Source of the DNA: an uncultured Verrucomicrobiota bacterium
GTDB lineage: Bacteria; Verrucomicrobiota; Verrucomicrobiia; Opitutales; Opitutaceae
Length of the DNA: 64,000 nt
Direction of reading: 5' to 3'
Assembly (NCBI GenBank): GCA_903898675.1
Contig: CAIUGM010000014.1
Coordinates: 124,001-188,000 of the forward strand
Part shown: positions 1 through 64,000 of the stretch, piece by piece
Layout: each line of letters starts with the position of its first letter
Position numbering within the stretch: position 1 is the stretch's first letter
The notes under the pieces: model-generated
What the model was told of the DNA's origin: nothing
Database searches by the model: none
Seen by the model: only the letters and a program-made list of their open reading frames with translations
Position numbers and translations under genes: made by a program

Positions 1-2397
1 CAAAACGGCACGCGCGGCGCGCTGATGACCATCCTGAAGAGCGGCAACGCCTCGACCCTCGACATCATCCAGCGCATCAAGGCCATCTTGCCGCGCGTGC
101 AGTCGACCCTGCCGCCGGAACTGGAGCTCCACCCGCAGTTCGACCAGTCGGTCTTCGTCCGCGCCGCCCTCTGGGGCGTGGTGACCGAGGGCGCGCTGGC
201 GGCCCTGCTGACCGCCGCGATGATCTTGCTCTTCCTCGGCACCTGGCGCAACACGCTGGTCGTCGCGCTGTCCATCCCGCTCTCGAGCTTCTGCTCCCTG
301 CTCTGCCTCGCAGCCTTCGGCCAGACGGTCAACGCCATGACGCTCGGCGGCCTCGCGCTCGCCGTCGGCATTTTGGTGGACGACGCCACCGTCACGATCG
401 AGAACATCGACCGCAACATGGGCCTGAAGAAGTCGCTCATCCAGTCGATCCTCGACGGCGCCGAGCAGATCGCGATGCCCGCGTTCGTCTCGACGCTTTG
501 CATCTGCATCGTGTTCGTCCCGATTTTCTTCCTGCAGGGCACGGCGAAATACCTCTTCAGCCCGCTGGCGATGGCCGTCATCTTCGCGATGCTCGCCTCC
601 TACTTCCTGTCCCGGACCGTGGTGCCGACCTTCGTCCATTTTTTGCTGCACGGTCAGCCGGTGTTCCACGACCACGAGGACGGCCACGTGGATCCGGACG
701 CCCCGAAGGGTGACATCTTCTGGCGCCTGCACGTCCGCTTCAACCGCCACTTCACGCGCTTTCGCGACCGTTACACCGCGGCGCTGGACTGGAGCCTCAA
801 CCACCGGAAGGTGGTCGTGATCGGCACCTTTGTCTTTGTCGCGCTCACCGGCCTGCTCGTGCCCTTCCTGGGCCGTGACTTCTTCCCCATCGTCGACGCC
901 GGCCAGTTCCGGCTGCACGTCCGCGCGCCCGCCGGCACGCGCATCGAGGAGACGGAGCGTGTCTTCACCCAGGTGGAGAATGTCATCCGCGAGGTCATCC
1001 CCGCCGACGAGCTCGTCACGATCCTCGACAACATCGGCCTGCCGAATGGCGGCATCAACCTGGCCTTCGGCGACTCGGCCACCATCAGCGCCGCCGACGG
1101 CGAAATCCTCGTCTCGCTCAATCCGGAAAAGCACGGCTCGACCTGGGCCTACGTCCGCGAACTGCGCGCCCGGCTGAACCGCCAGTATCCCGACTACACT
1201 TTCTTCACCCAGCCTTCCGACATCGTCGGCCAGATCCTGAACTTCGGCCTGCCCGCCCCCATCGACGTCCAGGTCGCCGGCCGCGACCGCTTCGCCAACT
1301 ACGCGCTGGCCCAGCAGATGGCCGCCCGGATCGCCCGGATCCCCGGCGCCGTCGATGTCCACGTCCACCAGGTCGTCAACGCCCCGGCCTTCAAGGTGAA
1401 CGTCGACCGCACGCGCGCCGGCGAGGTTGGGCTCACGCAAAGGGACGTGGCGAACAACCTCCTGATCTCCCTCTCCGGCTCCGCCCAGGCCGCGCCGAAC
1501 TACTGGCTCAGCCCCAACGGCGTCCAATACCTCGTCGCCACGCAGACGCCGCAATACCAGCTCAACTCCATCGAGGCGATGCAGGCCACGCCGGTCTCCC
1601 CGGCCGGCGGTTCCGGCGGCGCCCAGATCCTCGGCAACGTCGCCACCGTGGAGCGCACGACCACGCAGACCGTCGTCGGCCACTACAACATCCAGCCGAT
1701 CTACGACGTCTATGCGAACGTCGACGGCCGCGACCTTGGCGGCGTCTCGGACGAGGTCGCCAAGATCATCAAGGAGTTCACCCCGAAACTGCCGCGCGGC
1801 AGCTTCATCACCCTGCGCGGCCAGGTGGAGAGCATGAACTCGTCCTTCCTCAGCCTCGGCGTCGGGGTGCTCTTCGCCATCATCCTCGTGTATCTCCTGA
1901 TGGTGGTGAACTTCCAGTCGTGGCTTGATCCGTTCATCATCATCATGGCGCTGACCGGTGCGCTGAGCGGCATCATCTGGGCGCTCTACCTGACCCACAC
2001 CACGCTGAGCGTGCCCTCGCTGATGGGCGCGATCATGAGCGTGGGTGTCGCCACCGCCAACGCCATCCTGCTGGTCACCTTCGCCAACGACCAGCGCAAG
2101 GAGGGCAAGGATGCCCGCGCCGCCGCCCTCGAGGCCGGCCACACGCGCCTGCGTCCCGTGCTCATGACCGCGCTCGCCATGATCATCGGCATGCTGCCGA
2201 TGTCGCTCGGGCTCGGCGAGGGCGGCGAACAGAACGCCCCGCTCGGCCGCGCCGTCATCGGCGGCCTCCTGCTCGCCACGGTCGCCACCCTCTTCCTCGT
2301 GCCCGTCGTGTACGCCTCCCTCCGCAAGAAGGAAGGCCACATGCCCGACGAGCTCCTCGCCGAGGAAATGGCCGCGGGTCCCGCGCCGACGCCCTGA
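1..2397 (+). CDS. RND efflux transporter permease subunit, C-terminal part (5' end outside the window)
   Basis: Inner-membrane, proton-driven pump of a tripartite efflux complex. The frame is open from base 1, so the N-terminus is missing; about 798 residues are visible, roughly three quarters of a usual 1030-residue RND pump. A block of membrane segments near the visible start contains GILVDDATVTIENI with the paired acidic residues of the RND proton relay. A long periplasmic porter loop follows, then a second membrane block with GVATANAILLVTF and a closing helix before an acidic tail. The adaptor gene follows 42 bases downstream and the outer-membrane factor after it, so this is a permease-adaptor-channel operon. 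Family assignment is secure; the substrate cannot be read from the sequence. Confidence 0.95.
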   Translation, partial: QNGTRGALMTILKSGNASTLDIIQRIKAILPRVQSTLPPELELHPQFDQSVFVRAALWGVVTEGALAALLTAAMILLFLGTWRNTLVVALSIPLSSFCSLLCLAAFGQTVNAMTLGGLALAVGILVDDATVTIENIDRNMGLKKSLIQSILDGAEQIAMPAFVSTLCICIVFVPIFFLQGTAKYLFSPLAMAVIFAMLASYFLSRTVVPTFVHFLLHGQPVFHDHEDGHVDPDAPKGDIFWRLHVRFNRHFTRFRDRYTAALDWSLNHRKVVVIGTFVFVALTGLLVPFLGRDFFPIVDAGQFRLHVRAPAGTRIEETERVFTQVENVIREVIPADELVTILDNIGLPNGGINLAFGDSATISAADGEILVSLNPEKHGSTWAYVRELRARLNRQYPDYTFFTQPSDIVGQILNFGLPAPIDVQVAGRDRFANYALAQQMAARIARIPGAVDVHVHQVVNAPAFKVNVDRTRAGEVGLTQRDVANNLLISLSGSAQAAPNYWLSPNGVQYLVATQTPQYQLNSIEAMQATPVSPAGGSGGAQILGNVATVERTTTQTVVGHYNIQPIYDVYANVDGRDLGGVSDEVAKIIKEFTPKLPRGSFITLRGQVESMNSSFLSLGVGVLFAIILVYLLMVVNFQSWLDPFIIIMALTGALSGIIWALYLTHTTLSVPSLMGAIMSVGVATANAILLVTFANDQRKEGKDARAAALEAGHTRLRPVLMTALAMIIGMLPMSLGLGEGGEQNAPLGRAVIGGLLLATVATLFLVPVVYASLRKKEGHMPDELLAEEMAAGPAPTP

Positions 2398-2439
2398 AAC
2401 TCCCACCATTTTCCGCTGCAACCCACACCTTTCCCGGCC

Positions 2440-3579
2440 ATGAAGTCCACGTCCCGCTCCCTCATCGTCATCGCCGCCGCCGTCTTCGCGGCGCTCATTT
2501 ATTTCGTCGGCATCCGCCCGCGCCTGCTGGCCAGCTCCGAACTCGCCGACCGGCTCAAGGCCGCGGGCCATCCGCCGGTCAACGTCGTCACCGCCCACCA
2601 CTCGCCCAACGCCAACGAGGTGCTCCTGCCCGCCAGCCTGCGCCCCTTCGTCGAGGCCCCGATTTATGCCCGGACCAACGGTTATCTCGCCCGGTATCTC
2701 GTCGACCTGGGCGACCAGGTGAAGGCCGGCCAGACGCTCGCCGTGATCGAGGCGCCCGAGGTCGACCAGGACCTGAACCAGGCCCGCGCCGCCCTCGAGC
2801 AGGCCACCGCCAATCTTGAGCTCGCCCGCAGCAGCGCGGCGCGCTGGAAGGACCTCGGCGCGCAGAACGCCGTGGCGCAGCAGGAGGTCGACGAGAAGAC
2901 CGCCGCCTTTGCCGCCCGCGAGGCCGACGTCCACGCCGCCCAGGCCAACGTCGCCCGGCTGACCCAGCTCAAGGATTACCAGACGATCACCGCGCCGTTC
3001 GACGGCGTCATCTCCGCCCGCAACGTCGACATCGGCGCGCTCATCACCGCGGGCGGCGGCGGCCGCGAGCTGTTCCGCCTCGCCCAGACCGGCACGCTCC
3101 GGGTCTACGCCAACATTCCCCAGACCTACTTCAACTCCATCAAGCCGGGCCTCGCCGTCGACGTGCTCGTCAACGAATTCCCCAGCCGCGTCTTCAGCGG
3201 CAAGGTCGTCCGGGTGGCCGGCGCCCTCGATGCGGCCAACCGCACGCTGCTGACCGAGGTGCAGGTGCCCAACGAGAAGGGCGAGCTGCTCGCCGGCATG
3301 TTCGGCCAGGTGAGGTTCAAGCTCTCGGCCGGCGAGCCGCCGCTCATCATTCCCTCCAACGCGGTCATCCTGCGCGGTGACGGCACGTTCGTGGCGACGG
3401 TCGATGCCGCGAACGCGCTGCATTTCATCAAGGTAAAGCTCGGCCGCGACTTCGGCCTGACGGTCGAGATCGCCGCCGGTCTCGCCGACGGTGCCGTCGT
3501 GGTCGCCAACCCGAGCGACGCCCTCAGCGAGGGCCAGGTCGTCGAGCCGCTTTATCCCACTCCCGCCAAGAAGGGTTGA
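2440..3579 (+). CDS. RND efflux periplasmic adaptor (membrane fusion protein, HlyD/AcrA type)
   Basis: Periplasmic adaptor that joins the RND pump to its outer-membrane channel; 379 residues, normal for the family. One hydrophobic N-terminal segment (about residues 7-26) serves as signal or membrane anchor. The first lipoyl half-motif (GYLARYLVDLGDQVKAGQ) is followed by an Ala/Glu-rich coiled-coil hairpin at about 105-170, then the second lipoyl half and beta-barrel beginning ITAPFDGVISARNVDIG, and a membrane-proximal domain. Its stop TGA overlaps a possible TTG start of the channel gene, which suggests translational coupling within the operon. Confidence 0.95.
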   Translation: MKSTSRSLIVIAAAVFAALIYFVGIRPRLLASSELADRLKAAGHPPVNVVTAHHSPNANEVLLPASLRPFVEAPIYARTNGYLARYLVDLGDQVKAGQTLAVIEAPEVDQDLNQARAALEQATANLELARSSAARWKDLGAQNAVAQQEVDEKTAAFAAREADVHAAQANVARLTQLKDYQTITAPFDGVISARNVDIGALITAGGGGRELFRLAQTGTLRVYANIPQTYFNSIKPGLAVDVLVNEFPSRVFSGKVVRVAGALDAANRTLLTEVQVPNEKGELLAGMFGQVRFKLSAGEPPLIIPSNAVILRGDGTFVATVDAANALHFIKVKLGRDFGLTVEIAAGLADGAVVVANPSDALSEGQVVEPLYPTPAKKG

Positions 3580-3584
3580 ACCGC

Positions 3585-5117
3585 ATGCACCGACTTTTCA
3601 AAACGGATTGTCATCCTGAGCAGCGCGAAGGATCCACGCGTTGGCACGTGGCGTCGGGCGCGCAGCACTGGATTCTTCGCGCTGTTCAGAATGACAGGAA
3701 CTATGCTCATGGGTTTATTTGCACACCCGGCCTTGTCCTCCTCCTCCTCACCGGCTGCGCCGTCGGTCCCGACTACAAGCAGCCCGACGTGGCCGCCACT
3801 TCCCCCGCCGCCTTCGCCGAGACCGGCCCGTGGAAGGTCGCCGCACCCAAGGACGACCTGCCCAAGGGCACCTGGTGGAAAATCTTCCATGATCCCGCGC
3901 TCGATGCGCTGGAGGCCTCGGCCGCCGCCGCCAGCCCGACACTGCAGGCCGCGATCGCGCGTCGCGACCAGGCCTTCGCCCTCGCCGGCCTGAGCCGCGC
4001 CGATTATTTCCCATCGCTCTCCCTCGATCCCTCGGCGTCACGTGCCCGCTATTCCGGCAACCGCCAGACGCAGGTCCCGGCGACGCGCGCGTCGTACACC
4101 GACAACAGTTTCAACCTGCCGCTCGACCTGAGCTACGAGCTCGACCTGTGGGGCCGCGTGCGCCGCGCCAACGAGAGCGCCCGGGCCCTCGCCGAGGCCA
4201 GCGCCGCCACGTACCAGACCGTCCTGCTCGGCGTGCAGGCGGATGTGGCGTCCGCGTATTTCACCCTGCGCTCGCTGGCCATGGAGCGCGAACTCGTCGG
4301 CCGCAGCATCCAGACGCGGCGCGACGCGCTCGATCTCGTGCAGAAACGTTTCGCCGGCGGCGCCAGCGCGCAGCTCGACGTGCTGCGCGCGCAGACGGAG
4401 CTCGCCACGGCGGAGAGCGACGCCCTCGCCATCGACCAGCGCCGCGCCGCCCTGCGCCACACCCTGGCCGTGCTTTGCGGACAGTCGCCCGAAAAATTCA
4501 AGGTGGACGACAGCGCCGCGCTGCCCGCCACCGTGCCCGCCCTGCCCGTCGGCCTGCCGTCGGAATTGCTCGAGCGCCGGCCCGATGTCGCCACCGCCGA
4601 GCGCACGCTCGCCGCGAGCAACGCCCAGATCGGCGTCGCGAAGGCCGCGTTCTTTCCCGCGATCAAGCTGATCGGTTCCGCCGGCTACAACAGTGACGAC
4701 CTCGGCACGCTGCTCAACTCCGACAGCCGCCAGTGGTCGCTCGGGCCGGCAATCTCGCTGCCGATTTTCCAGGGCGGACGCAACGTCGCCAACTACGACC
4801 GCGCCAAGGCCGCGTACGCCGAGTCGGTCGCCAGCTACCGCCTGCGCGTGCTGGTCGCCTTCCAGGAAGTCGAGGACGGCCTCAGCGGCCTGCGCTACCT
4901 CGACGGCCAGGCCGAGGCGCTCACGCGCGCCGTCACCGCCTCGCGCCAGGCCGCCAGCCTTTCGACCGTCCGCTACAAGGCCGGGCTGGTCAGCTACCTC
5001 GAGGTCGTCGACGCCGAGCGCACCGCGCTGCAGAACGAACGCACCGCGACCCAGCTCGCCACCCAGCGCCTCACCGCGAGCATTTTGCTCGTGAAGGCCC
5101 TCGGCGGCGGGTGGTGA
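3585..5117 (+). CDS. Outer-membrane efflux lipoprotein (NodT/OprM family) with a repeat inserted in its signal-peptide region
   Basis: Outer-membrane channel of the efflux system. The mature part is typical of NodT-type proteins: lipobox LLTGC followed by AVGPDYKQP, two OEP repeats, and a conserved C-terminal half containing ERRPDVATAE and LPIFQGGRN. The lipobox Cys is at about residue 58 when ATG 3585 is used, far later than the usual 15-25. The extra residues come from an 88-base inverted repeat (3609-3696) that is read through in frame. No ATG, GTG or TTG lies in frame between the repeat and the lipobox, so translation must begin before it (TTG 3576, ATG 3585) or in its loop (GTG 3648). 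Product assignment is firm; whether the signal peptide still works is open. Confidence 0.9.
   Translation: MHRLFKTDCHPEQREGSTRWHVASGAQHWILRAVQNDRNYAHGFICTPGLVLLLLTGCAVGPDYKQPDVAATSPAAFAETGPWKVAAPKDDLPKGTWWKIFHDPALDALEASAAAASPTLQAAIARRDQAFALAGLSRADYFPSLSLDPSASRARYSGNRQTQVPATRASYTDNSFNLPLDLSYELDLWGRVRRANESARALAEASAATYQTVLLGVQADVASAYFTLRSLAMERELVGRSIQTRRDALDLVQKRFAGGASAQLDVLRAQTELATAESDALAIDQRRAALRHTLAVLCGQSPEKFKVDDSAALPATVPALPVGLPSELLERRPDVATAERTLAASNAQIGVAKAAFFPAIKLIGSAGYNSDDLGTLLNSDSRQWSLGPAISLPIFQGGRNVANYDRAKAAYAESVASYRLRVLVAFQEVEDGLSGLRYLDGQAEALTRAVTASRQAASLSTVRYKAGLVSYLEVVDAERTALQNERTATQLATQRLTASILLVKALGGGW
3609..3696. repeat. 88-bp inverted-repeat element inside the efflux lipoprotein gene
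   Basis: The left arm starts TGTCATCCTGAGCAGCGCGA (3609) and continues to GGATCC; the right arm GGATTCTTCGCGCTGTTCAG ends in AATGACA at 3696. The arms pair over 27 bases with 3 mismatches. A related copy, also with both arms, is at 11717-11783, and a fragment (GCGCTCAGGATGACAG) is near 16886. Read as protein the left arm gives CHPEQREGST. This looks like a small palindromic non-autonomous element. Confidence 0.85.
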
Positions 5118-5119
5118 GC

Positions 5120-5199
5120 GTAGCCGCGTTGGAGCTTGGCGACAACGTGGTCGGCCGCGTTTAGAACCACCCTTTCGTCTTCGACTCAAGCGCGGCTAC
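5120..5199. repeat. REP pair (BIME-like), GTAGCCGCG family
   Basis: A forward unit begins GTAGCCGCGTTGGAGC and carries GACAACGTGGTC; an opposite unit ends CTCAAGCGCGGCTAC. Each unit starts with GTAG on its own strand and can fold CCGCGTTG against CAACGTGG (one G-T pair). The pair fills the gap behind the efflux operon. Confidence 0.85.
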
Positions 5200-5262
5200 A
5201 GAAATACCGAGCTCTCCTGCCGCCTTGTCTCCCCCGGCTCACGCACCCAACCTACCGGTTCA

Positions 5263-6552
5263 ATGCGCCCCGTCCTCCTGTTTGCCTGCTGGTCGTTGAC
5301 CCTGACCGCCCTGTTCGCGGCCGCCGCGCCGCTCCAGCTCGGCAGCCACCCGGCCCGCTACGCGGCCGACGGTTCGCTGCTGCCGTGGACCTCGTGGACG
5401 GATGCCCTCGCGCGCGAGATGGCGTGGTATGAGAAATGTCCGAGTGACCACGGCTACCCGCGCTTCATCACGGAGACCTTCATGGACGGCGACTATGCGC
5501 CCATCGCGAGCCGCGCGGACATCATACCCGCCACGCAAAACGGCCTGGGGATCATTTCCTATCTGAAATACTACCAATTCACCGGACGCACCCATGCGGA
5601 ATATCTGCGCACGGCCCGGCTGATGGCCGACTATGTCTTGCGCGAGGCCAGCACGCCGGCCGCGGGAAAATATCCGCGCTTCCCCCGCTCCACCGGCCGG
5701 CGCGGGGCGTTTCCCCAGCCGGCGGATTGCGGCACGCAGGACGACCGGCCCCACGAGATCCAGCCCGACAAGGGCGGGATCGTCGGCTTCGCACTGCTGC
5801 AGCTTTACGGCGAAACGAAAGACGCCACCTACCTCGAGGCTGCCCGCCACATCGCGCGGGTACTCGTGGCCAATCTCGGGCCCGGCGACGCCGGCCACTC
5901 GCCGTGGCCCTTCCGCGCCGACTTCCGCACCGGCGAGGCCCGCGGGGCAATCTCCGGCAACATGACGTACATCCTGCGCCTGTTCGACCAGCTCCTGGCC
6001 CGGGGTGAAACGGAATTCGCCGCGCCGCGCGCCGCGTTGTGGCAGTGGATCGTCCGGCATCAGCTCCCAAGTGCCGCCGGCGACGGCCGGCTGTGGGTCG
6101 AGTTTTTCGAGGACCACCACAACCAGGGCAACCGCACCGCGTGGGCCCCGCTGGCGTTGGCCCGCTACCTCATCGAGCAGCGCGGGCAACTGTCACCCGA
6201 CTGGCAGGCGCAGGCGAAGAGCCTGATTGAATTCGTCAACCGCACCTTCGTTCGCGAGCACTGGGGCGTCCTGGCCTGCGGCGAGCAGGACGAGGACCTC
6301 GATCCGTGGGGCGGCATCAACTCCACCTACGGCGCCGTCCTCGCCCAGTATTCCGCCGCGACCGGTTCGCCCGAGTACCGGCACCGGGCGGAGCAGGCGC
6401 TGACCCTCTGCCTGTACGCCATCGACGCCGACGGCGCCCCGCGCGATTCCCTGCTCAACACCGGCCGCGGCGGCTGGCAGGAAGACGCCCACACCGACAA
6501 GGTGCACAACCTCGTCGACGCCCTGACCGCCTTTCCCGAGTGGGGAAAATGA
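5263..6552 (+). CDS. Secreted protein with a predicted alpha/alpha-barrel (six-hairpin) fold, function unknown
   Basis: 429 residues with a clear signal peptide (about residues 1-20, ending in AAAA). The mature protein is a run of amphipathic helices with repeated Trp, Tyr and Gly-Gly-Ile motifs (PDKGGIVGFALLQLYGET, GAISGNMTYILRLFDQLL, DPWGGINSTYGAVLAQ), the look of (alpha/alpha)6-barrel glycoside hydrolases, lyases or epimerases. No single catalytic signature was recognised, so no substrate is assigned. The gene stands alone between REP elements. The reading frame and export are well supported; the fold is an inference. Confidence 0.75.
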   Translation: MRPVLLFACWSLTLTALFAAAAPLQLGSHPARYAADGSLLPWTSWTDALAREMAWYEKCPSDHGYPRFITETFMDGDYAPIASRADIIPATQNGLGIISYLKYYQFTGRTHAEYLRTARLMADYVLREASTPAAGKYPRFPRSTGRRGAFPQPADCGTQDDRPHEIQPDKGGIVGFALLQLYGETKDATYLEAARHIARVLVANLGPGDAGHSPWPFRADFRTGEARGAISGNMTYILRLFDQLLARGETEFAAPRAALWQWIVRHQLPSAAGDGRLWVEFFEDHHNQGNRTAWAPLALARYLIEQRGQLSPDWQAQAKSLIEFVNRTFVREHWGVLACGEQDEDLDPWGGINSTYGAVLAQYSAATGSPEYRHRAEQALTLCLYAIDADGAPRDSLLNTGRGGWQEDAHTDKVHNLVDALTAFPEWGK

Positions 6553-6580
6553 AACTCGCCCAGGGAACCTTCCAGATCCC

Positions 6581-6660
6581 GTAGCCGCGTTGGCCAGTCA
6601 GCTGTAGGCTTGGCGAAGGCTGAAGCCCGGCGACAACGTGGTTCCGGTCTGAGCCACTGC
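6581..6660 (+). repeat. REP unit, GTAGCCGCG family, with an internal insertion
   Basis: GTAGCCGCGTTGG at 6581 and GGCGACAACGTGGTT near 6630-6644 are the two halves of the REP unit, separated by about 35 extra bases compared with the copy at 5120. No opposite unit was found beside it. Confidence 0.65.
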
Positions 6661-6809
6661 AAGCCGGCAAAAAACATCATGACGTCTTAGGCTCTGAAAA
6701 AGGGTCAGGTTGCGGATATTGATGTCCGCGCCTAGCCGTACTAATCCCAAGTCAGCGGACTCAAGAGATCCTCCAATCCAGCTAATGCTTCCGCCACTCA
6801 GCTCCCGGA

Positions 6810-7523
6810 TTGCACTGCACAGAATCCCGGTCTTGCTTGGGCGCTGTGCTTACCTCCCTACCCCTCGTTCGCGCCCGCTGGTTGGGGCTGTGCCTGAGTC
6901 TTGTTCTGTTCGCGCCCGGCGCCCGGGCCAGGCCGTCTGACTGGGCCGCGGACATCGACCAGCTCACGCAGGCCGACGCCGCCCACCCACCCGCGCCGCA
7001 CGGGATCGTCTTTGTCGGCAGCTCTTCCATCCGCTTCTGGGCAACCCTGGAGTCGGACTTCCCCGGGCTGCCCGTCATCCGGCGCGGCTTCGGCGGATCC
7101 GAGCTGGCCGACAGCGTGTATTACCTCGACCGCCTCGTCATCGCCTACCAGCCGAAGACGGTCGTCCTCTATGCCGGGGAAAACGACCTCACCGCCGGCA
7201 AGACGCCCGAGACCGTGGCCGCGGACTTCCACGCCTTCTGCACGAAGCTGCACGCCGCACTTCCCGCCACGAGGATTTTCTACCTCGCCATGAAGCCGAG
7301 CCCCTCGCGCTGGGCGCTCCATGAGAAATTCCAGAAAGGCAACGCGCTGATCGCCGCCGAGTGCGCCGGCGACCCGCGCCTGATCTTTGTCGATGTCTAC
7401 ACCGCGTTGCTCGGCCCCGACGGACTGCCCCGCGCCGAGCTCTTCCGCCCGGACATGCTGCACATGAAGCACGAGGGCTACGAAATCTGGACCCGCCTGC
7501 TGACGCCACTGCTGCAGCAATAA
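6810..7523 (+). CDS. Exported SGNH/GDSL-family hydrolase
   Basis: Serine esterase/lipase-type hydrolase of the SGNH superfamily. Block I is FVGSSSIRFW with the nucleophilic Ser, block II GFGGSEL holds the oxyanion Gly, block III is AGENDLTAG with the oxyanion Asn, and block V is DMLHMKHEGY with the catalytic Asp and His. A hydrophobic stretch (LGLCLSLVLFAPGARA) is the signal peptide, but with ATG 6810 it is preceded by about 25 residues. TTG 6837 or GTG 6849 would give a more ordinary signal peptide, so the start is uncertain. Substrate unknown; acetyl-xylan-type esterases and lysophospholipases share this pattern. Confidence 0.85.
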   Translation: MHCTESRSCLGAVLTSLPLVRARWLGLCLSLVLFAPGARARPSDWAADIDQLTQADAAHPPAPHGIVFVGSSSIRFWATLESDFPGLPVIRRGFGGSELADSVYYLDRLVIAYQPKTVVLYAGENDLTAGKTPETVAADFHAFCTKLHAALPATRIFYLAMKPSPSRWALHEKFQKGNALIAAECAGDPRLIFVDVYTALLGPDGLPRAELFRPDMLHMKHEGYEIWTRLLTPLLQQ

Positions 7524-7531
7524 GCCCGGAA

Positions 7532-7943
7532 GGTTGCCCACGGAACACACGGATGACACGGAATGAAGAGTTTCGGAGGGCCACCACGAAATACACTAAA
7601 CACACGAAAGATAAGATCAGGATCTCTGTGGTTGACCAGCGGGGTCGTTATCCGTGTCGATACGTGTAATCCGCGGTCAAAACCGATTGGAGTGCTCTCT
7701 GCTAGAGAACTCATTCAGAGCCTTAGGGCGGCCGAATCACGCTTGGTCCGGTTGCCTGCGGCCCCGGTCTTGTCGCACCTGCGGCGCTCGGAACGCAAAC
7801 TCAAGCGCGGCTACATTTATTCTGAAACAGGAGCAAAGGTCCGAGTCAGATTTTCGTGTGTTTGGTGTATTTCGTGGTGGCATCCGCCGGTCAGGGTTTG
7901 CCCTTTCCTTCTTCCGTGTCTTCCGTGTGTTCCGTGGGCAACC
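7532..7943. repeat. Composite inverted-repeat element, copy 1 (CAC-unit arms around a REP)
   Basis: This 410-base stretch holds no gene of its own. The left arm (7532-7610) starts GGTTGCCCACGGAACACACG and ends ACACGAAAG; the right arm (about 7850-7943) starts TTTCGTGTGTTTGGTGTATT and ends TTCCGTGGGCAACC, the reverse complement of the left end. Between them lie a second CAC-unit fragment (CGTGTAATCCGCGGTCAAAA, 7664-7683) and a REP-type unit ending CTCAAGCGCGGCTAC (7814). The left arm matches that at 9290-9368 with only a few differences. Confidence 0.8.
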
Positions 7944-8554
7944 CTCCTTCTCCTTCCCCTGCCGAGCGGCTCCGCCAGCAGATCGTTTTCATTGCCGAGG
8001 TCGACAAGCTCAAGGAGGTCTTCCGCCAGACCGTCCTGACCCAGAGCCGCCGCGCCGAGAACAGCGCCGAGCACTCCTGGCACTTCGCCCTGATGATCGT
8101 CGTGCTCGCCGAGCACTCCAACCACCAGCCCCTCGACGTCCTGCGTATTCTCAAGATGGTCCTCATTCACGACCTCGTGGAGATCGACGCGGGCGACACC
8201 TTCGCCTACGACACCAAGAACATGGCCGACCAGCACGAGCGCGAGGCCATCGCGGCCACGCGCGTCTTCGGCCTACTGCCGCCCGACCAGGCCGCGGAGT
8301 TCCGCGCGCTGTGGGACGAGTTCGAGGCGCGCACCACCCCCGAGGCGAAGTTCGCCTGCGCCTGCGACCGCTTTCACCCAATGCTGCTCAACTGCCTCAC
8401 CGAAGGCCATGCTTGGCAGAAGCACGGGATCACCCAGGACCGCGTCCTCGCCCGCAACGCGCACGTCGCCGACGGCTCCCTCGCGATCTGGGAGTACGCC
8501 GTGCAGATGATCGACGAGGCCGTGGCGCAGGGGCACCTGGCGCCGAAGGGGTGA
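7934..8554 (+). CDS. HD-domain phosphohydrolase (YfbR-like, HD_3 family)
   Basis: Metal-dependent phosphohydrolase resembling 5'-deoxynucleotidases. The HD signature is visible as ENSAEHSWHFAL, then IHDLVEIDAGDTFAYD with the metal-binding His-Asp pair, and a later Asp in CACDRFHPML. The domain starts at about PAERLRQQIVF. The frame is open upstream to ATG 7856, but everything before residue about 10 is translated from the repeat at 7850-7943, so GTG 7934, at the very edge of that repeat, is taken as start. Either way the start codon comes from repeat DNA. A role in nucleotide-pool clean-up is the family expectation only. Confidence 0.85.
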   Translation: MGNPPSPSPAERLRQQIVFIAEVDKLKEVFRQTVLTQSRRAENSAEHSWHFALMIVVLAEHSNHQPLDVLRILKMVLIHDLVEIDAGDTFAYDTKNMADQHEREAIAATRVFGLLPPDQAAEFRALWDEFEARTTPEAKFACACDRFHPMLLNCLTEGHAWQKHGITQDRVLARNAHVADGSLAIWEYAVQMIDEAVAQGHLAPKG

Positions 8555-8563
8555 GCGACAACA

Positions 8564-8686
8564 CCCAAGCCACACACCCCGCCCTGTCGGGCACCCCTCT
8601 CTAGAGGGGATTTAAGTCACCAGCTGTCTCGGATTGGGTCCCCTCTTGAGAGGGGTGGCGCGCCGCGACGGGGTGTGTGGCTTGAG
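8564..8686. repeat. MITE-like element with CCCCTCT(TGA)GAGGGG cores, copy A
   Basis: The ends are inverted: CCAAGCCACACACCCCGCC at 8565 and GGGGTGTGTGGCTTGAG near 8685. Inside are two palindromic cores, CCCCTCTCTAGAGGGG and CCCCTCTTGAGAGGGG. A second copy with the same ends and cores is at 10896-11014. Confidence 0.8.
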
Positions 8687-8790
8687 TCTTTCTCCCCACC
8701 CGCTCAGTCAACCGCTTTTCCCCTCACCACACCCTTCGCGTGTCGCCCCTTGGCAAGGGACGTGCTCAAATTCCCCAAACTGACTTCATC

Positions 8791-9273
8791 ATGATCCGCC
8801 CCGCCACCACCGCCGACGCCGCTGCCATTGCCGCCATCTACAATCACTACGTCATTAACACCCCGGTGACGTTTGAGGAGGATGCGGTGACCACCGAGGA
8901 AATGGCCGGGCGCATCACCGAGGTCCAGCAGTCCACCAACTGGTTCGTGGAGGTCGAGGACGGCAAAATCCTCGGCTACGCCTACGCCGGGAAATGGAAA
9001 TCACGCTGCGCCTACCGCTATGCCGTCGAATCGACCGTTTATCTGGACAAGGACGCCACGGGCCGCGGGCTCGGCACCCGGCTCTACCGGACGCTGATCG
9101 ACGACCTTCGCGCGCGCGGCCTGCACAGCGTCATCGGCGGCATCGCGCTGCCGAATGCGGCGAGCGTGGCCCTGCACGAGAAGCTCGGTTTCCACAAGAT
9201 CGGCCAGTTCAAGGAAGTCGGCTGGAAGTTCGAGCAGTGGATCGACGTCGGGTACTGGGAATTGATTCTGTGA
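8791..9273 (+). CDS. GNAT N-acetyltransferase, phosphinothricin-acetyltransferase-like
   Basis: Cytoplasmic acetyl-CoA-dependent acetyltransferase of 160 residues. It shows the layout of the Pat/Bar/YwnH group: MIRPATTADAAAIAAIYNHY at the N-terminus, FEEDAVTTEEM, the acetyl-CoA pyrophosphate loop ATGRGLGTRLYRTL, and GIALPNAASVALHEKLGF near the end. ATG 8791 is chosen because the family begins at this point; an upstream in-frame GTG would add 17 non-conserved residues. Many relatives acetylate methionine sulfone/sulfoximine or other small amines. It lies between two copies of the composite repeat (7532-7943, 9290-9544). Confidence 0.9.
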   Translation: MIRPATTADAAAIAAIYNHYVINTPVTFEEDAVTTEEMAGRITEVQQSTNWFVEVEDGKILGYAYAGKWKSRCAYRYAVESTVYLDKDATGRGLGTRLYRTLIDDLRARGLHSVIGGIALPNAASVALHEKLGFHKIGQFKEVGWKFEQWIDVGYWELIL

Positions 9274-9289
9274 TGAGCAAGCGCGGAGG

Positions 9290-9544
9290 GGTTGCCCACG
9301 GAATACACGGATGACACGGAATGAAGAGTTTCGGAGGGTCACCACGAAATACACTGAATACACGAAAGGGAGTGATGGCGGTCCCATCGACCCGTAGCTG
9401 CCTTTGAGGCGAAGACGAAAAGGTGGCTCAGCGCGGCCGATCGGAACCACGCTTTCGTGTGCTTCGTGTATTTCGTGGTGACACCCGCCTGTCTGTGTTT
9501 GCCCGCATTCCCTTCCGTGTTTTCCGTGTCTTCCGTGGGCAACC
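9290..9544. repeat. Composite inverted-repeat element, copy 2 (CAC-unit arms around a REP)
   Basis: The left arm 9290-9368 (starting GGTTGCCCACGGAATACACG) and right arm about 9455-9544 (ending TTCCGTGGGCAACC) mirror each other. A degenerate REP-like stretch beginning GTAGCTGCCTTTGAG lies between them at 9393-9458. It has the same plan and near-identical left arm as 7532-7943, in the same orientation. Confidence 0.8.
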
Positions 9545-9550
9545 AAAGTC

Positions 9551-10822
9551 TCAGCTCAGGTCACGGAACGAGCCGAACTCCGCATCAAACAACCGGCGGT
9601 AAGTCCGCACCACCATGCCGTCGGTCTGGCCGGAGAGAAAATCGCAGATGCGTCGGGCTTTCCCGTCCTGGGTCTTTTCGGCCTCGATCAGCCGGCTCAC
9701 GTTGGCCGGCAGGATGCGGATGACCCGCTCGTTGCGCTCGGCGTAGTTCGACCAGATGGCGTTATAGAGGGCCATGAGGATCACCCGCGCCTTGTGCTCG
9801 AGCTGCTCCAGCTGCGGGCTCTCGAAGATGATGTCGTTCGCCATCTTCTTGAAGAAGTCGGCCTCGCTGCGGGCCGTCTCGGCGATGATCAGGTCGTATT
9901 TGTAGCGGTTCGTTTTCTCCGCCATGAAATTATCCCGCGGCTTCAGCCGGCAGGCCTGGATGAACGCACCGATCTTCTTGGAGAAGGTGTTCTCGAGCCG
10001 GTCCTTCTTCAGGGCGTCGAACAGGGTGTCGAGGTGGCGCTGCTCGGCCGCGCCGATCGTCTCACCGTCGGCCCAGGTCTCGATCCGCTCGACCGTCAGG
10101 AAGCCGGCCCGGACGCCGTCCACGATGTCGTTGAGCGAGTAGGCCGCATCATCGGCCCAGTCCATGATCTGGCACTCGACGCTCTTGAAATCGTTCAGGG
10201 CCTCGCCGCGCATGAGCGGACCGGGGATCTTATCCCCGCCGAAGACCCAGTCGCGCACCGGCACCTGCGTGTCGTAGATGAAGTGGTTGAGCGGCGGCGT
10301 GGCGAACTCGGTGTAGACCTTCTTGTACTTGAGGACGCCGTCGAGCAGGGCGCGCGTCGGCTGGATGCCGCGGACGCCGGACTCGTTCTGGTACATGGTC
10401 TCGCAGAGCAGGTGCAGCGTCTGCGCGTTGCCCTCGAAGCCGCCGCGGCGTTTCATCAGCTCCTGCAGCGTGCGCTCGCCCGAATGGCCGAAGGGCGGAT
10501 GGCCCATGTCATGGGCCAGGCAGCTCGCCTCGACCAGGTCGTCGTCGATGTAGAAGTCATCCGTGAGCGGATCGCCGCGGCTGCGCAGGAAGTGGCAGAT
10601 GGAGCGGCCGATCTGGGCGACCTCCATGGAGTGCGTGAGGCGGGTGCGGTAGAAATCGTATTCGCCCGAGAGGAAAACCTGGGTCTTGGACTGGAGCTTG
10701 CGGAAGGCGTGCGCGTGGATGATGCGGTCGCGGTCGATCTGGAACGGGCTGCGGTAATCGGTCTTCCGGCTGGTCCCCCATTCCTGGAGGTCAAAGGCGT
10801 TGTAGAAACGGTTTTGCGGCAT
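9551..10822 (-). CDS. dgt: Deoxyguanosinetriphosphate triphosphohydrolase-like dNTPase
   Basis: Hydrolyses dNTPs to nucleoside and triphosphate, controlling the DNA precursor pool. 423 residues, the size of the bacterial Dgt-like group. The HD-fold metal site is clear: TRLTHSMEVAQIGR, then CLAHDMGHPPFGHSGERTL, then a later Asp in WADDAAYSLNDIVDG. The N-terminus RKTDYRSPFQIDRDRI is typical. ATG 10822 is preferred over the one 14 codons earlier because MPQNRFYNAFD starts the conserved part. True substrate range (dGTP or all dNTPs) cannot be read from the sequence. It faces the acetyltransferase gene across a repeat element. Confidence 0.9.
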   Translation of the reverse strand: MPQNRFYNAFDLQEWGTSRKTDYRSPFQIDRDRIIHAHAFRKLQSKTQVFLSGEYDFYRTRLTHSMEVAQIGRSICHFLRSRGDPLTDDFYIDDDLVEASCLAHDMGHPPFGHSGERTLQELMKRRGGFEGNAQTLHLLCETMYQNESGVRGIQPTRALLDGVLKYKKVYTEFATPPLNHFIYDTQVPVRDWVFGGDKIPGPLMRGEALNDFKSVECQIMDWADDAAYSLNDIVDGVRAGFLTVERIETWADGETIGAAEQRHLDTLFDALKKDRLENTFSKKIGAFIQACRLKPRDNFMAEKTNRYKYDLIIAETARSEADFFKKMANDIIFESPQLEQLEHKARVILMALYNAIWSNYAERNERVIRILPANVSRLIEAEKTQDGKARRICDFLSGQTDGMVVRTYRRLFDAEFGSFRDLS

Positions 10823-10895
10823 GGGCGGACCACGAGACAAACAGCAGTTGCAGAAGGATGCCAAGCTTATGCCGAGTTGTTACTTCACGAACGCA

Positions 10896-11014
10896 AACCA
10901 CACACCCCGTCGTTCTGCTGGCCAGCAGAACGCCACCCCTCTTGAGAGGGGACCCAAACCCAAGCCAACCCAAATCCCCTCTTGAGAGGGGTGCCCGCAG
11001 GGCGGGGTGTGTTG
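10896..11014. repeat. MITE-like element with CCCCTCT(TGA)GAGGGG cores, copy B
   Basis: It starts ACCACACACCCCGTCG (10898) and ends GGCGGGGTGTGTT (about 11013). It has two CCCCTCTTGAGAGGGG cores, one next to GGGACCCAAAC and one next to GGGTGCCCGCAGGGCGGGG. With copy A at 8564-8686 it defines a roughly 120-base family. It occupies much of the 352-base gap 10823-11174, in which no gene was found. Confidence 0.8.
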
Positions 11015-11116
11015 GCGTGCCGTCCACCCGACGACACATGCTCTTAGAGCCTCGCCAGGAGCCGCCTTGTATACCCCGGAATTCCCCGCCCGTTTTCCGC
11101 CCTTGGCCTTGGCCCG

Positions 11117-11143
11117 GTGGGAGCGAGCCTGCTCGCGCCAATT
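11117..11143 (+). repeat. REP-like hairpin GTGGGAGCGAGCCTGCTCGC
   Basis: The stem GCGAGC/GCTCGC is preceded by GTGG. It is related to the hairpin at 11831-11856 and resembles the GTGGGAGCGGGCTTGCTCGC repeats known from pseudomonads. Confidence 0.55.
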
Positions 11144-11174
11144 TTGAGTCGCCTGCCCGCCGGCGCCCACGACA

Positions 11175-11708
11175 ATGCACCTCATGCCCCATGTCTTCTT
11201 CCCCACCCGGTTCGGCACCTGCGGGATTGCGTGGAACGAAACCGGGCTGACGGGGTTTCAGCTGCCGGATGAGAACGACGCCCTGGCGGAGCAGCACCTC
11301 GCGGCCAAGTCGCACAGCGTGCTGGCGACGGAACCGCCGCCGGACTGGGTGCAGCGCATCATCGCCCGGGTCCAGGACCATTTCGAGGGGAAGCTGCAGG
11401 ACTTTGCCGGCACCGCGCTCGACTGGTCACGCGTGACCGATTTCCAGCAGGCGGTTTACCTGCAGGCGCAGGAGATCAAGCCCGGCTACAAGAAAAGCTA
11501 CGGCGAGATCGCGAAGCTCATGGCCTTGGGCCATGAAGCCGCGCGCGCGGTCGGCGTCGCGCTCGCCACCAATCCCTGGCCGCTGATCGTGCCCTGCCAC
11601 CGCGTCGTCTCCGCCGGGGACAAGATGACCGGCTTCTCCGCCTCCGGCGGCGTCCGCACCAAGACGCGGCTCCTCGCGCTGGAAGGGGCGGAGCTGCTGT
11701 CGGAATGA
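11175..11708 (+). CDS. Methylated-DNA-[protein]-cysteine S-methyltransferase (MGMT)
   Basis: Suicide repair protein that transfers the alkyl group of O6-alkylguanine to its own Cys. The active-site motif IVPCHRVV is present, preceded by SYGEIAKLMALGHEAARAVG and NPWPLIV and followed by the C-terminal Gly-rich segment GFSASGGVRTKTRLLALEG. 177 residues, like Ogt. ATG 11175 or ATG 11184 may be the start. An AlkA-type glycosylase gene follows 172 bases downstream on the same strand, making an alkylation-repair pair. Confidence 0.93.
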   Translation: MHLMPHVFFPTRFGTCGIAWNETGLTGFQLPDENDALAEQHLAAKSHSVLATEPPPDWVQRIIARVQDHFEGKLQDFAGTALDWSRVTDFQQAVYLQAQEIKPGYKKSYGEIAKLMALGHEAARAVGVALATNPWPLIVPCHRVVSAGDKMTGFSASGGVRTKTRLLALEGAELLSE

Positions 11709-11716
11709 GTCTTTTC

Positions 11717-11783
11717 TGTCATCCTGACGCAGTGAAGAATCCAGCATGATGTGCGCCTTCGGCTATGCTGCTGGATTCATCAC
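11717..11783. repeat. Second copy of the TGTCATCCTGA inverted repeat
   Basis: TGTCATCCTGACGCAGTGAA followed by GAATCCAGCA forms the left arm; TGCTGCTGGATTCATCAC forms the right arm. Same family as 3609-3696, here in non-coding DNA. Confidence 0.7.
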
Positions 11784-11830
11784 TCTCCTTGGGTTCAATG
11801 CCCGGAGATTGCGCCGCCTTGGATTAAATT

Positions 11831-11856
11831 GTGGGAGCGGGCTTGCTCGCTCCCAC
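11831..11856 (+). repeat. Hairpin repeat GTGGGAGCGGGCTTGCTCGC
   Basis: A 26-base near-perfect palindrome running from GTGGGAGCGG to CTCGCTCCCAC, followed by AAAAT. It may act as a weak terminator between the two repair genes, but its sequence marks it as a dispersed repeat. Confidence 0.65.
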
Positions 11857-11880
11857 AAAATCACCGCCTGAGCGCACCCC

Positions 11881-12507
11881 ATGAAACCCAAACTTAAATT
11901 CAAACCCTCCCTCGCCCTCGCCCACCTTCGCGCCAGCGATGCAACGCTCGGCGCCCTGATCGACCGGCTCGGGCCGTTCACGCTGGAGCTGAAGCCAACG
12001 GACAGTCTCTTCGAGGCCATGCTGCGCTCCATCGTTTACCAGCAGCTGCACGGCAAGGCCGCCGCCACCATCCACGGCCGCGTGCTGGCCGAGCTCGACC
12101 GGCATGGTGGCGCCACGCCCGCGGCCGTGACCCAAAGCACCGACGCGGCCCTACGCGGCGCCGGGCTCTCCGGCAACAAGCTGCTCGCCGTCCGCGACCT
12201 CGCGGCCAAGTGCCTCGAGGGGACCGTGCCGTCACTGGCCGAGGCCCATCAATTGGCGGACGAGGAACTCGTGACGCGCCTGACCGCCGTGCGCGGCATC
12301 GGTCCGTGGACGGTGCACATGCTGCTCATCTTTTATCTCGGCCGGCCGGATGTGATGCCGACGGGCGACTTCGCCATCCGGCTCGGTTTCAAGAAACTTT
12401 ACCGGAAGCGCAAGGACCCCAAGCCCGAGGCGATCCTCAAGCACGCCAGGAAATGGCAGCCTTACCGCTCGGTCGCGAGCTGGTACCTGTGGCGGTCGCT
12501 CGATTGA
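11881..12507 (+). CDS. DNA-3-methyladenine glycosylase II (AlkA-type HhH-GPD protein)
   Basis: Base-excision glycosylase that removes alkylated bases. 208 residues: the short single-domain form without the N-terminal domain of E. coli AlkA. The helix-hairpin-helix motif is VRGIGPWTVHMLL, and the catalytic Asp is in PTGDFAIRLGF. The SIVYQQLHGKAAATIHGRV stretch is the usual start of the domain. It pairs with the MGMT gene immediately upstream. Confidence 0.93.
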   Translation: MKPKLKFKPSLALAHLRASDATLGALIDRLGPFTLELKPTDSLFEAMLRSIVYQQLHGKAAATIHGRVLAELDRHGGATPAAVTQSTDAALRGAGLSGNKLLAVRDLAAKCLEGTVPSLAEAHQLADEELVTRLTAVRGIGPWTVHMLLIFYLGRPDVMPTGDFAIRLGFKKLYRKRKDPKPEAILKHARKWQPYRSVASWYLWRSLD

Positions 12508-12550
12508 GGCGGGGATTCTGGCCCCAAGATTCGCAAGGAGACTCCAAGCG

Positions 12551-12626
12551 CCACTCTTTCGCCTGTGGTTCAAGCGCAGCTACGCGTACAGGGGTAGCCG
12601 CGTTGGAGCATCGCGACAACGTGGTC
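12551..12626. repeat. REP pair in the reverse arrangement
   Basis: Here the reverse unit comes first (CACTCTTTCGCCTGTGGTTC to GCAGCTAC at 12583) and the forward unit second (GTAGCCGCGTTGGAGCATCG to CAACGTGGTC). The two GTAG ends are therefore only about 10 bases apart, unlike the copy at 5120-5199. Confidence 0.8.
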
Positions 12627-12686
12627 GCCCGCGTCACGATGCCCGACATGGCGATCACCCACTGCGCGAATTTATTTTTGCGTTTC

Positions 12687-12732
12687 TTATGCTTTTTGTG
12701 GCCATTCGTCCGTGTTACAGCGGCTAAAAATC
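12687..12732. repeat. CAC-unit arm upstream of tdh
   Basis: TTTGTGGCCATTCGTCCGTG continuing to TTACAGCGGCTAA is one arm of the CAC-unit class, read on the opposite strand; no clear partner was found. With the REP pair it makes up most of the 300-base gap 12508-12808. Confidence 0.5.
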
Positions 12733-12808
12733 CGCCGCTTAGCGCAGCGCGTTCTCAGTTGTGTCATAAGCGGGCTTACCTAGCTTGTCCGGCAACCTAA
12801 CCACCTCC

Positions 12809-13849
12809 ATGTCCACTTCCATGCGTGCCATCATCAAGCCGACCGCCGGACCGGGCCTCATCATGACCGAGGCCCCGGTGCCCGTCCCCGGGGTCAACGA
12901 TGTGCTGATCAAGATCAAGAAAACCTCCATTTGCGGCACCGACGTGCACATCAACAAATGGGATTCCTGGGCCCAGCGCGTCATCAAGCCGCCGCTGATC
13001 ATCGGGCACGAGTATGTGGGGACGGTGGCCGACGTGGGCGCGGGCGTCACCGGTTTCACCCTGGGCCAGCTCGTCACGGGCGAAGGCCACATCGTCTGCG
13101 GCCATTGCCGCAACTGCCTCGCCGGCCGGCGTCACCTCTGCCCGAACACGATCGGGGTGGGCGTGAACCGCAACGGCGCGTTCGCCGACTACGTTTCCAT
13201 TCCCGCCAGCAACGTGTGGCGCGTGCCGGCCGGGATGTCGCTCGACGTCGTCTCCTGCTTCGACCCGCTCGGCAACGCGGTGCACACCGCGCTGTCGTTC
13301 GACCTCATCGGGGAGGACGTCCTCATCACCGGCGCGGGCCCGATCGGCTGCATGGCCATCGCCGTCGCGAAGCATGCCGGCGCGCGCAAGGTCGTCATCA
13401 CCGACCTGAACGAGGGCCGGCTGGAACTCGCGCGGAAGTTCGGCCCCACCCGGGCCGTGAACACCGCGACGGAAAACCTCACCGATGTCTGGCACAACGA
13501 ACTCGGCATGACCGAGGGCTTCGATGTCGGCCTGGAGATGTCCGGCAGCTCGATCGCGTTGAACCAGATGATCGACAACATGATCATGGGCGGCCGCATC
13601 GCCCTCCTCGGCACCCACTCGGCCAAGGCCGAGGTCGACTGGAACAAGATCGTTTTCAAGATGCTGCACCTGAAGGGCATTTACGGCCGGGAAATGTTCG
13701 AGACCTGGTACAAGATGACCGCGCTCGTCCAGGGCGGGCTCGATATCACACCCGTGATCACGCACCGTTTTCCCGTGGAGAATTTCCAGGAAGGCTTCGA
13801 CCTGATGGGCGCCGGCAAGAGCGGCAAGATCGTGCTGAACTGGGAGTGA
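12809..13849 (+). CDS. tdh: L-threonine 3-dehydrogenase
   Basis: NAD-dependent, zinc-containing medium-chain dehydrogenase that oxidises L-threonine to 2-amino-3-ketobutyrate. The catalytic zinc ligands are in [12 protein letters not shown] and GHEYVG, the structural-zinc Cys cluster is [15 protein letters not shown], and the NAD loop is [25 protein letters not shown] at the C-terminus is typical. Of TTG 12785, ATG 12809 and ATG 12821, 12809 is taken; the conserved part begins MRAIIKP at 12821. Its usual partner kbl follows, separated here by the GxxExxY element. Confidence 0.95.
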
Positions 13850-13853
13850 TTTT

Positions 13854-13884
13854 TAGCCACGGATCGCACGGATGAGCACGGATG
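13854..13884 (+). repeat. Left terminal inverted repeat of the GxxExxY element
   Basis: Contains three CACGGAT heptamers starting at 13858, 13867 and 13877, that is, spaced 9 and 10 bases. It supplies the ATG used by the gene. Confidence 0.85.
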
Positions 13885-14249
13885 AATTAATCCATAAGGA
13901 ACTGAGTGAATCCATCATTGGGTGCGCTATGACGGTTCATAACGGACTAAAACCAGGCCTGCGCGAGAAAACCTACGAACGGGCACTAGTACACGAGCTC
14001 ACCAAACGAGGAATTAAGTGTGATCAGCAGAAGCAATTCGACGTGGTCTATGATGGTAAAGTGATCGACCAGATGATTCCTGATCTGATTGTTGCAGGTT
14101 TGGTCATTGTCGATGCAAAGTGTGTAACCACTTTTGACGACACGCACCTAGCCCAGGTCATCGGTTATCTTTCTATCACTGGGTTACGCCTGGGTCTGCT
14201 CATTAATTCCAAGCATTCCCGCCTGCAATGGAAGCGTCTCGTTCTATAA
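13872..14249 (+). CDS. GxxExxY protein, PD-(D/E)XK nuclease-like (PDDEXK_3 type)
   Basis: A 125-residue protein of the GxxExxY family, whose signature is seen as GLREKTY (residues 29-35). Following it are YERALVHELTKRGI, the QQKQF strand and IPDLIVAGLVIVDAK, which fits the core of PD-(D/E)XK nucleases: Asp71, then Asp81-x-Lys83 where most relatives have Glu-x-Lys. The length is normal and there is no frameshift, so the gene looks intact. Codon use is much less GC-rich than in tdh and kbl. The start ATG is inside the left terminal repeat. The family's biological role is not established; nuclease activity is inferred from the motif. Confidence 0.85.
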   Translation: MSTDELIHKELSESIIGCAMTVHNGLKPGLREKTYERALVHELTKRGIKCDQQKQFDVVYDGKVIDQMIPDLIVAGLVIVDAKCVTTFDDTHLAQVIGYLSITGLRLGLLINSKHSRLQWKRLVL

Positions 14250-14255
14250 TTCCAC

Positions 14256-14286
14256 CATCCGTGCTCATCAGTGCCATCAGTGGCTA
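14256..14286 (-). repeat. Right terminal inverted repeat of the GxxExxY element
   Basis: CATCCGTGCTCATCAGTGCC to AGTGGCTA; its reverse complement matches the left repeat at 28 of 31 positions. It lies 7 bases after the gene's stop codon and 10 bases before the kbl ATG. Confidence 0.85.
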
Positions 14287-14296
14287 AATATCTTCC

Positions 14297-15487
14297 ATGA
14301 ATTCAGCCTATTCCGATCACTTAAAGAACACCCTCTCTGAGATCGAGGCCGCTGGCCTCTTCAAGCGCGAACGCGTCATCACCACCCACCAGACCGCGCA
14401 CATTGCCGTGACGTCGGGGCAAAAGGTGCTCAACTTCTGCGCCAACAATTACCTCGGGCTCGCGGACCATCCCGAGCTCATCGCCGCGGCCAAGGAGTCG
14501 CTCGACCGCTGGGGCTACGGACTCGCGTCGGTCCGCTTCATCTGCGGCACGCAGGAGATCCACAAGAACCTCGAGGCCGCCATTGCCAGGTTTCTTGGCA
14601 CCGAGGACACCATCCTGTATTCCTCCTGCTTCGACGCCAACGGCGGCCTGTTCGAAACCCTGCTCGGGCCGGAGGACGCGGTCATTTCGGACGAACTGAA
14701 CCACGCCTCCATCATCGACGGCATCCGGCTCTGCAAGGCCCAGCGCTACCGCTACAAAAACAACAACCTCGAGGATCTCGAGGCGAAGCTGAAGGAAGCC
14801 GACGCCGCCAAGGCGCGGTTCAAGCTCATCGCCACGGACGGCGTGTTTTCCATGGATGGCTACATTGCGAACCTCCAGGGGGTTTGCGACCTCGCCGACC
14901 AGTACGGCGCGCTGGTCATGGTGGACGACAGCCACTCGGTCGGTTTCATGGGCCGGACCGGCCGCGGCACGCATGAGCACTGCGGCGTGATGGGTCGCAT
15001 CGATGTCTTCACCGGCACGCTCGGCAAGGCCCTCGGCGGCGCCAGCGGCGGCTACACCAGCGGCCGCAAGGAAATCATCGACCTGCTGCGGCAGCGTTCC
15101 CGGCCGTATCTTTTTTCCAACACCATTGCCCCGAGCATCGCCGCTGCGTCGATCAAGTGTTTGGAAATGCTCAGTGCCTCCACGGCCCTACGCGACAAGC
15201 TTGAGGCCAACACCAAATTCTTCCGCGAGGGTCTCACGCAGGCCGGCCTCACGCTGCGGCCCGGCAACCATCCGATCGTGCCGGTGATGCTCGGTGACGC
15301 CGCCCTCTCCCAGAAGGTCGCGGCGCGCATGCTGGAGAAGGGCGTCTACGTGGTCGGGTTTTTCTACCCGGTGGTGCCGCAGGGCCAGGCCCGGATTCGC
15401 ACGCAGGTGTCCGCGGCTCACAGCCGCGAGGACCTCGCGTTTGCCATCAGGGCCTTTGCCGAGGTGAAACAGGAGTTTGGCTTGTAG
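14297..15487 (+). CDS. kbl: Glycine C-acetyltransferase (2-amino-3-ketobutyrate CoA ligase)
   Basis: PLP enzyme that cleaves 2-amino-3-ketobutyrate with CoA to glycine and acetyl-CoA, the second step of threonine breakdown after Tdh. 396 residues, full length. The PLP lysine is in [45 protein letters not shown] and [18 protein letters not shown] are class-II aminotransferase-fold landmarks. Being cut off from tdh by an inserted element raises the question of whether the two are still co-transcribed. The stop codon lies in the left arm of the hairpin repeat at 15484-15556. Confidence 0.95.
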
Positions 15488-15556
15488 GAGCCGGCTTGCC
15501 GGCGATAAAACCCACGCAAACGTACCAAGCTGAATCGCCCGCAAGCCGGCTCCTCC
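15484..15556. repeat. GTAGGAGCCGGC inverted repeat filling the kbl-cdd gap
   Basis: The left arm GTAGGAGCCGGCTTGCCGGC plus GAT (15484-15506) and right arm ATCGCCCGCAAGCCGGCTCC plus TCC (15534-15556) pair over about 22 bases. Each arm also folds by itself (GCCGGC-TT-GCCGGC on the left). The kbl stop is in the left arm and the cdd ATG follows the right arm directly, so the structure could act as a terminator or mask the cdd start. Confidence 0.8.
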
Positions 15557-15976
15557 ATGAAATCCTCCCCCACTCCCGCCCAACTCCAAAAACTCAAGGC
15601 CGCCGCCAAGACCGCGGCCGGCCGGGCTTACGCGCCCTATTCCAAGTTCCACGTCGGCGCGGCCGTGCTGACCGCCTCGGGAAAAATCTACTCCGGCTGC
15701 AACGTCGAGAACGCCTCGTATGGGCTCACGAACTGCGCGGAACGCACCGCGATTTTCAGCGCCGTCGCCGCGGGCGGGAAGAAGCTCAAGCTCGCGTGCG
15801 TCGTGGTCTACACGCCCACCAAGACGGCGACCGCCCCGTGCGGCGCCTGCCGCCAGGTCATTTATGAGTTCGGCCCGGACGTCCGCGTGATTTCCGTTTG
15901 CGCCGGCCGGGACGAGATCGACGTATCGATCGGCGCCCTGTTGCCCGGCGCCTTCGGCCCCGCGGACCTGGCGTAA
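15557..15976 (+). CDS. cdd: Cytidine deaminase
   Basis: Zinc enzyme of pyrimidine salvage that converts (deoxy)cytidine to (deoxy)uridine. 139 residues, the size of the tetrameric bacterial form. The zinc site is complete: NCAERTAIF supplies Cys and catalytic Glu, and APCGACRQVI supplies the two further Cys. YAPYSKFHVGAAV and GCNVENASYGLT are substrate-binding segments. ATG 15557 directly follows a long inverted repeat and no Shine-Dalgarno motif is visible. Confidence 0.95.
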   Translation: MKSSPTPAQLQKLKAAAKTAAGRAYAPYSKFHVGAAVLTASGKIYSGCNVENASYGLTNCAERTAIFSAVAAGGKKLKLACVVVYTPTKTATAPCGACRQVIYEFGPDVRVISVCAGRDEIDVSIGALLPGAFGPADLA

Positions 15977-15988
15977 CCTGGCGCCTGT

Positions 15989-16039
15989 GTAGCCGCGTTG
16001 CCCGGACCACCCTTTCGCCTGCGGCTCAAGCGCGGCTAC
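15989..16039. repeat. Compact REP pair
   Basis: A 51-base element running from GTAGCCGCGTTG to CTCAAGCGCGGCTAC, lying between the convergent cdd and hydrolase genes. Confidence 0.8.
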
Positions 16040-16061
16040 GGACTAAACGGCCGCGCCTCCC

Positions 16062-16850
16062 TCACAGCGAATCCGTGAACTGCTTCATCGCTTCCCAGTA
16101 GCGCGGACCGGTAAATTCGGCGAGGCCGGTGTGGGGCCCGCCTTCGACGTAGAGATGGGATTTCCGCGCGGTGATGGCCGCGTAGAGTGTCTCGCCGTGC
16201 CAGAATGGAACCGTGACGTCCGCCGTGCCGTGGATCACCAGCACGGGCAATTTCAACTTTGGCACCTTGGCGAGGTTGACGAACTTGTCGCCGGGAAACA
16301 CGGGGATGCGCGTCATCACCCGGTAGGTGCTGACAAAGGCGCCCTGCAACACGAGGCCGGCGGCGGGACGGTGCAGCGCCAGTTCCACCGCCGGGCCGCC
16401 GCCGAGGGAATAGCCAAAAATCAGGATCCGGTCGGCCGGCACCCCCAGCGTCGTGCGCAGGTAATCGTAGGCGAGCTCGACGTCGGCGCAGGTGCTGGCC
16501 TCGGTCGGCGTGCCCTCGCTCCGGCCGTAGCGCCGGTAATCGACGGCAAAGACGGCGTGGCCCTCTGCGATGAACTTCGGCAGGTATTCCGCGATGCTGC
16601 CCAGATCCTCGTAATTTCCGTGCAGGTAAAGCGCCGTGTATTTCGCCTCCGGGTTCGGCCAATGCCGGGCCGCCAGCCTGACCCCGTCGGGCGCGGTGAG
16701 CTGGACATAGTCGGGCGACAATTCGTAGGTCACCGGCGGCCGCGGAAATATCATCCACAACGACAGGTAGTGCGCGCCGACAGCCAGCAGCGCGTAGGTG
16801 GCGGCGAGCAGCAGGATGATCCGGCCGAGGCTGAGAACCAAATCAGGCAT
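16062..16850 (-). CDS. Membrane-anchored alpha/beta hydrolase
   Basis: Serine hydrolase of 262 residues with an N-terminal membrane helix (about 9-28) and the rest outside the membrane. The nucleophile elbow is GYSLGGGPA, the acid is probably the Asp in IHGTADVTVPF, and the His is in EGGPHTGL. LYLHGNYEDLG provides the oxyanion region. Overall similarity is to the ABHD13/17-type and YfhR-like hydrolases; substrate unknown. It lies 61 bases behind hisS on the same strand. Confidence 0.85.
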   Translation of the reverse strand: MPDLVLSLGRIILLLAATYALLAVGAHYLSLWMIFPRPPVTYELSPDYVQLTAPDGVRLAARHWPNPEAKYTALYLHGNYEDLGSIAEYLPKFIAEGHAVFAVDYRRYGRSEGTPTEASTCADVELAYDYLRTTLGVPADRILIFGYSLGGGPAVELALHRPAAGLVLQGAFVSTYRVMTRIPVFPGDKFVNLAKVPKLKLPVLVIHGTADVTVPFWHGETLYAAITARKSHLYVEGGPHTGLAEFTGPRYWEAMKQFTDSL

Positions 16851-16911
16851 TTTGTCAGGTTAGCGTGCGTCGCGCCGGAAACCCGCGCTCAGGATGACAG
16901 TGGGCTGGCGT

Positions 16912-18225
16912 TTAATGCCCGGAGAGAAAATCACGGACCACGGCCAGGACCTGTTCCCGCGGGACTTCCTGCTCGGTGCGGTCGGACAGGTCGCGGACCT
17001 TGACCACACCCTTGGCGAGTTCGTCGCCGCCGTAAATCAGCGCGAGCCTGGCGCCCGACTCGGCCGCCACCTTGAACTGCTTGCCGAACGCCAGATCCTT
17101 GAACGGATAGTCCACCCGGAAGCCGGCCGCCCGCAGGGCGTGAATGTCGGCAAAGGCCGCGGTGCGCTCGGCCTCGCCGCCGATGACGGCATAGACGTCC
17201 GGCGCCGACACGAAAGTCGGGGTGAGGCCGCGCTGCTCGATCAGCAGGCCGGTCGTCACGTCGCCGATCGCGAAGCCGACCGCCGGCAGATCCGGGCCGC
17301 CCAGTTTCTTGACCAAATCGTTGTAGCGTCCGCCGCCCGCCAGCGCGCGCAGGTCGCCCTTGCGGTCGAAGGCCTCGAACACGAAGCCCGTGTAGTAGGC
17401 CAGGCCGCGGACCACGCCGAGATCGACGGTGATGAAATCCGCCAGCTTCATCGCGGTGAGCCCCGCGAGCACCTTGCGCCAATCCGCGAGCCGGGTCGCC
17501 AGCTTGGCCGATTGGAACGGAGCGAGCGCGGCCTCAAGCTCGGCGAGGCCCTTGATCTTCAGGAACGCGAGGATCTTCTCCTTGGTTTCCGCCGCCAGGG
17601 CTCCGTGCGCTTCCGCGTAACCCTTGAAGGCGTCATCGCCCATTTTTTCATAGCGATCGACCGCCGAGAGGATCGCGCGCGACTGGACGTCGGACAAACC
17701 GAGTGCTTCCAGATAGAAAAACCACAGGTCGCGGTCGCTCAGCCGGATGGTGAAATCCTCGGCCGACAAACCGAACCCGGCCAGACACTGGATGAGCAAC
17801 GCGATCAGCTCGATCTCCGCCTCGGGACCGGGCTCGCCGAAGATATCGGCGTTGAACTGGTTGAACGCCCGCAGCCGGCCCTTCTGGGCCCGTTCGTAGC
17901 GATAAAACTCACCGATGCTGAACCACTTGATCGGGCGCTTGAGCGATCCGGCCTTCTCGCCGACCATGCGGCAGACCGTGGGCGTCATTTCCGGCCGCAG
18001 CGACACCTCGCGGCCGCCCTTGTCGGTGAAGTTAAAGAGTTGCGCCTCAATCTCGTCGCCTGACTTGGCCTTGTAGAGTTCGAGGGGTTCCAACACCGGT
18101 GCATCGTACTCCTGAAAACCGAAGGCCGACGCAGCCAAACGCCACCGGCGAAAGATGTGCTGACGGCGGGAAAAATCCTCCGGATAAAAATCCCGGAAGC
18201 CCGGAAGGGACTGAAAGCCGGCCAT
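16912..18225 (-). CDS. hisS: Histidyl-tRNA synthetase
   Basis: Class II aminoacyl-tRNA synthetase charging tRNA-His; 437 residues. It starts MAGFQSLPGFRDFYPEDF; motif 2 is FYRYERAQKGRLRAFNQF; the His-binding segments are VVRGLAYYTGFVFEAFD and GGGRYNDLVKKLGG; the C-terminal anticodon-binding domain begins near FVSAPDVYAVI. It follows the HU-like gene by 23 bases on the same strand, so the two are probably co-transcribed. Confidence 0.96.
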   Translation of the reverse strand: MAGFQSLPGFRDFYPEDFSRRQHIFRRWRLAASAFGFQEYDAPVLEPLELYKAKSGDEIEAQLFNFTDKGGREVSLRPEMTPTVCRMVGEKAGSLKRPIKWFSIGEFYRYERAQKGRLRAFNQFNADIFGEPGPEAEIELIALLIQCLAGFGLSAEDFTIRLSDRDLWFFYLEALGLSDVQSRAILSAVDRYEKMGDDAFKGYAEAHGALAAETKEKILAFLKIKGLAELEAALAPFQSAKLATRLADWRKVLAGLTAMKLADFITVDLGVVRGLAYYTGFVFEAFDRKGDLRALAGGGRYNDLVKKLGGPDLPAVGFAIGDVTTGLLIEQRGLTPTFVSAPDVYAVIGGEAERTAAFADIHALRAAGFRVDYPFKDLAFGKQFKVAAESGARLALIYGGDELAKGVVKVRDLSDRTEQEVPREQVLAVVRDFLSGH

Positions 18226-18248
18226 GCCTCGCAGCGACTAGCGTGCGC

Positions 18249-18587
18249 TCAGGCCGTGGCCGGAGGCGGCGGATTGCTGCGCAATTTGTCGAGGCTGAGC
18301 TGCTTGATCTTCTGCTTGAGAATCTTGCCCGACTTGAACTTGACGACCGCGCGCTCGGGAATGACCACCTCGGTCTCCGGCTTGTTCGGGTTGCGGCCCA
18401 CGCGCGCCTTGCGCACCTGGACTTCGAGGACACCAAAGTTGCGCAGCTCGACGTTACGTCCGGCCGCTAGGGCATCCATGACGATATCGAGGGTCATTTG
18501 CACCGTATCCTGGATTTGTTTCTGTGGGAAACCGGTCTTCTCGTAGATTTCCAGCACGATCTCGCGTTTGGTCAGGTTGGTCGACAT
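18249..18587 (-). CDS. HU/IHF-family DNA-binding protein
   Basis: Small nucleoid protein of 112 residues. TKREIVLEIYEKTGFPQKQIQ is the N-terminal helical part; NVELRNFGVLEVQVRKARVG leads into the beta-arm, with the DNA-intercalating Pro in GRNPNKPET; FKSGKILKQKI is the C-terminal helix. A Pro-rich tail (NPPPPATA) is extra. IHF alpha and HU cannot be told apart here. Confidence 0.93.
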   Translation of the reverse strand: MSTNLTKREIVLEIYEKTGFPQKQIQDTVQMTLDIVMDALAAGRNVELRNFGVLEVQVRKARVGRNPNKPETEVVIPERAVVKFKSGKILKQKIKQLSLDKLRSNPPPPATA

Positions 18588-18693
18588 GGCTAGGCGTGGG
18601 TTGAAATATTGGCTTCTGTGGTTACAGGCACAAACAATTCACTACCCAGTGCTTGCGTCAACCGCAAAGGCACACAAAGGGTAACACCCCATC

Positions 18694-19389
18694 ATGCCCG
18701 ATCCGAAGGCCGTCAACTCCATGTTTGCCCGCATCGCCGGGCGCTACGACGTGGCCAATCACCTGCTCAGCGGCGGCGTCGATTACCTTTGGCGTCAGCG
18801 CCTCGTCCGCGCGGTGCACGACGCCCACCCTGGTTCGGTTCTCGACCTGGCAACTGGCAGCGGAGACGTCGCTTTTGCCCTGGCCGACGGGCTGCCGCAG
18901 GGCGTGCGGCTCACGGGCATGGATTTCTGCCAGCCGATGCTGGATGAAGCCGTGAAGAAACGCGCCGGCAGTGCCCGCTGGCAGGCCATCGAGTTTACGC
19001 AAGGCGACGGTTTGGCCCTGCCCCTCCCCGACCGGACGTTTGACGCCGTCACCATCTCCTTCGGCTTGCGCAACATGGCCGACCGGCACCAAGCCTTGAA
19101 GGAGATGCACCGGATCCTGAAGCCGGGTGGCCGGCTTTTCCTGCTGGAATTCTCCCAGCCCTTTTTCTGGTTCAGGCCGTTCTATTATTTCTACCTGAAG
19201 TTCATCCTGCCGGTCGTGGCCGGCCTGGTCACGGGCGACAGGTCCGCCTACGACTACCTGTGCGGGTCCATTGAGTTGTTTCCGGACCGCACCGCCATGT
19301 CGGGCGAAATCAAACGGGCCGGCTTCAGCTCGGTGACCGCCACGCCCATGACCTTCGGCATCGTGGCGCTGCACGAGGCGAAGGTTTGA
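18694..19389 (+). CDS. ubiE: Demethylmenaquinone/ubiquinone C-methyltransferase
   Basis: SAM-dependent methyltransferase for the last step of menaquinone (MenG) or a ring step of ubiquinone synthesis. 231 residues. The family opening KAVNSMFARIAGRYDVANHL, SAM motif I VLDLATGSGDVAFALAD, FDAVTISFGLRNMADRHQAL and LKPGGRLFLLEFSQP are all present. Its neighbours do not point to one quinone. The ATG follows AAGGGTAACACCCCATC, where the AAGGG is too far upstream for a normal ribosome site. Confidence 0.93.
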   Translation: MPDPKAVNSMFARIAGRYDVANHLLSGGVDYLWRQRLVRAVHDAHPGSVLDLATGSGDVAFALADGLPQGVRLTGMDFCQPMLDEAVKKRAGSARWQAIEFTQGDGLALPLPDRTFDAVTISFGLRNMADRHQALKEMHRILKPGGRLFLLEFSQPFFWFRPFYYFYLKFILPVVAGLVTGDRSAYDYLCGSIELFPDRTAMSGEIKRAGFSSVTATPMTFGIVALHEAKV

Positions 19390-19453
19390 GGAGACGTTTT
19401 CCGGTTGCGTCGGGCCGTCGCTTGGGGACGAGTCTCTCCGTGAACGCGAAACA

Positions 19454-19480
19454 GCACGGCGACAAGCGCCGGCCCTGCCG
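19454..19480. repeat. Half REP, GGGCCGGCGCTTGTCGCCGTG family
   Basis: GCACGGCGACAAGCGCCGGC followed by CCTGCC; the reverse complement matches the unit at 22451-22520. It lies between convergent genes. Confidence 0.6.
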
Positions 19481-19503
19481 CAGGCACCACACTGCCTGAC
19501 TGG

Positions 19504-19821
19504 TCAGTTAAACGACTTGCCGCAACCGCAGGTGCTCTGCGCGTTGGGATTCTTCAGTTCGAAGCCCTTCCCATGCAGCCCGTCGTCAAAATCGATGTTA
19601 GTGCCGTCGAGGTAGGCCAGGCTGGTGGGATCGACCAGAATCTGGACTCCCTCGCTCTCGAACACCTGATCGTCGGCCTTGGGCAGGTCGAATGACATGC
19701 CGTATTCGAAACCGGAGCAGCCGCCGCTCTCGACAAATACCCGCAGCTTCTTCTGTCCATCGGTCTGGCTGGACCGCATGGTCTCAACCTGGCGGGCGGC
19801 GCGGGATGTGAGCGTGAGCAT
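19504..19821 (-). CDS. A-type iron-sulfur carrier (IscA/ErpA/HesB family)
   Basis: Delivers Fe-S clusters to apoproteins. 105 residues with the three conserved Cys: [12 protein letters not shown] and the C-terminal [21 protein letters not shown] is the family's N-terminal helix. ATG 19821 is chosen because the frame's 35 further upstream codons have no counterpart in the family and overlap the promoter side of the divergent kinase gene. Confidence 0.92.
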
Positions 19822-19962
19822 GACCCGGAACGTAGGCGCGCGACGGGGCTTGTCAACCGACGGCCGGACCCTTGCGTCAACCCTGAAGCAGGAATCATGC
19901 AAATATACTCGCTGTGTTCTTGCCACCCGTCAAACGGCGCGTTTTCTTGGTCCTTGCCCACC

Positions 19963-20961
19963 GTGTCTACCCTCAAGCACATCTTCAACGAACTCCAGTA
20001 TGAGCTGACCAACAAGCTCGCCGAGGGCGGCATGGGCCTCGTCTATGAGGCGGTCCAAAAGGGCGTCGGTAATTTCCGCAAAACGGTCGCCATCAAGCTG
20101 ATTCGGGAGGAGTACTCGAGCATCGCCGAGTTCCAGAAGAACTTCATTGGTGAAGCCCGGCTGGTCGCCGACCTCATCCACACCAATATTGTCCAGACCT
20201 ACCATCTGGGCCAGATTGGCGGGCAGTATTTTATGACGATGGAATTCGTCCGGGGCATCAACCTGGAGCAATTCATCGAGCGGCACGCCGAGCTGGGCCA
20301 CCAAGTACCGCTGGACATGGCCGTGTTCATCGCCTCCCGCGTCTGCCGGGGCCTGAGCTACGCCCACGCCAAGCGGGACAGCGAGGGTCGCCTGCTCGGC
20401 ATCGTGCACCGGGACGTCAACCCCAAGAACGTCATGCTCGCGATGGAAGGCGACGTGAAGCTGACCGACTTCGGCATCGCGAAGGCCCTGGACCTGATGT
20501 ACAACGAGGAAGGCAAGGTCATCCCCGGCAAGGACGAGTACCTCTCCCCCGAAGGCGCCAGCTATGCCGTCACCGACAGCCGTTCGGACCTCTTTTCCCT
20601 GGCGATCGTGCTGACCGAGATCCTGCTCGGGCGGAATATTTTCCGGGGCACCAGCCGGCTCGATTCGCGCCGCAGCATCCTCACGATGCCGCTGCCCAAG
20701 TTCTCCACGCTGCGGGCCGACATCGATCCCAAGCTGGAGGCGATCATCCACAAGGCGCTGCAGCGCGACCGCGACAAACGGTACCAGACCGCCTTTGAAA
20801 TGCTGACCGACCTGGAGCTTTACCTCTACAGCGACCGTTACGGTCCGACGAACGAGAAGCTGGCCGTCTATCTGGCCGAGATTTTCCCCCCCGCCAAACC
20901 CCAAGCCAGTTCCGCCTCGCCTCTCTCCGCCCAGCCCGCCCCGCTCGAAAGCCAGAGGTAA
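19963..20961 (+). CDS. Ser/Thr protein kinase (Hanks type), soluble
   Basis: Eukaryotic-like kinase of about 332 residues made of the kinase domain alone plus a Pro/Ala-rich tail. The Gly loop is [12 protein letters not shown], the ATP lysine is in TVAIKLI, the catalytic loop is HRDVNPKN (Asp kept, the usual Lys replaced by Asn, as in several myxobacterial kinases), the metal loop is DFG in LTDFGIAKA, and the APE-like motif is LSPEGAS. No membrane helix or sensor domain is seen. GTG 19963 is preferred; ATG 19897 would add a 22-residue Cys/Ser-rich leader. rpoN begins 12 bases after its stop, so kinase and sigma-54 may be co-expressed. Confidence 0.88.
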
Positions 20962-20973
20962 AACCCTTCGCGC

Positions 20974-22431
20974 ATGAGCGGTCCCGGCCTCAATCAGAGC
21001 TTCCACCAGCGGCAAACCCAGCAACTTGTCCTGGCGCCGCAGATGCGGCAGTCGCTCAAGATCCTGCAGGTGGCCGCCCTCGACCTGCGCGCCGCCATCC
21101 AGGAGGAACTGCAGTCCAACCCGACACTCGAGGAGCTGCCGATGGACGACATCAGCCTCGAGAAGGCCGCCGGCAGCGGCGACGACAAGGCCACGCCCAC
21201 GGACGACCCGCGCGAGGAGATGGATTTCTCGAAGGACTTTCAGGTCCTCGAGAAAATCGGCCAGGACTGGCAGGACCACCTCTCGGACACCGGCGGGGTC
21301 CGGCAGAACTCGACCGAGGACGACGAACGCCGGCAGCATTTCTTTGATTCACTCACCAGCGAAACCTCGCTCCAGCAGCACCTGATGCAACAGGCCGAGA
21401 TGGCCGGGCATCCCCCGGCGATCCTCGAAGGCCTGCGCATTCTGGTCGGCAGCCTCGACGACCGCGGCTACCTGACCTCGACGCTGTCCGACCTCGCCCT
21501 GCTGGCCGGCCTGCCACTCGACACCATGCAGGAGGCGTCCCGGCAACTGAAGACCTTCGACCCGGCCGGCATCGGCGCCGAGAACCTCGCCGACTGCCTC
21601 CTGATCCAGCTCACCCAGAAGGGCCGGGAAAAATCCGTGGCCGCCCGCATCATCCGCGACCACCTGCCGCTGCTGGTGCGCCGCCGCATTCCCGACCTCG
21701 CGCGCAAGACCGGACTGGCCAACGACGTGATCCAGGAGGCCATCGAGGAAATCGGCACACTCGATCCCGCCCCCGGCCGGCGCTTCGCCGACGATGCCAA
21801 CCGCGTGGTCGTCCCCGACGTGACGGTCGAGAAGGACGGCGAGGAATGGAAGATCATCCTCAACCACGACTACATTCCCCGGCTGCGGCTCAGCAACACC
21901 TACAAGGACCTGATCGCCAAGGGCCGCCTGTCCAAGACCGAGAGCGACTACCTCCGCGAAAAACTGCGCTCCGGCAAATTCATCATCAACGCCATCGAGC
22001 AGCGCCAGCGCACGATCGAGCGCATCACCCGGGAGATCATCAAGCACCAGCATGAGTTCTTCGAGGAGGGCGTTTCCCGGCTCAAGCCGCTCACGATGAC
22101 CCAGATCGCCGACATCATCGGGGTCCACGAAACCACCGTCAGCCGCGCGCTGGCGAACAAGTATATGCAGACGCCGCATGGCGTCTTTGAGATGAAGTAT
22201 TTTTTCACGTCCGGCTACCAGTCGGACGCGGGCCAGTCCGTGGCCAACACCAGCGTGAAGGAAATGATCGCCGACATCGTGGCCGGCGAGGATCCCGGCA
22301 AGCCGTTGAGCGACCAGGAGATTGTCGGCCTGCTGCAGGGCAAGGGCCTCAACATCGCCCGGCGCACCGTCGCCAAGTATCGCGAGGAACTCGGCCTGCT
22401 GCCGAGCAATCTGCGGCGGCGGTACGATTGA
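20974..22431 (+). CDS. rpoN: RNA polymerase sigma-54 factor
   Basis: Alternative sigma factor for -24/-12 promoters, needing AAA+ activators. 485 residues. Region I is the Gln-rich LNQSFHQRQTQQLVLAPQMR with LKILQVAALDL; region II is acidic (about 60-110); the core-binding domain follows; the DNA-binding part includes IIGVHETTVSRALANKYM and the RpoN box ARRTVAKYREELGL close to the C-terminus. Its start is within 12 bases of the kinase stop. No activator gene is in this window. Confidence 0.97.
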   Translation: MSGPGLNQSFHQRQTQQLVLAPQMRQSLKILQVAALDLRAAIQEELQSNPTLEELPMDDISLEKAAGSGDDKATPTDDPREEMDFSKDFQVLEKIGQDWQDHLSDTGGVRQNSTEDDERRQHFFDSLTSETSLQQHLMQQAEMAGHPPAILEGLRILVGSLDDRGYLTSTLSDLALLAGLPLDTMQEASRQLKTFDPAGIGAENLADCLLIQLTQKGREKSVAARIIRDHLPLLVRRRIPDLARKTGLANDVIQEAIEEIGTLDPAPGRRFADDANRVVVPDVTVEKDGEEWKIILNHDYIPRLRLSNTYKDLIAKGRLSKTESDYLREKLRSGKFIINAIEQRQRTIERITREIIKHQHEFFEEGVSRLKPLTMTQIADIIGVHETTVSRALANKYMQTPHGVFEMKYFFTSGYQSDAGQSVANTSVKEMIADIVAGEDPGKPLSDQEIVGLLQGKGLNIARRTVAKYREELGLLPSNLRRRYD

Positions 22432-22450
22432 GGAACCGGCTGGTTTAAGT

Positions 22451-22520
22451 GCAGGGCCGGCGCTCGCCGCCGTGCCGTTTCCCGCTCGCAGCAGGCACGG
22501 CGACAAGCGCCGGCCCTACC
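22451..22520. repeat. REP pair of the GGCCGGCGCTTGTCGCCGTG family between rpoN and the response regulator
   Basis: GCAGGGCCGGCGCTCGCCGC to GTGCC on the left, GGCACGGCGACAAGCGCCGG to CCCTACC on the right. Together they form a strong hairpin between convergent genes and may terminate transcription in both directions. Confidence 0.75.
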
Positions 22521-22526
22521 TAACAC

Positions 22527-22955
22527 TTACTGCGCCGCCGCGGTCTGCTGGTCGTACAGCTTGGCCGCCTCGATCACCGTCTTCATCAACTCCGGCAGCG
22601 AAACCGGCTTGAGCAGATAGCGGTAAAGCGCCGCCTCGTTGACGCTGCGCAGCAGCATCTCGGGCTTCATATAACCGGTGACGAGCACCCGCTGCGTGTT
22701 CGGGTACTCCTCGCGGGCATCCACCAGGAAGCTCAAGCCGTTGCCGCCGGGCATGAGATGGTCGCACACGATGACCTTGAAGGTCCGCTTGTGCATGAGA
22801 AATCCGGCCTCGCGCGTGGACGTGGCCATCGCGATCTCGAAATGCGGCGAAAGGGCCTCGGCAAAGAGATCCAGCAGCGGTTTTTCGTCATCGATCAGAA
22901 GCACGGCGCCGTGCTTCTCCGGGTTGGCGTTGGATTCTTTGGCTGGAACGCTCAT
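22527..22955 (-). CDS. Single-domain response regulator (REC only)
   Basis: A 142-residue receiver domain with no output domain. The acidic pocket is LLIDDEKP, the phospho-acceptor Asp is in VIVCDHLMPGG, the Thr switch is in VLVTGYM and the Lys is in YLLKPVSLPEL. ATG 22955 is taken; upstream codons in the same frame are not receiver-like. No histidine kinase is adjacent. It may act as a phosphate shuttle or protein-protein switch. Confidence 0.9.
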   Translation of the reverse strand: MSVPAKESNANPEKHGAVLLIDDEKPLLDLFAEALSPHFEIAMATSTREAGFLMHKRTFKVIVCDHLMPGGNGLSFLVDAREEYPNTQRVLVTGYMKPEMLLRSVNEAALYRYLLKPVSLPELMKTVIEAAKLYDQQTAAAQ

Positions 22956-23066
22956 CAAAGGGCATGGTGCGCGCCCCGGAATGCATGGCAAACTTTAATC
23001 CCACCCGCGTTCGGGCGCTTTTAGTTTGCTTGCCCTTTGGTCCGCATGTTTTTTCGGGTAATAGGC

Positions 23067-24095
23067 ATGCATATGCAGGACTTGTACAAGGCCGCGCGTG
23101 AAGGCTCCCTGAACCAGCTGGAGGCGGGGCTGCTCACGCATGAAAACCTCACCCGGAGGAACTCGTCGGGCAACACGCCCCTGCATCTCGCCGCGAAGTA
23201 CGGCACGCTCGACCAGTTGCCCGCCGCGCTGCTGACCCAGGAGGCACTCTGCCTCAAGAACGACGCCGGCTACACGCCCATTCACCTGGCCGCCCGCAAC
23301 GGCCACCTCGACCAGATCCCCGCCACGCTCAAGACGCGGGCCAACCTGCTGATCCGCTCCAACAGCGGCTACACTCCGCTGCATCAGGCGGCCTCGGCCG
23401 GGGCGCTCGACCAGGTGCCCGGCGACCTGCTGACTGTCGAGCTCATCCTCACCAAGACCGACCACGGCAACACCCTCCTGCATGAGGCCGCCGAGGCCGG
23501 CACGCTCGACCGTTTCCCGGTCCGTTTCATCACGCTGGCGACCCTCACGGTACCCAACATCAGCGGCGAAACCGTCCTGCACGTGGCGGCGTTCAACGGC
23601 CACCTCGACCAGCTGCCGCGGGAAATGCTCACGGCGGAAACGCTGCTGATCAAGACCGCCAATCACGACACGTGCCTGCATGCGGCCGCCATCGCCGGGC
23701 ACCTCGACCAGGTCCCGGTGGCGCTGCTGACCCACGACAACCTCGTCCTCGCGAGCAAATCCGGCCATACGCCGATCCACGCCGCCGCCGAGTCGGGCCA
23801 CATCCAGCAGATTCCCCGCGAGCGCCTGACCCTTGACCTGCTCATCAGCCGGAACGACTTTGGCGACACCCCGCTGCACGCCGCCGCGGTGGAGGGCCAC
23901 CTGAAGGACATCCCGGCCGAGTTCATGAACCGCGCCACGATGACCATGCGCAATTACAACGGCGGCACGCTGATCGGCGCGGCCATCCGCCACGGCTTTG
24001 CCGCGCAGCTGCCGCCCGAGTTCATTCCCAAGCCACCGACCGCGTTCCAGAAATTCCTCTATCGCCTCGGCGCCTCGCGCCCGCCGTTCACCTGA
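23067..24095 (+). CDS. Ankyrin-repeat protein with unusually regular 33-residue repeats
   Basis: About 342 residues with no signal peptide. After a capping half-repeat (LYKAAREGSLNQLEAGLL) there are eight consecutive units of exactly 33 residues, of the form G-x-T-P-L-H-x-A-A-x-x-G-H-L-D-Q-I-P followed by LLT-x-x-x-L and an x-N linker, then a partial ninth and a C-terminal tail (FQKFLYRLGASRPPF). The ankyrin hallmark TPLHLAA is clear in several units (GNTPLHLAAKYG, GYTPIHLAARNG), but the second half (HLDQIPxxLLT) differs from the classic consensus. Partner unknown. ATG 23067 or 23073 starts it. It may belong to the eno transcript (30-base gap). Confidence 0.9.
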   Translation: MHMQDLYKAAREGSLNQLEAGLLTHENLTRRNSSGNTPLHLAAKYGTLDQLPAALLTQEALCLKNDAGYTPIHLAARNGHLDQIPATLKTRANLLIRSNSGYTPLHQAASAGALDQVPGDLLTVELILTKTDHGNTLLHEAAEAGTLDRFPVRFITLATLTVPNISGETVLHVAAFNGHLDQLPREMLTAETLLIKTANHDTCLHAAAIAGHLDQVPVALLTHDNLVLASKSGHTPIHAAAESGHIQQIPRERLTLDLLISRNDFGDTPLHAAAVEGHLKDIPAEFMNRATMTMRNYNGGTLIGAAIRHGFAAQLPPEFIPKPPTAFQKFLYRLGASRPPFT

Positions 24096-25403
<1,308 letters not shown>

Positions 25404-25488
25404 GACTTGCGCCCGGCACGCGACTTGCTATCAACGAGGTCTACGAAGCAGACCTAACACCAAGCTTCGGCAACACACACACCGGGGA

Positions 25489-25515
25489 GGCCGGACCGCA
25501 AGGTCCGGCCTTCTT
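25489..25515 (+). terminator. Intrinsic terminator of eno
   Basis: Perfect 9-bp stem GGCCGGACC / GGTCCGGCC with a GCAA loop (25489-25510), followed by TTCTTGCGTT. Confidence 0.85.
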
Positions 25516-25552
25516 GCGTTCCGGGGCCCATATCGTTGCCTGAAATCAGGTC

Positions 25553-26176
25553 GTAGCCGCGTTTGAGCCACCGGCGAAAACGTGGTTCGCCTATCCCATG
25601 GCGTCCACACGCGCGCATCACCTGCCCCGCCTATCTCCCGAGACTTATCGCGGGCATTGCTTCGTGCACTGGACCATCGCCATCGCCAATCGAACGACCG
25701 GCTGGCTTGCTGAGCCTTGGCACAAGGGCTTTCTTAATTTGCTGGGAGAGCACACCAACACTCACGCGGTTTGTGTCCCTGCCTATTGTTTAATGCCCGA
25801 TCATGTCCACGTGCTTGCGGTGGGCATTACTTCATTCGCAGACCAACGCCTCTTTATCCGCGCCTTGCGCCGGGAAACGAATGTCCATCTTTCGCCACAC
25901 AAACTGCAAAACAGCCCTACGACCATGTCCTGAGCGCGACTGAAAGCTGCGCTGACGCATTTGCCAGCCTCGCCCGATACATTGCGGAAAATCCCGTTCG
26001 TGGCGGTTTGGTTCGAGAGGCGAATCAATGGCCATTTACCCGAGCCTTCGTGAATGGGATTCCTCATCTCGACCCAAAGAATGCCGATTTTCGTAAAATT
26101 TGGTGGGCGTATTGGGTCAAGCGAGTCGGGTTATAACCCGGTCGTCCACCTTGTCGCTAAGCTCCAAGGCGGCTAC
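25553..26176. mobile_element. REPtron: RAYT transposase gene between two inverted REPs
   Basis: A forward REP (25553, GTAGCCGCGTTTGAGCCACC) stands just before the gene and an inverted REP (26141-26176, ending CTCCAAGGCGGCTAC) just after it. The REPs belong to the same family as the pairs at 5120, 15989 and 36528. RAYT enzymes are known to act on REPs that carry a 5' GTAG, which all of these have. Confidence 0.85.
25598..26136 (+). pseudogene. REP-associated tyrosine transposase (RAYT, IS200/Y1 family), frameshifted
   Basis: Single-strand DNA transposase-like protein that processes REP sequences. The first frame runs from ATG 25598 and contains CLMPDHVHVLAVG, the HUH-type metal motif (His-Val-His). 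It then meets a stop at 25931. The second half is one frame over and contains FASLARYIAENPVRGGLVRE, the conserved region with the presumed catalytic Tyr. The shift maps to the A-run near 25907-25912: one more A would join HKLQ to KQPYDHVLS. This is either a recent inactivating mutation or a sequencing error. Composition (32 and 33 G+C in two sampled 60-base lines) is lower than in the neighbouring genes. Confidence 0.85.
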
Positions 26177-26187
26177 TCACCCCCCGC

Positions 26188-27369
26188 TCACTCCACCCGC
26201 AGGATATACCCCCGCAGGTACTCGCTCTCCGGCATCGTCACCAGCACCGGATGGTCCAGCGGCTGGTGGCACCACTCGAGCACATGCACCTTGCGCTTGG
26301 CGTCCGTGGCGGCCTCGGCGAGCACGGCGCGCAGCTCCTTGTCCTGCATGTGGTGGGAACAGGCATAAGTGGCCAGCACGCCGCCGGGCACGAGGGCCTT
26401 CATGGCGCGGAGGTTCAATTCCTTGTAGCCGCGCAGCGCCCCCTCGAGCGCCGACTTGGATTTCGCAAAGGGCGGCGGGTCGAGGATGATCAGGTCCCAG
26501 GCCGGCTCGGCGTCCCGCTGCGCGGTAAACCAGTCGAACACATTGGCGGCGACGAAATCCACGACGAGCCCGTTGCGCTCGGCGTTCTTCTTCGCCTGCC
26601 CCACCGCGTCAAACGCACTGTCGAGTCCGCGCACGCTCGCCGCGCCGGCCCGGGCGCAATGCAGCGCAAACGAGCCCTGGTTGCAGAAGGCGTCGAGGAC
26701 GCGCCGGCCGGCCGCATATTTCGCCACCGCCGCATGCTGCGGCCGCTGGTCGAGGTAGAAACCCGTTTTCTGCCCGCCCTGCAGGTCGAGCCAGTAATCA
26801 ATGCCATCGATCTTCACCCAGCGCGGTTCCCACGCCGTGCCCGACCGCGTGTGCACCTCGAGCGGCAAACCCTCGAGTTTGCGGATGTTGGCGTCGTTGC
26901 GGAAGATGATCTCGGCTGCCCCGGTCAGGCCGGCGAGGATTTCGCCGATCAACTGGCCGTGCTGCTCCATGGCCAGCGTCTGGATCTGCACCACCAGCGT
27001 GTCGCCAAATTGATCCACCACGATGCCGGGCAGCTCGTCCGACTCGCTCCACACCAGCCGACGGAACTCTCCCATCTCCCCGTTCCCTGCTCCGGGTTCC
27101 TTGCGCCGGGCGACCGCCCGGCCGAGCGCACCCCGCAGATACGCCTCATCCAGTGTCACCCGGTCGCGGCTGAGCCGGCGCCAGACAATCTGCGACTTGC
27201 TGTTGTAGATGCCGGTGCCCAGGAAACGGCCCTTCGGGTCGCGGCATTCGACGACCGCGCCATCCTGCGCCGCCGGCAGCAGTTCGACGCATTCGTTCGC
27301 GAAGACCCACGGGTGGCCCGCGAGCACGCGGGAGTTGGCATTGGGCTTGAGCTTCAGGCTGGCAATCAT
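26188..27369 (-). CDS. Class I SAM-dependent rRNA methyltransferase (RlmI-like, PUA domain)
   Basis: Probable 23S rRNA cytosine-C5 methyltransferase of the RlmI group; 393 residues. The N-terminal PUA domain is seen in LAGHPWVFANECVE and GRFLGTGIYNSKSQIVWR. The Rossmann domain has FYLDQRP, VLDAFCNQGSFALHCARAG (motif I) and the catalytic LIILDPPPFAKSKSAL, and a late Cys in YACSHHM. Target position is inferred from the family. It is divergently transcribed from prfC. Confidence 0.88.
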   Translation of the reverse strand: MIASLKLKPNANSRVLAGHPWVFANECVELLPAAQDGAVVECRDPKGRFLGTGIYNSKSQIVWRRLSRDRVTLDEAYLRGALGRAVARRKEPGAGNGEMGEFRRLVWSESDELPGIVVDQFGDTLVVQIQTLAMEQHGQLIGEILAGLTGAAEIIFRNDANIRKLEGLPLEVHTRSGTAWEPRWVKIDGIDYWLDLQGGQKTGFYLDQRPQHAAVAKYAAGRRVLDAFCNQGSFALHCARAGAASVRGLDSAFDAVGQAKKNAERNGLVVDFVAANVFDWFTAQRDAEPAWDLIILDPPPFAKSKSALEGALRGYKELNLRAMKALVPGGVLATYACSHHMQDKELRAVLAEAATDAKRKVHVLEWCHQPLDHPVLVTMPESEYLRGYILRVE

Positions 27370-27548
27370 GGCCGGGACTCTCCGGGGGTTTGCTCACGCT
27401 TAGAAGCTAAAAATCAAGCGGCCCCGGGCGATCGACCGGCCCGGAGACCCGGACCAAAATAGGCTTCCCTCCTGCCCCGGGGTCCCGTTTCCTGACCGGC
27501 TTAACGCTCTTCAACCGCCTCGCCGTCCCCCGCCTCTCGCTCAAAACC

Positions 27549-29207
27549 ATGTCGCCCGCCCAGGAAATCGCCCGCCGTCGCACCTTTGCGATCATCTCGC
27601 ATCCGGATGCGGGCAAGACGACTCTGACCGAGAAGTTCCTGCTGTACGGCAACGCCCTGCACCTGGCGGGGTCGGTGACGGCCCGCAAGAACCAGCGGGC
27701 CACCGCATCCGACTGGATGGAGCTCGAGAAGCAGCGCGGCATTTCCATCTCCTCGACCGTCCTGCAGTTCGACTACGCCGGCTGCGCGGTGAACCTGCTC
27801 GACACCCCGGGGCACAAGGATTTCTCCGAGGACACCTACCGCGTGCTCACCGCCGTCGATGCCGCGCTGATGGTGATCGACGCCGGCAAGGGCGTGCAGG
27901 CCCAGACCCGCAAGCTCTTCGAGGTCTGCCGCCGGCGCGGCGTGCCGATCTTCACCTTCATGAACAAGTGCGACCGGCCGACGCTGAACGCGTTCGCGCT
28001 GCTCGACGAACTGGAGAGCGTCCTCGGCCTGCAATGCTCGCCCGTCATCTGGCCGCTCGGCAACGGCCCAACCTTCAAGGGCGTGTTCGACCGCCGCAGC
28101 AGGGAGGTCCACTTGTTCGAGCGCGTGCCGGGCGGCAAATACCAGGCCCCGGTCAATGTGACCTCGCTCGACGACGAGGCCGTCCGCGGCCGGCTCGACG
28201 ACTACACCTTCAACGAGGTGAAGGAGCAGCTCGAGATGCTCGACGGCGCCGGCCATGCGTTCGACCTCAAGGCCATCCAGGCGGGCCAGCAGACGCCCGT
28301 CTACTTTGGCAGCGCCGTGAATAATTTCGGCATCCAACTTCTGCTGGATGGTTTCCTCAAGGATTCCGTGCCCCCGGCCCCGCGCAACTCGGTGAGCATC
28401 TCCGTGCCCGGCATGGCCCAGCCCACCATCGCCCGCGAGATTCCGGTCACGAGCGAGAAGTTCTCCGGCTTCGTCTTCAAGATCCAGGCCAACATGGACC
28501 CTAACCACCGCGACCGCATCGCGTTCCTCCGCGTGTGCTCGGGCAAGTTCGAACGCGACATGGTGGTCACCCACCAGCGCACCGGGAAACAGGTCCGCCT
28601 CTCCTCGTCCCACAAGCTCTTCGGCCAGGAGCGCGAGACGGTGGACGTGGCGTGGCCGGGCGATGTCATCGGCCTCGTCGGCCACGACTCCTTCGGCATT
28701 GGCGACACCCTCACCGAGGACCGCACCATCTGCTACGACGAGATCCCGCGCTTCCCGCCGGAGGTCTTCACGTATATTTCCAACCCGAACCCGTCCGACT
28801 CCAAGAAATTCCGCGCGGGCCTCGAGCAGCTGCTGCAGGAAGGCGTCGTCCAGTCCTTCTCCGCGCGCAACGCCCCGTCCGGCTCGACCCTGCTAGCGGC
28901 CGTCGGCCCGCTGCAGTTCGAGGTCGTGGAATACCGGCTCAAGGCCGAGTACAACGCCGAGTCCCGCCTCGCGCCCACGCCCTGGACACTGTTGCGCTGG
29001 CTCGAGCTGCCTGCGGCCACCACGATGAGCGCCTCGAAGGGCACCCTGGACTACTCCCAGTTCATCATCGCCAGCGGTGTCAGTTTCGGCGCCGACAAGT
29101 TCGGCCAGCCCGTCGCCCTCTTCCCCAACGAATGGACGATGCGCTACTTCGTGGAAAAGAACCCGGAGCTGAAGCTGCACGCACTGCCGATCGAGCAGAC
29201 AAAGTAG
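27549..29207 (+). CDS. prfC: Peptide chain release factor 3
   Basis: Translational GTPase that recycles RF1/RF2 from the ribosome; 552 residues, slightly longer than the usual 530. G1 is ISHPDAGKTTLTEKFLL, the switch region contains KQRGISISSTVLQFDY, G3 is LLDTPGHKDFSEDTYR, G4 is FMNKCDRPT. RF3-specific segments include LLDELESVLG and LQFEVVEYRLKAEYN. The ATG is preceded by CGCTCAAAACC with no ribosome-binding motif. Confidence 0.97.
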   Translation: MSPAQEIARRRTFAIISHPDAGKTTLTEKFLLYGNALHLAGSVTARKNQRATASDWMELEKQRGISISSTVLQFDYAGCAVNLLDTPGHKDFSEDTYRVLTAVDAALMVIDAGKGVQAQTRKLFEVCRRRGVPIFTFMNKCDRPTLNAFALLDELESVLGLQCSPVIWPLGNGPTFKGVFDRRSREVHLFERVPGGKYQAPVNVTSLDDEAVRGRLDDYTFNEVKEQLEMLDGAGHAFDLKAIQAGQQTPVYFGSAVNNFGIQLLLDGFLKDSVPPAPRNSVSISVPGMAQPTIAREIPVTSEKFSGFVFKIQANMDPNHRDRIAFLRVCSGKFERDMVVTHQRTGKQVRLSSSHKLFGQERETVDVAWPGDVIGLVGHDSFGIGDTLTEDRTICYDEIPRFPPEVFTYISNPNPSDSKKFRAGLEQLLQEGVVQSFSARNAPSGSTLLAAVGPLQFEVVEYRLKAEYNAESRLAPTPWTLLRWLELPAATTMSASKGTLDYSQFIIASGVSFGADKFGQPVALFPNEWTMRYFVEKNPELKLHALPIEQTK

Positions 29208-29247
29208 TCTTCTGCTTCGGCGGACGAACCTTAGCCTCTGAGCGGGC

Positions 29248-30684
29248 CTATTGAGCGATGTAGTGCGAACTCGGTTCCACCGCCGTGCTCGCCAAACCCG
29301 GGCCTGACCAGTTCAGGTGCAGGCTCGAGTCACCGGTGGCGTGGACATACCGCACTTCGATCGAATAGGTCCTGCCGGCTTCAAGCTTAATGGCACCGGT
29401 GGCCACACTGCGACCCGGGGTCTTTTTCGTCACGACCGGCTGGCCGAACACGATCACTTCAACTTGATTGTCGCAGTCGGCCGTGAAGGTGTAACTCCCG
29501 CTGGCCGGCGCCAGAACGGTTCCGCTGTAGCGCACGGAGAAATGATCCTTGGGTACACCGGCCGAGGCATCGGGTGAACCGGTGCCGGTTTCGTCGCCGA
29601 GGTCGAAGTCGATGAAGGGCGTCACGGAGGATTTCGCCAGGATGCCGAAGCCCTCGTCCTTGTAATAGTTCACATTGAAGAAATGCGCGCGGGCGAAGCC
29701 ATCAGGTCCCAACAGCGCCTGCGCGTCCGCCAGCGCCCAGGGATGGCCGTCGGGATATACCACGCCGTGAAACGGCGTCGTCGCCTCAGTCGCGCGCGGC
29801 TTCTCCCGCTTTTCGTCCCAACTGAACCGGCAATTGTCCCGGCCGATGCCGAATTCCCACATGATGAAACCCGTCCGGCCCTTGTAGTGCTCGACAATGC
29901 CCGGGACCGTCTGGCCCTGGCGGTTCATGCATTCCGTACAAAGCGCGTGGGCGTCACCGCTGATCTTGTAGCTGCCGTCATATTCATGCCACGAGTAGAA
30001 ATCCGAGTACTGGCCGCCGGAATATTCCCGGCCGGTCGCGGTGACCGGGATGACCGATCCGGTCTCCTTGATCCAGCCATAGGCATCCTTGCCCAGCCGG
30101 ATCGTCTCCGGCGATTGGTTGGGCTCATTGTAGATTTCCCAGAAGACAATGCGCGGGTCCGCCTTGTGCGCATTCACGATGTCCTGCACGTACGACTTCA
30201 GCCGCGACTTGTGCTGGTCGTAGTGCTGGCGCACGACCTCGCCCGGGCTGACCAGCCACTGGCTGTTGTGCACGCCCTGGAGCGGCGCCGGATAGCGGTA
30301 GTCGGCCCGGAGCAATTCCTCCGGCGGCTGGTTCCAGCAATCGTCGAAGAAGATCAGCTCGGTCTTGATCTTGTACTTGTCCGCGCGCGTGAGGAAGTCC
30401 TCGATGTTGGCCAGCAGCGCGTCCTTCTTTTTCAGGTAAACGTAGTAGTGCAGGTAGACGCGGACGACATTGATCCCGTAGACCGAGGCGTTGCGCAGCT
30501 CGCGGTCATTGATGGCCGGGTCGTACTCATCCCACTGCTGGGCCTCGTTGACCGCGTTGGTCGGCACAAACACCGCACCCTGGACCCAGGTCCAGTCACG
30601 CGGCTCGGGCACGGCCGGGGCGGCGCGGCCGGCGCAAATAAAGCAGAGGCTGGCGATAAAGAAGCAACCGGCGGGGAATTTCAT
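29248..30684 (-). CDS. Secreted glycoside hydrolase (GH5-like TIM barrel) with C-terminal PA14-type domain
   Basis: 478 residues with an N-terminal signal peptide (about 1-21). Residues about 30-330 look like a clan GH-A barrel: the acid/base Glu in FWEIYNEPNQS and a likely nucleophile Glu in FIMWEFGIG. The last 120 residues resemble a PA14/carbohydrate-binding beta sandwich (FSVRYSGTVLAPASGSYTF, GRTYSIEVRYVHATGDSSLH, LNWSGPG). It probably attacks a beta-linked polysaccharide outside the cell or in the periplasm; the exact substrate cannot be given. Confidence 0.8.
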   Translation of the reverse strand: MKFPAGCFFIASLCFICAGRAAPAVPEPRDWTWVQGAVFVPTNAVNEAQQWDEYDPAINDRELRNASVYGINVVRVYLHYYVYLKKKDALLANIEDFLTRADKYKIKTELIFFDDCWNQPPEELLRADYRYPAPLQGVHNSQWLVSPGEVVRQHYDQHKSRLKSYVQDIVNAHKADPRIVFWEIYNEPNQSPETIRLGKDAYGWIKETGSVIPVTATGREYSGGQYSDFYSWHEYDGSYKISGDAHALCTECMNRQGQTVPGIVEHYKGRTGFIMWEFGIGRDNCRFSWDEKREKPRATEATTPFHGVVYPDGHPWALADAQALLGPDGFARAHFFNVNYYKDEGFGILAKSSVTPFIDFDLGDETGTGSPDASAGVPKDHFSVRYSGTVLAPASGSYTFTADCDNQVEVIVFGQPVVTKKTPGRSVATGAIKLEAGRTYSIEVRYVHATGDSSLHLNWSGPGLASTAVEPSSHYIAQ

Positions 30685-30859
30685 GGGGGTATACGAGACA
30701 AGCTAGAGTGGAGCCGCTGGGTGCGGCGAGGTTAACTTGACCCTATCGTTGGCAAACTCGTGACGACTGTTTTGTCCCGGGCCTAACGGCCGATTTGCAA
30801 GTGAAGATTGAAACCGGTCCGCGTCCCGTCATTGATGCCATGTCCATCCACCGCTCGTC

Positions 30860-31903
30860 ATGAAACCACTGCCTGCCCTTTCCCTGCCGCTCATCCTTGC
30901 CTTGTTGTGTGTCTCGACTGCCGCAAAGGAATTTGTCTGGTCGGGTCACGGCACCATCGTTTTCGACGTCCCGGCGGGCTGGAGCCTGCGGGGCGAACAG
31001 AGCAATCAAATCGCCTTCAGCTTCCAAGCCGATCCCGACTCGCGTGCCGCCGCGGTGACCCAGATTGTGCTGTTCAACACCGATGCGGCTCATCCGGTCA
31101 CGGAGGAGTTCGTGAAGAGTCAAACCGAGGCCATGTCCAAGCCCTACGTCGCCGAGTCGGTAGAGAAGGCGATTAACCTGAAGCCGCTCAAGCCGAGCCA
31201 GGGCTTCGGTTGGTTTGCCGAATTCACCGATGCCGCGCTGGTCGGAAAGCCTCCGATTCCAAAAAACTACAAGGTCGCCCGCAACGCCCAGATCGGGCTG
31301 GAGGAACACGCCCTGGCCGTGGCCGTGATGCAGTTCGACGACCCTGCCAGTCCGGAAGCCGCCGCCATGATGGCGATCCTGACCAGCATGCGCTTCAAAC
31401 GCGGCACGGCCGAATCCGATTCGGCCATGCATGTAACCGTATCTGGCGACGATTACCTGCTGACCGTCGGGGCGAGCAGGTTGCGCTTGAAAGTCCCGAA
31501 ACAAGGACTCGTGCAATCCGACATGAGGTTGGGTGGCAGCACCAACAGCCCCCGGTACTTCGAACTGGAGCGTCAAGTGCCCAACCTGATTGTCTCCGGA
31601 TGGTTTGAGTCCGACGGCGGCTTTCATGACATAAAAACTTTTTGGAAGAGTGAAAGCAAGAGCCTGACCCAGTCGGGATTGCCCGCTCCGGCCAATGTCA
31701 GTTTCCTGAAGCAGGGGAACTGGGAGGTTGTGGCCTATGAAATTCCAATCGCCAATGTCACCAATGCCAACCTGCGTGCCGAGTTAAAGCAGGCGGGCAC
31801 CTGGATTGACCTGCACCTTTCAAGTACCTCGAATTTGACGGTGGCGGAGGCCCGAAAGCAATTAATCGCCACCCTTGCTAACTTCGAAGTTCAGGTAAAG
31901 TAG
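30860..31903 (+). CDS. Exported protein of unknown function
   Basis: 347 residues with a signal peptide (about 1-22, LPLILALLCVSTAA). The mature part seems to be two beta-rich halves: one from VWSGHGTIVFDVPAGWSL to about residue 185, the second from about 190 to the end. There are no Cys clusters, catalytic signatures or membrane helices in the mature region. Composition is somewhat less GC-rich than in neighbouring genes. A single gene, divergent from the GH5-like gene; the YdeI-like gene follows after 26 bases and may share its transcript. Confidence 0.7.
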   Translation: MKPLPALSLPLILALLCVSTAAKEFVWSGHGTIVFDVPAGWSLRGEQSNQIAFSFQADPDSRAAAVTQIVLFNTDAAHPVTEEFVKSQTEAMSKPYVAESVEKAINLKPLKPSQGFGWFAEFTDAALVGKPPIPKNYKVARNAQIGLEEHALAVAVMQFDDPASPEAAAMMAILTSMRFKRGTAESDSAMHVTVSGDDYLLTVGASRLRLKVPKQGLVQSDMRLGGSTNSPRYFELERQVPNLIVSGWFESDGGFHDIKTFWKSESKSLTQSGLPAPANVSFLKQGNWEVVAYEIPIANVTNANLRAELKQAGTWIDLHLSSTSNLTVAEARKQLIATLANFEVQVK

Positions 31904-31929
31904 CCACCAGCACCGAAAACGCCCCGCTC

Positions 31930-32523
31930 ATGGCCGTACTGCAACCGGAAGCCTTGCACTTCAAGACCGCCGCCGATTTTCGCCGCTGGCTGGAAAAGCA
32001 TCACGCGAGGGTTCCCGAGCTCTTGCTCGGATTCTACAAGAAGTCGTCCGGCAAGGGCGGACTCACCTACCCCGAGGCCGTGGACGAACTGTTGTGCTTC
32101 GGTTGGATCGACGGGGTGAAGCGGCGCGTCGACAACGAGCGTTACACGCACCGGATCACCCCGCGCAGAGCGGGCAGCATCTGGAGCAACGTGAACCTCG
32201 GCCACGTCGCCCGGCTTACCAAGGCAGGTAGAATGCATCCTGCCGGCATCAAGGCCTTCCAAGCCCGCAAGGCGCACAAGACCGGCATCTATGCCTACGA
32301 ACAACGCGTAGCAGTACCGCGCTCGCAGAAATTCCCCGCCTCGCTGGAAAAAATCTTCCGCGCGAACAAACCCGCCTGGACCCACTGGCTGGCCCAGCCA
32401 CCGGGTTACCAGCGTCTCGCGATCCATTGGGTGACCAGCGCCAAGCGGGAGGAAACGCGGCAACGGCGTCTCACCCAGCTCATCGCCCTCTCCACGCAAG
32501 GCAAACGACTCGCCGGCCAGTAG
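31930..32523 (+). CDS. YdeI/OmpD-associated family protein
   Basis: A 197-residue soluble protein of the YdeI/OmpD-associated family, identified by FRRWLEKHHARVPELLLGFYKK, LTYPEAVDELLCFGWIDGVKR and ITPRRAGSIWSNVNLGHV, followed by the C-terminal Lys/Arg-rich helical part RLAIHWVTSAKREETRQRRL. Relatives have been linked to peptide or bacteriocin resistance in some bacteria; the molecular role is not settled. Confidence 0.88.
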   Translation: MAVLQPEALHFKTAADFRRWLEKHHARVPELLLGFYKKSSGKGGLTYPEAVDELLCFGWIDGVKRRVDNERYTHRITPRRAGSIWSNVNLGHVARLTKAGRMHPAGIKAFQARKAHKTGIYAYEQRVAVPRSQKFPASLEKIFRANKPAWTHWLAQPPGYQRLAIHWVTSAKREETRQRRLTQLIALSTQGKRLAGQ

Positions 32524-32609
32524 GCGACCGGATGGGACTATATACTGAAATGTAGGACCACCGCTTCACCCGTCGCGAAGCCTATGGCTGACAGGCGTCG
32601 GCGTGCCGT

Positions 32610-32706
32610 TCCGAATGGAGCAGCGGTCGTCAGACCGCTGGGGCCAGCGGTGTTACCACCGCTGCTACATTCCACGCAGAGGCGCGGCGGCAAGCGCCGG
32701 CCCTAC
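32610..32706. repeat. Cluster of GTAG-type hairpin repeats
   Basis: Contains a perfect stem CAGCGGTC-GTCA-GACCGCTG (32621-32640), then GCCAGCGGTGTTACCACCGC to TGCTACATT (32643-32671), which is identical over 29 bases to 51821-51849, then GGCGGCAAGCGCCGGCCCTA (to 32706). The last two end in CTAC, i.e. GTAG on the other strand. They make up most of the 272-base gap 32524-32795. Confidence 0.75.
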
Positions 32707-32795
32707 AGCCGAAGACTCACTGAATGATGGAGCGTATTTTCTTTTCGTTATCCTCAACAATTGACCGGTCTCAGTCGATCGGGATACTGCCCGCC

Positions 32796-33578
32796 ATGAA
32801 ACCCCGCCTGCTTCTCGCCCTGCTGCTTGGATTTTCCTGTCTCGTCCTCTCGCCCGCGGCCGAGCCCGTGCCGGTCGCCAGCACCGCGCCAGCGCAGGTC
32901 CAACCGGTCCTCGTCAGCGTCCACGGCGCCTGGGCCGGTGGCTGGCAGTTCAAGAAGGTCGCGACCCTGCTTGAGGCCAGGGGCTGGAAGGTCTACCGAC
33001 CGTCGATGAGCGGACTGGGCGAGCACTTCAACACCGCCTCGGCCGACATCGGCCTCGCGACGCACATCGATGACATCGTCAATTTCATCCTCTTTGAAAA
33101 CCTGCACGACGTGACTCTGCTCGGCCACAGTTATGGCGGCATGGTCATCACCGGCGTCGCCGACCGGATCCCGGAGCGCATCAGCCGGCTCATCTACCTC
33201 GACGCCTTCCTGCCCGTGAACGGCGAAAGCGCGATGACCCTGCGCAAACCCGGCAGCCTGGCGATCGAGCAGATGACGAAGGACGGCATGATCATTCCGT
33301 CATGGGTGAAACCCGACAAGGGGCTGCCCAAGGACGTGCCGCACCCGCTGAAGACCTTCACCGACCCCATCGTCCTGAAAAATCCGGCGGCCGCCAAGGT
33401 GCCGGCGACCTACATCCTGACCGTGGACAAGGGCAAGAAGCCGGAGGATGACGATTTCTATGCCTTCTACGAGCGGGCCCGGGCCCGCGGCTGGCCGGTG
33501 CTGATCATGGAGGCCAATCATGTGCCGATGTGGTACCTGCCGGAGGAAACGGCGCAGCTGCTCGAGAGCATCCATTGA
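32796..33578 (+). CDS. Exported alpha/beta hydrolase (EstC/pyrethroid-hydrolase-like)
   Basis: 260 residues from ATG 32796, with a signal peptide (about 1-19). Catalytic elements: VSVHGAWAGGWQFKKV (oxyanion His-Gly), nucleophile elbow LLGHSYGGMVITGVADRI, Asp region LIYLDAFLP, and the C-terminal His in MEANHVPMWYLPEE. This pattern matches small esterases of the pyrethroid hydrolase/methylesterase kind. The upstream ATG 32724 would add 24 residues without a signal-peptide shape. Substrate unknown. Confidence 0.87.
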   Translation: MKPRLLLALLLGFSCLVLSPAAEPVPVASTAPAQVQPVLVSVHGAWAGGWQFKKVATLLEARGWKVYRPSMSGLGEHFNTASADIGLATHIDDIVNFILFENLHDVTLLGHSYGGMVITGVADRIPERISRLIYLDAFLPVNGESAMTLRKPGSLAIEQMTKDGMIIPSWVKPDKGLPKDVPHPLKTFTDPIVLKNPAAAKVPATYILTVDKGKKPEDDDFYAFYERARARGWPVLIMEANHVPMWYLPEETAQLLESIH

Positions 33579-33651
33579 GCGTGGAGGAGTTGGCGCTTTA
33601 CCCACCCCGCACCCTCGCCTAACCAAGGGGCCGCAAACCAGAATCAACCCG

Positions 33652-34011
33652 ATGACTTCCGCGATTTCCTACGATTCCAGCAAGGGCGCCCTGCTCGTCG
33701 AGCTGCCGCCGAAGGAAGACTACAACCAGCTCCTGGACACCACGCGCGGTCTGGCCGGGCAATTGCTTGAGCGGGGCTGCGCCAAGCTTTACGTCGACGC
33801 GCGCCAAATCGAACTCGGTCTTTCGGTCAGCCAGACCTTCCACCTTGTCGCCGCCGCGGTCGAGACCGTGCCGCGCGGGCTCCGCGTCGCCGTGGCCGTC
33901 CGGCCGGGGCACCGGCTGATGGTGGAATTCGCGCAGGTCGCCGCCGCGCACCGCGGGGTGTCGATCCAGATGTTTGATTCGCCCACCGAGGCACTGGGCT
34001 GGCTGTCCTGA
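33652..34011 (+). CDS. Small SpoIIAA-like (STAS_2-type) protein
   Basis: 119 residues, soluble. It alternates strands and helices in the STAS order and ends VSIQMFDSPTEALGWLS, the typical close of SpoIIAA-like proteins; LYVDARQIELGLSVSQTFHL and LRVAVAVRPGHRLMVEFAQV are the central parts. There is no conserved Ser in the classic phosphorylation position that can be named with confidence. It lies 73 bases after the hydrolase gene. Function unknown. Confidence 0.65.
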   Translation: MTSAISYDSSKGALLVELPPKEDYNQLLDTTRGLAGQLLERGCAKLYVDARQIELGLSVSQTFHLVAAAVETVPRGLRVAVAVRPGHRLMVEFAQVAAAHRGVSIQMFDSPTEALGWLS

Positions 34012-34066
34012 CCGGGATCGATCGCGCCGGGATCACTCCGCTCCCGCCAGGATTTCCCGCGGGCGG

Positions 34067-35215
34067 TCAGGAATCCCGCTGGGTTCCGGGATGAAACGTG
34101 CGCCAGCTGTGCCAGAATTCCTGGTACGCCTGCACCGGCCGCAACTGCTGGTCGGGCGCCGCGAGGTTTTTCCCGGCCAGGTTGTAGGACCGGCCATCGG
34201 CCGAGAAAACATCATCCTTGATCGTGAACCGCTCGCCGTCCGCGTGCCGCTCAAACACGGCAAAACTCTCCTGGTCGGCGGCGAGGACCAGCACGATGGG
34301 CAGGTCGCCAATCCGGTCGTTGATGACGCGTTCCGCCTTCAGGCGGTTCCAGTCGTAAGCCTTGGCGAGCGTCCCGACCTGCACCCCCACCACCCATGAC
34401 TTGTCGCGCCAGGAGCCACGGTCCGTGCGGGTCAATTCGCCTTTGCTCTTTCCGCGCTCATATTTCCCCTCGGGATCGTATTCTTTCAACGCCGTCCCGT
34501 CGGGCTGCATGACGAGGGACGCCGGGTGCAGCCTGAACCATTGCCCCAGCGTCAACTGGCGGCTGGCGGCCTCCGGCAGCACCAAGCCCGCGCGCGGGCC
34601 GGTCACCGCCTCACCCGTCGCCTGGCGCCACCAGCTGCCGGTGGTCGCGTCCTCAAACATCGCGTTGAAGTGATCCATCCCGACCAGCCGGAATTTTTCC
34701 TGATGACCGGCGACCGTGGGCAGGAACACGCGCCCCGTGCGGCAGACACTGCAATAAGTCACCAGTACCGGCCGGCCGCCCACCGTATCCTGCACCTGGT
34801 GGTGATAGACCAGGTACCGGATGGGGTAGGCCCGGGCCTCGCCCTGATACTCGACGCCGACCACGACGCTGCTTTCGTCCACCGCGTTGTCCGCCCGGGC
34901 CTTGAAAACCAGCTGCCGCGGCGGCAAAAACATGTGGTCCGCCATCATCTGGAAATTGAAAAACCAGACGACGCCCGCCGCGAGCAGGCTCACGACCACC
35001 GGTCGCCACCGCGGGCGGAAGTCAAAGGCCGCCCGGGCTCCGGTCCCGATCGCCAGCAGGCAGCCGGTGCGGAAGTACCAGCGGTGCGTATGGAGGAAGT
35101 ACGCCCAATCGAGGCTGTTGATGCCCTGGCTGCCCGGGAACGGCATGATGAAATACACCTTCAGGACTTCAAACACCACCAGGGCGGCGAGGCCGGTATA
35201 GAAAAATAGCTTCAT
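34067..35215 (-). CDS. Membrane protein with a DUF3179 domain
   Basis: 382 residues from ATG 35215. The N-terminal part has three or so membrane helices (LFFYTGLAALVVFEVLKVYF, TGCLLAIGTGARAAF, VVVSLLAAGVVWFFNF). The soluble remainder is a DUF3179 domain recognised by RYLVYHHQVQDTVGGRPVLV, VTYCSVCRTGRVFLP and the late WVVGVQVGTLAKAYDW. The two Cys of YCSVCRT are characteristic. Molecular function unknown. Confidence 0.85.
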   Translation of the reverse strand: MKLFFYTGLAALVVFEVLKVYFIMPFPGSQGINSLDWAYFLHTHRWYFRTGCLLAIGTGARAAFDFRPRWRPVVVSLLAAGVVWFFNFQMMADHMFLPPRQLVFKARADNAVDESSVVVGVEYQGEARAYPIRYLVYHHQVQDTVGGRPVLVTYCSVCRTGRVFLPTVAGHQEKFRLVGMDHFNAMFEDATTGSWWRQATGEAVTGPRAGLVLPEAASRQLTLGQWFRLHPASLVMQPDGTALKEYDPEGKYERGKSKGELTRTDRGSWRDKSWVVGVQVGTLAKAYDWNRLKAERVINDRIGDLPIVLVLAADQESFAVFERHADGERFTIKDDVFSADGRSYNLAGKNLAAPDQQLRPVQAYQEFWHSWRTFHPGTQRDS

Positions 35216-35448
35216 CTGCTTCGCGAACGGTGATGGCGCGGCGTCTTCCTGCGCGCAGCAAAAATGGGGCGGATCGAAGCTATCCGGGGGCAAACCGCCG
35301 GACAAGATCGACCCCAGGCCGGCGGCACGGCGGGGAGACCCGGGCGCGCACGCATAAGACACTGCGCCGCGTGATTTGCCGTTGCCGAGACAGTGGCGGC
35401 CTGCCACTCAATTGATCCGGTTCGCAAAACCCTCCCCTCCATTTCCCC

Positions 35449-36486
35449 ATGTCCCAAAAAGGAATCTTTCTCGGCACCGACAGCGGCGCCACCACCTCAA
35501 AGACCGGCGGCGTCTGGGCCGACGGTACCATCATTTCGCACAAGCTCCGGCAGAGCTCGACGAACTCCAGCGCCGGCACGGCCGCGGTCATCCAGGGCTG
35601 GGTCGACGGCGTCAATGGCTTCCTCGCCGAGAACAATCTCACCTGGAACCAGGTCCACGGCGTGGGTCTCGCGATCCCCGGACCCTACGAGCGGTACGGC
35701 GTGCTCGGGCGGTCGGCCAATCTGCCCGCGAGCTTTGAAGGCTGGGACTTCCACTCCGAGTACAGTCGCGCCCTCGCGCTGAGCGCCGGGCGTTCCATCC
35801 CGCTGGTGGCGGGCAACGACGGCAACTACGGCGGCGTCGCCGAGGCCCAGCGGGTCCGGGGCGGCAAGAAGGTCAGCGTGCTCATGCTGGCCCCCGGCTC
35901 GGGCCTGGGCGTGGCCTACGTCGACGCGAACGGCCTGCCCCTCGACGGCGACACGCTGTGCGGCATGGAGGCGGGTCACATGCCCGCGCCCCTGCATTTG
36001 CTCGGCAACATCCGCCCGTTCACCTGCGGTTGCGGGAAGGGCTGGGGCTGCATCGAGCCGTACACCACCCTCTCCGGCCTCCCGCAGTTGCTGGAGGAAA
36101 TGCTGAAGAAATACCCGGATCACCCGCTCGCCACCTCCACCACGCCGGTGAAGGAAAAGGTCTTTGCCCTGCGGTCCCTCGCGCAGAAGGACGACCCGCT
36201 CGCGGTCGATATTTTCAACTTCCAGGCCAAGGCCCTCGGCCTGCACATGGCGTCGCTGCTCATGGCGGTCGACACCGAGTACGTCGTCATCGGCGGCGGG
36301 CTGATCGATCCGGACGCCACCACGTCGGCCTTCCGCGAGCGCTACCTGCGCATCATCCGCGACTCCGCCCAGCCCTACCTCTGGCCCGTCCAGCAGAAGC
36401 GGCTCAAGGTCGTGCCCGCGACCCTCGGCGAACTCTCCCAGGCCATCGGCGCCGCCCTGGTGGCGCTCTATTCCTCGCGGAGCTGA
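35449..36486 (+). CDS. ROK-family sugar kinase or glucokinase-like protein
   Basis: 345 residues of the ROK/ASKHA fold. The phosphate-1 loop is FLGTDSGATTSKTGGVW, a central sugar-binding section includes VAGNDGNYGGVAEAQR (catalytic Asp after Asn), adenosine loops include LMLAPGSGLGVAYVD and VVIGGGLIDP, and the ROK Cys cluster is CGCGKGWGCIE with its preceding His in GHMPAP. No DNA-binding domain, so an enzyme rather than an NagC-type repressor. The sugar is not predictable; glucose is likely. Confidence 0.88.
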   Translation: MSQKGIFLGTDSGATTSKTGGVWADGTIISHKLRQSSTNSSAGTAAVIQGWVDGVNGFLAENNLTWNQVHGVGLAIPGPYERYGVLGRSANLPASFEGWDFHSEYSRALALSAGRSIPLVAGNDGNYGGVAEAQRVRGGKKVSVLMLAPGSGLGVAYVDANGLPLDGDTLCGMEAGHMPAPLHLLGNIRPFTCGCGKGWGCIEPYTTLSGLPQLLEEMLKKYPDHPLATSTTPVKEKVFALRSLAQKDDPLAVDIFNFQAKALGLHMASLLMAVDTEYVVIGGGLIDPDATTSAFRERYLRIIRDSAQPYLWPVQQKRLKVVPATLGELSQAIGAALVALYSSRS

Positions 36487-36527
36487 GCGCCGGGGCGTTC
36501 CGGGCGAAGGAGTTTTTTCTGGAAAGT

Positions 36528-36602
36528 GTAGCCGCGTTGAAGCGCAGCGACAACGTGGTTTCACCCGGACCACGCTTTCGTCTCCTACTCAAGCGCGGCT
36601 AC
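36528..36602. repeat. REP pair, GTAGCCGCG family
   Basis: GTAGCCGCGTTGAAGCGCAG with CGACAACGTGGT (forward) and ACCACGCTTTCGTCTCCTAC to CAAGCGCGGCTAC (reverse), between convergent genes. Closest in plan to the copy at 5120-5199. Confidence 0.85.
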
Positions 36603-36631
36603 AGGAATATTTAAACCGCCCTAGCGTCCGG

Positions 36632-37468
36632 TCATTTGTATTTGTTGTCCCGCGCCGTCGCGTCCTTGGTCGTCTCCTGCCGCGGTGCCGGCTGTGGCGC
36701 GGGAGTGGTCTCGTGCCGCGGCGGCGGGGGCGTGTAGGAGGAGCCGCCGGGGCGGCCACCGGGGGCAGCCCCGCCATGACCCGGCTGGTTGCCCTCGCGA
36801 CCCCGGCCATAATCCGGCGAATGCGGCGCATAGTCCGCCGTGCGCGTGCGGTGGTCATGACCGGGCTGGAAACTGCCGTTGGGTGGCTGACCGGGGCGGC
36901 GATGGTCGCCGCCGGCATATTTGCCGGGCGGATCATGCCGGTCCCCCGCCCGGTGCTCCCCGCGTCCGCGGTCATCGTCGCGGTGATGCCTCACCGGGGA
37001 CGAACGATAAAAATCCAGGGGATAATAATAGCCGTACGGATCGTCGTAGTAGCCGTACCCATAATCGAAGGGGGAATAATAATCGTAGTAGCCGACAGCC
37101 GGGTACGTTTCCGCCACGGAGAATGCCGGGACGGGCACGCTGGTCAGTCTCACCAGCACCCACTCCGTCGCCAGGCCGGGCGCCGGCGGGGGAAACTCGA
37201 TCCGGATCAGGTATTCGCCGGTGCGCACGAGCAGACCCTGGCTCGCCATGAATTTTTGCACGCCGGCCTCGAGCTGTTCCAACTCGGCCGTGGAAAGTCT
37301 CCGCTCACTGGAGGCGCTGACCACCTGGAAATCATAGAGCGACCCGGCCCGGCCCCCGCTCTGCTCCGCGCGATAAATGCGGGAGGTGCGGGGCGACGCA
37401 CACCCGGCAAGAAAAACGGCGAAGACCAGCGCCGGCACCGCCCAAACGGGACGCACAAATGTTTTCAT
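36632..37468 (-). CDS. Lipoprotein with Tyr-rich centre and low-complexity Gly/Pro/His/Arg tail
   Basis: 278 residues from ATG 37468. The signal peptide ends in a lipobox (VFLAGC). Residues about 25-125 form a globular part (LSTAELEQLEAGVQKFMASQ, YLIRIEFPPP). A Tyr-rich stretch then follows (YYDYYSPFDYGYGYYDDPYG), and the final 120 residues are Arg/His/Asp then Pro/Gly rich (PPPPRHETTPAPQPAPRQET). Probably an outer-membrane lipoprotein with a flexible surface or wall-spanning tail. The function is not recognisable. Confidence 0.75.
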   Translation of the reverse strand: MKTFVRPVWAVPALVFAVFLAGCASPRTSRIYRAEQSGGRAGSLYDFQVVSASSERRLSTAELEQLEAGVQKFMASQGLLVRTGEYLIRIEFPPPAPGLATEWVLVRLTSVPVPAFSVAETYPAVGYYDYYSPFDYGYGYYDDPYGYYYPLDFYRSSPVRHHRDDDRGRGEHRAGDRHDPPGKYAGGDHRRPGQPPNGSFQPGHDHRTRTADYAPHSPDYGRGREGNQPGHGGAAPGGRPGGSSYTPPPPRHETTPAPQPAPRQETTKDATARDNKYK

Positions 37469-37613
37469 GGGGACAAGGGGGTAAGGGATGAAACCACCAG
37501 CGATCAAAGCCTACCCAGTCCGGCCCGGCCCGCAAGTGTGCTTTGCCACCCGGACAACCCGCCGCGGCATCTTTAGCTTTGAATCACCGGATGAATTACC
37601 CACCGTCGGGCTC

Positions 37614-38975
37614 ATGTCCCATCGCTTCCTGGCCATCCTCGCCGCCACCGGCTTACTGTTAAGCTCAACCCCACGGGTCCAGGCCGCCGAACCGGCCAAG
37701 AGTGACGCCAAGCCCGCCTTCACGGTCGTGAAGGCCGCCCGGGTGGTCGACCCCAAGGCCGGCGTGGTGCTCACCGACCAGGCGATCATCATCTCCGGCG
37801 ACAAGGTCCAATCCATCGTGCCCGCCGCCGACGTGGCCAAGGCCCTGCCGGCCGACGCCGTCGTCACCATCATCGACCTGGGCTCCGCCACCGTGCTGCC
37901 GGGTTTGATCGACTGCCACACGCACGTCACCGGCCAGCCGACGAATTTCTACGAGGACATCTTCCGCCGGAGCCCGATCGACCAGGCAACCACCTCCCAC
38001 ATCTACGCGAAGCGCACGCTCGATGCGGGTTTCACGACGATCCGCAACGTCGGCGCCGACAACTACGTGGACTTCGCCCTGCGCAACGCCATCAACGCCG
38101 GCAAGCTGCCCGGGCCCCGCATTCTCGCCAGCGGCCCCGCGCTCAGCGCCACGGGCGGCCACGGCGACCTCAACGGCATGTCACCCTACATCCGCTTCGA
38201 GGGCGAAATCAACGGCATCGCCAACGGCGTCGAGGAGGTCCGCAAGAAGGTCCGCGAAAACGTCAAGTATGGCGCCGACGTGATCAAGATCCTCGCCACG
38301 GCCGGCGTCCTCTCCGAGGAAGAGGCGGTCGGGCTCCCGCAGTACACCCTCGAGGAAATGAAGGCCGCGGTCGACGAGGCCCATGTTTGGGGCAAGCGCG
38401 TCGCCGCCCACGCCCACGGCACCGAGGGCATCAAGCTCGCCATCCGCGCCGGCGTCACGTCGGTCGAGCATTCCAGCTTCATCGACGACGAGGGCATCAA
38501 GCTCGCGCTCGAGCACGGCACCTACCTGGTCTTCGACATCTACAACGACGACTACATCATGGCCGAGTACGGCCGGCTGGGTTACCCCCAGAAGATTCTC
38601 GACAAGGAAAAACTGGTCGGGCGCACGCAACGCGAGAACTTCACAAAGGCCCTGAAGGCCGGCTGCAAGCTCGCCTTCGGCACCGACGCCGGCGTCTACC
38701 CGCACGGCTGGAACGCCAAACAGTTCCACACGATGGTCGTGTGGGGCATGACGCCGATGCAGGCCATCCAGGCCGCGACCGTCAGCGCCGCCGACCTGCT
38801 CGGCTGGAACACCAAGGTCGGCCAGCTCGCCCCCGGCTTCTACGCCGACCTCATCGCCGTCAAGGGCGACCCGCTCACGAACGAAACGGTGCTCGAGCAC
38901 GTGGACTTCGTCATGAAGGGCGGCGAGGTCTACAAGAACAAGCTCACCGCCGATCCGGTGAAGGTGTTTGAGTGA
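37614..38975 (+). CDS. Exported metal-dependent amidohydrolase (imidazolonepropionase/Xaa-Pro dipeptidase-like)
   Basis: 453 residues from ATG 37614, with a signal peptide ending around VQA. Amidohydrolase metal ligands: VLPGLIDCHTHVTG (HxH), the Lys region VKYGADVIKILATAG, His in AAHAHGTEG and VEHSSFIDDEG, and the Asp in FGTDAGVYPHG. Members with this layout are secreted dipeptidases or cyclic-amide hydrolases. The 42 extra codons upstream (from ATG 37488) would put non-signal sequence before the leader. A strong terminator follows. Confidence 0.9.
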   Translation: MSHRFLAILAATGLLLSSTPRVQAAEPAKSDAKPAFTVVKAARVVDPKAGVVLTDQAIIISGDKVQSIVPAADVAKALPADAVVTIIDLGSATVLPGLIDCHTHVTGQPTNFYEDIFRRSPIDQATTSHIYAKRTLDAGFTTIRNVGADNYVDFALRNAINAGKLPGPRILASGPALSATGGHGDLNGMSPYIRFEGEINGIANGVEEVRKKVRENVKYGADVIKILATAGVLSEEEAVGLPQYTLEEMKAAVDEAHVWGKRVAAHAHGTEGIKLAIRAGVTSVEHSSFIDDEGIKLALEHGTYLVFDIYNDDYIMAEYGRLGYPQKILDKEKLVGRTQRENFTKALKAGCKLAFGTDAGVYPHGWNAKQFHTMVVWGMTPMQAIQAATVSAADLLGWNTKVGQLAPGFYADLIAVKGDPLTNETVLEHVDFVMKGGEVYKNKLTADPVKVFE

Positions 38976-38981
38976 AGCCGG

Positions 38982-39011
38982 AAGGGCGCAGTCTTGCTGC
39001 GCCCTTGGTTT
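38982..39011 (+). terminator. Intrinsic terminator of the amidohydrolase gene
   Basis: Perfect 10-bp stem AAGGGCGCAG / CTGCGCCCTT with a TCTTG loop, followed by GGTTTT. Confidence 0.85.
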
Positions 39012-39037
39012 TAGACCCCAGGCCTTGCCGTGGTTCA

Positions 39038-39090
39038 TTTTGGAGGGACGGTCCCCGACCGTCCGCCGCCCGTCGGCCGACGGGCCCTCC
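39038..39090. repeat. Palindromic repeat around GGACGGTCCCCGACCGTCC
   Basis: GGACGGTCCCCGACCGTCC forms one hairpin and CCCGTCGGCCGACGGGCC a second, directly before the stop of the converging transporter gene. It may double as a terminator for that gene. Confidence 0.6.
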
Positions 39091-39093
39091 CCC

Positions 39094-39825
39094 TCACGCC
39101 AGCCCCAGCGTCTCCAGCACGATCAGCAGGCCGCCGAGCAGGCAGAACATCGCGCCCAGCATCGCGGCCTCATAGCGCTCGAATTTCTGCAGCGGCAGCC
39201 GCTCCATGCCGAGCAGCGTCAGCCAGGTGAAAAGCATCATGCCGCCGAGGGTACCGAACGCGAGGATCGCGCTCAGCACGACGAAGCCGTGCCAGCCGAA
39301 CTGGACCCCCGACAGGTAGACGGGCAGGAATCCTTCGCACGGCGACAGCGTCAGCATCAGGAACAACCCACTGATCGCGGCCCAGTCGCCTTTCTTCTTG
39401 GAGATCAGGGCGCTTTCCTTCAGCTCGTCCTCCCAGTGGCTGTGGTCGTCCTCGTGCCCGCAGTGCTCGGTCGGATGATGATGGCTGCCGACCACATGGT
39501 GATGCCCCACCCCGCGGCCGGTGAACTGCCGCCACAGGTTAAAGAGGCCGATCGCGACCAGCATGCCGCCGGCGATCCACGGGAAATAGCGGCCCACGCG
39601 CTCATCGATCTCAAAGCCGAACCAGGCGATCACCAGGCCGAGCAGGCTGGTCAGCAGGACATGGCCGAGCCCGGCGAACGCCGACACCGCGAGGGTCTTG
39701 CCGCGACTCCAGCCGCGGGCCCGCGAGACGAGGACAAAAGGCAGCCAGTGCGTCGGGATCGCCGCATGAAAGAAGGCCACGGTGAAACCGGTGGCGGCGA
39801 TGGTCGTGAGGACGGCGGAATTCAT
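39094..39825 (-). CDS. Polytopic metal transporter with His-rich loop (NicO/RcnA-like)
   Basis: 243 residues, about six membrane helices. Between helices 3 and 4 lies a His/Asp/Glu-rich cytoplasmic-type loop (HHHVVGSHHHPTEHCGHEDD) that would bind Ni, Co or Zn ions. FFHAAIPTHWLPFVLVSRA and FLMLTLSPCEGFLPVY are conserved-looking membrane motifs. The general type is that of nickel/cobalt exporters or urease-accessory-like membrane proteins; the metal is inferred only. ATG 39825 chosen over the one 8 codons upstream. Confidence 0.75.
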   Translation of the reverse strand: MNSAVLTTIAATGFTVAFFHAAIPTHWLPFVLVSRARGWSRGKTLAVSAFAGLGHVLLTSLLGLVIAWFGFEIDERVGRYFPWIAGGMLVAIGLFNLWRQFTGRGVGHHHVVGSHHHPTEHCGHEDDHSHWEDELKESALISKKKGDWAAISGLFLMLTLSPCEGFLPVYLSGVQFGWHGFVVLSAILAFGTLGGMMLFTWLTLLGMERLPLQKFERYEAAMLGAMFCLLGGLLIVLETLGLA

Positions 39826-39919
39826 CAATGGGTGCTGTGACTTGACCACAAAACGCTAAGCCACGCGAGGTCAAGCCGCTCCACCATAGCAGAGTCGTCA
39901 AGCCTTTGATCGCTCACGG

Positions 39920-40049
39920 TAGGGGCCGTTGCCCCAACGGCCTGTTTGGTGTGTAGGGCCGGCGCTTGCGCCGCGCCTAGGCTGCCGCAAGCGGCAGCCC
40001 TACATGATCCCATCACGCCATCAGGCGCTTGGGGGCAAGCGCCCCTACC
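39920..40049. repeat. Tandem cluster of four different GTAG hairpins
   Basis: Two forward units, GTAGGGGCCGTTGCCCCAAC to GGCC (39920) and GTAGGGCCGGCGCTTGCGCC (39954), are followed by two reverse units ending CTAC (39981-40004, stem GGCTGCCGC/GCGGCAGCC; 40025-40049, stem GGCGCTTG/CAAGCGCC). All have perfect or near-perfect stems directly after GTAG, but the stem sequences differ. With the CAC-unit arm that follows they fill the 298-base gap before hemF. Confidence 0.8.
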
Positions 40050-40085
40050 ACACAACCTACCGCACAATTCATTCTTTTGGTTTCT

Positions 40086-40117
40086 CATCCGTGCGAATCC
40101 GTGTCATCTGTAACGGT
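40086..40117. repeat. CAC-unit arm before hemF
   Basis: CATCCGTGCGAATCCGTGTC to ATCTGTAACGG is a right-hand arm of the CACGGAT class; no clear left partner was found. It ends 7 bases before the hemF ATG. Confidence 0.6.
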
Positions 40118-40123
40118 TCAAAA

Positions 40124-41053
40124 ATGCCACCCGAGCTCAACGCCGTCCGCACCTACCTGCTTGCCCTGCAGGACACGATCTGCGCCGCGCTGGAGCGCGA
40201 GGACGGCGGCAAATTCCAGGAAGACGCCTGGACCCGGCCCGAAGGCGGCGGCGGCCGTTCGCGCGTCCTGAGCGACGGCACCCTGTTCGAGAAAGCCGGG
40301 GTCGGCTTCTCCCATGTCAGTGGGGCCACCCTGCCCCCTTCCGCCACCGCCTCACGCCCTGAACTGACGGGCAAACCGTTTCACGCCCTGGGTGTTTCGC
40401 TCGTCATCCACCCCCGCAATCCCTACGTGCCGACCGTGCACATGAACGTGCGGTTCCTCATCGCCGGGGCCAAGGACGCATCCGGCCCGGCAATCGAAAA
40501 TCCTACCTGGTGGTTTGGCGGCGGGTTCGACCTGACGCCCTACTATGGTTTTGTGGAGGACGCCACCCACTGGCACCGCACGGCCCGCGCCGCGTGCGCC
40601 CCTTTCGGGGACGACCTGTATCCGCGGTTCAAACAGTGGTGCGACGACTACTTTTTCCTGAAGCACCGCGGCGAGCCGCGCGGCATCGGCGGTTTGTTCT
40701 TCGACGATTTCAACGCCCCCGGCTTCGCGCAGAGTTTCGCGCTGATGCGCAGCGTGGGTGACGCCTTCCTGCCGGCCTACCTGCCGATCGTCCAACGGCG
40801 CAAGGCCATGCCCTTCACCGGACGCGAGCGCGACTTCCAGCTCTACCGGCGCGGGCGCTACGTGGAATTCAACCTCGTGTGGGACCGCGGCACGCACTTC
40901 GGCCTGCAAAGCGGCGGCCGCACCGAGTCGATCCTCATGTCGCTGCCGCCCCTCGTGGCTTGGCGCTACGATTGGAAACCGGAACCCGGCTCCCCCGAGG
41001 CGCGCTTGTATGAAGTCTTCCTCAAACCAAAAAACTGGGCCGATGAGACATGA
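40124..41053 (+). CDS. hemF: Oxygen-dependent coproporphyrinogen III oxidase
   Basis: Converts coproporphyrinogen III to protoporphyrinogen IX using O2. 309 residues. Conserved blocks: [49 protein letters not shown] and [20 protein letters not shown] followed by [17 protein letters not shown] 40124 is the family start; the open frame upstream crosses repeats. First gene of a hemF-hemE-hemY cluster, implying aerobic haem synthesis. Confidence 0.96.
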
Positions 41054-41136
41054 ACCACAGAGGCACAGAGACCCGGAATCCAGCCAGAGCCTCGAATTGA
41101 TTTCTCTTCCTTTGTGTCTCCGTGTCTTTGTGGTGA
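41052..41136. repeat. CAC-unit inverted repeat between hemF and hemE
   Basis: Left arm AACCACAGAGGCACAGAGAC starts at the hemF stop; right arm TTTGTGTCTCCGTGTCTTTG plus TGGT ends 10 bases before the hemE start. The unit is CACAGAG. The pair fills the whole 93-base gap. Confidence 0.75.
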
Positions 41137-41146
41137 AAAGCAATCT

Positions 41147-42172
41147 ATGACTTCCCGCGAACGTTTCCTTTCCGCCGTAGCCTGCCAGCCGCTTGACCGC
41201 CCGCCGGTCTGGATCATGCGCCAGGCCGGACGCTACCTGCCCGAGTACCGTGCGTTGAAGGCCAAGTCGTCTTTCCTCGAGATGGTGAAGACGCCCGAGC
41301 TCGCCGCCGAGGTCACGCTGCAACCCCTGCGCCGGTTCGCCCTGGATGCCGCCATCATCTTTTCCGACATCCTCGTCATCCCCGAGGCGATGGGCCAGGG
41401 GTACAAGTTCCGCGACGCAGGCGGCATCGCGATGGACTTCCGGCTGGAAGACCAGTCCCAGCTCGACCGGCTGCAGTCGCAGGGCGTCGCCGACCGGCTC
41501 GACTACGTCGGCCAGGCGCTGAAGCTGGTGAAGACGCAGCTCGCCGGCGAGCAGGCGCTGCTCGGCTTCGGTGGCTCACCCTGGACCCTCGCCACCTACA
41601 TGCTGGAAGGCGGCAGCGCGGACGACTTCGAGCGCAGCAAGAGTGTATTCTATTCCAACCGCCCGCTGTTCGACGCCCTCATGACCAAGCTCACGGCGGC
41701 GCTCATCGAGTATTTCCAGATGCAGATCCGCGCCGGGGTCGACGCCATCCAGATCTTTGACTCGTGGGGCGGCATTCTGGCCGGACAGGACTACGCCGCG
41801 GCCTCGCTCAATTGGATCCGCGAGATCATTGCCGCACTGCCCAAGGGTTTCCCGGTCATTCTTTACGCCAAAGGAACCCCCTCGCAGCTCACCGACCAGG
41901 CCTTCAGCGGCGCCAGCGTCCTCGGCGTCGACTGGACCATCGACCTCGGCGTCGCCCGCAAGCTCGTGCCCGGCAATGTCGCCCTCCAGGGTAACCTTGA
42001 CCCCGTGCTCATGAACACGTCGCCGGAGATCGTGACGCGTGAAACCACGCGGCTGCTGGAAACCATGCGCGGCAGCAACGGTCACATCTTCAACCTTGGT
42101 CACGGCATCATGCCGCAGGCCAAGCTCGAGTGCGTCGAGGCCCTCGTCAGCACGGTGACAAACTGGAAATAA
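41147..42172 (+). CDS. hemE: Uroporphyrinogen decarboxylase
   Basis: Decarboxylates uroporphyrinogen III to coproporphyrinogen III. 341 residues. The signature RPPVWIMRQAGRYLPEYR is near the N-terminus, with the substrate-binding Asp in AAIIFSDILVIPEAMG, GGSPWTLATYMLEG in the middle, and NLGHGIMPQ near the end. Downstream of hemF with only a repeat between them. Confidence 0.97.
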   Translation: MTSRERFLSAVACQPLDRPPVWIMRQAGRYLPEYRALKAKSSFLEMVKTPELAAEVTLQPLRRFALDAAIIFSDILVIPEAMGQGYKFRDAGGIAMDFRLEDQSQLDRLQSQGVADRLDYVGQALKLVKTQLAGEQALLGFGGSPWTLATYMLEGGSADDFERSKSVFYSNRPLFDALMTKLTAALIEYFQMQIRAGVDAIQIFDSWGGILAGQDYAAASLNWIREIIAALPKGFPVILYAKGTPSQLTDQAFSGASVLGVDWTIDLGVARKLVPGNVALQGNLDPVLMNTSPEIVTRETTRLLETMRGSNGHIFNLGHGIMPQAKLECVEALVSTVTNWK

Positions 42173-42229
42173 CCCGACCCCCATCCCCGGAAATGTCGTC
42201 GTCCGCCACCCAGTCAGTTTCCTTTTCCG

Positions 42230-42262
42230 GCAAATTGTGTCCCTTGGTGTGATTCGTGGGCA
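42230..42262. repeat. CAC-unit arm containing the hemY start
   Basis: AATTGTGTCCCTTGGTGTGA followed by TTCGTGGGCACC resembles the right arms at 7850-7943 and 9455-9544; the GTG used by hemY is in TTCGTGGGC. Confidence 0.5.
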
Positions 42263-43650
42263 CCACTTCCAATAAATCAGTCGCCGTCATCGGCGGGGGC
42301 ATCACCGGTCTGACCGCCGCCTGGCGGCTGCACCGCGCCGGTTGTGATGTAACGCTCTTCGAAAAGTCGCCGCAGGTCGGCGGGGCGATCGTCACCACGG
42401 AACGCGACGGCTGGCTGGTCGAGGGCGGACCGAATTCGCTCCAGCAAACCACCGGGATCGCCGCGCTGCTGGGTGAACTCGGCCTGACCGGCCAGCGCGC
42501 CATGGCGAGCACCGCGGCCAAGAAGCGGTTCATCGTGCGCGGCGGCCGCCTGATCCCCGTCCCGCTCTCGCCGGCCGGCCTGCTGGTCTCGCCCTTATTC
42601 TCCCTGCGGTCCCGACTGCGTGTGCTGGCCGAGCTCCTGACGCGACCGCGGGTGCGGACGACCGATACGAGCCTCGCCAATTTTGTCGCCGCCCACTTCG
42701 GCCGGGAAATCGTCGACTACGGGATCAATCCGTTCGCCGCTGGCGTGTACGCCGGCGACCCGGAGAAACTCTCGGCCCGCTATGCCTTCCCCAATCTCTG
42801 GCAGCTGGAACGCCAGTATGGCTCGCTGCTGCGCGGCTTCCGGGCACAAGCCGAGGAACGCCGGGCCCGCGGCGAGGCGACGGGCGTGGCCCCGATCATC
42901 TCCTTTGCCCACGGCATGCAGACACTGCCCCGCGCGCTCCAGGCCGCCCTGCCCGACGAAGCGGTCCGGTCCGGGGCGACGGTGACCAACATCATTCCGG
43001 GCCAACCCTGGAAAATCATCTGGACCCGGGACGGCACGGTCGAGACCTCGGAGTTTGGCGCCGTGATCCTGGCGCTGCCCGCGAGCGGCCTGGCCCAGCT
43101 GGTCTTCGGCACGCTGGGTGAGCGCACGCTGGCTTCGCTGGATCACCAGCCCCACCCGCCCGTCAGCTCGCTCTTCCTCGGGTTCCGCCGCGAACAGGTC
43201 GCGCATCCGCTGGATGGTTTCGGCGCGCTCGTGCCGGCGGCCGAGCGGCACAGCCTGCTGGGCGTGCTTTTTTCCTCCACGCTTTTCCCGGGCCGCGCCC
43301 CGGACGGCCACGTGGCCCTCACGGTGTTTGCGGGCGGGTCGCGCCAGCCGGAAACCGGCCGCCTGTCCACCGAGTCACTCGTGAGCCGGGTGCTGCCCGA
43401 CCTGCGCACACTGCTCGGCCTCACCGGTGATCCGGTTTTCACGCACCACACCTTCTGGCCGAAGGCCATTCCGCAATACAATCTCGGCCATGAGCGCTTC
43501 CTCGAGCCGCTCGCCCGCTGCGAGAACCAGCACCCCGGGCTTTTTATCGGCGGCGCGAGCCGGGATGGAATCTCGCTGCCGGACTGCGTGCAGTCCGGCG
43601 ACGCCCTGGCGCGCAAGGCGGCGGAGTTTGCGGGCGGGAAGCAGAGTTAA
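42256..43650 (+). CDS. hemY: Protoporphyrinogen oxidase (HemY type)
   Basis: FAD-dependent oxidase making protoporphyrin IX; also named hemG in some genomes. 464 residues. The FAD-binding dinucleotide fold is VAVIGGGITGLTAAWRLHRA, then LFEKSPQVGGAIVTTE and LVEGGPNSLQQT; the C-terminal FAD segment is GLFIGGASRDGISLPDCV. GTG 42256 is the only sensible start, and it lies in repeat DNA. The stop TAA lies in the hairpin at 43647-43714. Confidence 0.94.
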   Translation: MGTTSNKSVAVIGGGITGLTAAWRLHRAGCDVTLFEKSPQVGGAIVTTERDGWLVEGGPNSLQQTTGIAALLGELGLTGQRAMASTAAKKRFIVRGGRLIPVPLSPAGLLVSPLFSLRSRLRVLAELLTRPRVRTTDTSLANFVAAHFGREIVDYGINPFAAGVYAGDPEKLSARYAFPNLWQLERQYGSLLRGFRAQAEERRARGEATGVAPIISFAHGMQTLPRALQAALPDEAVRSGATVTNIIPGQPWKIIWTRDGTVETSEFGAVILALPASGLAQLVFGTLGERTLASLDHQPHPPVSSLFLGFRREQVAHPLDGFGALVPAAERHSLLGVLFSSTLFPGRAPDGHVALTVFAGGSRQPETGRLSTESLVSRVLPDLRTLLGLTGDPVFTHHTFWPKAIPQYNLGHERFLEPLARCENQHPGLFIGGASRDGISLPDCVQSGDALARKAAEFAGGKQS

Positions 43651-43714
43651 CCACAGAACACACGGAATCCCTACCTCATGTTTCTGTGTGTTCCGTGTGT
43701 TCTGTGTTGATAAC
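43647..43714. repeat. CAC-unit hairpin between converging genes
   Basis: GTTAACCACAGAACACACGG pairs with CTGTGTGTTCCGTGTGTTCT continuing to GTGTTGATAAC. It carries the hemY stop and ends just before the stop of the converging gene, so it may act as a bidirectional terminator. Confidence 0.7.
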
Positions 43715-43717
43715 AGG

Positions 43718-44758
43718 CTACTTCACCCCCGCGGCATACTCCGCGTCCCAATTCTTCACGATGTCATGCACCACGACACTGCCGACCCGGTAGGCGGATT
43801 CGAGTGAGGGCAGATAACCGGCGTACTCCGCCTGCATGCTGTTCACCACGCCCTGCTGCGGCGCGGGCATACAGTAATTGCTCCCCGTGCGCAGCACGAG
43901 CAACCGTTGGAAATCCACCCGGCCCATCTTGGTCAGGATGGTCAGCGCCGAGGCGATGCCCTGGTCCTCCATGTCGGACATCACGAAATTGCCCTGCCCC
44001 TTGGTCCAAAGCTTGGTCCAATCGTTGGCCCATTGGGTCAGCGTCACCCCATGCCAGTAACGGCAGGAACCGAAACTGTCGCCGTAAAGGACGAACGGCG
44101 GCTTCCGGGCATTCGGGAAGCCAACGTAGGTGGCGCGGTAAGCCTGCATCTCCGGCGTGTCGACCAGGGGCACGTCCTTGCTCAGCGCAAACGCGCGCGC
44201 GACCAGCGCCGGGTTGAGCTCATAGCTCATCGCATCCGGCTCCCAGCCCTCGTTCTTCGGGATCTCGTTGGGTTGCTTGGCACCGATCGCAATAATGGCA
44301 TACGGCCATTTCGGATCCGCCTCGCGGCTGTCGATCTCATAGGCGACATCCCCATCGATCACATAACGTGACCACGCCGCGCTGCCCAGCGAGGCATCGG
44401 CCGGGTCGACCCCGGCAATCCCGTTGATCACCCAGTAGGCCTTGGTAAGGTCGAAGCGCGGATCGAGGCCCAGCGCCATGATCTGGTTGCCGCAGCGCGC
44501 CGTGGTGCCGGACACGACGCCGAGCACACCCTGGCCGTTGGTCAGGACCGGATGGGTCATCCCGGGCACCTTGATCGACTCGGTCAGTTTCTCGCGCTCC
44601 ACCCAGTATTGGAACTCACCGGGTTTGTCCCCGGTATCGGCGCCAACCTCAAAGGTCGTCACGATCACCACCTTCACTGAAATGGGCTTGCCGGGTTCGG
44701 CCGCCCGGGCGGCCAACAGCCCGGATCCGAGGGCCAGACACAGGATGATTTTACGCAT
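43718..44758 (-). CDS. Exported purine-nucleoside-permease (NUP) family protein
   Basis: 346 residues with a signal peptide (about 1-19). It matches the NUP family: VVIVTTFEVGADTGDKPGEF, GVVSGTTARCGNQIMALG, YWVINGIAGVDPADASLGSA, FPNARKPPFVLYGDSFGSCR and SDMEDQGIASALTILTKMGR. The fold is that of nucleoside phosphorylases, yet it is exported; in fungi the family has been linked to nucleoside uptake. Whether it binds, cleaves or imports nucleosides here is unknown. Confidence 0.85.
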   Translation of the reverse strand: MRKIILCLALGSGLLAARAAEPGKPISVKVVIVTTFEVGADTGDKPGEFQYWVEREKLTESIKVPGMTHPVLTNGQGVLGVVSGTTARCGNQIMALGLDPRFDLTKAYWVINGIAGVDPADASLGSAAWSRYVIDGDVAYEIDSREADPKWPYAIIAIGAKQPNEIPKNEGWEPDAMSYELNPALVARAFALSKDVPLVDTPEMQAYRATYVGFPNARKPPFVLYGDSFGSCRYWHGVTLTQWANDWTKLWTKGQGNFVMSDMEDQGIASALTILTKMGRVDFQRLLVLRTGSNYCMPAPQQGVVNSMQAEYAGYLPSLESAYRVGSVVVHDIVKNWDAEYAAGVK

Positions 44759-44860
44759 AGTCCGAGTGTTGCAGACCCTGTGCCAAACTCCAGCGCCGGA
44801 TGGGCGTTACGCCACTTGACTACCCCCCTTGGTTGGGTAGCCTCCCGCCCCTTTATTCCG

Positions 44861-47710
44861 ATGGCGCAAGAACTGAAAGACACTCTCCTGCTTCCCAAGA
44901 CCGATTTCCCCATGCGGGCGAATCTGGTGCAACGCGAGCCGGCCCGGGTGGCCCATTGGGAGAAGCTCGACCTCTACACGGCAATCCAGCGCCGCCGGGC
45001 CGACGCCCCGGCCTTTGTCCTCCATGACGGACCGCCCTTCACCAATGGCGACGTGCACATCGGCACCGCGCTGAACAAGACGCTCAAGGACATCATCAAC
45101 CGCTACAAGTCGATGCGCGGTTTCCGCACACCGTATGTCCCCGGCTGGGACTGCCACGGCCTGCCGATCGAGCAAAAAGTGTCGCAGGAGATCCGGGCCC
45201 AGAACCTGACCCTCACCACCGCCGAGCTTCGCGCCAAGTGCGACCAGTTTTCCGAGGGCTGGATCGCCAAGCAGACCGCCCAGTTCAAGCGCATCGGCGT
45301 CCTCGCCGACTGGAAAAACGAATACAAGACCAAGGCCCCGGCCTTCGAGGCCGACATCGTGCGGACCTTCGCGGCGTTTGTGGAGAAAGACCTCGTTTAT
45401 CGCAGCAAGAAGCCGGTCTATTGGTCCATCCCCTTCGAGACGGCGCTCGCCGAGGCGGAAATCGAGTACAAGGACCACACCTCCATCGCCATCTGGGTGA
45501 AGTTCCTCGTGCCGGTCGGGGAAGCCACCAAGTTTGGCCTGCCGACCGACAAGCCGCTCTACATCGTCATCTGGACGACCACGCCTTGGACGATCCCCGC
45601 CAACCTCGCCATCGCGCTCCACCCGGATGTGGACTACGTCGTGGCCGATGTCGGAACGGAACGTCTCATCGTCGCCGCAGCCCTGCTCGGCGCAGTGGCC
45701 ACGGCCGCGAAGATCGAGCCACAGCCCTCGGTCGTGCTGACCCTGCCCGGTGCCAAGCTGGAGCACCTGCAGGCCCGCCACCCTTTCATCGAACGCGTCT
45801 CGCCGGTCGTACTCGCCGACTACGTCACGACAGACAGCGGCACCGGCGCCGTCCATACGGCGCCCGGCCACGGCGCGGAGGACTATCTCACAGGCCTGAA
45901 GTACAAGCTCGAGATCTATTGCCCGGTCGGTGACGACGGCAAATACCTCGACGACGGCCGCGTGCCCGCCGATCTCGTGGGCCTGACCACGCTCGAGACG
46001 GTCGAGGACCTCGCCGCCAAGCGCCCTGCCCCCGCCAACCTCGGCGTGCTCAAGAAGCTCGCCGCCGCCGGCGCCCTGCTCGCCAAGGCCAAGTATGCGC
46101 ACAGCTACCCGCATTGCTGGCGCTCCAAGACCCCGATCATTTTCCGCGCCGTCGACCAATGGTTCGTGTCACTCGACAAGGCCGGCATGCGCCAGACCGC
46201 GCTCGCCGAGATCACCAAGATCGCGGCGCACCAGGGCTGGATCCCCGCCTGGGGCGAGGCCCGCATCCGCGGCGCCGTGGAGTCACGGCCCGACTGGTGC
46301 ATCAGCCGCCAGCGCTCGTGGGGCGTGCCGATCCCGGCGTTCTACGGCCCAGACAAAAAAGCGTACCTCGATGCCGGGGTTGCCTGCGCCATCGCCGACA
46401 AGATCGCCACCCGGGGCACGAACTTCTGGTACGACGCCACGCCGGCGCAGATCCTCGAGGGCGTCAAACTCCCGGCCGGCTGGCCGGCGCCTGAGACCCT
46501 CACGTGCGGTCGCGACACCCTCGACGTTTGGATCGACTCCGGTTCGTCGCACGCCGCCGTGCTCAAGCGCGGCCAGGGCGGCACGCATTGGCCCGCCGAC
46601 CTCTACCTGGAAGGCAGCGACCAGCACCGCGGCTGGTTCCAGTCGTCGCTCTGGACGAGCGTCATCGCCTTCGGCGCCGCGCCGTACAAGAGCGTCCTCA
46701 CGCACGGCTTCATCGTCGACAAGGACCGCCAGAAGATTTCCAAGAGCAGCACCTACCAGAAGCCGCAGACGGCCGACGCCTACATCGCGCAGCACGGCGC
46801 GGATGTCATCCGCCTCTGGATCGCCTCGCAGGATTTCCGCGACGACATCCCGGTCGACGACGAGATCCTGAAAAACGTCGGCGAGGCCTACCGGCTTCTC
46901 CGCAATACGTTCCGCTTCCAGCTCTCCAACCTGTTCGATTTCGACGTGGCCAAGGATGCCCTGCCCGTCGACCGGCTGGATGTCCTCGACCGCTGGGCGT
47001 TGCACCAGACCGCGGTCCTGATCGAGGAATGCACCAAGGCCTACGACGCCTACGAGTTTCACCGGGTCTACCAGCTCTGCAACCAGTTCTGCTCGGTGAC
47101 GCTCTCCGCCACCTATCACGACGTGCTCAAGGACCGGCTCTACACGCTGGGTACCGCGCACCCGCTCCGCCGCTCGTCCCAGACGGCCATCCACCACATC
47201 TTCCAGAGCCTGGTCAAGATCCTGGCGCCCTTCATCACCTTCACCGCCGACGAGGCGTGGAGCTTTGCCACCACGGGTCAGGAATACGGTTCGGATTCCA
47301 TCCACCTGCAGGACTGGCCGGTCGTGCCGGCCGGCTGGCGCAATGCCGAGGTGGAAGCGGACATGGCCGCGTTGCTCAAGCTCCGTGCCCAGGTCAACGA
47401 AAGGCTCGAGCCGCTGCGGCAGGCCGGCACTATCGGCAAGTCGCTTGACGCCGCCTTGGTCCTGACCGGCGCGGCGGACGACGCGGCGTTCGCCTCCCTG
47501 GGCAAGCACCCCGGATTTCTGCCCGAACTCTTCATCGTTTCAGAGGTCACTCTGACAGCAAAACCCGGGGTCAGCCTGGAAATCGCCGCTCGCCACGCCC
47601 GTGACGCCGGTTATCACCGCTGCCCACGCTGCTGGCGCTGGGTGCCAACTTTAGCCCAAACGTCGCACGGAGAAGTTTGCCCTCGGTGCGAAGAAGCCCT
47701 TAAATCCTAG
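44861..47710 (+). CDS. ileS: Isoleucyl-tRNA synthetase
   Basis: Class I synthetase charging tRNA-Ile; 949 residues. HIGH motif GDVHIGTALNKT (residue 66), the CP1 editing domain at about 190-400 (WTTTPWTIPANLAI, GTGAVHTAPGHGAEDY), KMSKS variant QKISKSST near residue 625, and a C-terminal zinc finger CPRCWRWV with CPRCEEAL. ATG 44861 chosen: MAQELKDTLLLPKTDFPMR is the family's start. It is followed after 11 bases by the DksA-like gene and then lspA, a probable operon. Confidence 0.97.
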   Translation: MAQELKDTLLLPKTDFPMRANLVQREPARVAHWEKLDLYTAIQRRRADAPAFVLHDGPPFTNGDVHIGTALNKTLKDIINRYKSMRGFRTPYVPGWDCHGLPIEQKVSQEIRAQNLTLTTAELRAKCDQFSEGWIAKQTAQFKRIGVLADWKNEYKTKAPAFEADIVRTFAAFVEKDLVYRSKKPVYWSIPFETALAEAEIEYKDHTSIAIWVKFLVPVGEATKFGLPTDKPLYIVIWTTTPWTIPANLAIALHPDVDYVVADVGTERLIVAAALLGAVATAAKIEPQPSVVLTLPGAKLEHLQARHPFIERVSPVVLADYVTTDSGTGAVHTAPGHGAEDYLTGLKYKLEIYCPVGDDGKYLDDGRVPADLVGLTTLETVEDLAAKRPAPANLGVLKKLAAAGALLAKAKYAHSYPHCWRSKTPIIFRAVDQWFVSLDKAGMRQTALAEITKIAAHQGWIPAWGEARIRGAVESRPDWCISRQRSWGVPIPAFYGPDKKAYLDAGVACAIADKIATRGTNFWYDATPAQILEGVKLPAGWPAPETLTCGRDTLDVWIDSGSSHAAVLKRGQGGTHWPADLYLEGSDQHRGWFQSSLWTSVIAFGAAPYKSVLTHGFIVDKDRQKISKSSTYQKPQTADAYIAQHGADVIRLWIASQDFRDDIPVDDEILKNVGEAYRLLRNTFRFQLSNLFDFDVAKDALPVDRLDVLDRWALHQTAVLIEECTKAYDAYEFHRVYQLCNQFCSVTLSATYHDVLKDRLYTLGTAHPLRRSSQTAIHHIFQSLVKILAPFITFTADEAWSFATTGQEYGSDSIHLQDWPVVPAGWRNAEVEADMAALLKLRAQVNERLEPLRQAGTIGKSLDAALVLTGAADDAAFASLGKHPGFLPELFIVSEVTLTAKPGVSLEIAARHARDAGYHRCPRCWRWVPTLAQTSHGEVCPRCEEALKS

Positions 47711-47721
47711 AACATCCCTTT

Positions 47722-48657
47722 ATGGCCACGAAGAAAAAGACTCCTGCGAAGAAACCGGCAGCCAAAGCCCCGGTCAAAAAAACCGTGAAAGCCGCCGCCA
47801 AGCCCGCTCCAGTCAAAGTCAAAGCCGCGCCCAAGGCCCCCGCGGCCACCGGCAAGAAGCCGGCGGCGCCCGCCCCGGCCGCCAAGGGCGGCAAGCAGCC
47901 CCTGAATGCCGCCGATCTCAAGCGGATGCTCCTCGAGCGCAAGGCCGCGCCCAAGGCCATCGCCTTCAGCCTCGATGAGGTGAGGGAAATCGCCAAGAAG
48001 AACGAAAAGCACGTCGAAACCGCCACCAAGACCGGCAAGAACGACAAGGCCTCCGTCACCAAGAGCGTCGAGGCGGCGGCGAAGCTGGAAAAGCCGCACA
48101 AGCCGAATCACGTCAAGGCGGCCTCGCTCGCCGACATCCTCGGTTTCAATCCCACCAAGGGCAAGAAGGCCCCGACCATGATCGACGAGTCGGAAGTGCC
48201 GGAGAAATACCGCCGCTATTACCGCCTGCTCCTCGACCTCCGCCAGCATGTGCGCACGCAGCTGGGCGAGCACACCGAGGAGACCCTGCTCAAGTCCGCC
48301 AAGGACGACTCGGGCGACCTCTCGGGCTACGGCCAGCACATGGCCGATGCCGGCACCGACACCTTCGACCGCGACTTCGCCCTCAGCCTCGTCTCCAACG
48401 AGCAGGAGGCCCTGTCCGAGATCGAGGCCGCCATCAAGCGGATCCACGCCGGCACCTACGGCATCTGCGAATCGACCCAGAAGCCGATCGCCAAGGAGCG
48501 CCTGCTCGCCGTCCCCTTCACTCGCTACTCGACCGAGGCCAAGAAACAGGTCGAGCGCCACTCCCATCGTTCCATCGAGCGCGGCGGCCTGTTCGGCGAC
48601 GGCACCGAGGAGGAAGGCGGCAAGATGTCCTCCGACGACGGCGGCGGCGACGAGTAA
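47722..48657 (+). CDS. DksA/TraR-like protein with histone-H1-like Lys/Ala/Pro N-terminus and incomplete zinc finger
   Basis: 311 residues in two parts. The first 75 or so are KKTPAKKPAAKAPVKK-like, as in H1-type DNA-binding tails. The C-terminal 130 form a DksA/TraR unit: a coiled-coil region around EKYRRYYRLLLDLRQHVRTQ, acidic hairpin, then IEAAIKRIHAGTYGICESTQ leading to KPIAKERLLAVPFTRY. In canonical C4 zinc fingers four Cys are found here; only the first (GIC) remains, the others being Thr, Ser and Ala. It lies between ileS and lspA. The role may be RNA polymerase or DNA binding; the fold likely holds without zinc. Confidence 0.87.
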   Translation: MATKKKTPAKKPAAKAPVKKTVKAAAKPAPVKVKAAPKAPAATGKKPAAPAPAAKGGKQPLNAADLKRMLLERKAAPKAIAFSLDEVREIAKKNEKHVETATKTGKNDKASVTKSVEAAAKLEKPHKPNHVKAASLADILGFNPTKGKKAPTMIDESEVPEKYRRYYRLLLDLRQHVRTQLGEHTEETLLKSAKDDSGDLSGYGQHMADAGTDTFDRDFALSLVSNEQEALSEIEAAIKRIHAGTYGICESTQKPIAKERLLAVPFTRYSTEAKKQVERHSHRSIERGGLFGDGTEEEGGKMSSDDGGGDE

Positions 48658-48660
48658 GTG

Positions 48661-48792
48661 GATTTTCGATTCGGGATTTTCGATTGATGACCCAATCTCT
48701 GAACCCCGGACCAGAGCCGTCGGATAACCGATCATTGCCGGCCGCAGAGGCTGCCCTGAAATCGAAAGTCGAGAATCCAAAATCGAAAATCC
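48661..48792. repeat. GATTTTCGATT inverted repeat spanning the lspA start
   Basis: The left arm GATTTTCGATTCGGGATTTT to CGATTGA begins 4 bases after the DksA-like stop; the right arm AATCGAAAGTCGAGAATCCA to AAATCGAAAATCC (to 48792) is inside the annotated lspA frame and is translated KSKVENPKSKIP. The lspA ATG (48687) is at the end of the left arm. Confidence 0.75.
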
Positions 48793-49307
48793 CCCGGTTG
48801 CTGGCCTACCGGCGTTTCTGGCTGATGGCCGGGGCGCTCTTCGTCCTCGACCAGCTGACGAAGTACTGGATCAACGCGCGGATGCCCCTGGGCAGCTACG
48901 GTCCGGCCGGCCGCACGGTCATCCCGGGCTTTTTCAACCTCGTGCACGTGGGCAACACCGGGGCCGCCTGGAGCATGTTCTCCGGCAAAAGCACCGGCCT
49001 CGCGCTGCTCGCCGTTGGCACCCTCGTCGCCATCTTCTTCTGGCGCCGTGCGCTCGGCCTGCGCCATTCGTCCGCCCAAGCAGCCTTCGGCCTCCTGTGC
49101 GGCGGCATCGTCGGCAACCTGGTCGACCGGCTGCTGCACGGTCACGTCATCGACTTCCTCGACCTGCATTTCGGGACCTATATCTACCCCACCTTCAACG
49201 TCGCCGACTCCGGTATCTTCGTGGGCGTGTTCTGGTATATCCTCTGGTCGCTCAAGCAGCCGCCCGAGGCGGGAAATATCAAGGTCCAGGGGCCAAAGGC
49301 CAAATAA
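48687..49307 (+). CDS. lspA: Lipoprotein signal peptidase (signal peptidase II)
   Basis: Inner-membrane aspartyl protease that cleaves prolipoprotein signal peptides. 206 residues, longer than the usual 150-170. Four membrane helices; FVLDQLTKYWI, GFFNLVHVGNTGAAWSMF, GGIVGNLVDRLLHGHVIDFL (first catalytic Asp) and YPTFNVADSGIFVG (second Asp) are all present. The first 37 residues and last 10 are translated from dispersed repeats (48661-48792 and 49281-49366), explaining the extra length. The true start might be closer to LLAYRRFW. Follows the ileS and DksA-like genes. Confidence 0.94.
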   Translation: MTQSLNPGPEPSDNRSLPAAEAALKSKVENPKSKIPRLLAYRRFWLMAGALFVLDQLTKYWINARMPLGSYGPAGRTVIPGFFNLVHVGNTGAAWSMFSGKSTGLALLAVGTLVAIFFWRRALGLRHSSAQAAFGLLCGGIVGNLVDRLLHGHVIDFLDLHFGTYIYPTFNVADSGIFVGVFWYILWSLKQPPEAGNIKVQGPKAK

Positions 49308-49366
49308 GGCTCGAACCAGTTCTGTCTTATTTTTTGAAATTTGGCCGCTTGGACTTTTGGATTTTG
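49281..49366. repeat. CCAAA-type inverted repeat across the lspA stop
   Basis: AAGGTCCAGGGGCCAAAGGC to CAAAT (49281-49305) pairs with GAAATTTGGCCGCTTGGACT to TTTGG (49336-49360). A relative is at 63468-63604. It encodes the last residues of LspA (KVQGPKAK). Confidence 0.7.
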
Positions 49367-49377
49367 CCGCGCAGCGG

Positions 49378-50247
49378 CTACTCCACATTCGCGATTTGTT
49401 CGCGCACGCGTTCGAGTTCATTTTTAAACTCGATCACCTGCTGGGAAATCGCGAGGTCGTTGGCCTTGCTGCCGATGGTGTGGATCTCGCGGCCGATCTC
49501 CTGCAGGATGAACTCCGCCTTGCGGCCGATCTCGCCCTTCGCCCGGAAGAGGTCCTTGAGCTGGCCAAAATGGCTGCGCAACCGGGTGATTTCCTCGGTC
49601 ACGTCGCAGCGGTCGGCGAAGAGCGCGACTTCCTTCAGCACGCGGTCATCGCTGAGATCCAGTTCCAGTCCGGACTGCCGCAGCCGCTGCAGCAGTTGCT
49701 CCTTGTAGACGCCGGTGACCTGCGGAGCGCGTTGCGCGATGGTCTCGACCGCCGCGTGCAGTTTCTCAAACCGGCCGAGGAAATCGATCAGGAGCGCCTC
49801 CCCTTCCCGGGCGCGCATAGCGGAGAATCCCCGCAGGGCCTCGCCCAGGGTCTTCAGCAGAATCGCCGCCGTCGCCTCATCGGCCGGCAGTTTCGTCCCG
49901 GTGCGCTGCGCGCTGGCGATCTGCCAGAGCAGCTCGGCGGTCGGATCAAACTTGATGCCCCGGGCCTTGGCCAGGCTGGCAAGCTGCTCGAGCGCCGCCG
50001 CCACCGCCTCCTGGTCCCAATCGGTGCTCGCCGTGGATTTGCCCGCCACCTCAACGGCCACGTGCACCTTGCCACGCAGCGCGACCTTTCGCACGGCATC
50101 GCCGACGGCGGACTCGAAGCCCTGCCATTCGTCCGGCAGCTTCTGCGTCAAATCCAGCCCGCGCCGGTTCACCGAGTTGACCTGCACGGTCAGGGTTTGA
50201 TGGCCAAGGGTAGCCGTAGCGCGGCCGTAGCCGGTCATGGAATTCAT
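49378..50247 (-). CDS. YicC-family endoribonuclease-like protein
   Basis: 289 residues. The N-terminal signature MNSMTGYGRAT, with VQVNSVNRRGLDL, and the C-terminal block FILQEIGREIHTIGSKANDL plus ISQQVIEFKNELERVREQIANVE identify the YicC/YloC family. E. coli YicC has been reported to act on RNA; the catalytic residues lie in the C-terminal Glu-rich helix pair. Upstream lies the empty CAC-unit element at 50260-50427. Confidence 0.94.
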   Translation of the reverse strand: MNSMTGYGRATATLGHQTLTVQVNSVNRRGLDLTQKLPDEWQGFESAVGDAVRKVALRGKVHVAVEVAGKSTASTDWDQEAVAAALEQLASLAKARGIKFDPTAELLWQIASAQRTGTKLPADEATAAILLKTLGEALRGFSAMRAREGEALLIDFLGRFEKLHAAVETIAQRAPQVTGVYKEQLLQRLRQSGLELDLSDDRVLKEVALFADRCDVTEEITRLRSHFGQLKDLFRAKGEIGRKAEFILQEIGREIHTIGSKANDLAISQQVIEFKNELERVREQIANVE

Positions 50248-50259
50248 ACAGAAGAAAAG

Positions 50260-50427
50260 TTAACCACGGATTTCACGGATGAGCACGGATACAGATTTTT
50301 AAACCACTAATGGCCACTAAGGACACACTAATGATTAGTGAGGTATTAGTGTGGATTAGTGGTTAACCAGTCTGGTCCGTTAGAATCGGGCGGATTTATT
50401 CGTGTTAATCCGTGATATCCGTGGTCA
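50260..50427. repeat. Gene-less CAC-unit element with a nested second inverted repeat
   Basis: Outer left arm TTAACCACGGATTTCACGGA to GAGCACGGATAC; outer right arm ATTCGTGTTAATCCGTGATA to TCCGTGGTCA. Nested inside is AACCACTAATGGCCACTAAG to ACACACTAATG against ATTAGTGTGGATTAGTGGTT. The outer unit is CACGGAT, as in the ends of the GxxExxY element (13854-14286); the inner unit is CACTAAT. No open frame of useful length is inside. Confidence 0.8.
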
Positions 50428-50440
50428 AAAAGTCCGAAAC

Positions 50441-51670
<1,230 letters not shown>

Positions 51671-51749
51671 GAGGGGCTATGGATAGGTAGCGAACCGGTG
51701 AAGGCAAACGGGATTTATGCGGGCGGAGTCACCGTATCTTATCCGGGAC

Positions 51750-51849
51750 GTAGGGCCGCCGCTTGTCGGCGAGCCGCTCTGTGCGCGCGGCGCGGCGACG
51801 AGCACCGGCCCTACACCGGCGCCAGCGGTGTTACCACCGCTGCTACATT
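51750..51849. repeat. GTAG-type hairpin repeats upstream of trpB
   Basis: GTAGGGCCGCCGCTTGTCGG (51750) pairs with the unit ending GCACCGGCCCTAC (51814); then GCCAGCGGTGTTACCACCGC to TGCTACATT (51821-51849), identical to 32643-32671. Nothing else is seen in the 186-base gap. Confidence 0.75.
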
Positions 51850-51856
51850 TCGCCCC

Positions 51857-53296
51857 TCACACCCGCTTGACCGTCAGCAGCGTGTAATCGTCCCGCAGTC
51901 CGGCTGTACCGGTAAACTTCTCCACCGCCTGCAAAATCCCGTCGTTGATCGCGCGGGCCGATCCGCTGTGCGCCGCCCGCAGGGCATCGGCCAGCCGGGC
52001 GCCGCCGAATTCCTGGTCCTCCGCATTCGGTGCCTCGGTCAGCCCGTCCGTATAGAGGACCAGCGTCGAGCCCTGCCCGAATTGCCGCTGCTTGTCCTCG
52101 ATGGCCTCCCCGAACAAGTCGGTCCCCACGAGCCCGAGCGGCATGCCCTCGGACCCCACGTATTCGCTGACAAACGCGCCCGTGGCCGGATCGCGCCGGG
52201 AAAAAAGCGACAATTCATGACCCGCGCGGGCAATCGTCACCTGGTTCTGGACCGCGTCGATTACCGCATAGGTCATGGTAATGTACATGCCTTCCCGCAT
52301 GTCCCCGGCCAGCGAGCGGTTCAACTCGACCAGCACCCGGGCGGGCGAGGCATAGAGGGGCGCGATCTGCCGCAGGGTCGTCCGGCAGATGGCCATGAGG
52401 AGCGAGGCCGACATGCCCTTGCCCGAGACATCCGCCACCGCCACACCCAGGCGGCCGGACCCCAGTTCGAACACATCGTAGAGATCCCCGCTGACCTTTT
52501 GCGCCGCCAGGTAACGCGCATCGATATCCAGGCCCGCCACCTGCGGCATCGCCTTGGGCAGGAGCATGCGCTGCACGTCGCTCGCGAGGGCCAGGTCCAG
52601 GTCAAGGCGCTGCTTGTCCACCTGCAGGTTCAGGAAATCGGCATTGTGCACGGCGAGGCCCGCCTGCTCGGCCAGCGCCGCCACCAGCGAGTAATCCGTG
52701 TCGGTGAAGGGCAGGCCGTCCGACGCATTGCAGACGCACAGCACCCCGATGAGCCGCCGGCGCACCATGATCGGCGCCGCGATGACCGAGCGGACGGTCA
52801 GCGCCGGGTCGTCGTGCTTCACGATGCGCGCATCGTCCGCCGCCCGGACGACCAGGGCGCCCTGGCCGGTGGCCGCGACCCGGCCGACGACGCCTTCGCC
52901 GACGGGAAAGGACTCCGACTTCAGCACCTGCTCGATGAACTTGGCCCGCGTGCCCATCTTCATGCGCTGCGTATCCGGGATCGGCCGGTGCGGCGGGAAA
53001 AGCCCCTCGACGGCCGCGCCGCGCATCATGTTGTCCGCGCCCTTCTCGAAGATGCACGCGCTCAGCGCGCCGGTGCTCAGGATGGCGGCGTGCACGATCC
53101 GCTGGAAAAGCTCCTCGCGCGGCAGCCGCTCGCCCACGGCGTCGACCATCGTGTGCATGTAATCGAGGACGATCTGCCGTTCCTCCATCAGCCCCTGCTT
53201 CTCCTCCTCCAGCCGGGACGCCGCCTGCTGGGCCCGCCAGTAAAGGGCGTAAACCAGCACCGCGCCGATCAAGCCGCCGAGCAGGAAGTGCATCAT
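51857..53296 (-). CDS. PP2C-type phosphatase (SpoIIE/RsbU family) with GAF domain
   Basis: 479 residues. One N-terminal membrane helix (FLLGGLIGAVLVYALYW) is followed by a short coiled coil, a GAF domain (about 60-215, GEGVVGRVAATGQGALVVRA, VIAAPIMVRRRLIGVLCVCN), and the PPM phosphatase (about 240-479) with SGDLYDVFELG, AVADVSGKGMSASLLMAICR, TYAVIDAVQNQV, LVLYTDGLTEAPN and RDDYTLLTVK carrying the metal-binding Asp residues. Such proteins dephosphorylate STAS anti-anti-sigma factors; one is encoded 9 bases upstream on the same strand. Confidence 0.93.
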   Translation of the reverse strand: MMHFLLGGLIGAVLVYALYWRAQQAASRLEEEKQGLMEERQIVLDYMHTMVDAVGERLPREELFQRIVHAAILSTGALSACIFEKGADNMMRGAAVEGLFPPHRPIPDTQRMKMGTRAKFIEQVLKSESFPVGEGVVGRVAATGQGALVVRAADDARIVKHDDPALTVRSVIAAPIMVRRRLIGVLCVCNASDGLPFTDTDYSLVAALAEQAGLAVHNADFLNLQVDKQRLDLDLALASDVQRMLLPKAMPQVAGLDIDARYLAAQKVSGDLYDVFELGSGRLGVAVADVSGKGMSASLLMAICRTTLRQIAPLYASPARVLVELNRSLAGDMREGMYITMTYAVIDAVQNQVTIARAGHELSLFSRRDPATGAFVSEYVGSEGMPLGLVGTDLFGEAIEDKQRQFGQGSTLVLYTDGLTEAPNAEDQEFGGARLADALRAAHSGSARAINDGILQAVEKFTGTAGLRDDYTLLTVKRV

Positions 53297-53305
53297 GGGC
53301 GCAGC

Positions 53306-53815
53306 CTACCGCAGTTCCACGCGATTGCGCAAGAAAGCGAGTACGTCCTGAAACTTGGCGGCGTTGGCCGAGTCGGCCGTCACCAGGTGCTCATGCGCCT
53401 CGAGCACCAGCCGTGCGCTCTCGATCTCGGTCTTGGCCTTGGTGTCCAGCGCCTGCGCGCCACCCGCGAAATTCATCGGAAAATCACCCGCGTCCACCGT
53501 CGCCAGCCGGTGCAGGCCGAGGTTGCGGATCAGCTCGAGGTTGCGCTCCCCTACCCGCGTCAGGGTCAGGGCGCCCGGGGGCGTGCGGCGGCGCAACTCG
53601 AGCGCCGCGCCGGCCAGGACGCCGAGGAAGGTGCTGTCCATGCTCGTGCACTGCTGGAAATCCACCACGAAGCGGGCCTTGCCCTGCCGCATCATCTCCG
53701 TGAAGAAGTCCTTCAGGCTGCCGCTGTTCGTAAACGACGCGCGGCCCTCGATGCGCACGAGCACCGGGTCGGCGTAGGCATCAACAAGGAAGGTCGGTTT
53801 GGCGGGTTCCGTCAT
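53306..53815 (-). CDS. STAS-domain anti-anti-sigma factor
   Basis: 169 residues with a STAS domain: ADPVLVRIEGRASFTNSGSL, then FVVDFQQCTSMDSTFLGVLA with the Ser of the DS(T) phospho-site, and LELIRNLGLHRLATVD. A C-terminal extension of about 50 helical residues is added. It precedes the PP2C phosphatase in an operon-like arrangement. The matching anti-sigma kinase (RsbW/SpoIIAB) is not in this window, so the pair is two thirds of a partner switch. Confidence 0.9.
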   Translation of the reverse strand: MTEPAKPTFLVDAYADPVLVRIEGRASFTNSGSLKDFFTEMMRQGKARFVVDFQQCTSMDSTFLGVLAGAALELRRRTPPGALTLTRVGERNLELIRNLGLHRLATVDAGDFPMNFAGGAQALDTKAKTEIESARLVLEAHEHLVTADSANAAKFQDVLAFLRNRVELR

Positions 53816-53877
53816 GGCGTGGAGAAACGAAAAAACGCGGCAGGGCTTAGACCGCCGCGTTTCCGGGGGAGTGTCAA

Positions 53878-56556
<2,679 letters not shown>

Positions 56557-56634
56557 GGGAGATGCGGTTGGAAAGTGGAGCGGTGCCGACCCCGGCGCCG
56601 AATCCGCGGCGGGAACGCCGCGGTTCCAGGGAGA

Positions 56635-57108
56635 TTACTGGGCGAGGGCGGCCTTGACGGCGGCGAAGTTCGGCAAGTCCTTCGGGGTCGCGGTCTGCTC
56701 GGCGTACTTGATGACGCCGTCCTTGCCGACCACGAAGGCCGCGCGCGCGGCCGTGTCGCCGACGCCGGCCAGGTTGGGGAACACCACGTCGTAGGCCTTG
56801 ATCACGGTCTTGTTCAAGTCGGAGAGCAGCGGGACCGTGATCTTGTTTTCCTTGGCCCAGGCCGCATGCGCAAACGGGCTGTCGACGCTTATGCCATACA
56901 CGGCGGCGCCGAGGCTCGTGTAGCCGGCGAAACCGTTCGAGACGTCGCACATCTCCGCGGTGCAGACCCCGGTGTAGGCCAGGGGGAAGAACAGCAGCAC
57001 GACCGGCTGCTTGCCGGCAAAGTCGCTCAGCTTGACGTCCTTGAGGCCGTCGGCCGTCATCGTTTTAAGGGTGAAATCAGGGGCTTTGGTACCGACGGCA
57101 AGAGGCAT
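56635..57108 (-). CDS. Peroxiredoxin (AhpC/Prx family)
   Basis: Thiol peroxidase of 157 residues from ATG 57108. KAPDFTLKTM opens the thioredoxin-like fold; the peroxidatic Cys is in FFPLAYTGVCTAEMCDVSN (VCTAEMC gives two Cys four residues apart), and VYGISVDSPFAHAAWAKENK plus FPLLSD-like VPLLSDLNKT follow. The pattern resembles Prx5/AhpE-like or BCP-like members. ATG 57168 would add 20 unrelated residues. Confidence 0.9.
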   Translation of the reverse strand: MPLAVGTKAPDFTLKTMTADGLKDVKLSDFAGKQPVVLLFFPLAYTGVCTAEMCDVSNGFAGYTSLGAAVYGISVDSPFAHAAWAKENKITVPLLSDLNKTVIKAYDVVFPNLAGVGDTAARAAFVVGKDGVIKYAEQTATPKDLPNFAAVKAALAQ

Positions 57109-57290
57109 AAACGTGAGTGGATGGAGGTTGGTCGTGGCCGCGGCGGGAAGTCGCCGGGTGGAAGGCATAACTAGAACCTCCCGCGTTCCTGCGGCAAACC
57201 ATTTTGCACCGGTATGAGGGTGGTTACTAAAATGAGGCCGTCGCTTATAAGTTCAGCTCGCTGGCCAGCCCGGAAACTTCCCCTTGCTTC

Positions 57291-57332
57291 CGATAAGTCC
57301 TATGGGTCGTATAGGCTTCATAAGCCCTATAG
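57291..57332. repeat. TAGGGCTTATG-type repeat before tyrS
   Basis: ATAAGTCCTATGGGTCGTAT to AGGCTTCATAAGCCCTATA contains short inverted segments (TATAGGCTTC/ATAAGCCCTATA) with a period near 9-10. It ends 6 bases upstream of the tyrS start; the tyrS promoter or leader must lie in or before it. Confidence 0.5.
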
Positions 57333-57337
57333 AATTG

Positions 57338-58624
57338 ATGAGCGATATCCTGACCGAACTCGAATGGCGCGGCCTTTATGCCGACTGCACCGACCGCGAC
57401 GCGCTGGCCAAACGCCTGGCTGAGGGCCCGACCACGCTTTATTGCGGCTTCGATCCCACGGCGGACAGCCTCCATGTCGGCAATCTGGTGCCGCTCTTCG
57501 CCCTGCGCCGCTTCCAGCAATACGGCCACCACCCCATCGCCCTCGCGGGCGGCGCCACCGGCATGGTCGGCGACCCCTCCGGCAAGTCCGATGAGCGCAA
57601 CCTGCAGACCCCCGCCCAGGTGGCGCACAATATCGCCGCCGTCCGCAGCCAACTGACCCGGTTTCTCGATTTCGAGACCACCAAAAATCCCGCCAGGCTC
57701 GTCAACAACTTCGACTGGACCGGCCAGGTCACCTTCCTCGAGTTCCTCCGCGATGTCGGCAAGCACATCACGGTGAACTCCATGATCGCGAAGGACTCCG
57801 TCCGTTCCCGGATGGAGGATCGCAGCAGCGGCATCAGCTTCACCGAGTTCAGCTACATGCTGCTCCAGGGTTTCGATTTCTGTCACCTGCGGCAGGCTTT
57901 CAACTGCGAGGTCCAGGTCGGCGCCACCGACCAGTGGGGCAACATCACGGTCGGCACCGAGCTCACCCGGAAAAAGCTCGGCCTCACCGTCTGGGGCCTG
58001 GTGTTTCCGCTGCTCACCAAGGCCGACGGCACCAAGTACGGCAAGACCGCGACAGGCACCGTCTGGCTCGACCCGAAGAAGACCAGCCCGTACCGCTTCT
58101 ACCAGTTCTTCGTGAACGCGGACGACGCCGACGTCGTCAAGCTGCTCAAGACCCTCACCTTTCTCTCTCGGGAAGAAATCACCGCGCTCGAGACCGAGCT
58201 GAAGGCCAGCCCCGGCGCCCGCGCCGCGCAAAAGGCCCTCGCCCGGGAAATGACCACCCTGGTCCACGGCCCCGACGCCGTCACCGCCGCCCTCAAGGCC
58301 ACCGAGATTCTCTTCGGCGGTTCGCTCGAAGGCATCAGCGAAACGATTTTTCACGATGTCGTGGGCGAAATCCCGACCAAGGAGCTGGAGCCGGCGAAAC
58401 TGGACGGCGCCGGTTCGTCCATCGCCGACCTGATCGTCGCTTCCGGTCTCGCCCCGTCCAAGGGCGCCGCCCGCAAGGACCTCGAGGCGGGCGGGATCTA
58501 CCTGAACAACGTCCGTGTACCCGACCACACCCGGATGGTCACCACCGGCGACCTGCTTTTCGGGAAGTACCTGCTCCTGCGGAAGGGCAAGAAATCGTAC
58601 GCCGTCCTGAAGATCCCGGCGTAA
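57338..58624 (+). CDS. tyrS: Tyrosyl-tRNA synthetase
   Basis: Class I synthetase, 428 residues. The HIGH-type motif is SLHVGNLVPLFALRRF after CGFDPTADSLHVG; KMSKS-type loop TKYGKTATGTVWLD; tyrosine-binding parts include YMLLQGFDFCHLRQAF and QVGATDQWGNITVG. A C-terminal S4 RNA-binding domain ends the protein (SKGAARKDLEAGGIYLNNVR). ATG 57338 is the family's start (MSDILTELEWRGLYAD). Confidence 0.97.
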   Translation: MSDILTELEWRGLYADCTDRDALAKRLAEGPTTLYCGFDPTADSLHVGNLVPLFALRRFQQYGHHPIALAGGATGMVGDPSGKSDERNLQTPAQVAHNIAAVRSQLTRFLDFETTKNPARLVNNFDWTGQVTFLEFLRDVGKHITVNSMIAKDSVRSRMEDRSSGISFTEFSYMLLQGFDFCHLRQAFNCEVQVGATDQWGNITVGTELTRKKLGLTVWGLVFPLLTKADGTKYGKTATGTVWLDPKKTSPYRFYQFFVNADDADVVKLLKTLTFLSREEITALETELKASPGARAAQKALAREMTTLVHGPDAVTAALKATEILFGGSLEGISETIFHDVVGEIPTKELEPAKLDGAGSSIADLIVASGLAPSKGAARKDLEAGGIYLNNVRVPDHTRMVTTGDLLFGKYLLLRKGKKSYAVLKIPA

Positions 58625-58667
58625 CGCCGGCCCGGCGGTGCAGCCAAGACCGCGCGACCTGACACGC

Positions 58668-59513
58668 TTAGCGCCGCCGCCGGCGGAACGCGATCAACAG
58701 CAACCCGCCCAAGCCCATGAGGGCATACGTGCCGGGCTCCGGAATCGCCGCGCCATTGGCCAGCCAGGCCATCGTATTGAGACCAAGAATGCCGTTCGCA
58801 TTGAGCGGGCTGAAGGGATCGACCCCGTTGGCGTTGGAGATCATGTCGACATCGCTGAAAAGCACCAAGGCACCGGTCCCGGCGCCGAACGTTCCCTTGG
58901 CCCAATAAACGACGGTGACCTGCCCGCTGGCGTTCGTCCCGGCGACCGTGCCGCCGAGGGCAGCAATCGTTACCGGGTCAAACTGGTCGAAATTACCATA
59001 GGTGGCCGTGTTGGTCGCCGAGCCGAACGGACCGCTGAAGAAAGGGGCATTGCCGTTCGACACCGATCCGTCTGCGGCTGACGACACGATCCCAAGCGCG
59101 GTGCCGATGCCGTTGTGGAGGGAATCATCCTCCAGCAGCCAAAGATCCATGCCGCTGTGGAATGCCGCCAGGATGTCCGTCGTGTACGGTGCACTCTGGG
59201 TATTCGACCACCACGGCACCATCAGTCCGTTCAAGCCGCTCAGGTTCGCCGGCGTCGGACTGGTGAGATCAACCACGGAAATGGATTTGGTCACCGTGCC
59301 GGAGGGACCGAAATTCGCGGGGTTGGTTATGGCCGTCCGAAAGCTGAGCATGTAGTTGGAGCTGGCATTCAGCGCCCACGAGTCCGAGTTGATCGACTGG
59401 TCTGGACTGCCGAGCACATAAGTCTGGGCCCAGGCCGACACCGCGCACCCGGCCCAGAGTACGACGACTCCCCCCAGCAGGTTCAGGCGCGAAGAAAGAG
59501 GTGCGGATTTCAT
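58668..59513 (-). CDS. PEP-CTERM sorting-domain exported protein
   Basis: 281 residues with a signal peptide (about 1-29) and a complete PEP-CTERM tail: IPEPGTYALMGLGGLLLIAF followed by RRRRR. This tail is the substrate of exosortase-type sorting, so the protein is likely attached to or passed across the outer surface. The body (LGSPDQSINSDSWALNASSN, SGMDLWLLEDDSLHNGIGTA) looks like a beta-rich surface protein. Function unknown; exosortase genes are not in the window. Confidence 0.88.
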   Translation of the reverse strand: MKSAPLSSRLNLLGGVVVLWAGCAVSAWAQTYVLGSPDQSINSDSWALNASSNYMLSFRTAITNPANFGPSGTVTKSISVVDLTSPTPANLSGLNGLMVPWWSNTQSAPYTTDILAAFHSGMDLWLLEDDSLHNGIGTALGIVSSAADGSVSNGNAPFFSGPFGSATNTATYGNFDQFDPVTIAALGGTVAGTNASGQVTVVYWAKGTFGAGTGALVLFSDVDMISNANGVDPFSPLNANGILGLNTMAWLANGAAIPEPGTYALMGLGGLLLIAFRRRRR

Positions 59514-59606
59514 GACACGCCGGCAGGCCGACGGCCGTTAATCAATACCCCCATTGCCGGCAGTCAATCCACTCCCTCTGGGGTAGGCACCCCGGTAGGG
59601 CGTAGT

Positions 59607-60362
59607 CTAAAACTTCGCCGCCTGCACCCAGAAGGCGGCGTCCAGCTGCGGACAAAAAATCGCCAGCTCCTGCTTCAGTTGCTGGACCTTCCCGCCCAGC
59701 ACGGACTCCTGCTTGAACAGGAGCTGAACCTTGACGTCGTAAACCATCAGGCTGGCGAAAGTCTCGGCCTTGTCCTCGGCCACGTTGAGCCGGGCATACG
59801 TGGAAATGAAGCCGGGTGACGGATGCGTCGCCGCGGTGGTTTTCTGGTCGAGCTTGGTGTCGCCGCCGTAGAAAAAATCCGGCGGGTTCAACGCCACCCA
59901 GTCCGGGTCGCGGCCCAGCACACCATCGTCCGCGAAGTCGATCAGGTGATAAATCTCATGGTGGATCATCTTGCGCCGGTGATTGTCGGCGTAGATCCCG
60001 CTGTGGATCTCGACGTAGAGCGTCCCGTGGTCCCAATCCGCCACCGCGGCCCGCGGCTGGGAGTCCACGGCGAGCTCGCGGCAGAAGACCACGCGCTTCA
60101 GCTGCATGAGCGGGAAAATTTCCTTCGGGTACTTGCCGATCTCCTTGCGGAAAAGATACAGGCAGAGGTCGATCTCCGAGCTCAGTGCATTCTTGCCCGT
60201 GATCTGGCCGGCCGAGCTCGCGACCGGGAACGTCTCGTCCCCCGCCACCAGCTCAACTGCGCCCTTCGCCTGGTACTCCGCCTTCAACTGGTCGAACAAC
60301 GGGCTGCCGCGCGCCGCGAGTCCGGCGGCCAGGGCGAGCATGAGAAAAATACCGGCGCGCAT
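59607..60362 (-). CDS. Exported putative zinc metallopeptidase (HEXXH)
   Basis: 251 residues from ATG 60362 with a signal peptide (about 1-18). KMIHHEIYHLIDFADDG contains HEXXH (His-Glu-Ile-Tyr-His), and about 75 residues later AEDKAETFASLMV supplies a possible third zinc ligand (Glu) in an Glu-x-x-Ala-Glu context. No named family is recognised beyond zincin-like. Upstream neighbour on the same strand is the DUF6265-type gene. Enzyme activity is inferred only. Confidence 0.72.
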   Translation of the reverse strand: MRAGIFLMLALAAGLAARGSPLFDQLKAEYQAKGAVELVAGDETFPVASSAGQITGKNALSSEIDLCLYLFRKEIGKYPKEIFPLMQLKRVVFCRELAVDSQPRAAVADWDHGTLYVEIHSGIYADNHRRKMIHHEIYHLIDFADDGVLGRDPDWVALNPPDFFYGGDTKLDQKTTAATHPSPGFISTYARLNVAEDKAETFASLMVYDVKVQLLFKQESVLGGKVQQLKQELAIFCPQLDAAFWVQAAKF

Positions 60363-60472
60363 TTTCAGGTGGTGGGAGACAACACCCCGGAGGGTGGCGG
60401 CAACCGGGCGGTGGGTCAAGAGTCGCGGACGGTCCGCCGCCGCGAGCCAGACATCGCGGGTCTCGGCCCGGT

Positions 60473-60973
60473 TCAGGGCGCCGCCTTCTGGAAAGCGGTC
60501 TCGGTGACCTTGGGCTGACCCTCCGCATCCACCCCTTCCAGCACGACCTGCAGGCTGCCGTCGGACTGCAGGCGATAGCTGATTTTGCGCGGGTAGTCTT
60601 GCTCCGGGTTTTCAAAGACAATCTCGGACTCGCTGACGGTGCTGCTCTGGTAAGCCAACTCGGGCTGGCCCGTAACCTGGAGCACATAGAAAAGGTCGCC
60701 ACCCGGGCCTTCCCGGATCTGGCGGAAAGCCTGCTCGATGACGCGCCCCTTCGCCACGGTCCGGCTCATGCCAAGCATCACGCCCCCGGCCGGTGCCATC
60801 CATTGCTCGTCGGCGAGGCGGCCGCCCTTTTCCTGATGCCAGTTACCCGCCAGCCAGGTCAGCTTGGCGATGACGGGGGCCGGCGGGGCGGCTTTGTGTT
60901 TGTCCGCGCCGCCCAGCCCGGCAGGCAGCACGAGCGCCAAAATCAGTCCACCGAAAATTATCCGCGGCAACAT
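60473..60973 (-). CDS. Exported DUF6265-type protein
   Basis: 166 residues from ATG 60973. Signal peptide about 1-23. The domain is recognised by IAKLTWLAGNWHQEKGGRLA, DEQWMAPAGGVMLGMSRTV and EIVFENPEQDYPRKISYRLQ, which mark the DUF6265/lipocalin-like group. The longer open frame upstream overlaps the MFS gene in another frame and is not real. Function unknown. Confidence 0.82.
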   Translation of the reverse strand: MLPRIIFGGLILALVLPAGLGGADKHKAAPPAPVIAKLTWLAGNWHQEKGGRLADEQWMAPAGGVMLGMSRTVAKGRVIEQAFRQIREGPGGDLFYVLQVTGQPELAYQSSTVSESEIVFENPEQDYPRKISYRLQSDGSLQVVLEGVDAEGQPKVTETAFQKAAP

Positions 60974-61029
60974 ACCGCGGGATTGAACACAGATTCCGGC
61001 CGCGGGCACGGCTAAAGGCACACCATGGA

Positions 61030-62334
61030 TCAACCCGGCCGGGATTCTCCCGGCCGGGCCACCGGGGTGACCGGATCGATGAACCACCAGCAGAGCGCCC
61101 CGCCGAGATAGATCACGGCGGTGACGTAGAACGTGAGATTCCAGTCCCCCGTCCGGCCGACGATGTAACCGAGCACGATCGGCGAAAGGAAGCCGCCGAC
61201 ATTCCCGACCATGTTCATCATGCCCGACAGGGTGCCGACGCACGGCCCGCCGATGTCCATGCAGGTCGTCCACGCGCCGGGCAGCGCCAGATCGTTGCCG
61301 AGGCTGGCCAGGGCGATTGCCGTCACCGCCAGCAAGGGCTCGCGCAAAAAGGTCGCCGCGACCAGGCAGGCCGCGGAGCCGCTCAGGCCGGCGGCGCCCA
61401 CCACGCGGCGGGCCAGCCCCGCGCTGCCGAGCCGGCGCTGCAAGGGCGGCGTCAGCACCCCGGCCAGCAGCGAACCGAAGCCGCCGACCAGCAGCGGCAG
61501 GCCGGCCAGGAGGGCGCTGCGCCGCAGGTCGAACTTCTGGACCTCCAGCAGGTAGGTGGGAAACCACGTGATGAAAAAGTACCAGGCATAGCTGCAGGCG
61601 AAGTACTGCCCGCACAGGAGCCAGACCGAGCGCGAGCGGAGCAGCCGGCGCCAGGGTACCTTGAGATCCGCCCGGACAGTCCGCGGGGGCAGCAGCGCCG
61701 CCTCCGCCGCGTTGACCGCCGGATGCTCCCGCGGGTTGTCGCGAAACCACCACCCGAACGCGACCGCCCACCCCAGGCCGAGCAGGCCGAACACCAGGAA
61801 CGCCACCCGCCAGCTGACCACACTGAGCACGAGAAAGACCAGCGAGGGGGTCAGCGCCCCACCCCACCGCGCGCACATCCACATGACACTTTGCGCCCTG
61901 ATGCGCTCGGGCGCCGGGAGCCAGTTTTCGAAGGCCTTGGTCAGGTTCGGGAAACAGCCGGCTTCACCGGCGCCGAACAGAAACCGCGTGACCACCAGCG
62001 AGAGCCAGTTCCACGCCAGGCCGGTGACCGCCGTGAAGCCCGACCACCACAGCACCACCCGCAGCAGCACGCGGCGCGGCCCATGCCGGTCGCCCCAGTA
62101 GCCGGTGGGAATCTCAAAAAGCGCGTAGGCCAGGGTGAACGCACTGAAAACCCAGCCCATCTGCTCCTTGCTGAGGCCCAGGTCGCCGGCGATGTGCGGT
62201 GCGGCCTGCGAGATGCACACGCGGTCGATGTACTGGATGACCGCCAGCGTGATGCCGAACGCCACCACCCAGTAGCGGGCGCGGGTCGGCGGGATCACCT
62301 CAGGGGTTCCGGTCGGGCCGGCGGGGTTGACCAT
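61030..62334 (-). CDS. Major facilitator superfamily transporter (anion:cation symporter type)
   Basis: 434 residues with about 12 membrane helices. Motif A-like sequence is GYWGDRHGPRRVLLRVVLWW between helices 2 and 3. YIDRVCISQAAPHIAGDLGL at the N-terminus, and FLFGAGEAGCFPNLTKAFEN, are typical of the ACS group that carries hexuronates, glucarate or similar organic anions. Substrate is inferred from the subfamily only. Confidence 0.88.
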   Translation of the reverse strand: MVNPAGPTGTPEVIPPTRARYWVVAFGITLAVIQYIDRVCISQAAPHIAGDLGLSKEQMGWVFSAFTLAYALFEIPTGYWGDRHGPRRVLLRVVLWWSGFTAVTGLAWNWLSLVVTRFLFGAGEAGCFPNLTKAFENWLPAPERIRAQSVMWMCARWGGALTPSLVFLVLSVVSWRVAFLVFGLLGLGWAVAFGWWFRDNPREHPAVNAAEAALLPPRTVRADLKVPWRRLLRSRSVWLLCGQYFACSYAWYFFITWFPTYLLEVQKFDLRRSALLAGLPLLVGGFGSLLAGVLTPPLQRRLGSAGLARRVVGAAGLSGSAACLVAATFLREPLLAVTAIALASLGNDLALPGAWTTCMDIGGPCVGTLSGMMNMVGNVGGFLSPIVLGYIVGRTGDWNLTFYVTAVIYLGGALCWWFIDPVTPVARPGESRPG

Positions 62335-62396
62335 GCGGCCTCACGCTAGCAGTAAGACCGCGGATAAATCCAGATGCATCGAACGCCGAGGATCAA

Positions 62397-62472
62397 GAAA
62401 ACGCGGAAGAGCGGAGATTCGGAAAACCCGCCGGCCTCTGCTCCGCGCTTCCGTCCTTTCGCGCTTCCGCGA
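62397..62472. repeat. GCGGAAG-unit inverted repeat
   Basis: GAAAACGCGGAAGAGCGGAG to ATTCGGAA on the left and CTCTGCTCCGCGCTTCCGTC to TTTCGCGCTTCCGCG on the right. It has the same arm plan as the CAC-unit repeats but a GCGGA unit. Confidence 0.6.
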
Positions 62473-62488
62473 TGGGACGGAAAAAAAC

Positions 62489-63454
62489 TCAGAAGAACAT
62501 CGCCTCGGCCAGCGCCATCTCCGGCTCCAGCAGGCTGGCCCCGACGGTCAGGGTGCTCCGGCCGGTCCCAAGGTCGCCGGTGAAGTCGGCGTGATTCGTG
62601 TCCAGGTCCGCCGCCCAGCGAAAAGTCTTCGCCGGATCCGCGTAGCCAAATTCCAGGGAGAAACAGCCGGCGCAGTCGACCGGGATCACGCTGAACGCGA
62701 TGCCCTGGGCCGGATCGCCGCCGGAGCGGACCAGGCCCTTTTTCAACCAGAGCAGGAGGCCGCCCGCCTCCCCGGCCCATTGGGCGCGGTGGTGGATGAT
62801 GACCCTTTGCAGCCCGCCGACGATGAGCGCCGGCGCGTAGCGGCTGAGGAACTGGCCGATGTTCTGCCGCAGCGGCAGCGTGCGCGTGTAGGCGAGGTCG
62901 CGCACGGCGGAAATATTGGGCCACGGGAAGGACAGCGCGTCGGGCGCGACGATGGCGCTGTCGAACATCACGCGCTGGGAGCGCGTGAGCATGTATTGGT
63001 AGGCGCTGAGCCGGTGGCTCGAGGTGAAGCGGTGCGCCCAGTAGTACAACGGGAGGTCGGTGGAGAGGCAGACCGACACCTCGTCCTGCAGAAAAACCCG
63101 GGCCGCCGGCGAATAGCTGAGGGCGACAATCTCGATGCAGCGCGTGTCGTCCTTGGATTTGCCCATGAAGCACTCGCCGTAGATCTTGGCGCGCAGCTCG
63201 ACCGCCCCGTTGTCCTCCCGCATGGGACACAGCACGACGACGCGGCACGGGTAGCGCTGGGCGAAGCGCACCGCGACGCGGAACTGCACCACCGCATCCT
63301 CCGCGGTGGTGGCGAGGCCGAAGTGCAGCACCAGGTTGAGCTGCATGGCCCGCTGCTCGGCCGCCGCGGTGTCGGCCCAGAGCTTCTCGAAGCCGCTGGC
63401 GATGCCCCCAACGGGCACCTCGATTCCGGGCAGGGCTTCAAAGATGGCAGGCAT
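62489..63454 (-). CDS. opcA: OpcA-like glucose-6-phosphate dehydrogenase assembly protein
   Basis: 321 residues from ATG 63454. It lies directly downstream of zwf on the same strand, as OpcA does in cyanobacteria and actinobacteria. RVVVLCPMREDNGAVELRAK, RCIEIVALSYSPAARVFLQD, STDLPLYYWAHRFTSS and FDSAIVAPDALSFPWPNISA are OpcA-type segments. It is thought to activate or assemble G6PDH in the oxidative pentose phosphate pathway. Confidence 0.88.
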   Translation of the reverse strand: MPAIFEALPGIEVPVGGIASGFEKLWADTAAAEQRAMQLNLVLHFGLATTAEDAVVQFRVAVRFAQRYPCRVVVLCPMREDNGAVELRAKIYGECFMGKSKDDTRCIEIVALSYSPAARVFLQDEVSVCLSTDLPLYYWAHRFTSSHRLSAYQYMLTRSQRVMFDSAIVAPDALSFPWPNISAVRDLAYTRTLPLRQNIGQFLSRYAPALIVGGLQRVIIHHRAQWAGEAGGLLLWLKKGLVRSGGDPAQGIAFSVIPVDCAGCFSLEFGYADPAKTFRWAADLDTNHADFTGDLGTGRSTLTVGASLLEPEMALAEAMFF

Positions 63455-63467
63455 CGTATAATAAAAA

Positions 63468-63604
63468 TTCCAAATCCCGGTGGCCAAATTTCAAAAGAAA
63501 CTCCGATGAGAAAGCCCAGCCCGTAAATCCAAATCAATCCGCCGCGAATTCGTACTCCAGGTCATGATAGTTTTTGAGATTTGGCGATTGGACTTTGGAC
63601 CTTT
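63468..63604. repeat. CCAAA-type inverted repeat between zwf and opcA
   Basis: ATTCCAAATCCCGGTGGCCA to AATTTC (from 63468) and GAGATTTGGCGATTGGACTT to TGGACCTTT (63577-63604). Same family as 49281-49366. It takes up most of the 167-base gap. Confidence 0.7.
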
Positions 63605-63621
63605 GCGCGGCAAAGCCGCGC

Positions 63622-64000
63622 TCAGGGTTCCCGCCACGCGTGGCCGTTGGCCGCCAGCAGGGCGTCCGCGGAGGCCGGGCCCCACGAACCGGCGACATAG
63701 CTGTCCATGCCCGTGCGGCCCTGGGCCGCCCAGTGCTCGAGGATCGGGGTGATCAGCTGCCACGAGCGCTCGGTCTCGTCGCCGCGGATGAAAAGGGTGC
63801 CGTCCCCGATCATGGCATCGAGCACGAGGCGCTCGTAGGCCTCGGGGGTGTTGGAACCGAAGGTGGTGGCGTAGCGGAAATTCATCTTCACCGGCTGGGT
63901 CCGCGTCTCGAGGCCGGGCACCTTGGCGTTCAGGATGAGGCTGAGGCCCTCGTCGGGCTGGATCTGGAACGCCAGCGTGTTCGGGGCGGTGTTGAGCTCG
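63622..64000 (-). CDS. zwf: Glucose-6-phosphate 1-dehydrogenase, C-terminal end (5' part outside the window)
   Basis: First enzyme of the oxidative pentose phosphate pathway. Only the last 125 or so residues are visible, since the frame is open to the window edge. ELNTAPNTLAFQIQPDEGL, KMNFRYATTFGSNTPEAYER and LVLDAMIGDGTLFIRGDETE are characteristic C-terminal G6PDH blocks, ending SADALLAANGHAWREP. opcA follows 167 bases downstream. Confidence 0.94.
   Translation of the reverse strand, partial: ELNTAPNTLAFQIQPDEGLSLILNAKVPGLETRTQPVKMNFRYATTFGSNTPEAYERLVLDAMIGDGTLFIRGDETERSWQLITPILEHWAAQGRTGMDSYVAGSWGPASADALLAANGHAWREP

Follow-up and report, generated by a model that had tools for sequence, protein, structure and literature searches.

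A hairpin with heptamer arms and a GxxExxY nuclease-like gene looks like a widespread, little-described selfish element

The junction between tdh and kbl in an uncultured bacterium of the Opitutaceae holds a small gene enclosed by two inverted arms, each built of three tandem heptamers. This gene-bearing hairpin looks like one case of a widespread, little-described selfish element, whose copies may have moved. Arms of the same design enclose genes of the same family in many phyla, enclose genes of an unrelated four-helix-bundle family as well, and recur in the same genome with no gene between them. Here, "the window" means the whole stretch of DNA that was analysed, 64 kb in length. The features needed below are these.

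12785..13849, + strand: tdh (L-threonine 3-dehydrogenase), flanking host gene; the element begins at its stop codon.
13848..13884, + strand: left arm, three tandem CACGGAT-type heptamers behind TTTTTAGC; holds the start codon; 33 of its 37 positions pair with the right arm.
13872..14249, + strand: GxxExxY gene, 125 aa, with a Cas4/RecB-like PD-(D/E)XK nuclease fold; E32, D71, D81-x-K83, H92, Q95 and Y99 are present.
14256..14292, - strand: right arm, an inverted copy of the left arm (33/37 match).
14297..15487, + strand: kbl (glycine C-acetyltransferase), flanking host gene; relatives have nothing, or other hairpins, between tdh and kbl.
50260..50428, no strand assigned: gene-less CACGGAT hairpin, arms 50260-50291 and 50397-50428 (genome sites C14:174274/174397).

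A sequence-only reading of this DNA had described 31-base inverted repeats agreeing at 28 positions, a start codon inside the left repeat, and nothing else inside but the gene. All of this was confirmed. The core arms (13854-13884 and 14256-14286) are identical at 28 of 31 positions, and the extended arms (13848-13884 and 14256-14292) at 33 of 37; the ATG at 13872 lies inside the left arm; and the ORF list has a single frame of at least 60 aa between the arms, that of the 125-aa GxxExxY protein. Six bases separate the end of its stop codon (14249) from the first base of the right arm (14256). Because the ATG lies within the left arm, the repeat itself encodes the first residues of the protein (MSTDE). 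Among 30 loci of the window subfamily, seven N-termini read MSTDE, MATDE, MDTDK, MHTDK, MNTDK (twice) or MSTDR.

The nature of the repeat had to be revised. The inverted arms stand, but each consists of three tandem CACGGAT-type heptamers with spacers of 2-3 nt rather than of one palindrome-type repeat. Nor is the sequence unique, as the window genome holds 116 sites of CACGGATGRRCACGGATR when no more than 3 mismatches are allowed, and the reversed control gives 3. The two arms of the window element align with a score of 27, and the 440 shifted-window controls have their 99% quantile at 14.3; shifted windows seldom score so high, which rules out the arms as chance or artefact. Folded as one DNA strand, the element gives z = -3.65. 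No known RNA family was found in the 64-kb window at the gathering threshold.

The only matches of the enclosed protein at E<=1 are PF13366 (PDDEXK_3) in Pfam, with 121.4 bits against a curated cut-off of 22, and TIGR04256 (GxxExxY) in NCBIfam, with 130.3 bits against a curated cut-off of 35. At the same E<=1 in these two libraries, the protein contains no Y1 (HUH) tyrosine transposase domain and the element no known transposase. The residues of the PD-(D/E)XK-like core, earlier given as Asp71 and Asp81-x-Lys83, are as stated. In 17 diverse relatives G29, E32, D71, K83, H92 and Y99 are invariant, and Y35, (D/E)81 and Q95 nearly so. The motif E..D..(D/E)xK..Q..Y is complete in 72 of 76 proteins of the wide set and 65 of 75 of the family set, counts that came from two slightly different searches, with three wide genes containing a stop set aside. 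Single stop codons interrupt otherwise full-length GxxExxY genes at L268, L290, L297, L400 and L404; gene-bearing copies therefore appear to decay.

The AlphaFold2 model of the window protein has a pLDDT of 96.5. Its nearest fold is SSO0001 (4ic1), which we take to be a Cas4 (Foldseek E 3e-4; Z 10.1 over 99 residues at 3.6 A). Next come lambda-exonuclease types, another Cas4, and then the Holliday-junction resolvase Hjc at Z 7.7, in a range (about 8 or lower) that is frequent for unrelated folds; a common fold, of course, proves no function. No sequence relative of GxxExxY was found in the PDB at E<=1, and a sequence search with a four-helix protein matched 2gsc and 2rld. The anti-phage defence models of PADLOC-DB gave no match to the window protein at E<=0.01, and a reading as a defence system was set aside on that account, although absence from a 2023 library weighs little.

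The architecture was also sought elsewhere. Arms were scored by local alignment of 160-nt flanks and called at a score of at least 13, with windows shifted by 600-1200 nt at the same loci (up to 1500 nt in the wide set) as controls. Such arms flank 65 of 74 GxxExxY loci in the family set (shifted control 9/440), 60 of 72 four-helix-bundle (PF05635) loci in the family (5/424), and 61 of 79 GxxExxY loci in the wide set of named genomes and one viral contig (7/562), counts that are slightly too high, since by eye the arms of four of the 61 (L233, L234, L239, L292) and two of the 65 (L050, L152) align in the opposite sense, as from neighbouring hairpins; at least two wide loci (L281, L293) also duplicate arms of family loci (L047, L049). 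Most loci are the highest-scoring hits, with one or a few from each genome and all six GxxExxY and all four PF05635 hits from the window genome. To these were added 40 GxxExxY and 40 four-helix loci hand-picked among the matches listed; loci with short flanks were excluded (one family GxxExxY, one four-helix, two wide). When the left flank of one gene was aligned with the right flank of another (2000 draws), the median was 8.5, the 95% quantile 17 and the 99% quantile 29.5, a heavy tail that arises because many genes have heptamer classes in common.

The earlier expectation that most GxxExxY genes would be flanked in this way is borne out, only 9 of 74 family and 18 of 79 wide loci scoring below 13, and the shifted windows speak against the same repeats being equally frequent elsewhere. 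The window genome gave six GxxExxY genes; every one has inverted arms (scores 21-27), and the heptamer class is different in each: CACGGAT, CACGAAG, CGCAAAG/CGCCAAG, CACGGAA, CACGAAAAA-like and GCGGAAG-like. Of 30 window-subfamily loci, 24 score at least 13 and 28 have, by eye, units ending in GAT on both sides (CACGGAT, CGCGGAT, CACAGAT and the like); the exceptions by eye are L386, with no GAT units, and L402, aligned in the opposite sense.

By record title, the taxa with armed loci include Verrucomicrobia, Planctomycetes, Chloroflexi, Cyanobacteria, Acidobacteria, Bacteroidetes, Ignavibacteria, Parachlamydiales, and Alpha-, Beta- and Gammaproteobacteria. One of two archaeal loci is armed (Methanosarcinales, 16.5; Methanothrix, 7.0), and loci without arms occur in Chlorobiaceae (10.0) and Neomarinimicrobiota (7.0). 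The heptamer type CRCRRAG is common to most wide armed loci. Thus, the heptamer-armed gene element is confirmed as a class that spans many phyla, not a single case. Eight plasmid records match GxxExxY, and phage records gave no tblastn match at 1e-5. One contig from a viral collection (L305) carries a GxxExxY gene with heptamer arms scoring 23.5.

If protein and repeat belong together, the repeat should change with the protein, a check that the sequence-only reading had proposed. It does. Between genera, protein similarity and arm similarity correlate with a Spearman coefficient of 0.444 for GxxExxY (62 loci, 1812 pairs) and 0.294 for the four-helix family (60 loci, 1719 pairs), each with p<=5e-4 (0/2000 permutations); these counts, like the mismatch counts given below, omit L050, L058 and L152, whose arms are longer than 45 nt or come from neighbouring hairpins. 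The mean arm score in the closest protein bin is 11.4 for GxxExxY and 12.2 for the four-helix family, falling to about 6 and about 5 for distant pairs. Pairs within one genome average 6.9 (GxxExxY, 21 pairs) and 4.75 (four-helix, 8 pairs). For example, four-helix proteins of the EKLxVWQKS type go with GTTGAGA, those of the HALTLEIYRLTK type with TAAGCNN and those of the AHAFTL type with AGTAGCG, while GxxExxY proteins of the GACFEVYKEKGCG type go with CACGAAA.

A related question is whether the two arms of one element resemble each other more than they resemble arms of other elements in the same set of loci. Between gatA and gatB (15 loci) they do, with 19.8 for own arms against 14.2 across loci (0/5000 permutations). 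In a set from an ABC operon (5 loci) the values are 24.1 and 13.5 (42/5000, the best rank possible with five loci). In the remaining sets, of 3-6 loci each, coherence was absent in S3 (18.8 vs 18.8) and S4 (27.2 vs 26.9), reversed in S5 (12.0 vs 18.4), and not significant in S6 (25.3 vs 13.0), S7 (25.7 vs 22.1) and S8 (18.5 vs 14.8). Arm coherence is therefore established in one large set, gatA-gatB, and suggested elsewhere.

The repeats also occur without the gene. Among 100 listed CACGGAT sites of the window genome, neighbouring pairs no more than 1 kb apart comprise 28 convergent, 1 divergent and 1 same-strand pair. Of the convergent pairs, 27 are gene-less, with 20-145 nt between sites, too little for a gene of GxxExxY size; in the remaining pair the sites are 371 nt apart and the window gene lies between them. 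One gene with many hairpins is a REPIN-like picture. In the relative G071, a blind scan of 400 kb gave 63 inverted repeats, of which 7 are heptamer-like, all of them gene-less (20-127 nt between).

Several other hairpins lie in the window. The gene-less CACGGAT hairpin at 50260-50428 carries a CACTAAT-class hairpin (50292-50332 / 50334-50374) that occupies exactly its loop, so that two classes are nested. Two composite hairpins 1.7 kb apart (7522-7947 and 9279-9544) combine CACGGAA outer with CACGAAA inner arms; their left parts are identical at 83 of 89 positions and their right parts at 80 of 90, and their insides differ. A gene-less hairpin at 48660-48792 has TTTTCGATT-type arms that resemble those of a four-helix gene (L077) in the same genome. 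The hairpin at 3609-3696 and one in G071 (L215, G071:C1:209122-209209) are alike (TGTCATYCTGAGC...GAAGRATCCA) and belong to another repeat class. REP repeats are GTAG-type palindromes, and the 400 kb of G071 hold many palindromic repeats starting with TGTAGG (TGTAGGAGCC..., TGTAGGGCGG...; L205-L224), which we take to be classical GTAG-type REPs. Such repeats are common in that stretch, and are a class apart from the heptamer arms.

The density of the three-heptamer CACGGAT pattern was counted in 120 genomes of the family. The median per Mb is 0.0 in genomes without a GxxExxY hit (n=18, maximum 1.22), 2.5 in those with other GxxExxY subfamilies (n=69) and 7.75 in those with the window subfamily (n=33), the last being defined by a best hit of at least 120 bits, a cut chosen after the counts were seen. 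The one-sided p is 2.5e-6 for other subfamilies against none and 3.5e-4 for the window subfamily against other subfamilies. Genomes at least 90% complete (16, 52 and 28) gave 2e-5 and 9e-4, and shuffling of labels within genera gave 0.007 (8 informative genera, 27 genomes) and 0.010 (17 genera, 56 genomes). The AGTAGCG pattern of a four-helix class shows no clean counterpart of this link, two of eight GxxExxY genomes without PF05635 hits being rich in it (G004, G044). Both repeat classes are near zero in five genomes that have four-helix genes but lack GxxExxY, and a double dissociation of the two classes is not clean. The two densities also correlate with each other (rho 0.43); part of the link between density and gene may therefore reflect general element load. 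Cognate specificity of repeat density is supported for the window class, and the AGTAGCG four-helix class is without such support.

Comparison of junctions among relatives shows where elements sit. In the genus, kbl was found in 18 of 21 genomes, with tdh adjacent in 16. Two of these 16 spacers hold GxxExxY with CACGGAT arms, three hold gene-less CACAGAG-type hairpins, two CACTAAT hairpins and three unrelated GC-rich hairpins; four spacers of 61-64 nt have no hairpin, one is 5 nt long and one is partial. For gatA-gatB, 80 of 82 loci were resolved: 31 spacers are shorter than 60 nt (17 of them 0 nt), 20 hold GxxExxY, 3 a four-helix gene, 17 a gene-less hairpin and 9 something else. This is not a random sample, as it joins 70 loci from a GatB search (30 best, 40 chosen, known carriers skipped) with 12 known carriers; the 68 resolved among the 70 divide into 10 GxxExxY, 1 four-helix, 17 gene-less, 9 other and 31 short. 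Identical occupancy in all relatives, the outcome that the sequence-only reading would have counted against itself, is thus not seen: both junctions are found empty, gene-bearing or with hairpins of other classes. By eye, CRCRGAG arrays are present in 18 of 20 GxxExxY copies at gatA-gatB and in 0 of the 17 gene-less hairpins there, which are therefore not simply remnants of GxxExxY copies.

All 23 gene-bearing elements at gatA-gatB point in the operon direction, among them four-helix (L178, L180, L364) and GxxExxY (L052, L125, L148) elements. Further occupied junctions are gyrB-gyrA, pheS-pheT, the B-A pair of gyrase/topoisomerase IV, and pyrB-pyrC. With neighbours taken as the longest ORF, a crude pick rather than annotation, the upstream gene runs in the same direction in 54 of 65 GxxExxY and 54 of 60 four-helix elements, both neighbours do so in 42 of 65 and 31 of 60, and the element starts no more than 10 nt from the upstream stop in 64 of 108. 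Some elements keep the same junction across genera, with flanks about 65-88% alike; any movement is therefore rare or old. No insertion between near-identical strains was caught, and no target-site duplication could be defined in the tdh-kbl and gatA-gatB spacers, which have diverged too far or have too few bases.

Four known systems come closest. RAYT/REPIN systems, as the consulted part of PMC3116915 describes them, link a repeat group to an enzyme and place inverted repeat doublets across the genome. The likeness lies in these two points, the window genome having 27 gene-less convergent doublets among its 100 listed sites, and in a chromosomal nuclease-type gene near hairpin repeat copies. 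However, the window enzyme is a PD-(D/E)XK protein, whereas RAYT is a tyrosine (Y1) transposase, and the window arms are tandem heptamers 8-10 nt apart that enclose the gene within a few bases. With no Y1 domain inside, the element is not a RAYT; with no known transposase inside (only PF13366 / TIGR04256), a reading as a MITE of a known insertion sequence was set aside as well.

The second is the intervening sequence of 23S rRNA. According to the consulted part of PMC4990558, that of Coxiella measures 428 nt, has a terminal stem of 28 bp and contains an S23 ORF, and the origin of such sequences is still called unclear. The plan is similar here: about 430-450 nt, with a single small ORF enclosed by inverted repeats of about 28 nt at the two ends. 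Four-helix elements carry PF05635, which, going by the Pfam name 23S_rRNA_IVP, we take to be the family of S23. By size and plan, the Coxiella intervening sequence may be a four-helix element in a special place. The window element itself is not one, since place and protein differ: its ORF is PD-(D/E)XK, not an S23 four-helix bundle, and it lies between the protein genes tdh and kbl, not in rRNA. The part of PMC4990558 consulted makes no mention of heptamer arrays, gene-less copies or protein-repeat covariation for these sequences.

Nucleases of the Cas4, lambda-exonuclease and RecB type share with the window protein the fold and the motif order D, (D/E)-x-K, QxxxY that marks RecB and Cas4. The window protein differs as a single domain of 125 aa with a conserved GxxExxY start, whereas Cas4 has an iron-sulphur part. 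Finally, the P6b of the nostocalean trnL intron, in the consulted part of PMC4476775, has stem-loops of seven-nucleotide motifs, in two classes and with repeated replacement, but these hairpins lie within an intron and no gene is reported with them. In the open-licence PMC literature no prior description was found, though one may exist elsewhere; in that literature GxxExxY occurs in two papers, as a gene or domain label only, and PDDEXK_3 and six repeat strings do not occur. The kind of element appears to be new because each known mobile or intervening kind considered fails in a defining feature and because the searches of that literature gave no description.

The best-supported reading, to which we give somewhat better than even chances, is a two-part selfish hairpin element, similar to RAYT/REPIN with another enzyme and another repeat. 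The gene-bearing form would measure about 450 nt and consist of one small gene with an arm of some three tandem heptamers on either side, the two arms being inverted to each other. The gene-less form would be a shorter hairpin with the same arms, roughly 80-210 nt as estimated from site spacing, and far more numerous. The GxxExxY protein would most likely recognise the heptamer array of its own class, or else a hairpin or cruciform formed by that array, nick or process it and so help copies to spread or persist in trans, much as RAYTs may do for REPINs. Survivors would be found mainly at gene junctions, often directly behind a stop codon and inside operons, where they do little harm. Four-helix elements have the same layout without a nuclease, and nuclease activity is therefore not common to all such elements; their protein might work with a host nuclease, or array binding, not cutting, might be the common step. 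The earlier suggestion of a nuclease that recognises, spreads or maintains the repeat class is supported in part, by covariation and the density link, while binding or cutting of the repeats by the protein, and movement, are inferred. Its parallel with RAYT holds for a gene plus inverted doublets, with another fold and repeat, but the picture is wider, as a non-nuclease four-helix family has the same architecture.

Hairpins might instead be spread by another enzyme (a RAYT-type Y1 transposase), by replication slippage or by recombination, small genes simply riding in safe loops. Gene-less hairpins do outnumber gene-bearing ones, two unrelated gene families have the layout in common, hairpins are nested in the loops of hairpins, and the window genome has one Y1_Tnp gene. 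Against this, heptamer class tracks protein subfamily across genera and density tracks the cognate subfamily, and we consider this reading unlikely. The lone Y1 gene scores 25 bits and has no CACGGAT site closer than about 2.7 kb (6.3 kb examined); the genome's own RAYT was rejected as the mover, although it might act in trans.

If the elements were intervening sequences at operon junctions, the transcript would fold through the arms, RNase III would cut the stem, the host would tolerate the result as it does in 23S rRNA, and the protein would be a helper or relic. The Coxiella sequence is indeed close in size and plan to four-helix elements (median 440 nt), and orientation fits, with 108 of 125 upstream genes in the same direction by the crude ORF pick and 23 of 23 at gatA-gatB. 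Orientation may, however, only reflect the insertions that a host survives. Selection for sense-RNA pairing should, moreover, favour G-U over A-C mismatches in the arms, and the counts are 35 vs 77 (GxxExxY), 49 vs 81 (four-helix), 4 vs 14 (gene-less, gatA-gatB) and 55 vs 57 (wide set; 53 loci scoring at least 13 with arms under 50 nt). This argues mildly for DNA as the relevant level; we consider the RNA reading quite unlikely. The family arms (L009-L204) show an A-C bias that the wide set lacks. Homing, in which the protein cuts empty conserved junctions, repair copies the element in and the arms insulate the neighbours, would suit the PD-(D/E)XK fold with its kept motif, the several sites at conserved gene pairs, and the GxxExxY occupancy of gatA-gatB (20 of 80 resolved genomes, not a random sample). 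Yet gatA-gatB also carries four-helix genes and gene-less hairpins of other classes, arms at different junctions have heptamers in common, and homing has no need of covarying arms; we regard it as very improbable.

The two-part selfish hairpin can be placed in a larger frame, for which we put the chances just short of even. On this view, prokaryotes of many phyla would harbour a separate superfamily of selfish elements, the heptamer-armed hairpins. At least two small proteins with no relation to each other, a Cas4-like nuclease and the four-helix bundle S23, would each co-evolve with heptamer arrays of their own and act in trans to drive the gene-less hairpins, and the classical intervening sequences of 23S rRNA would be the few copies that ended up there. 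If true, this would place GxxExxY and the S23 four-helix bundle, two common families whose role is unknown, in a biological setting, and would account for some of the short hairpins with heptamers that environmental genomes contain. It would offer a possible origin for the 23S rRNA intervening sequences, and a second enzyme fold for the keeping of repeats in the RAYT/REPIN style. The pairs of protein and heptamer, in turn, are a ready-made specificity series for biochemistry.
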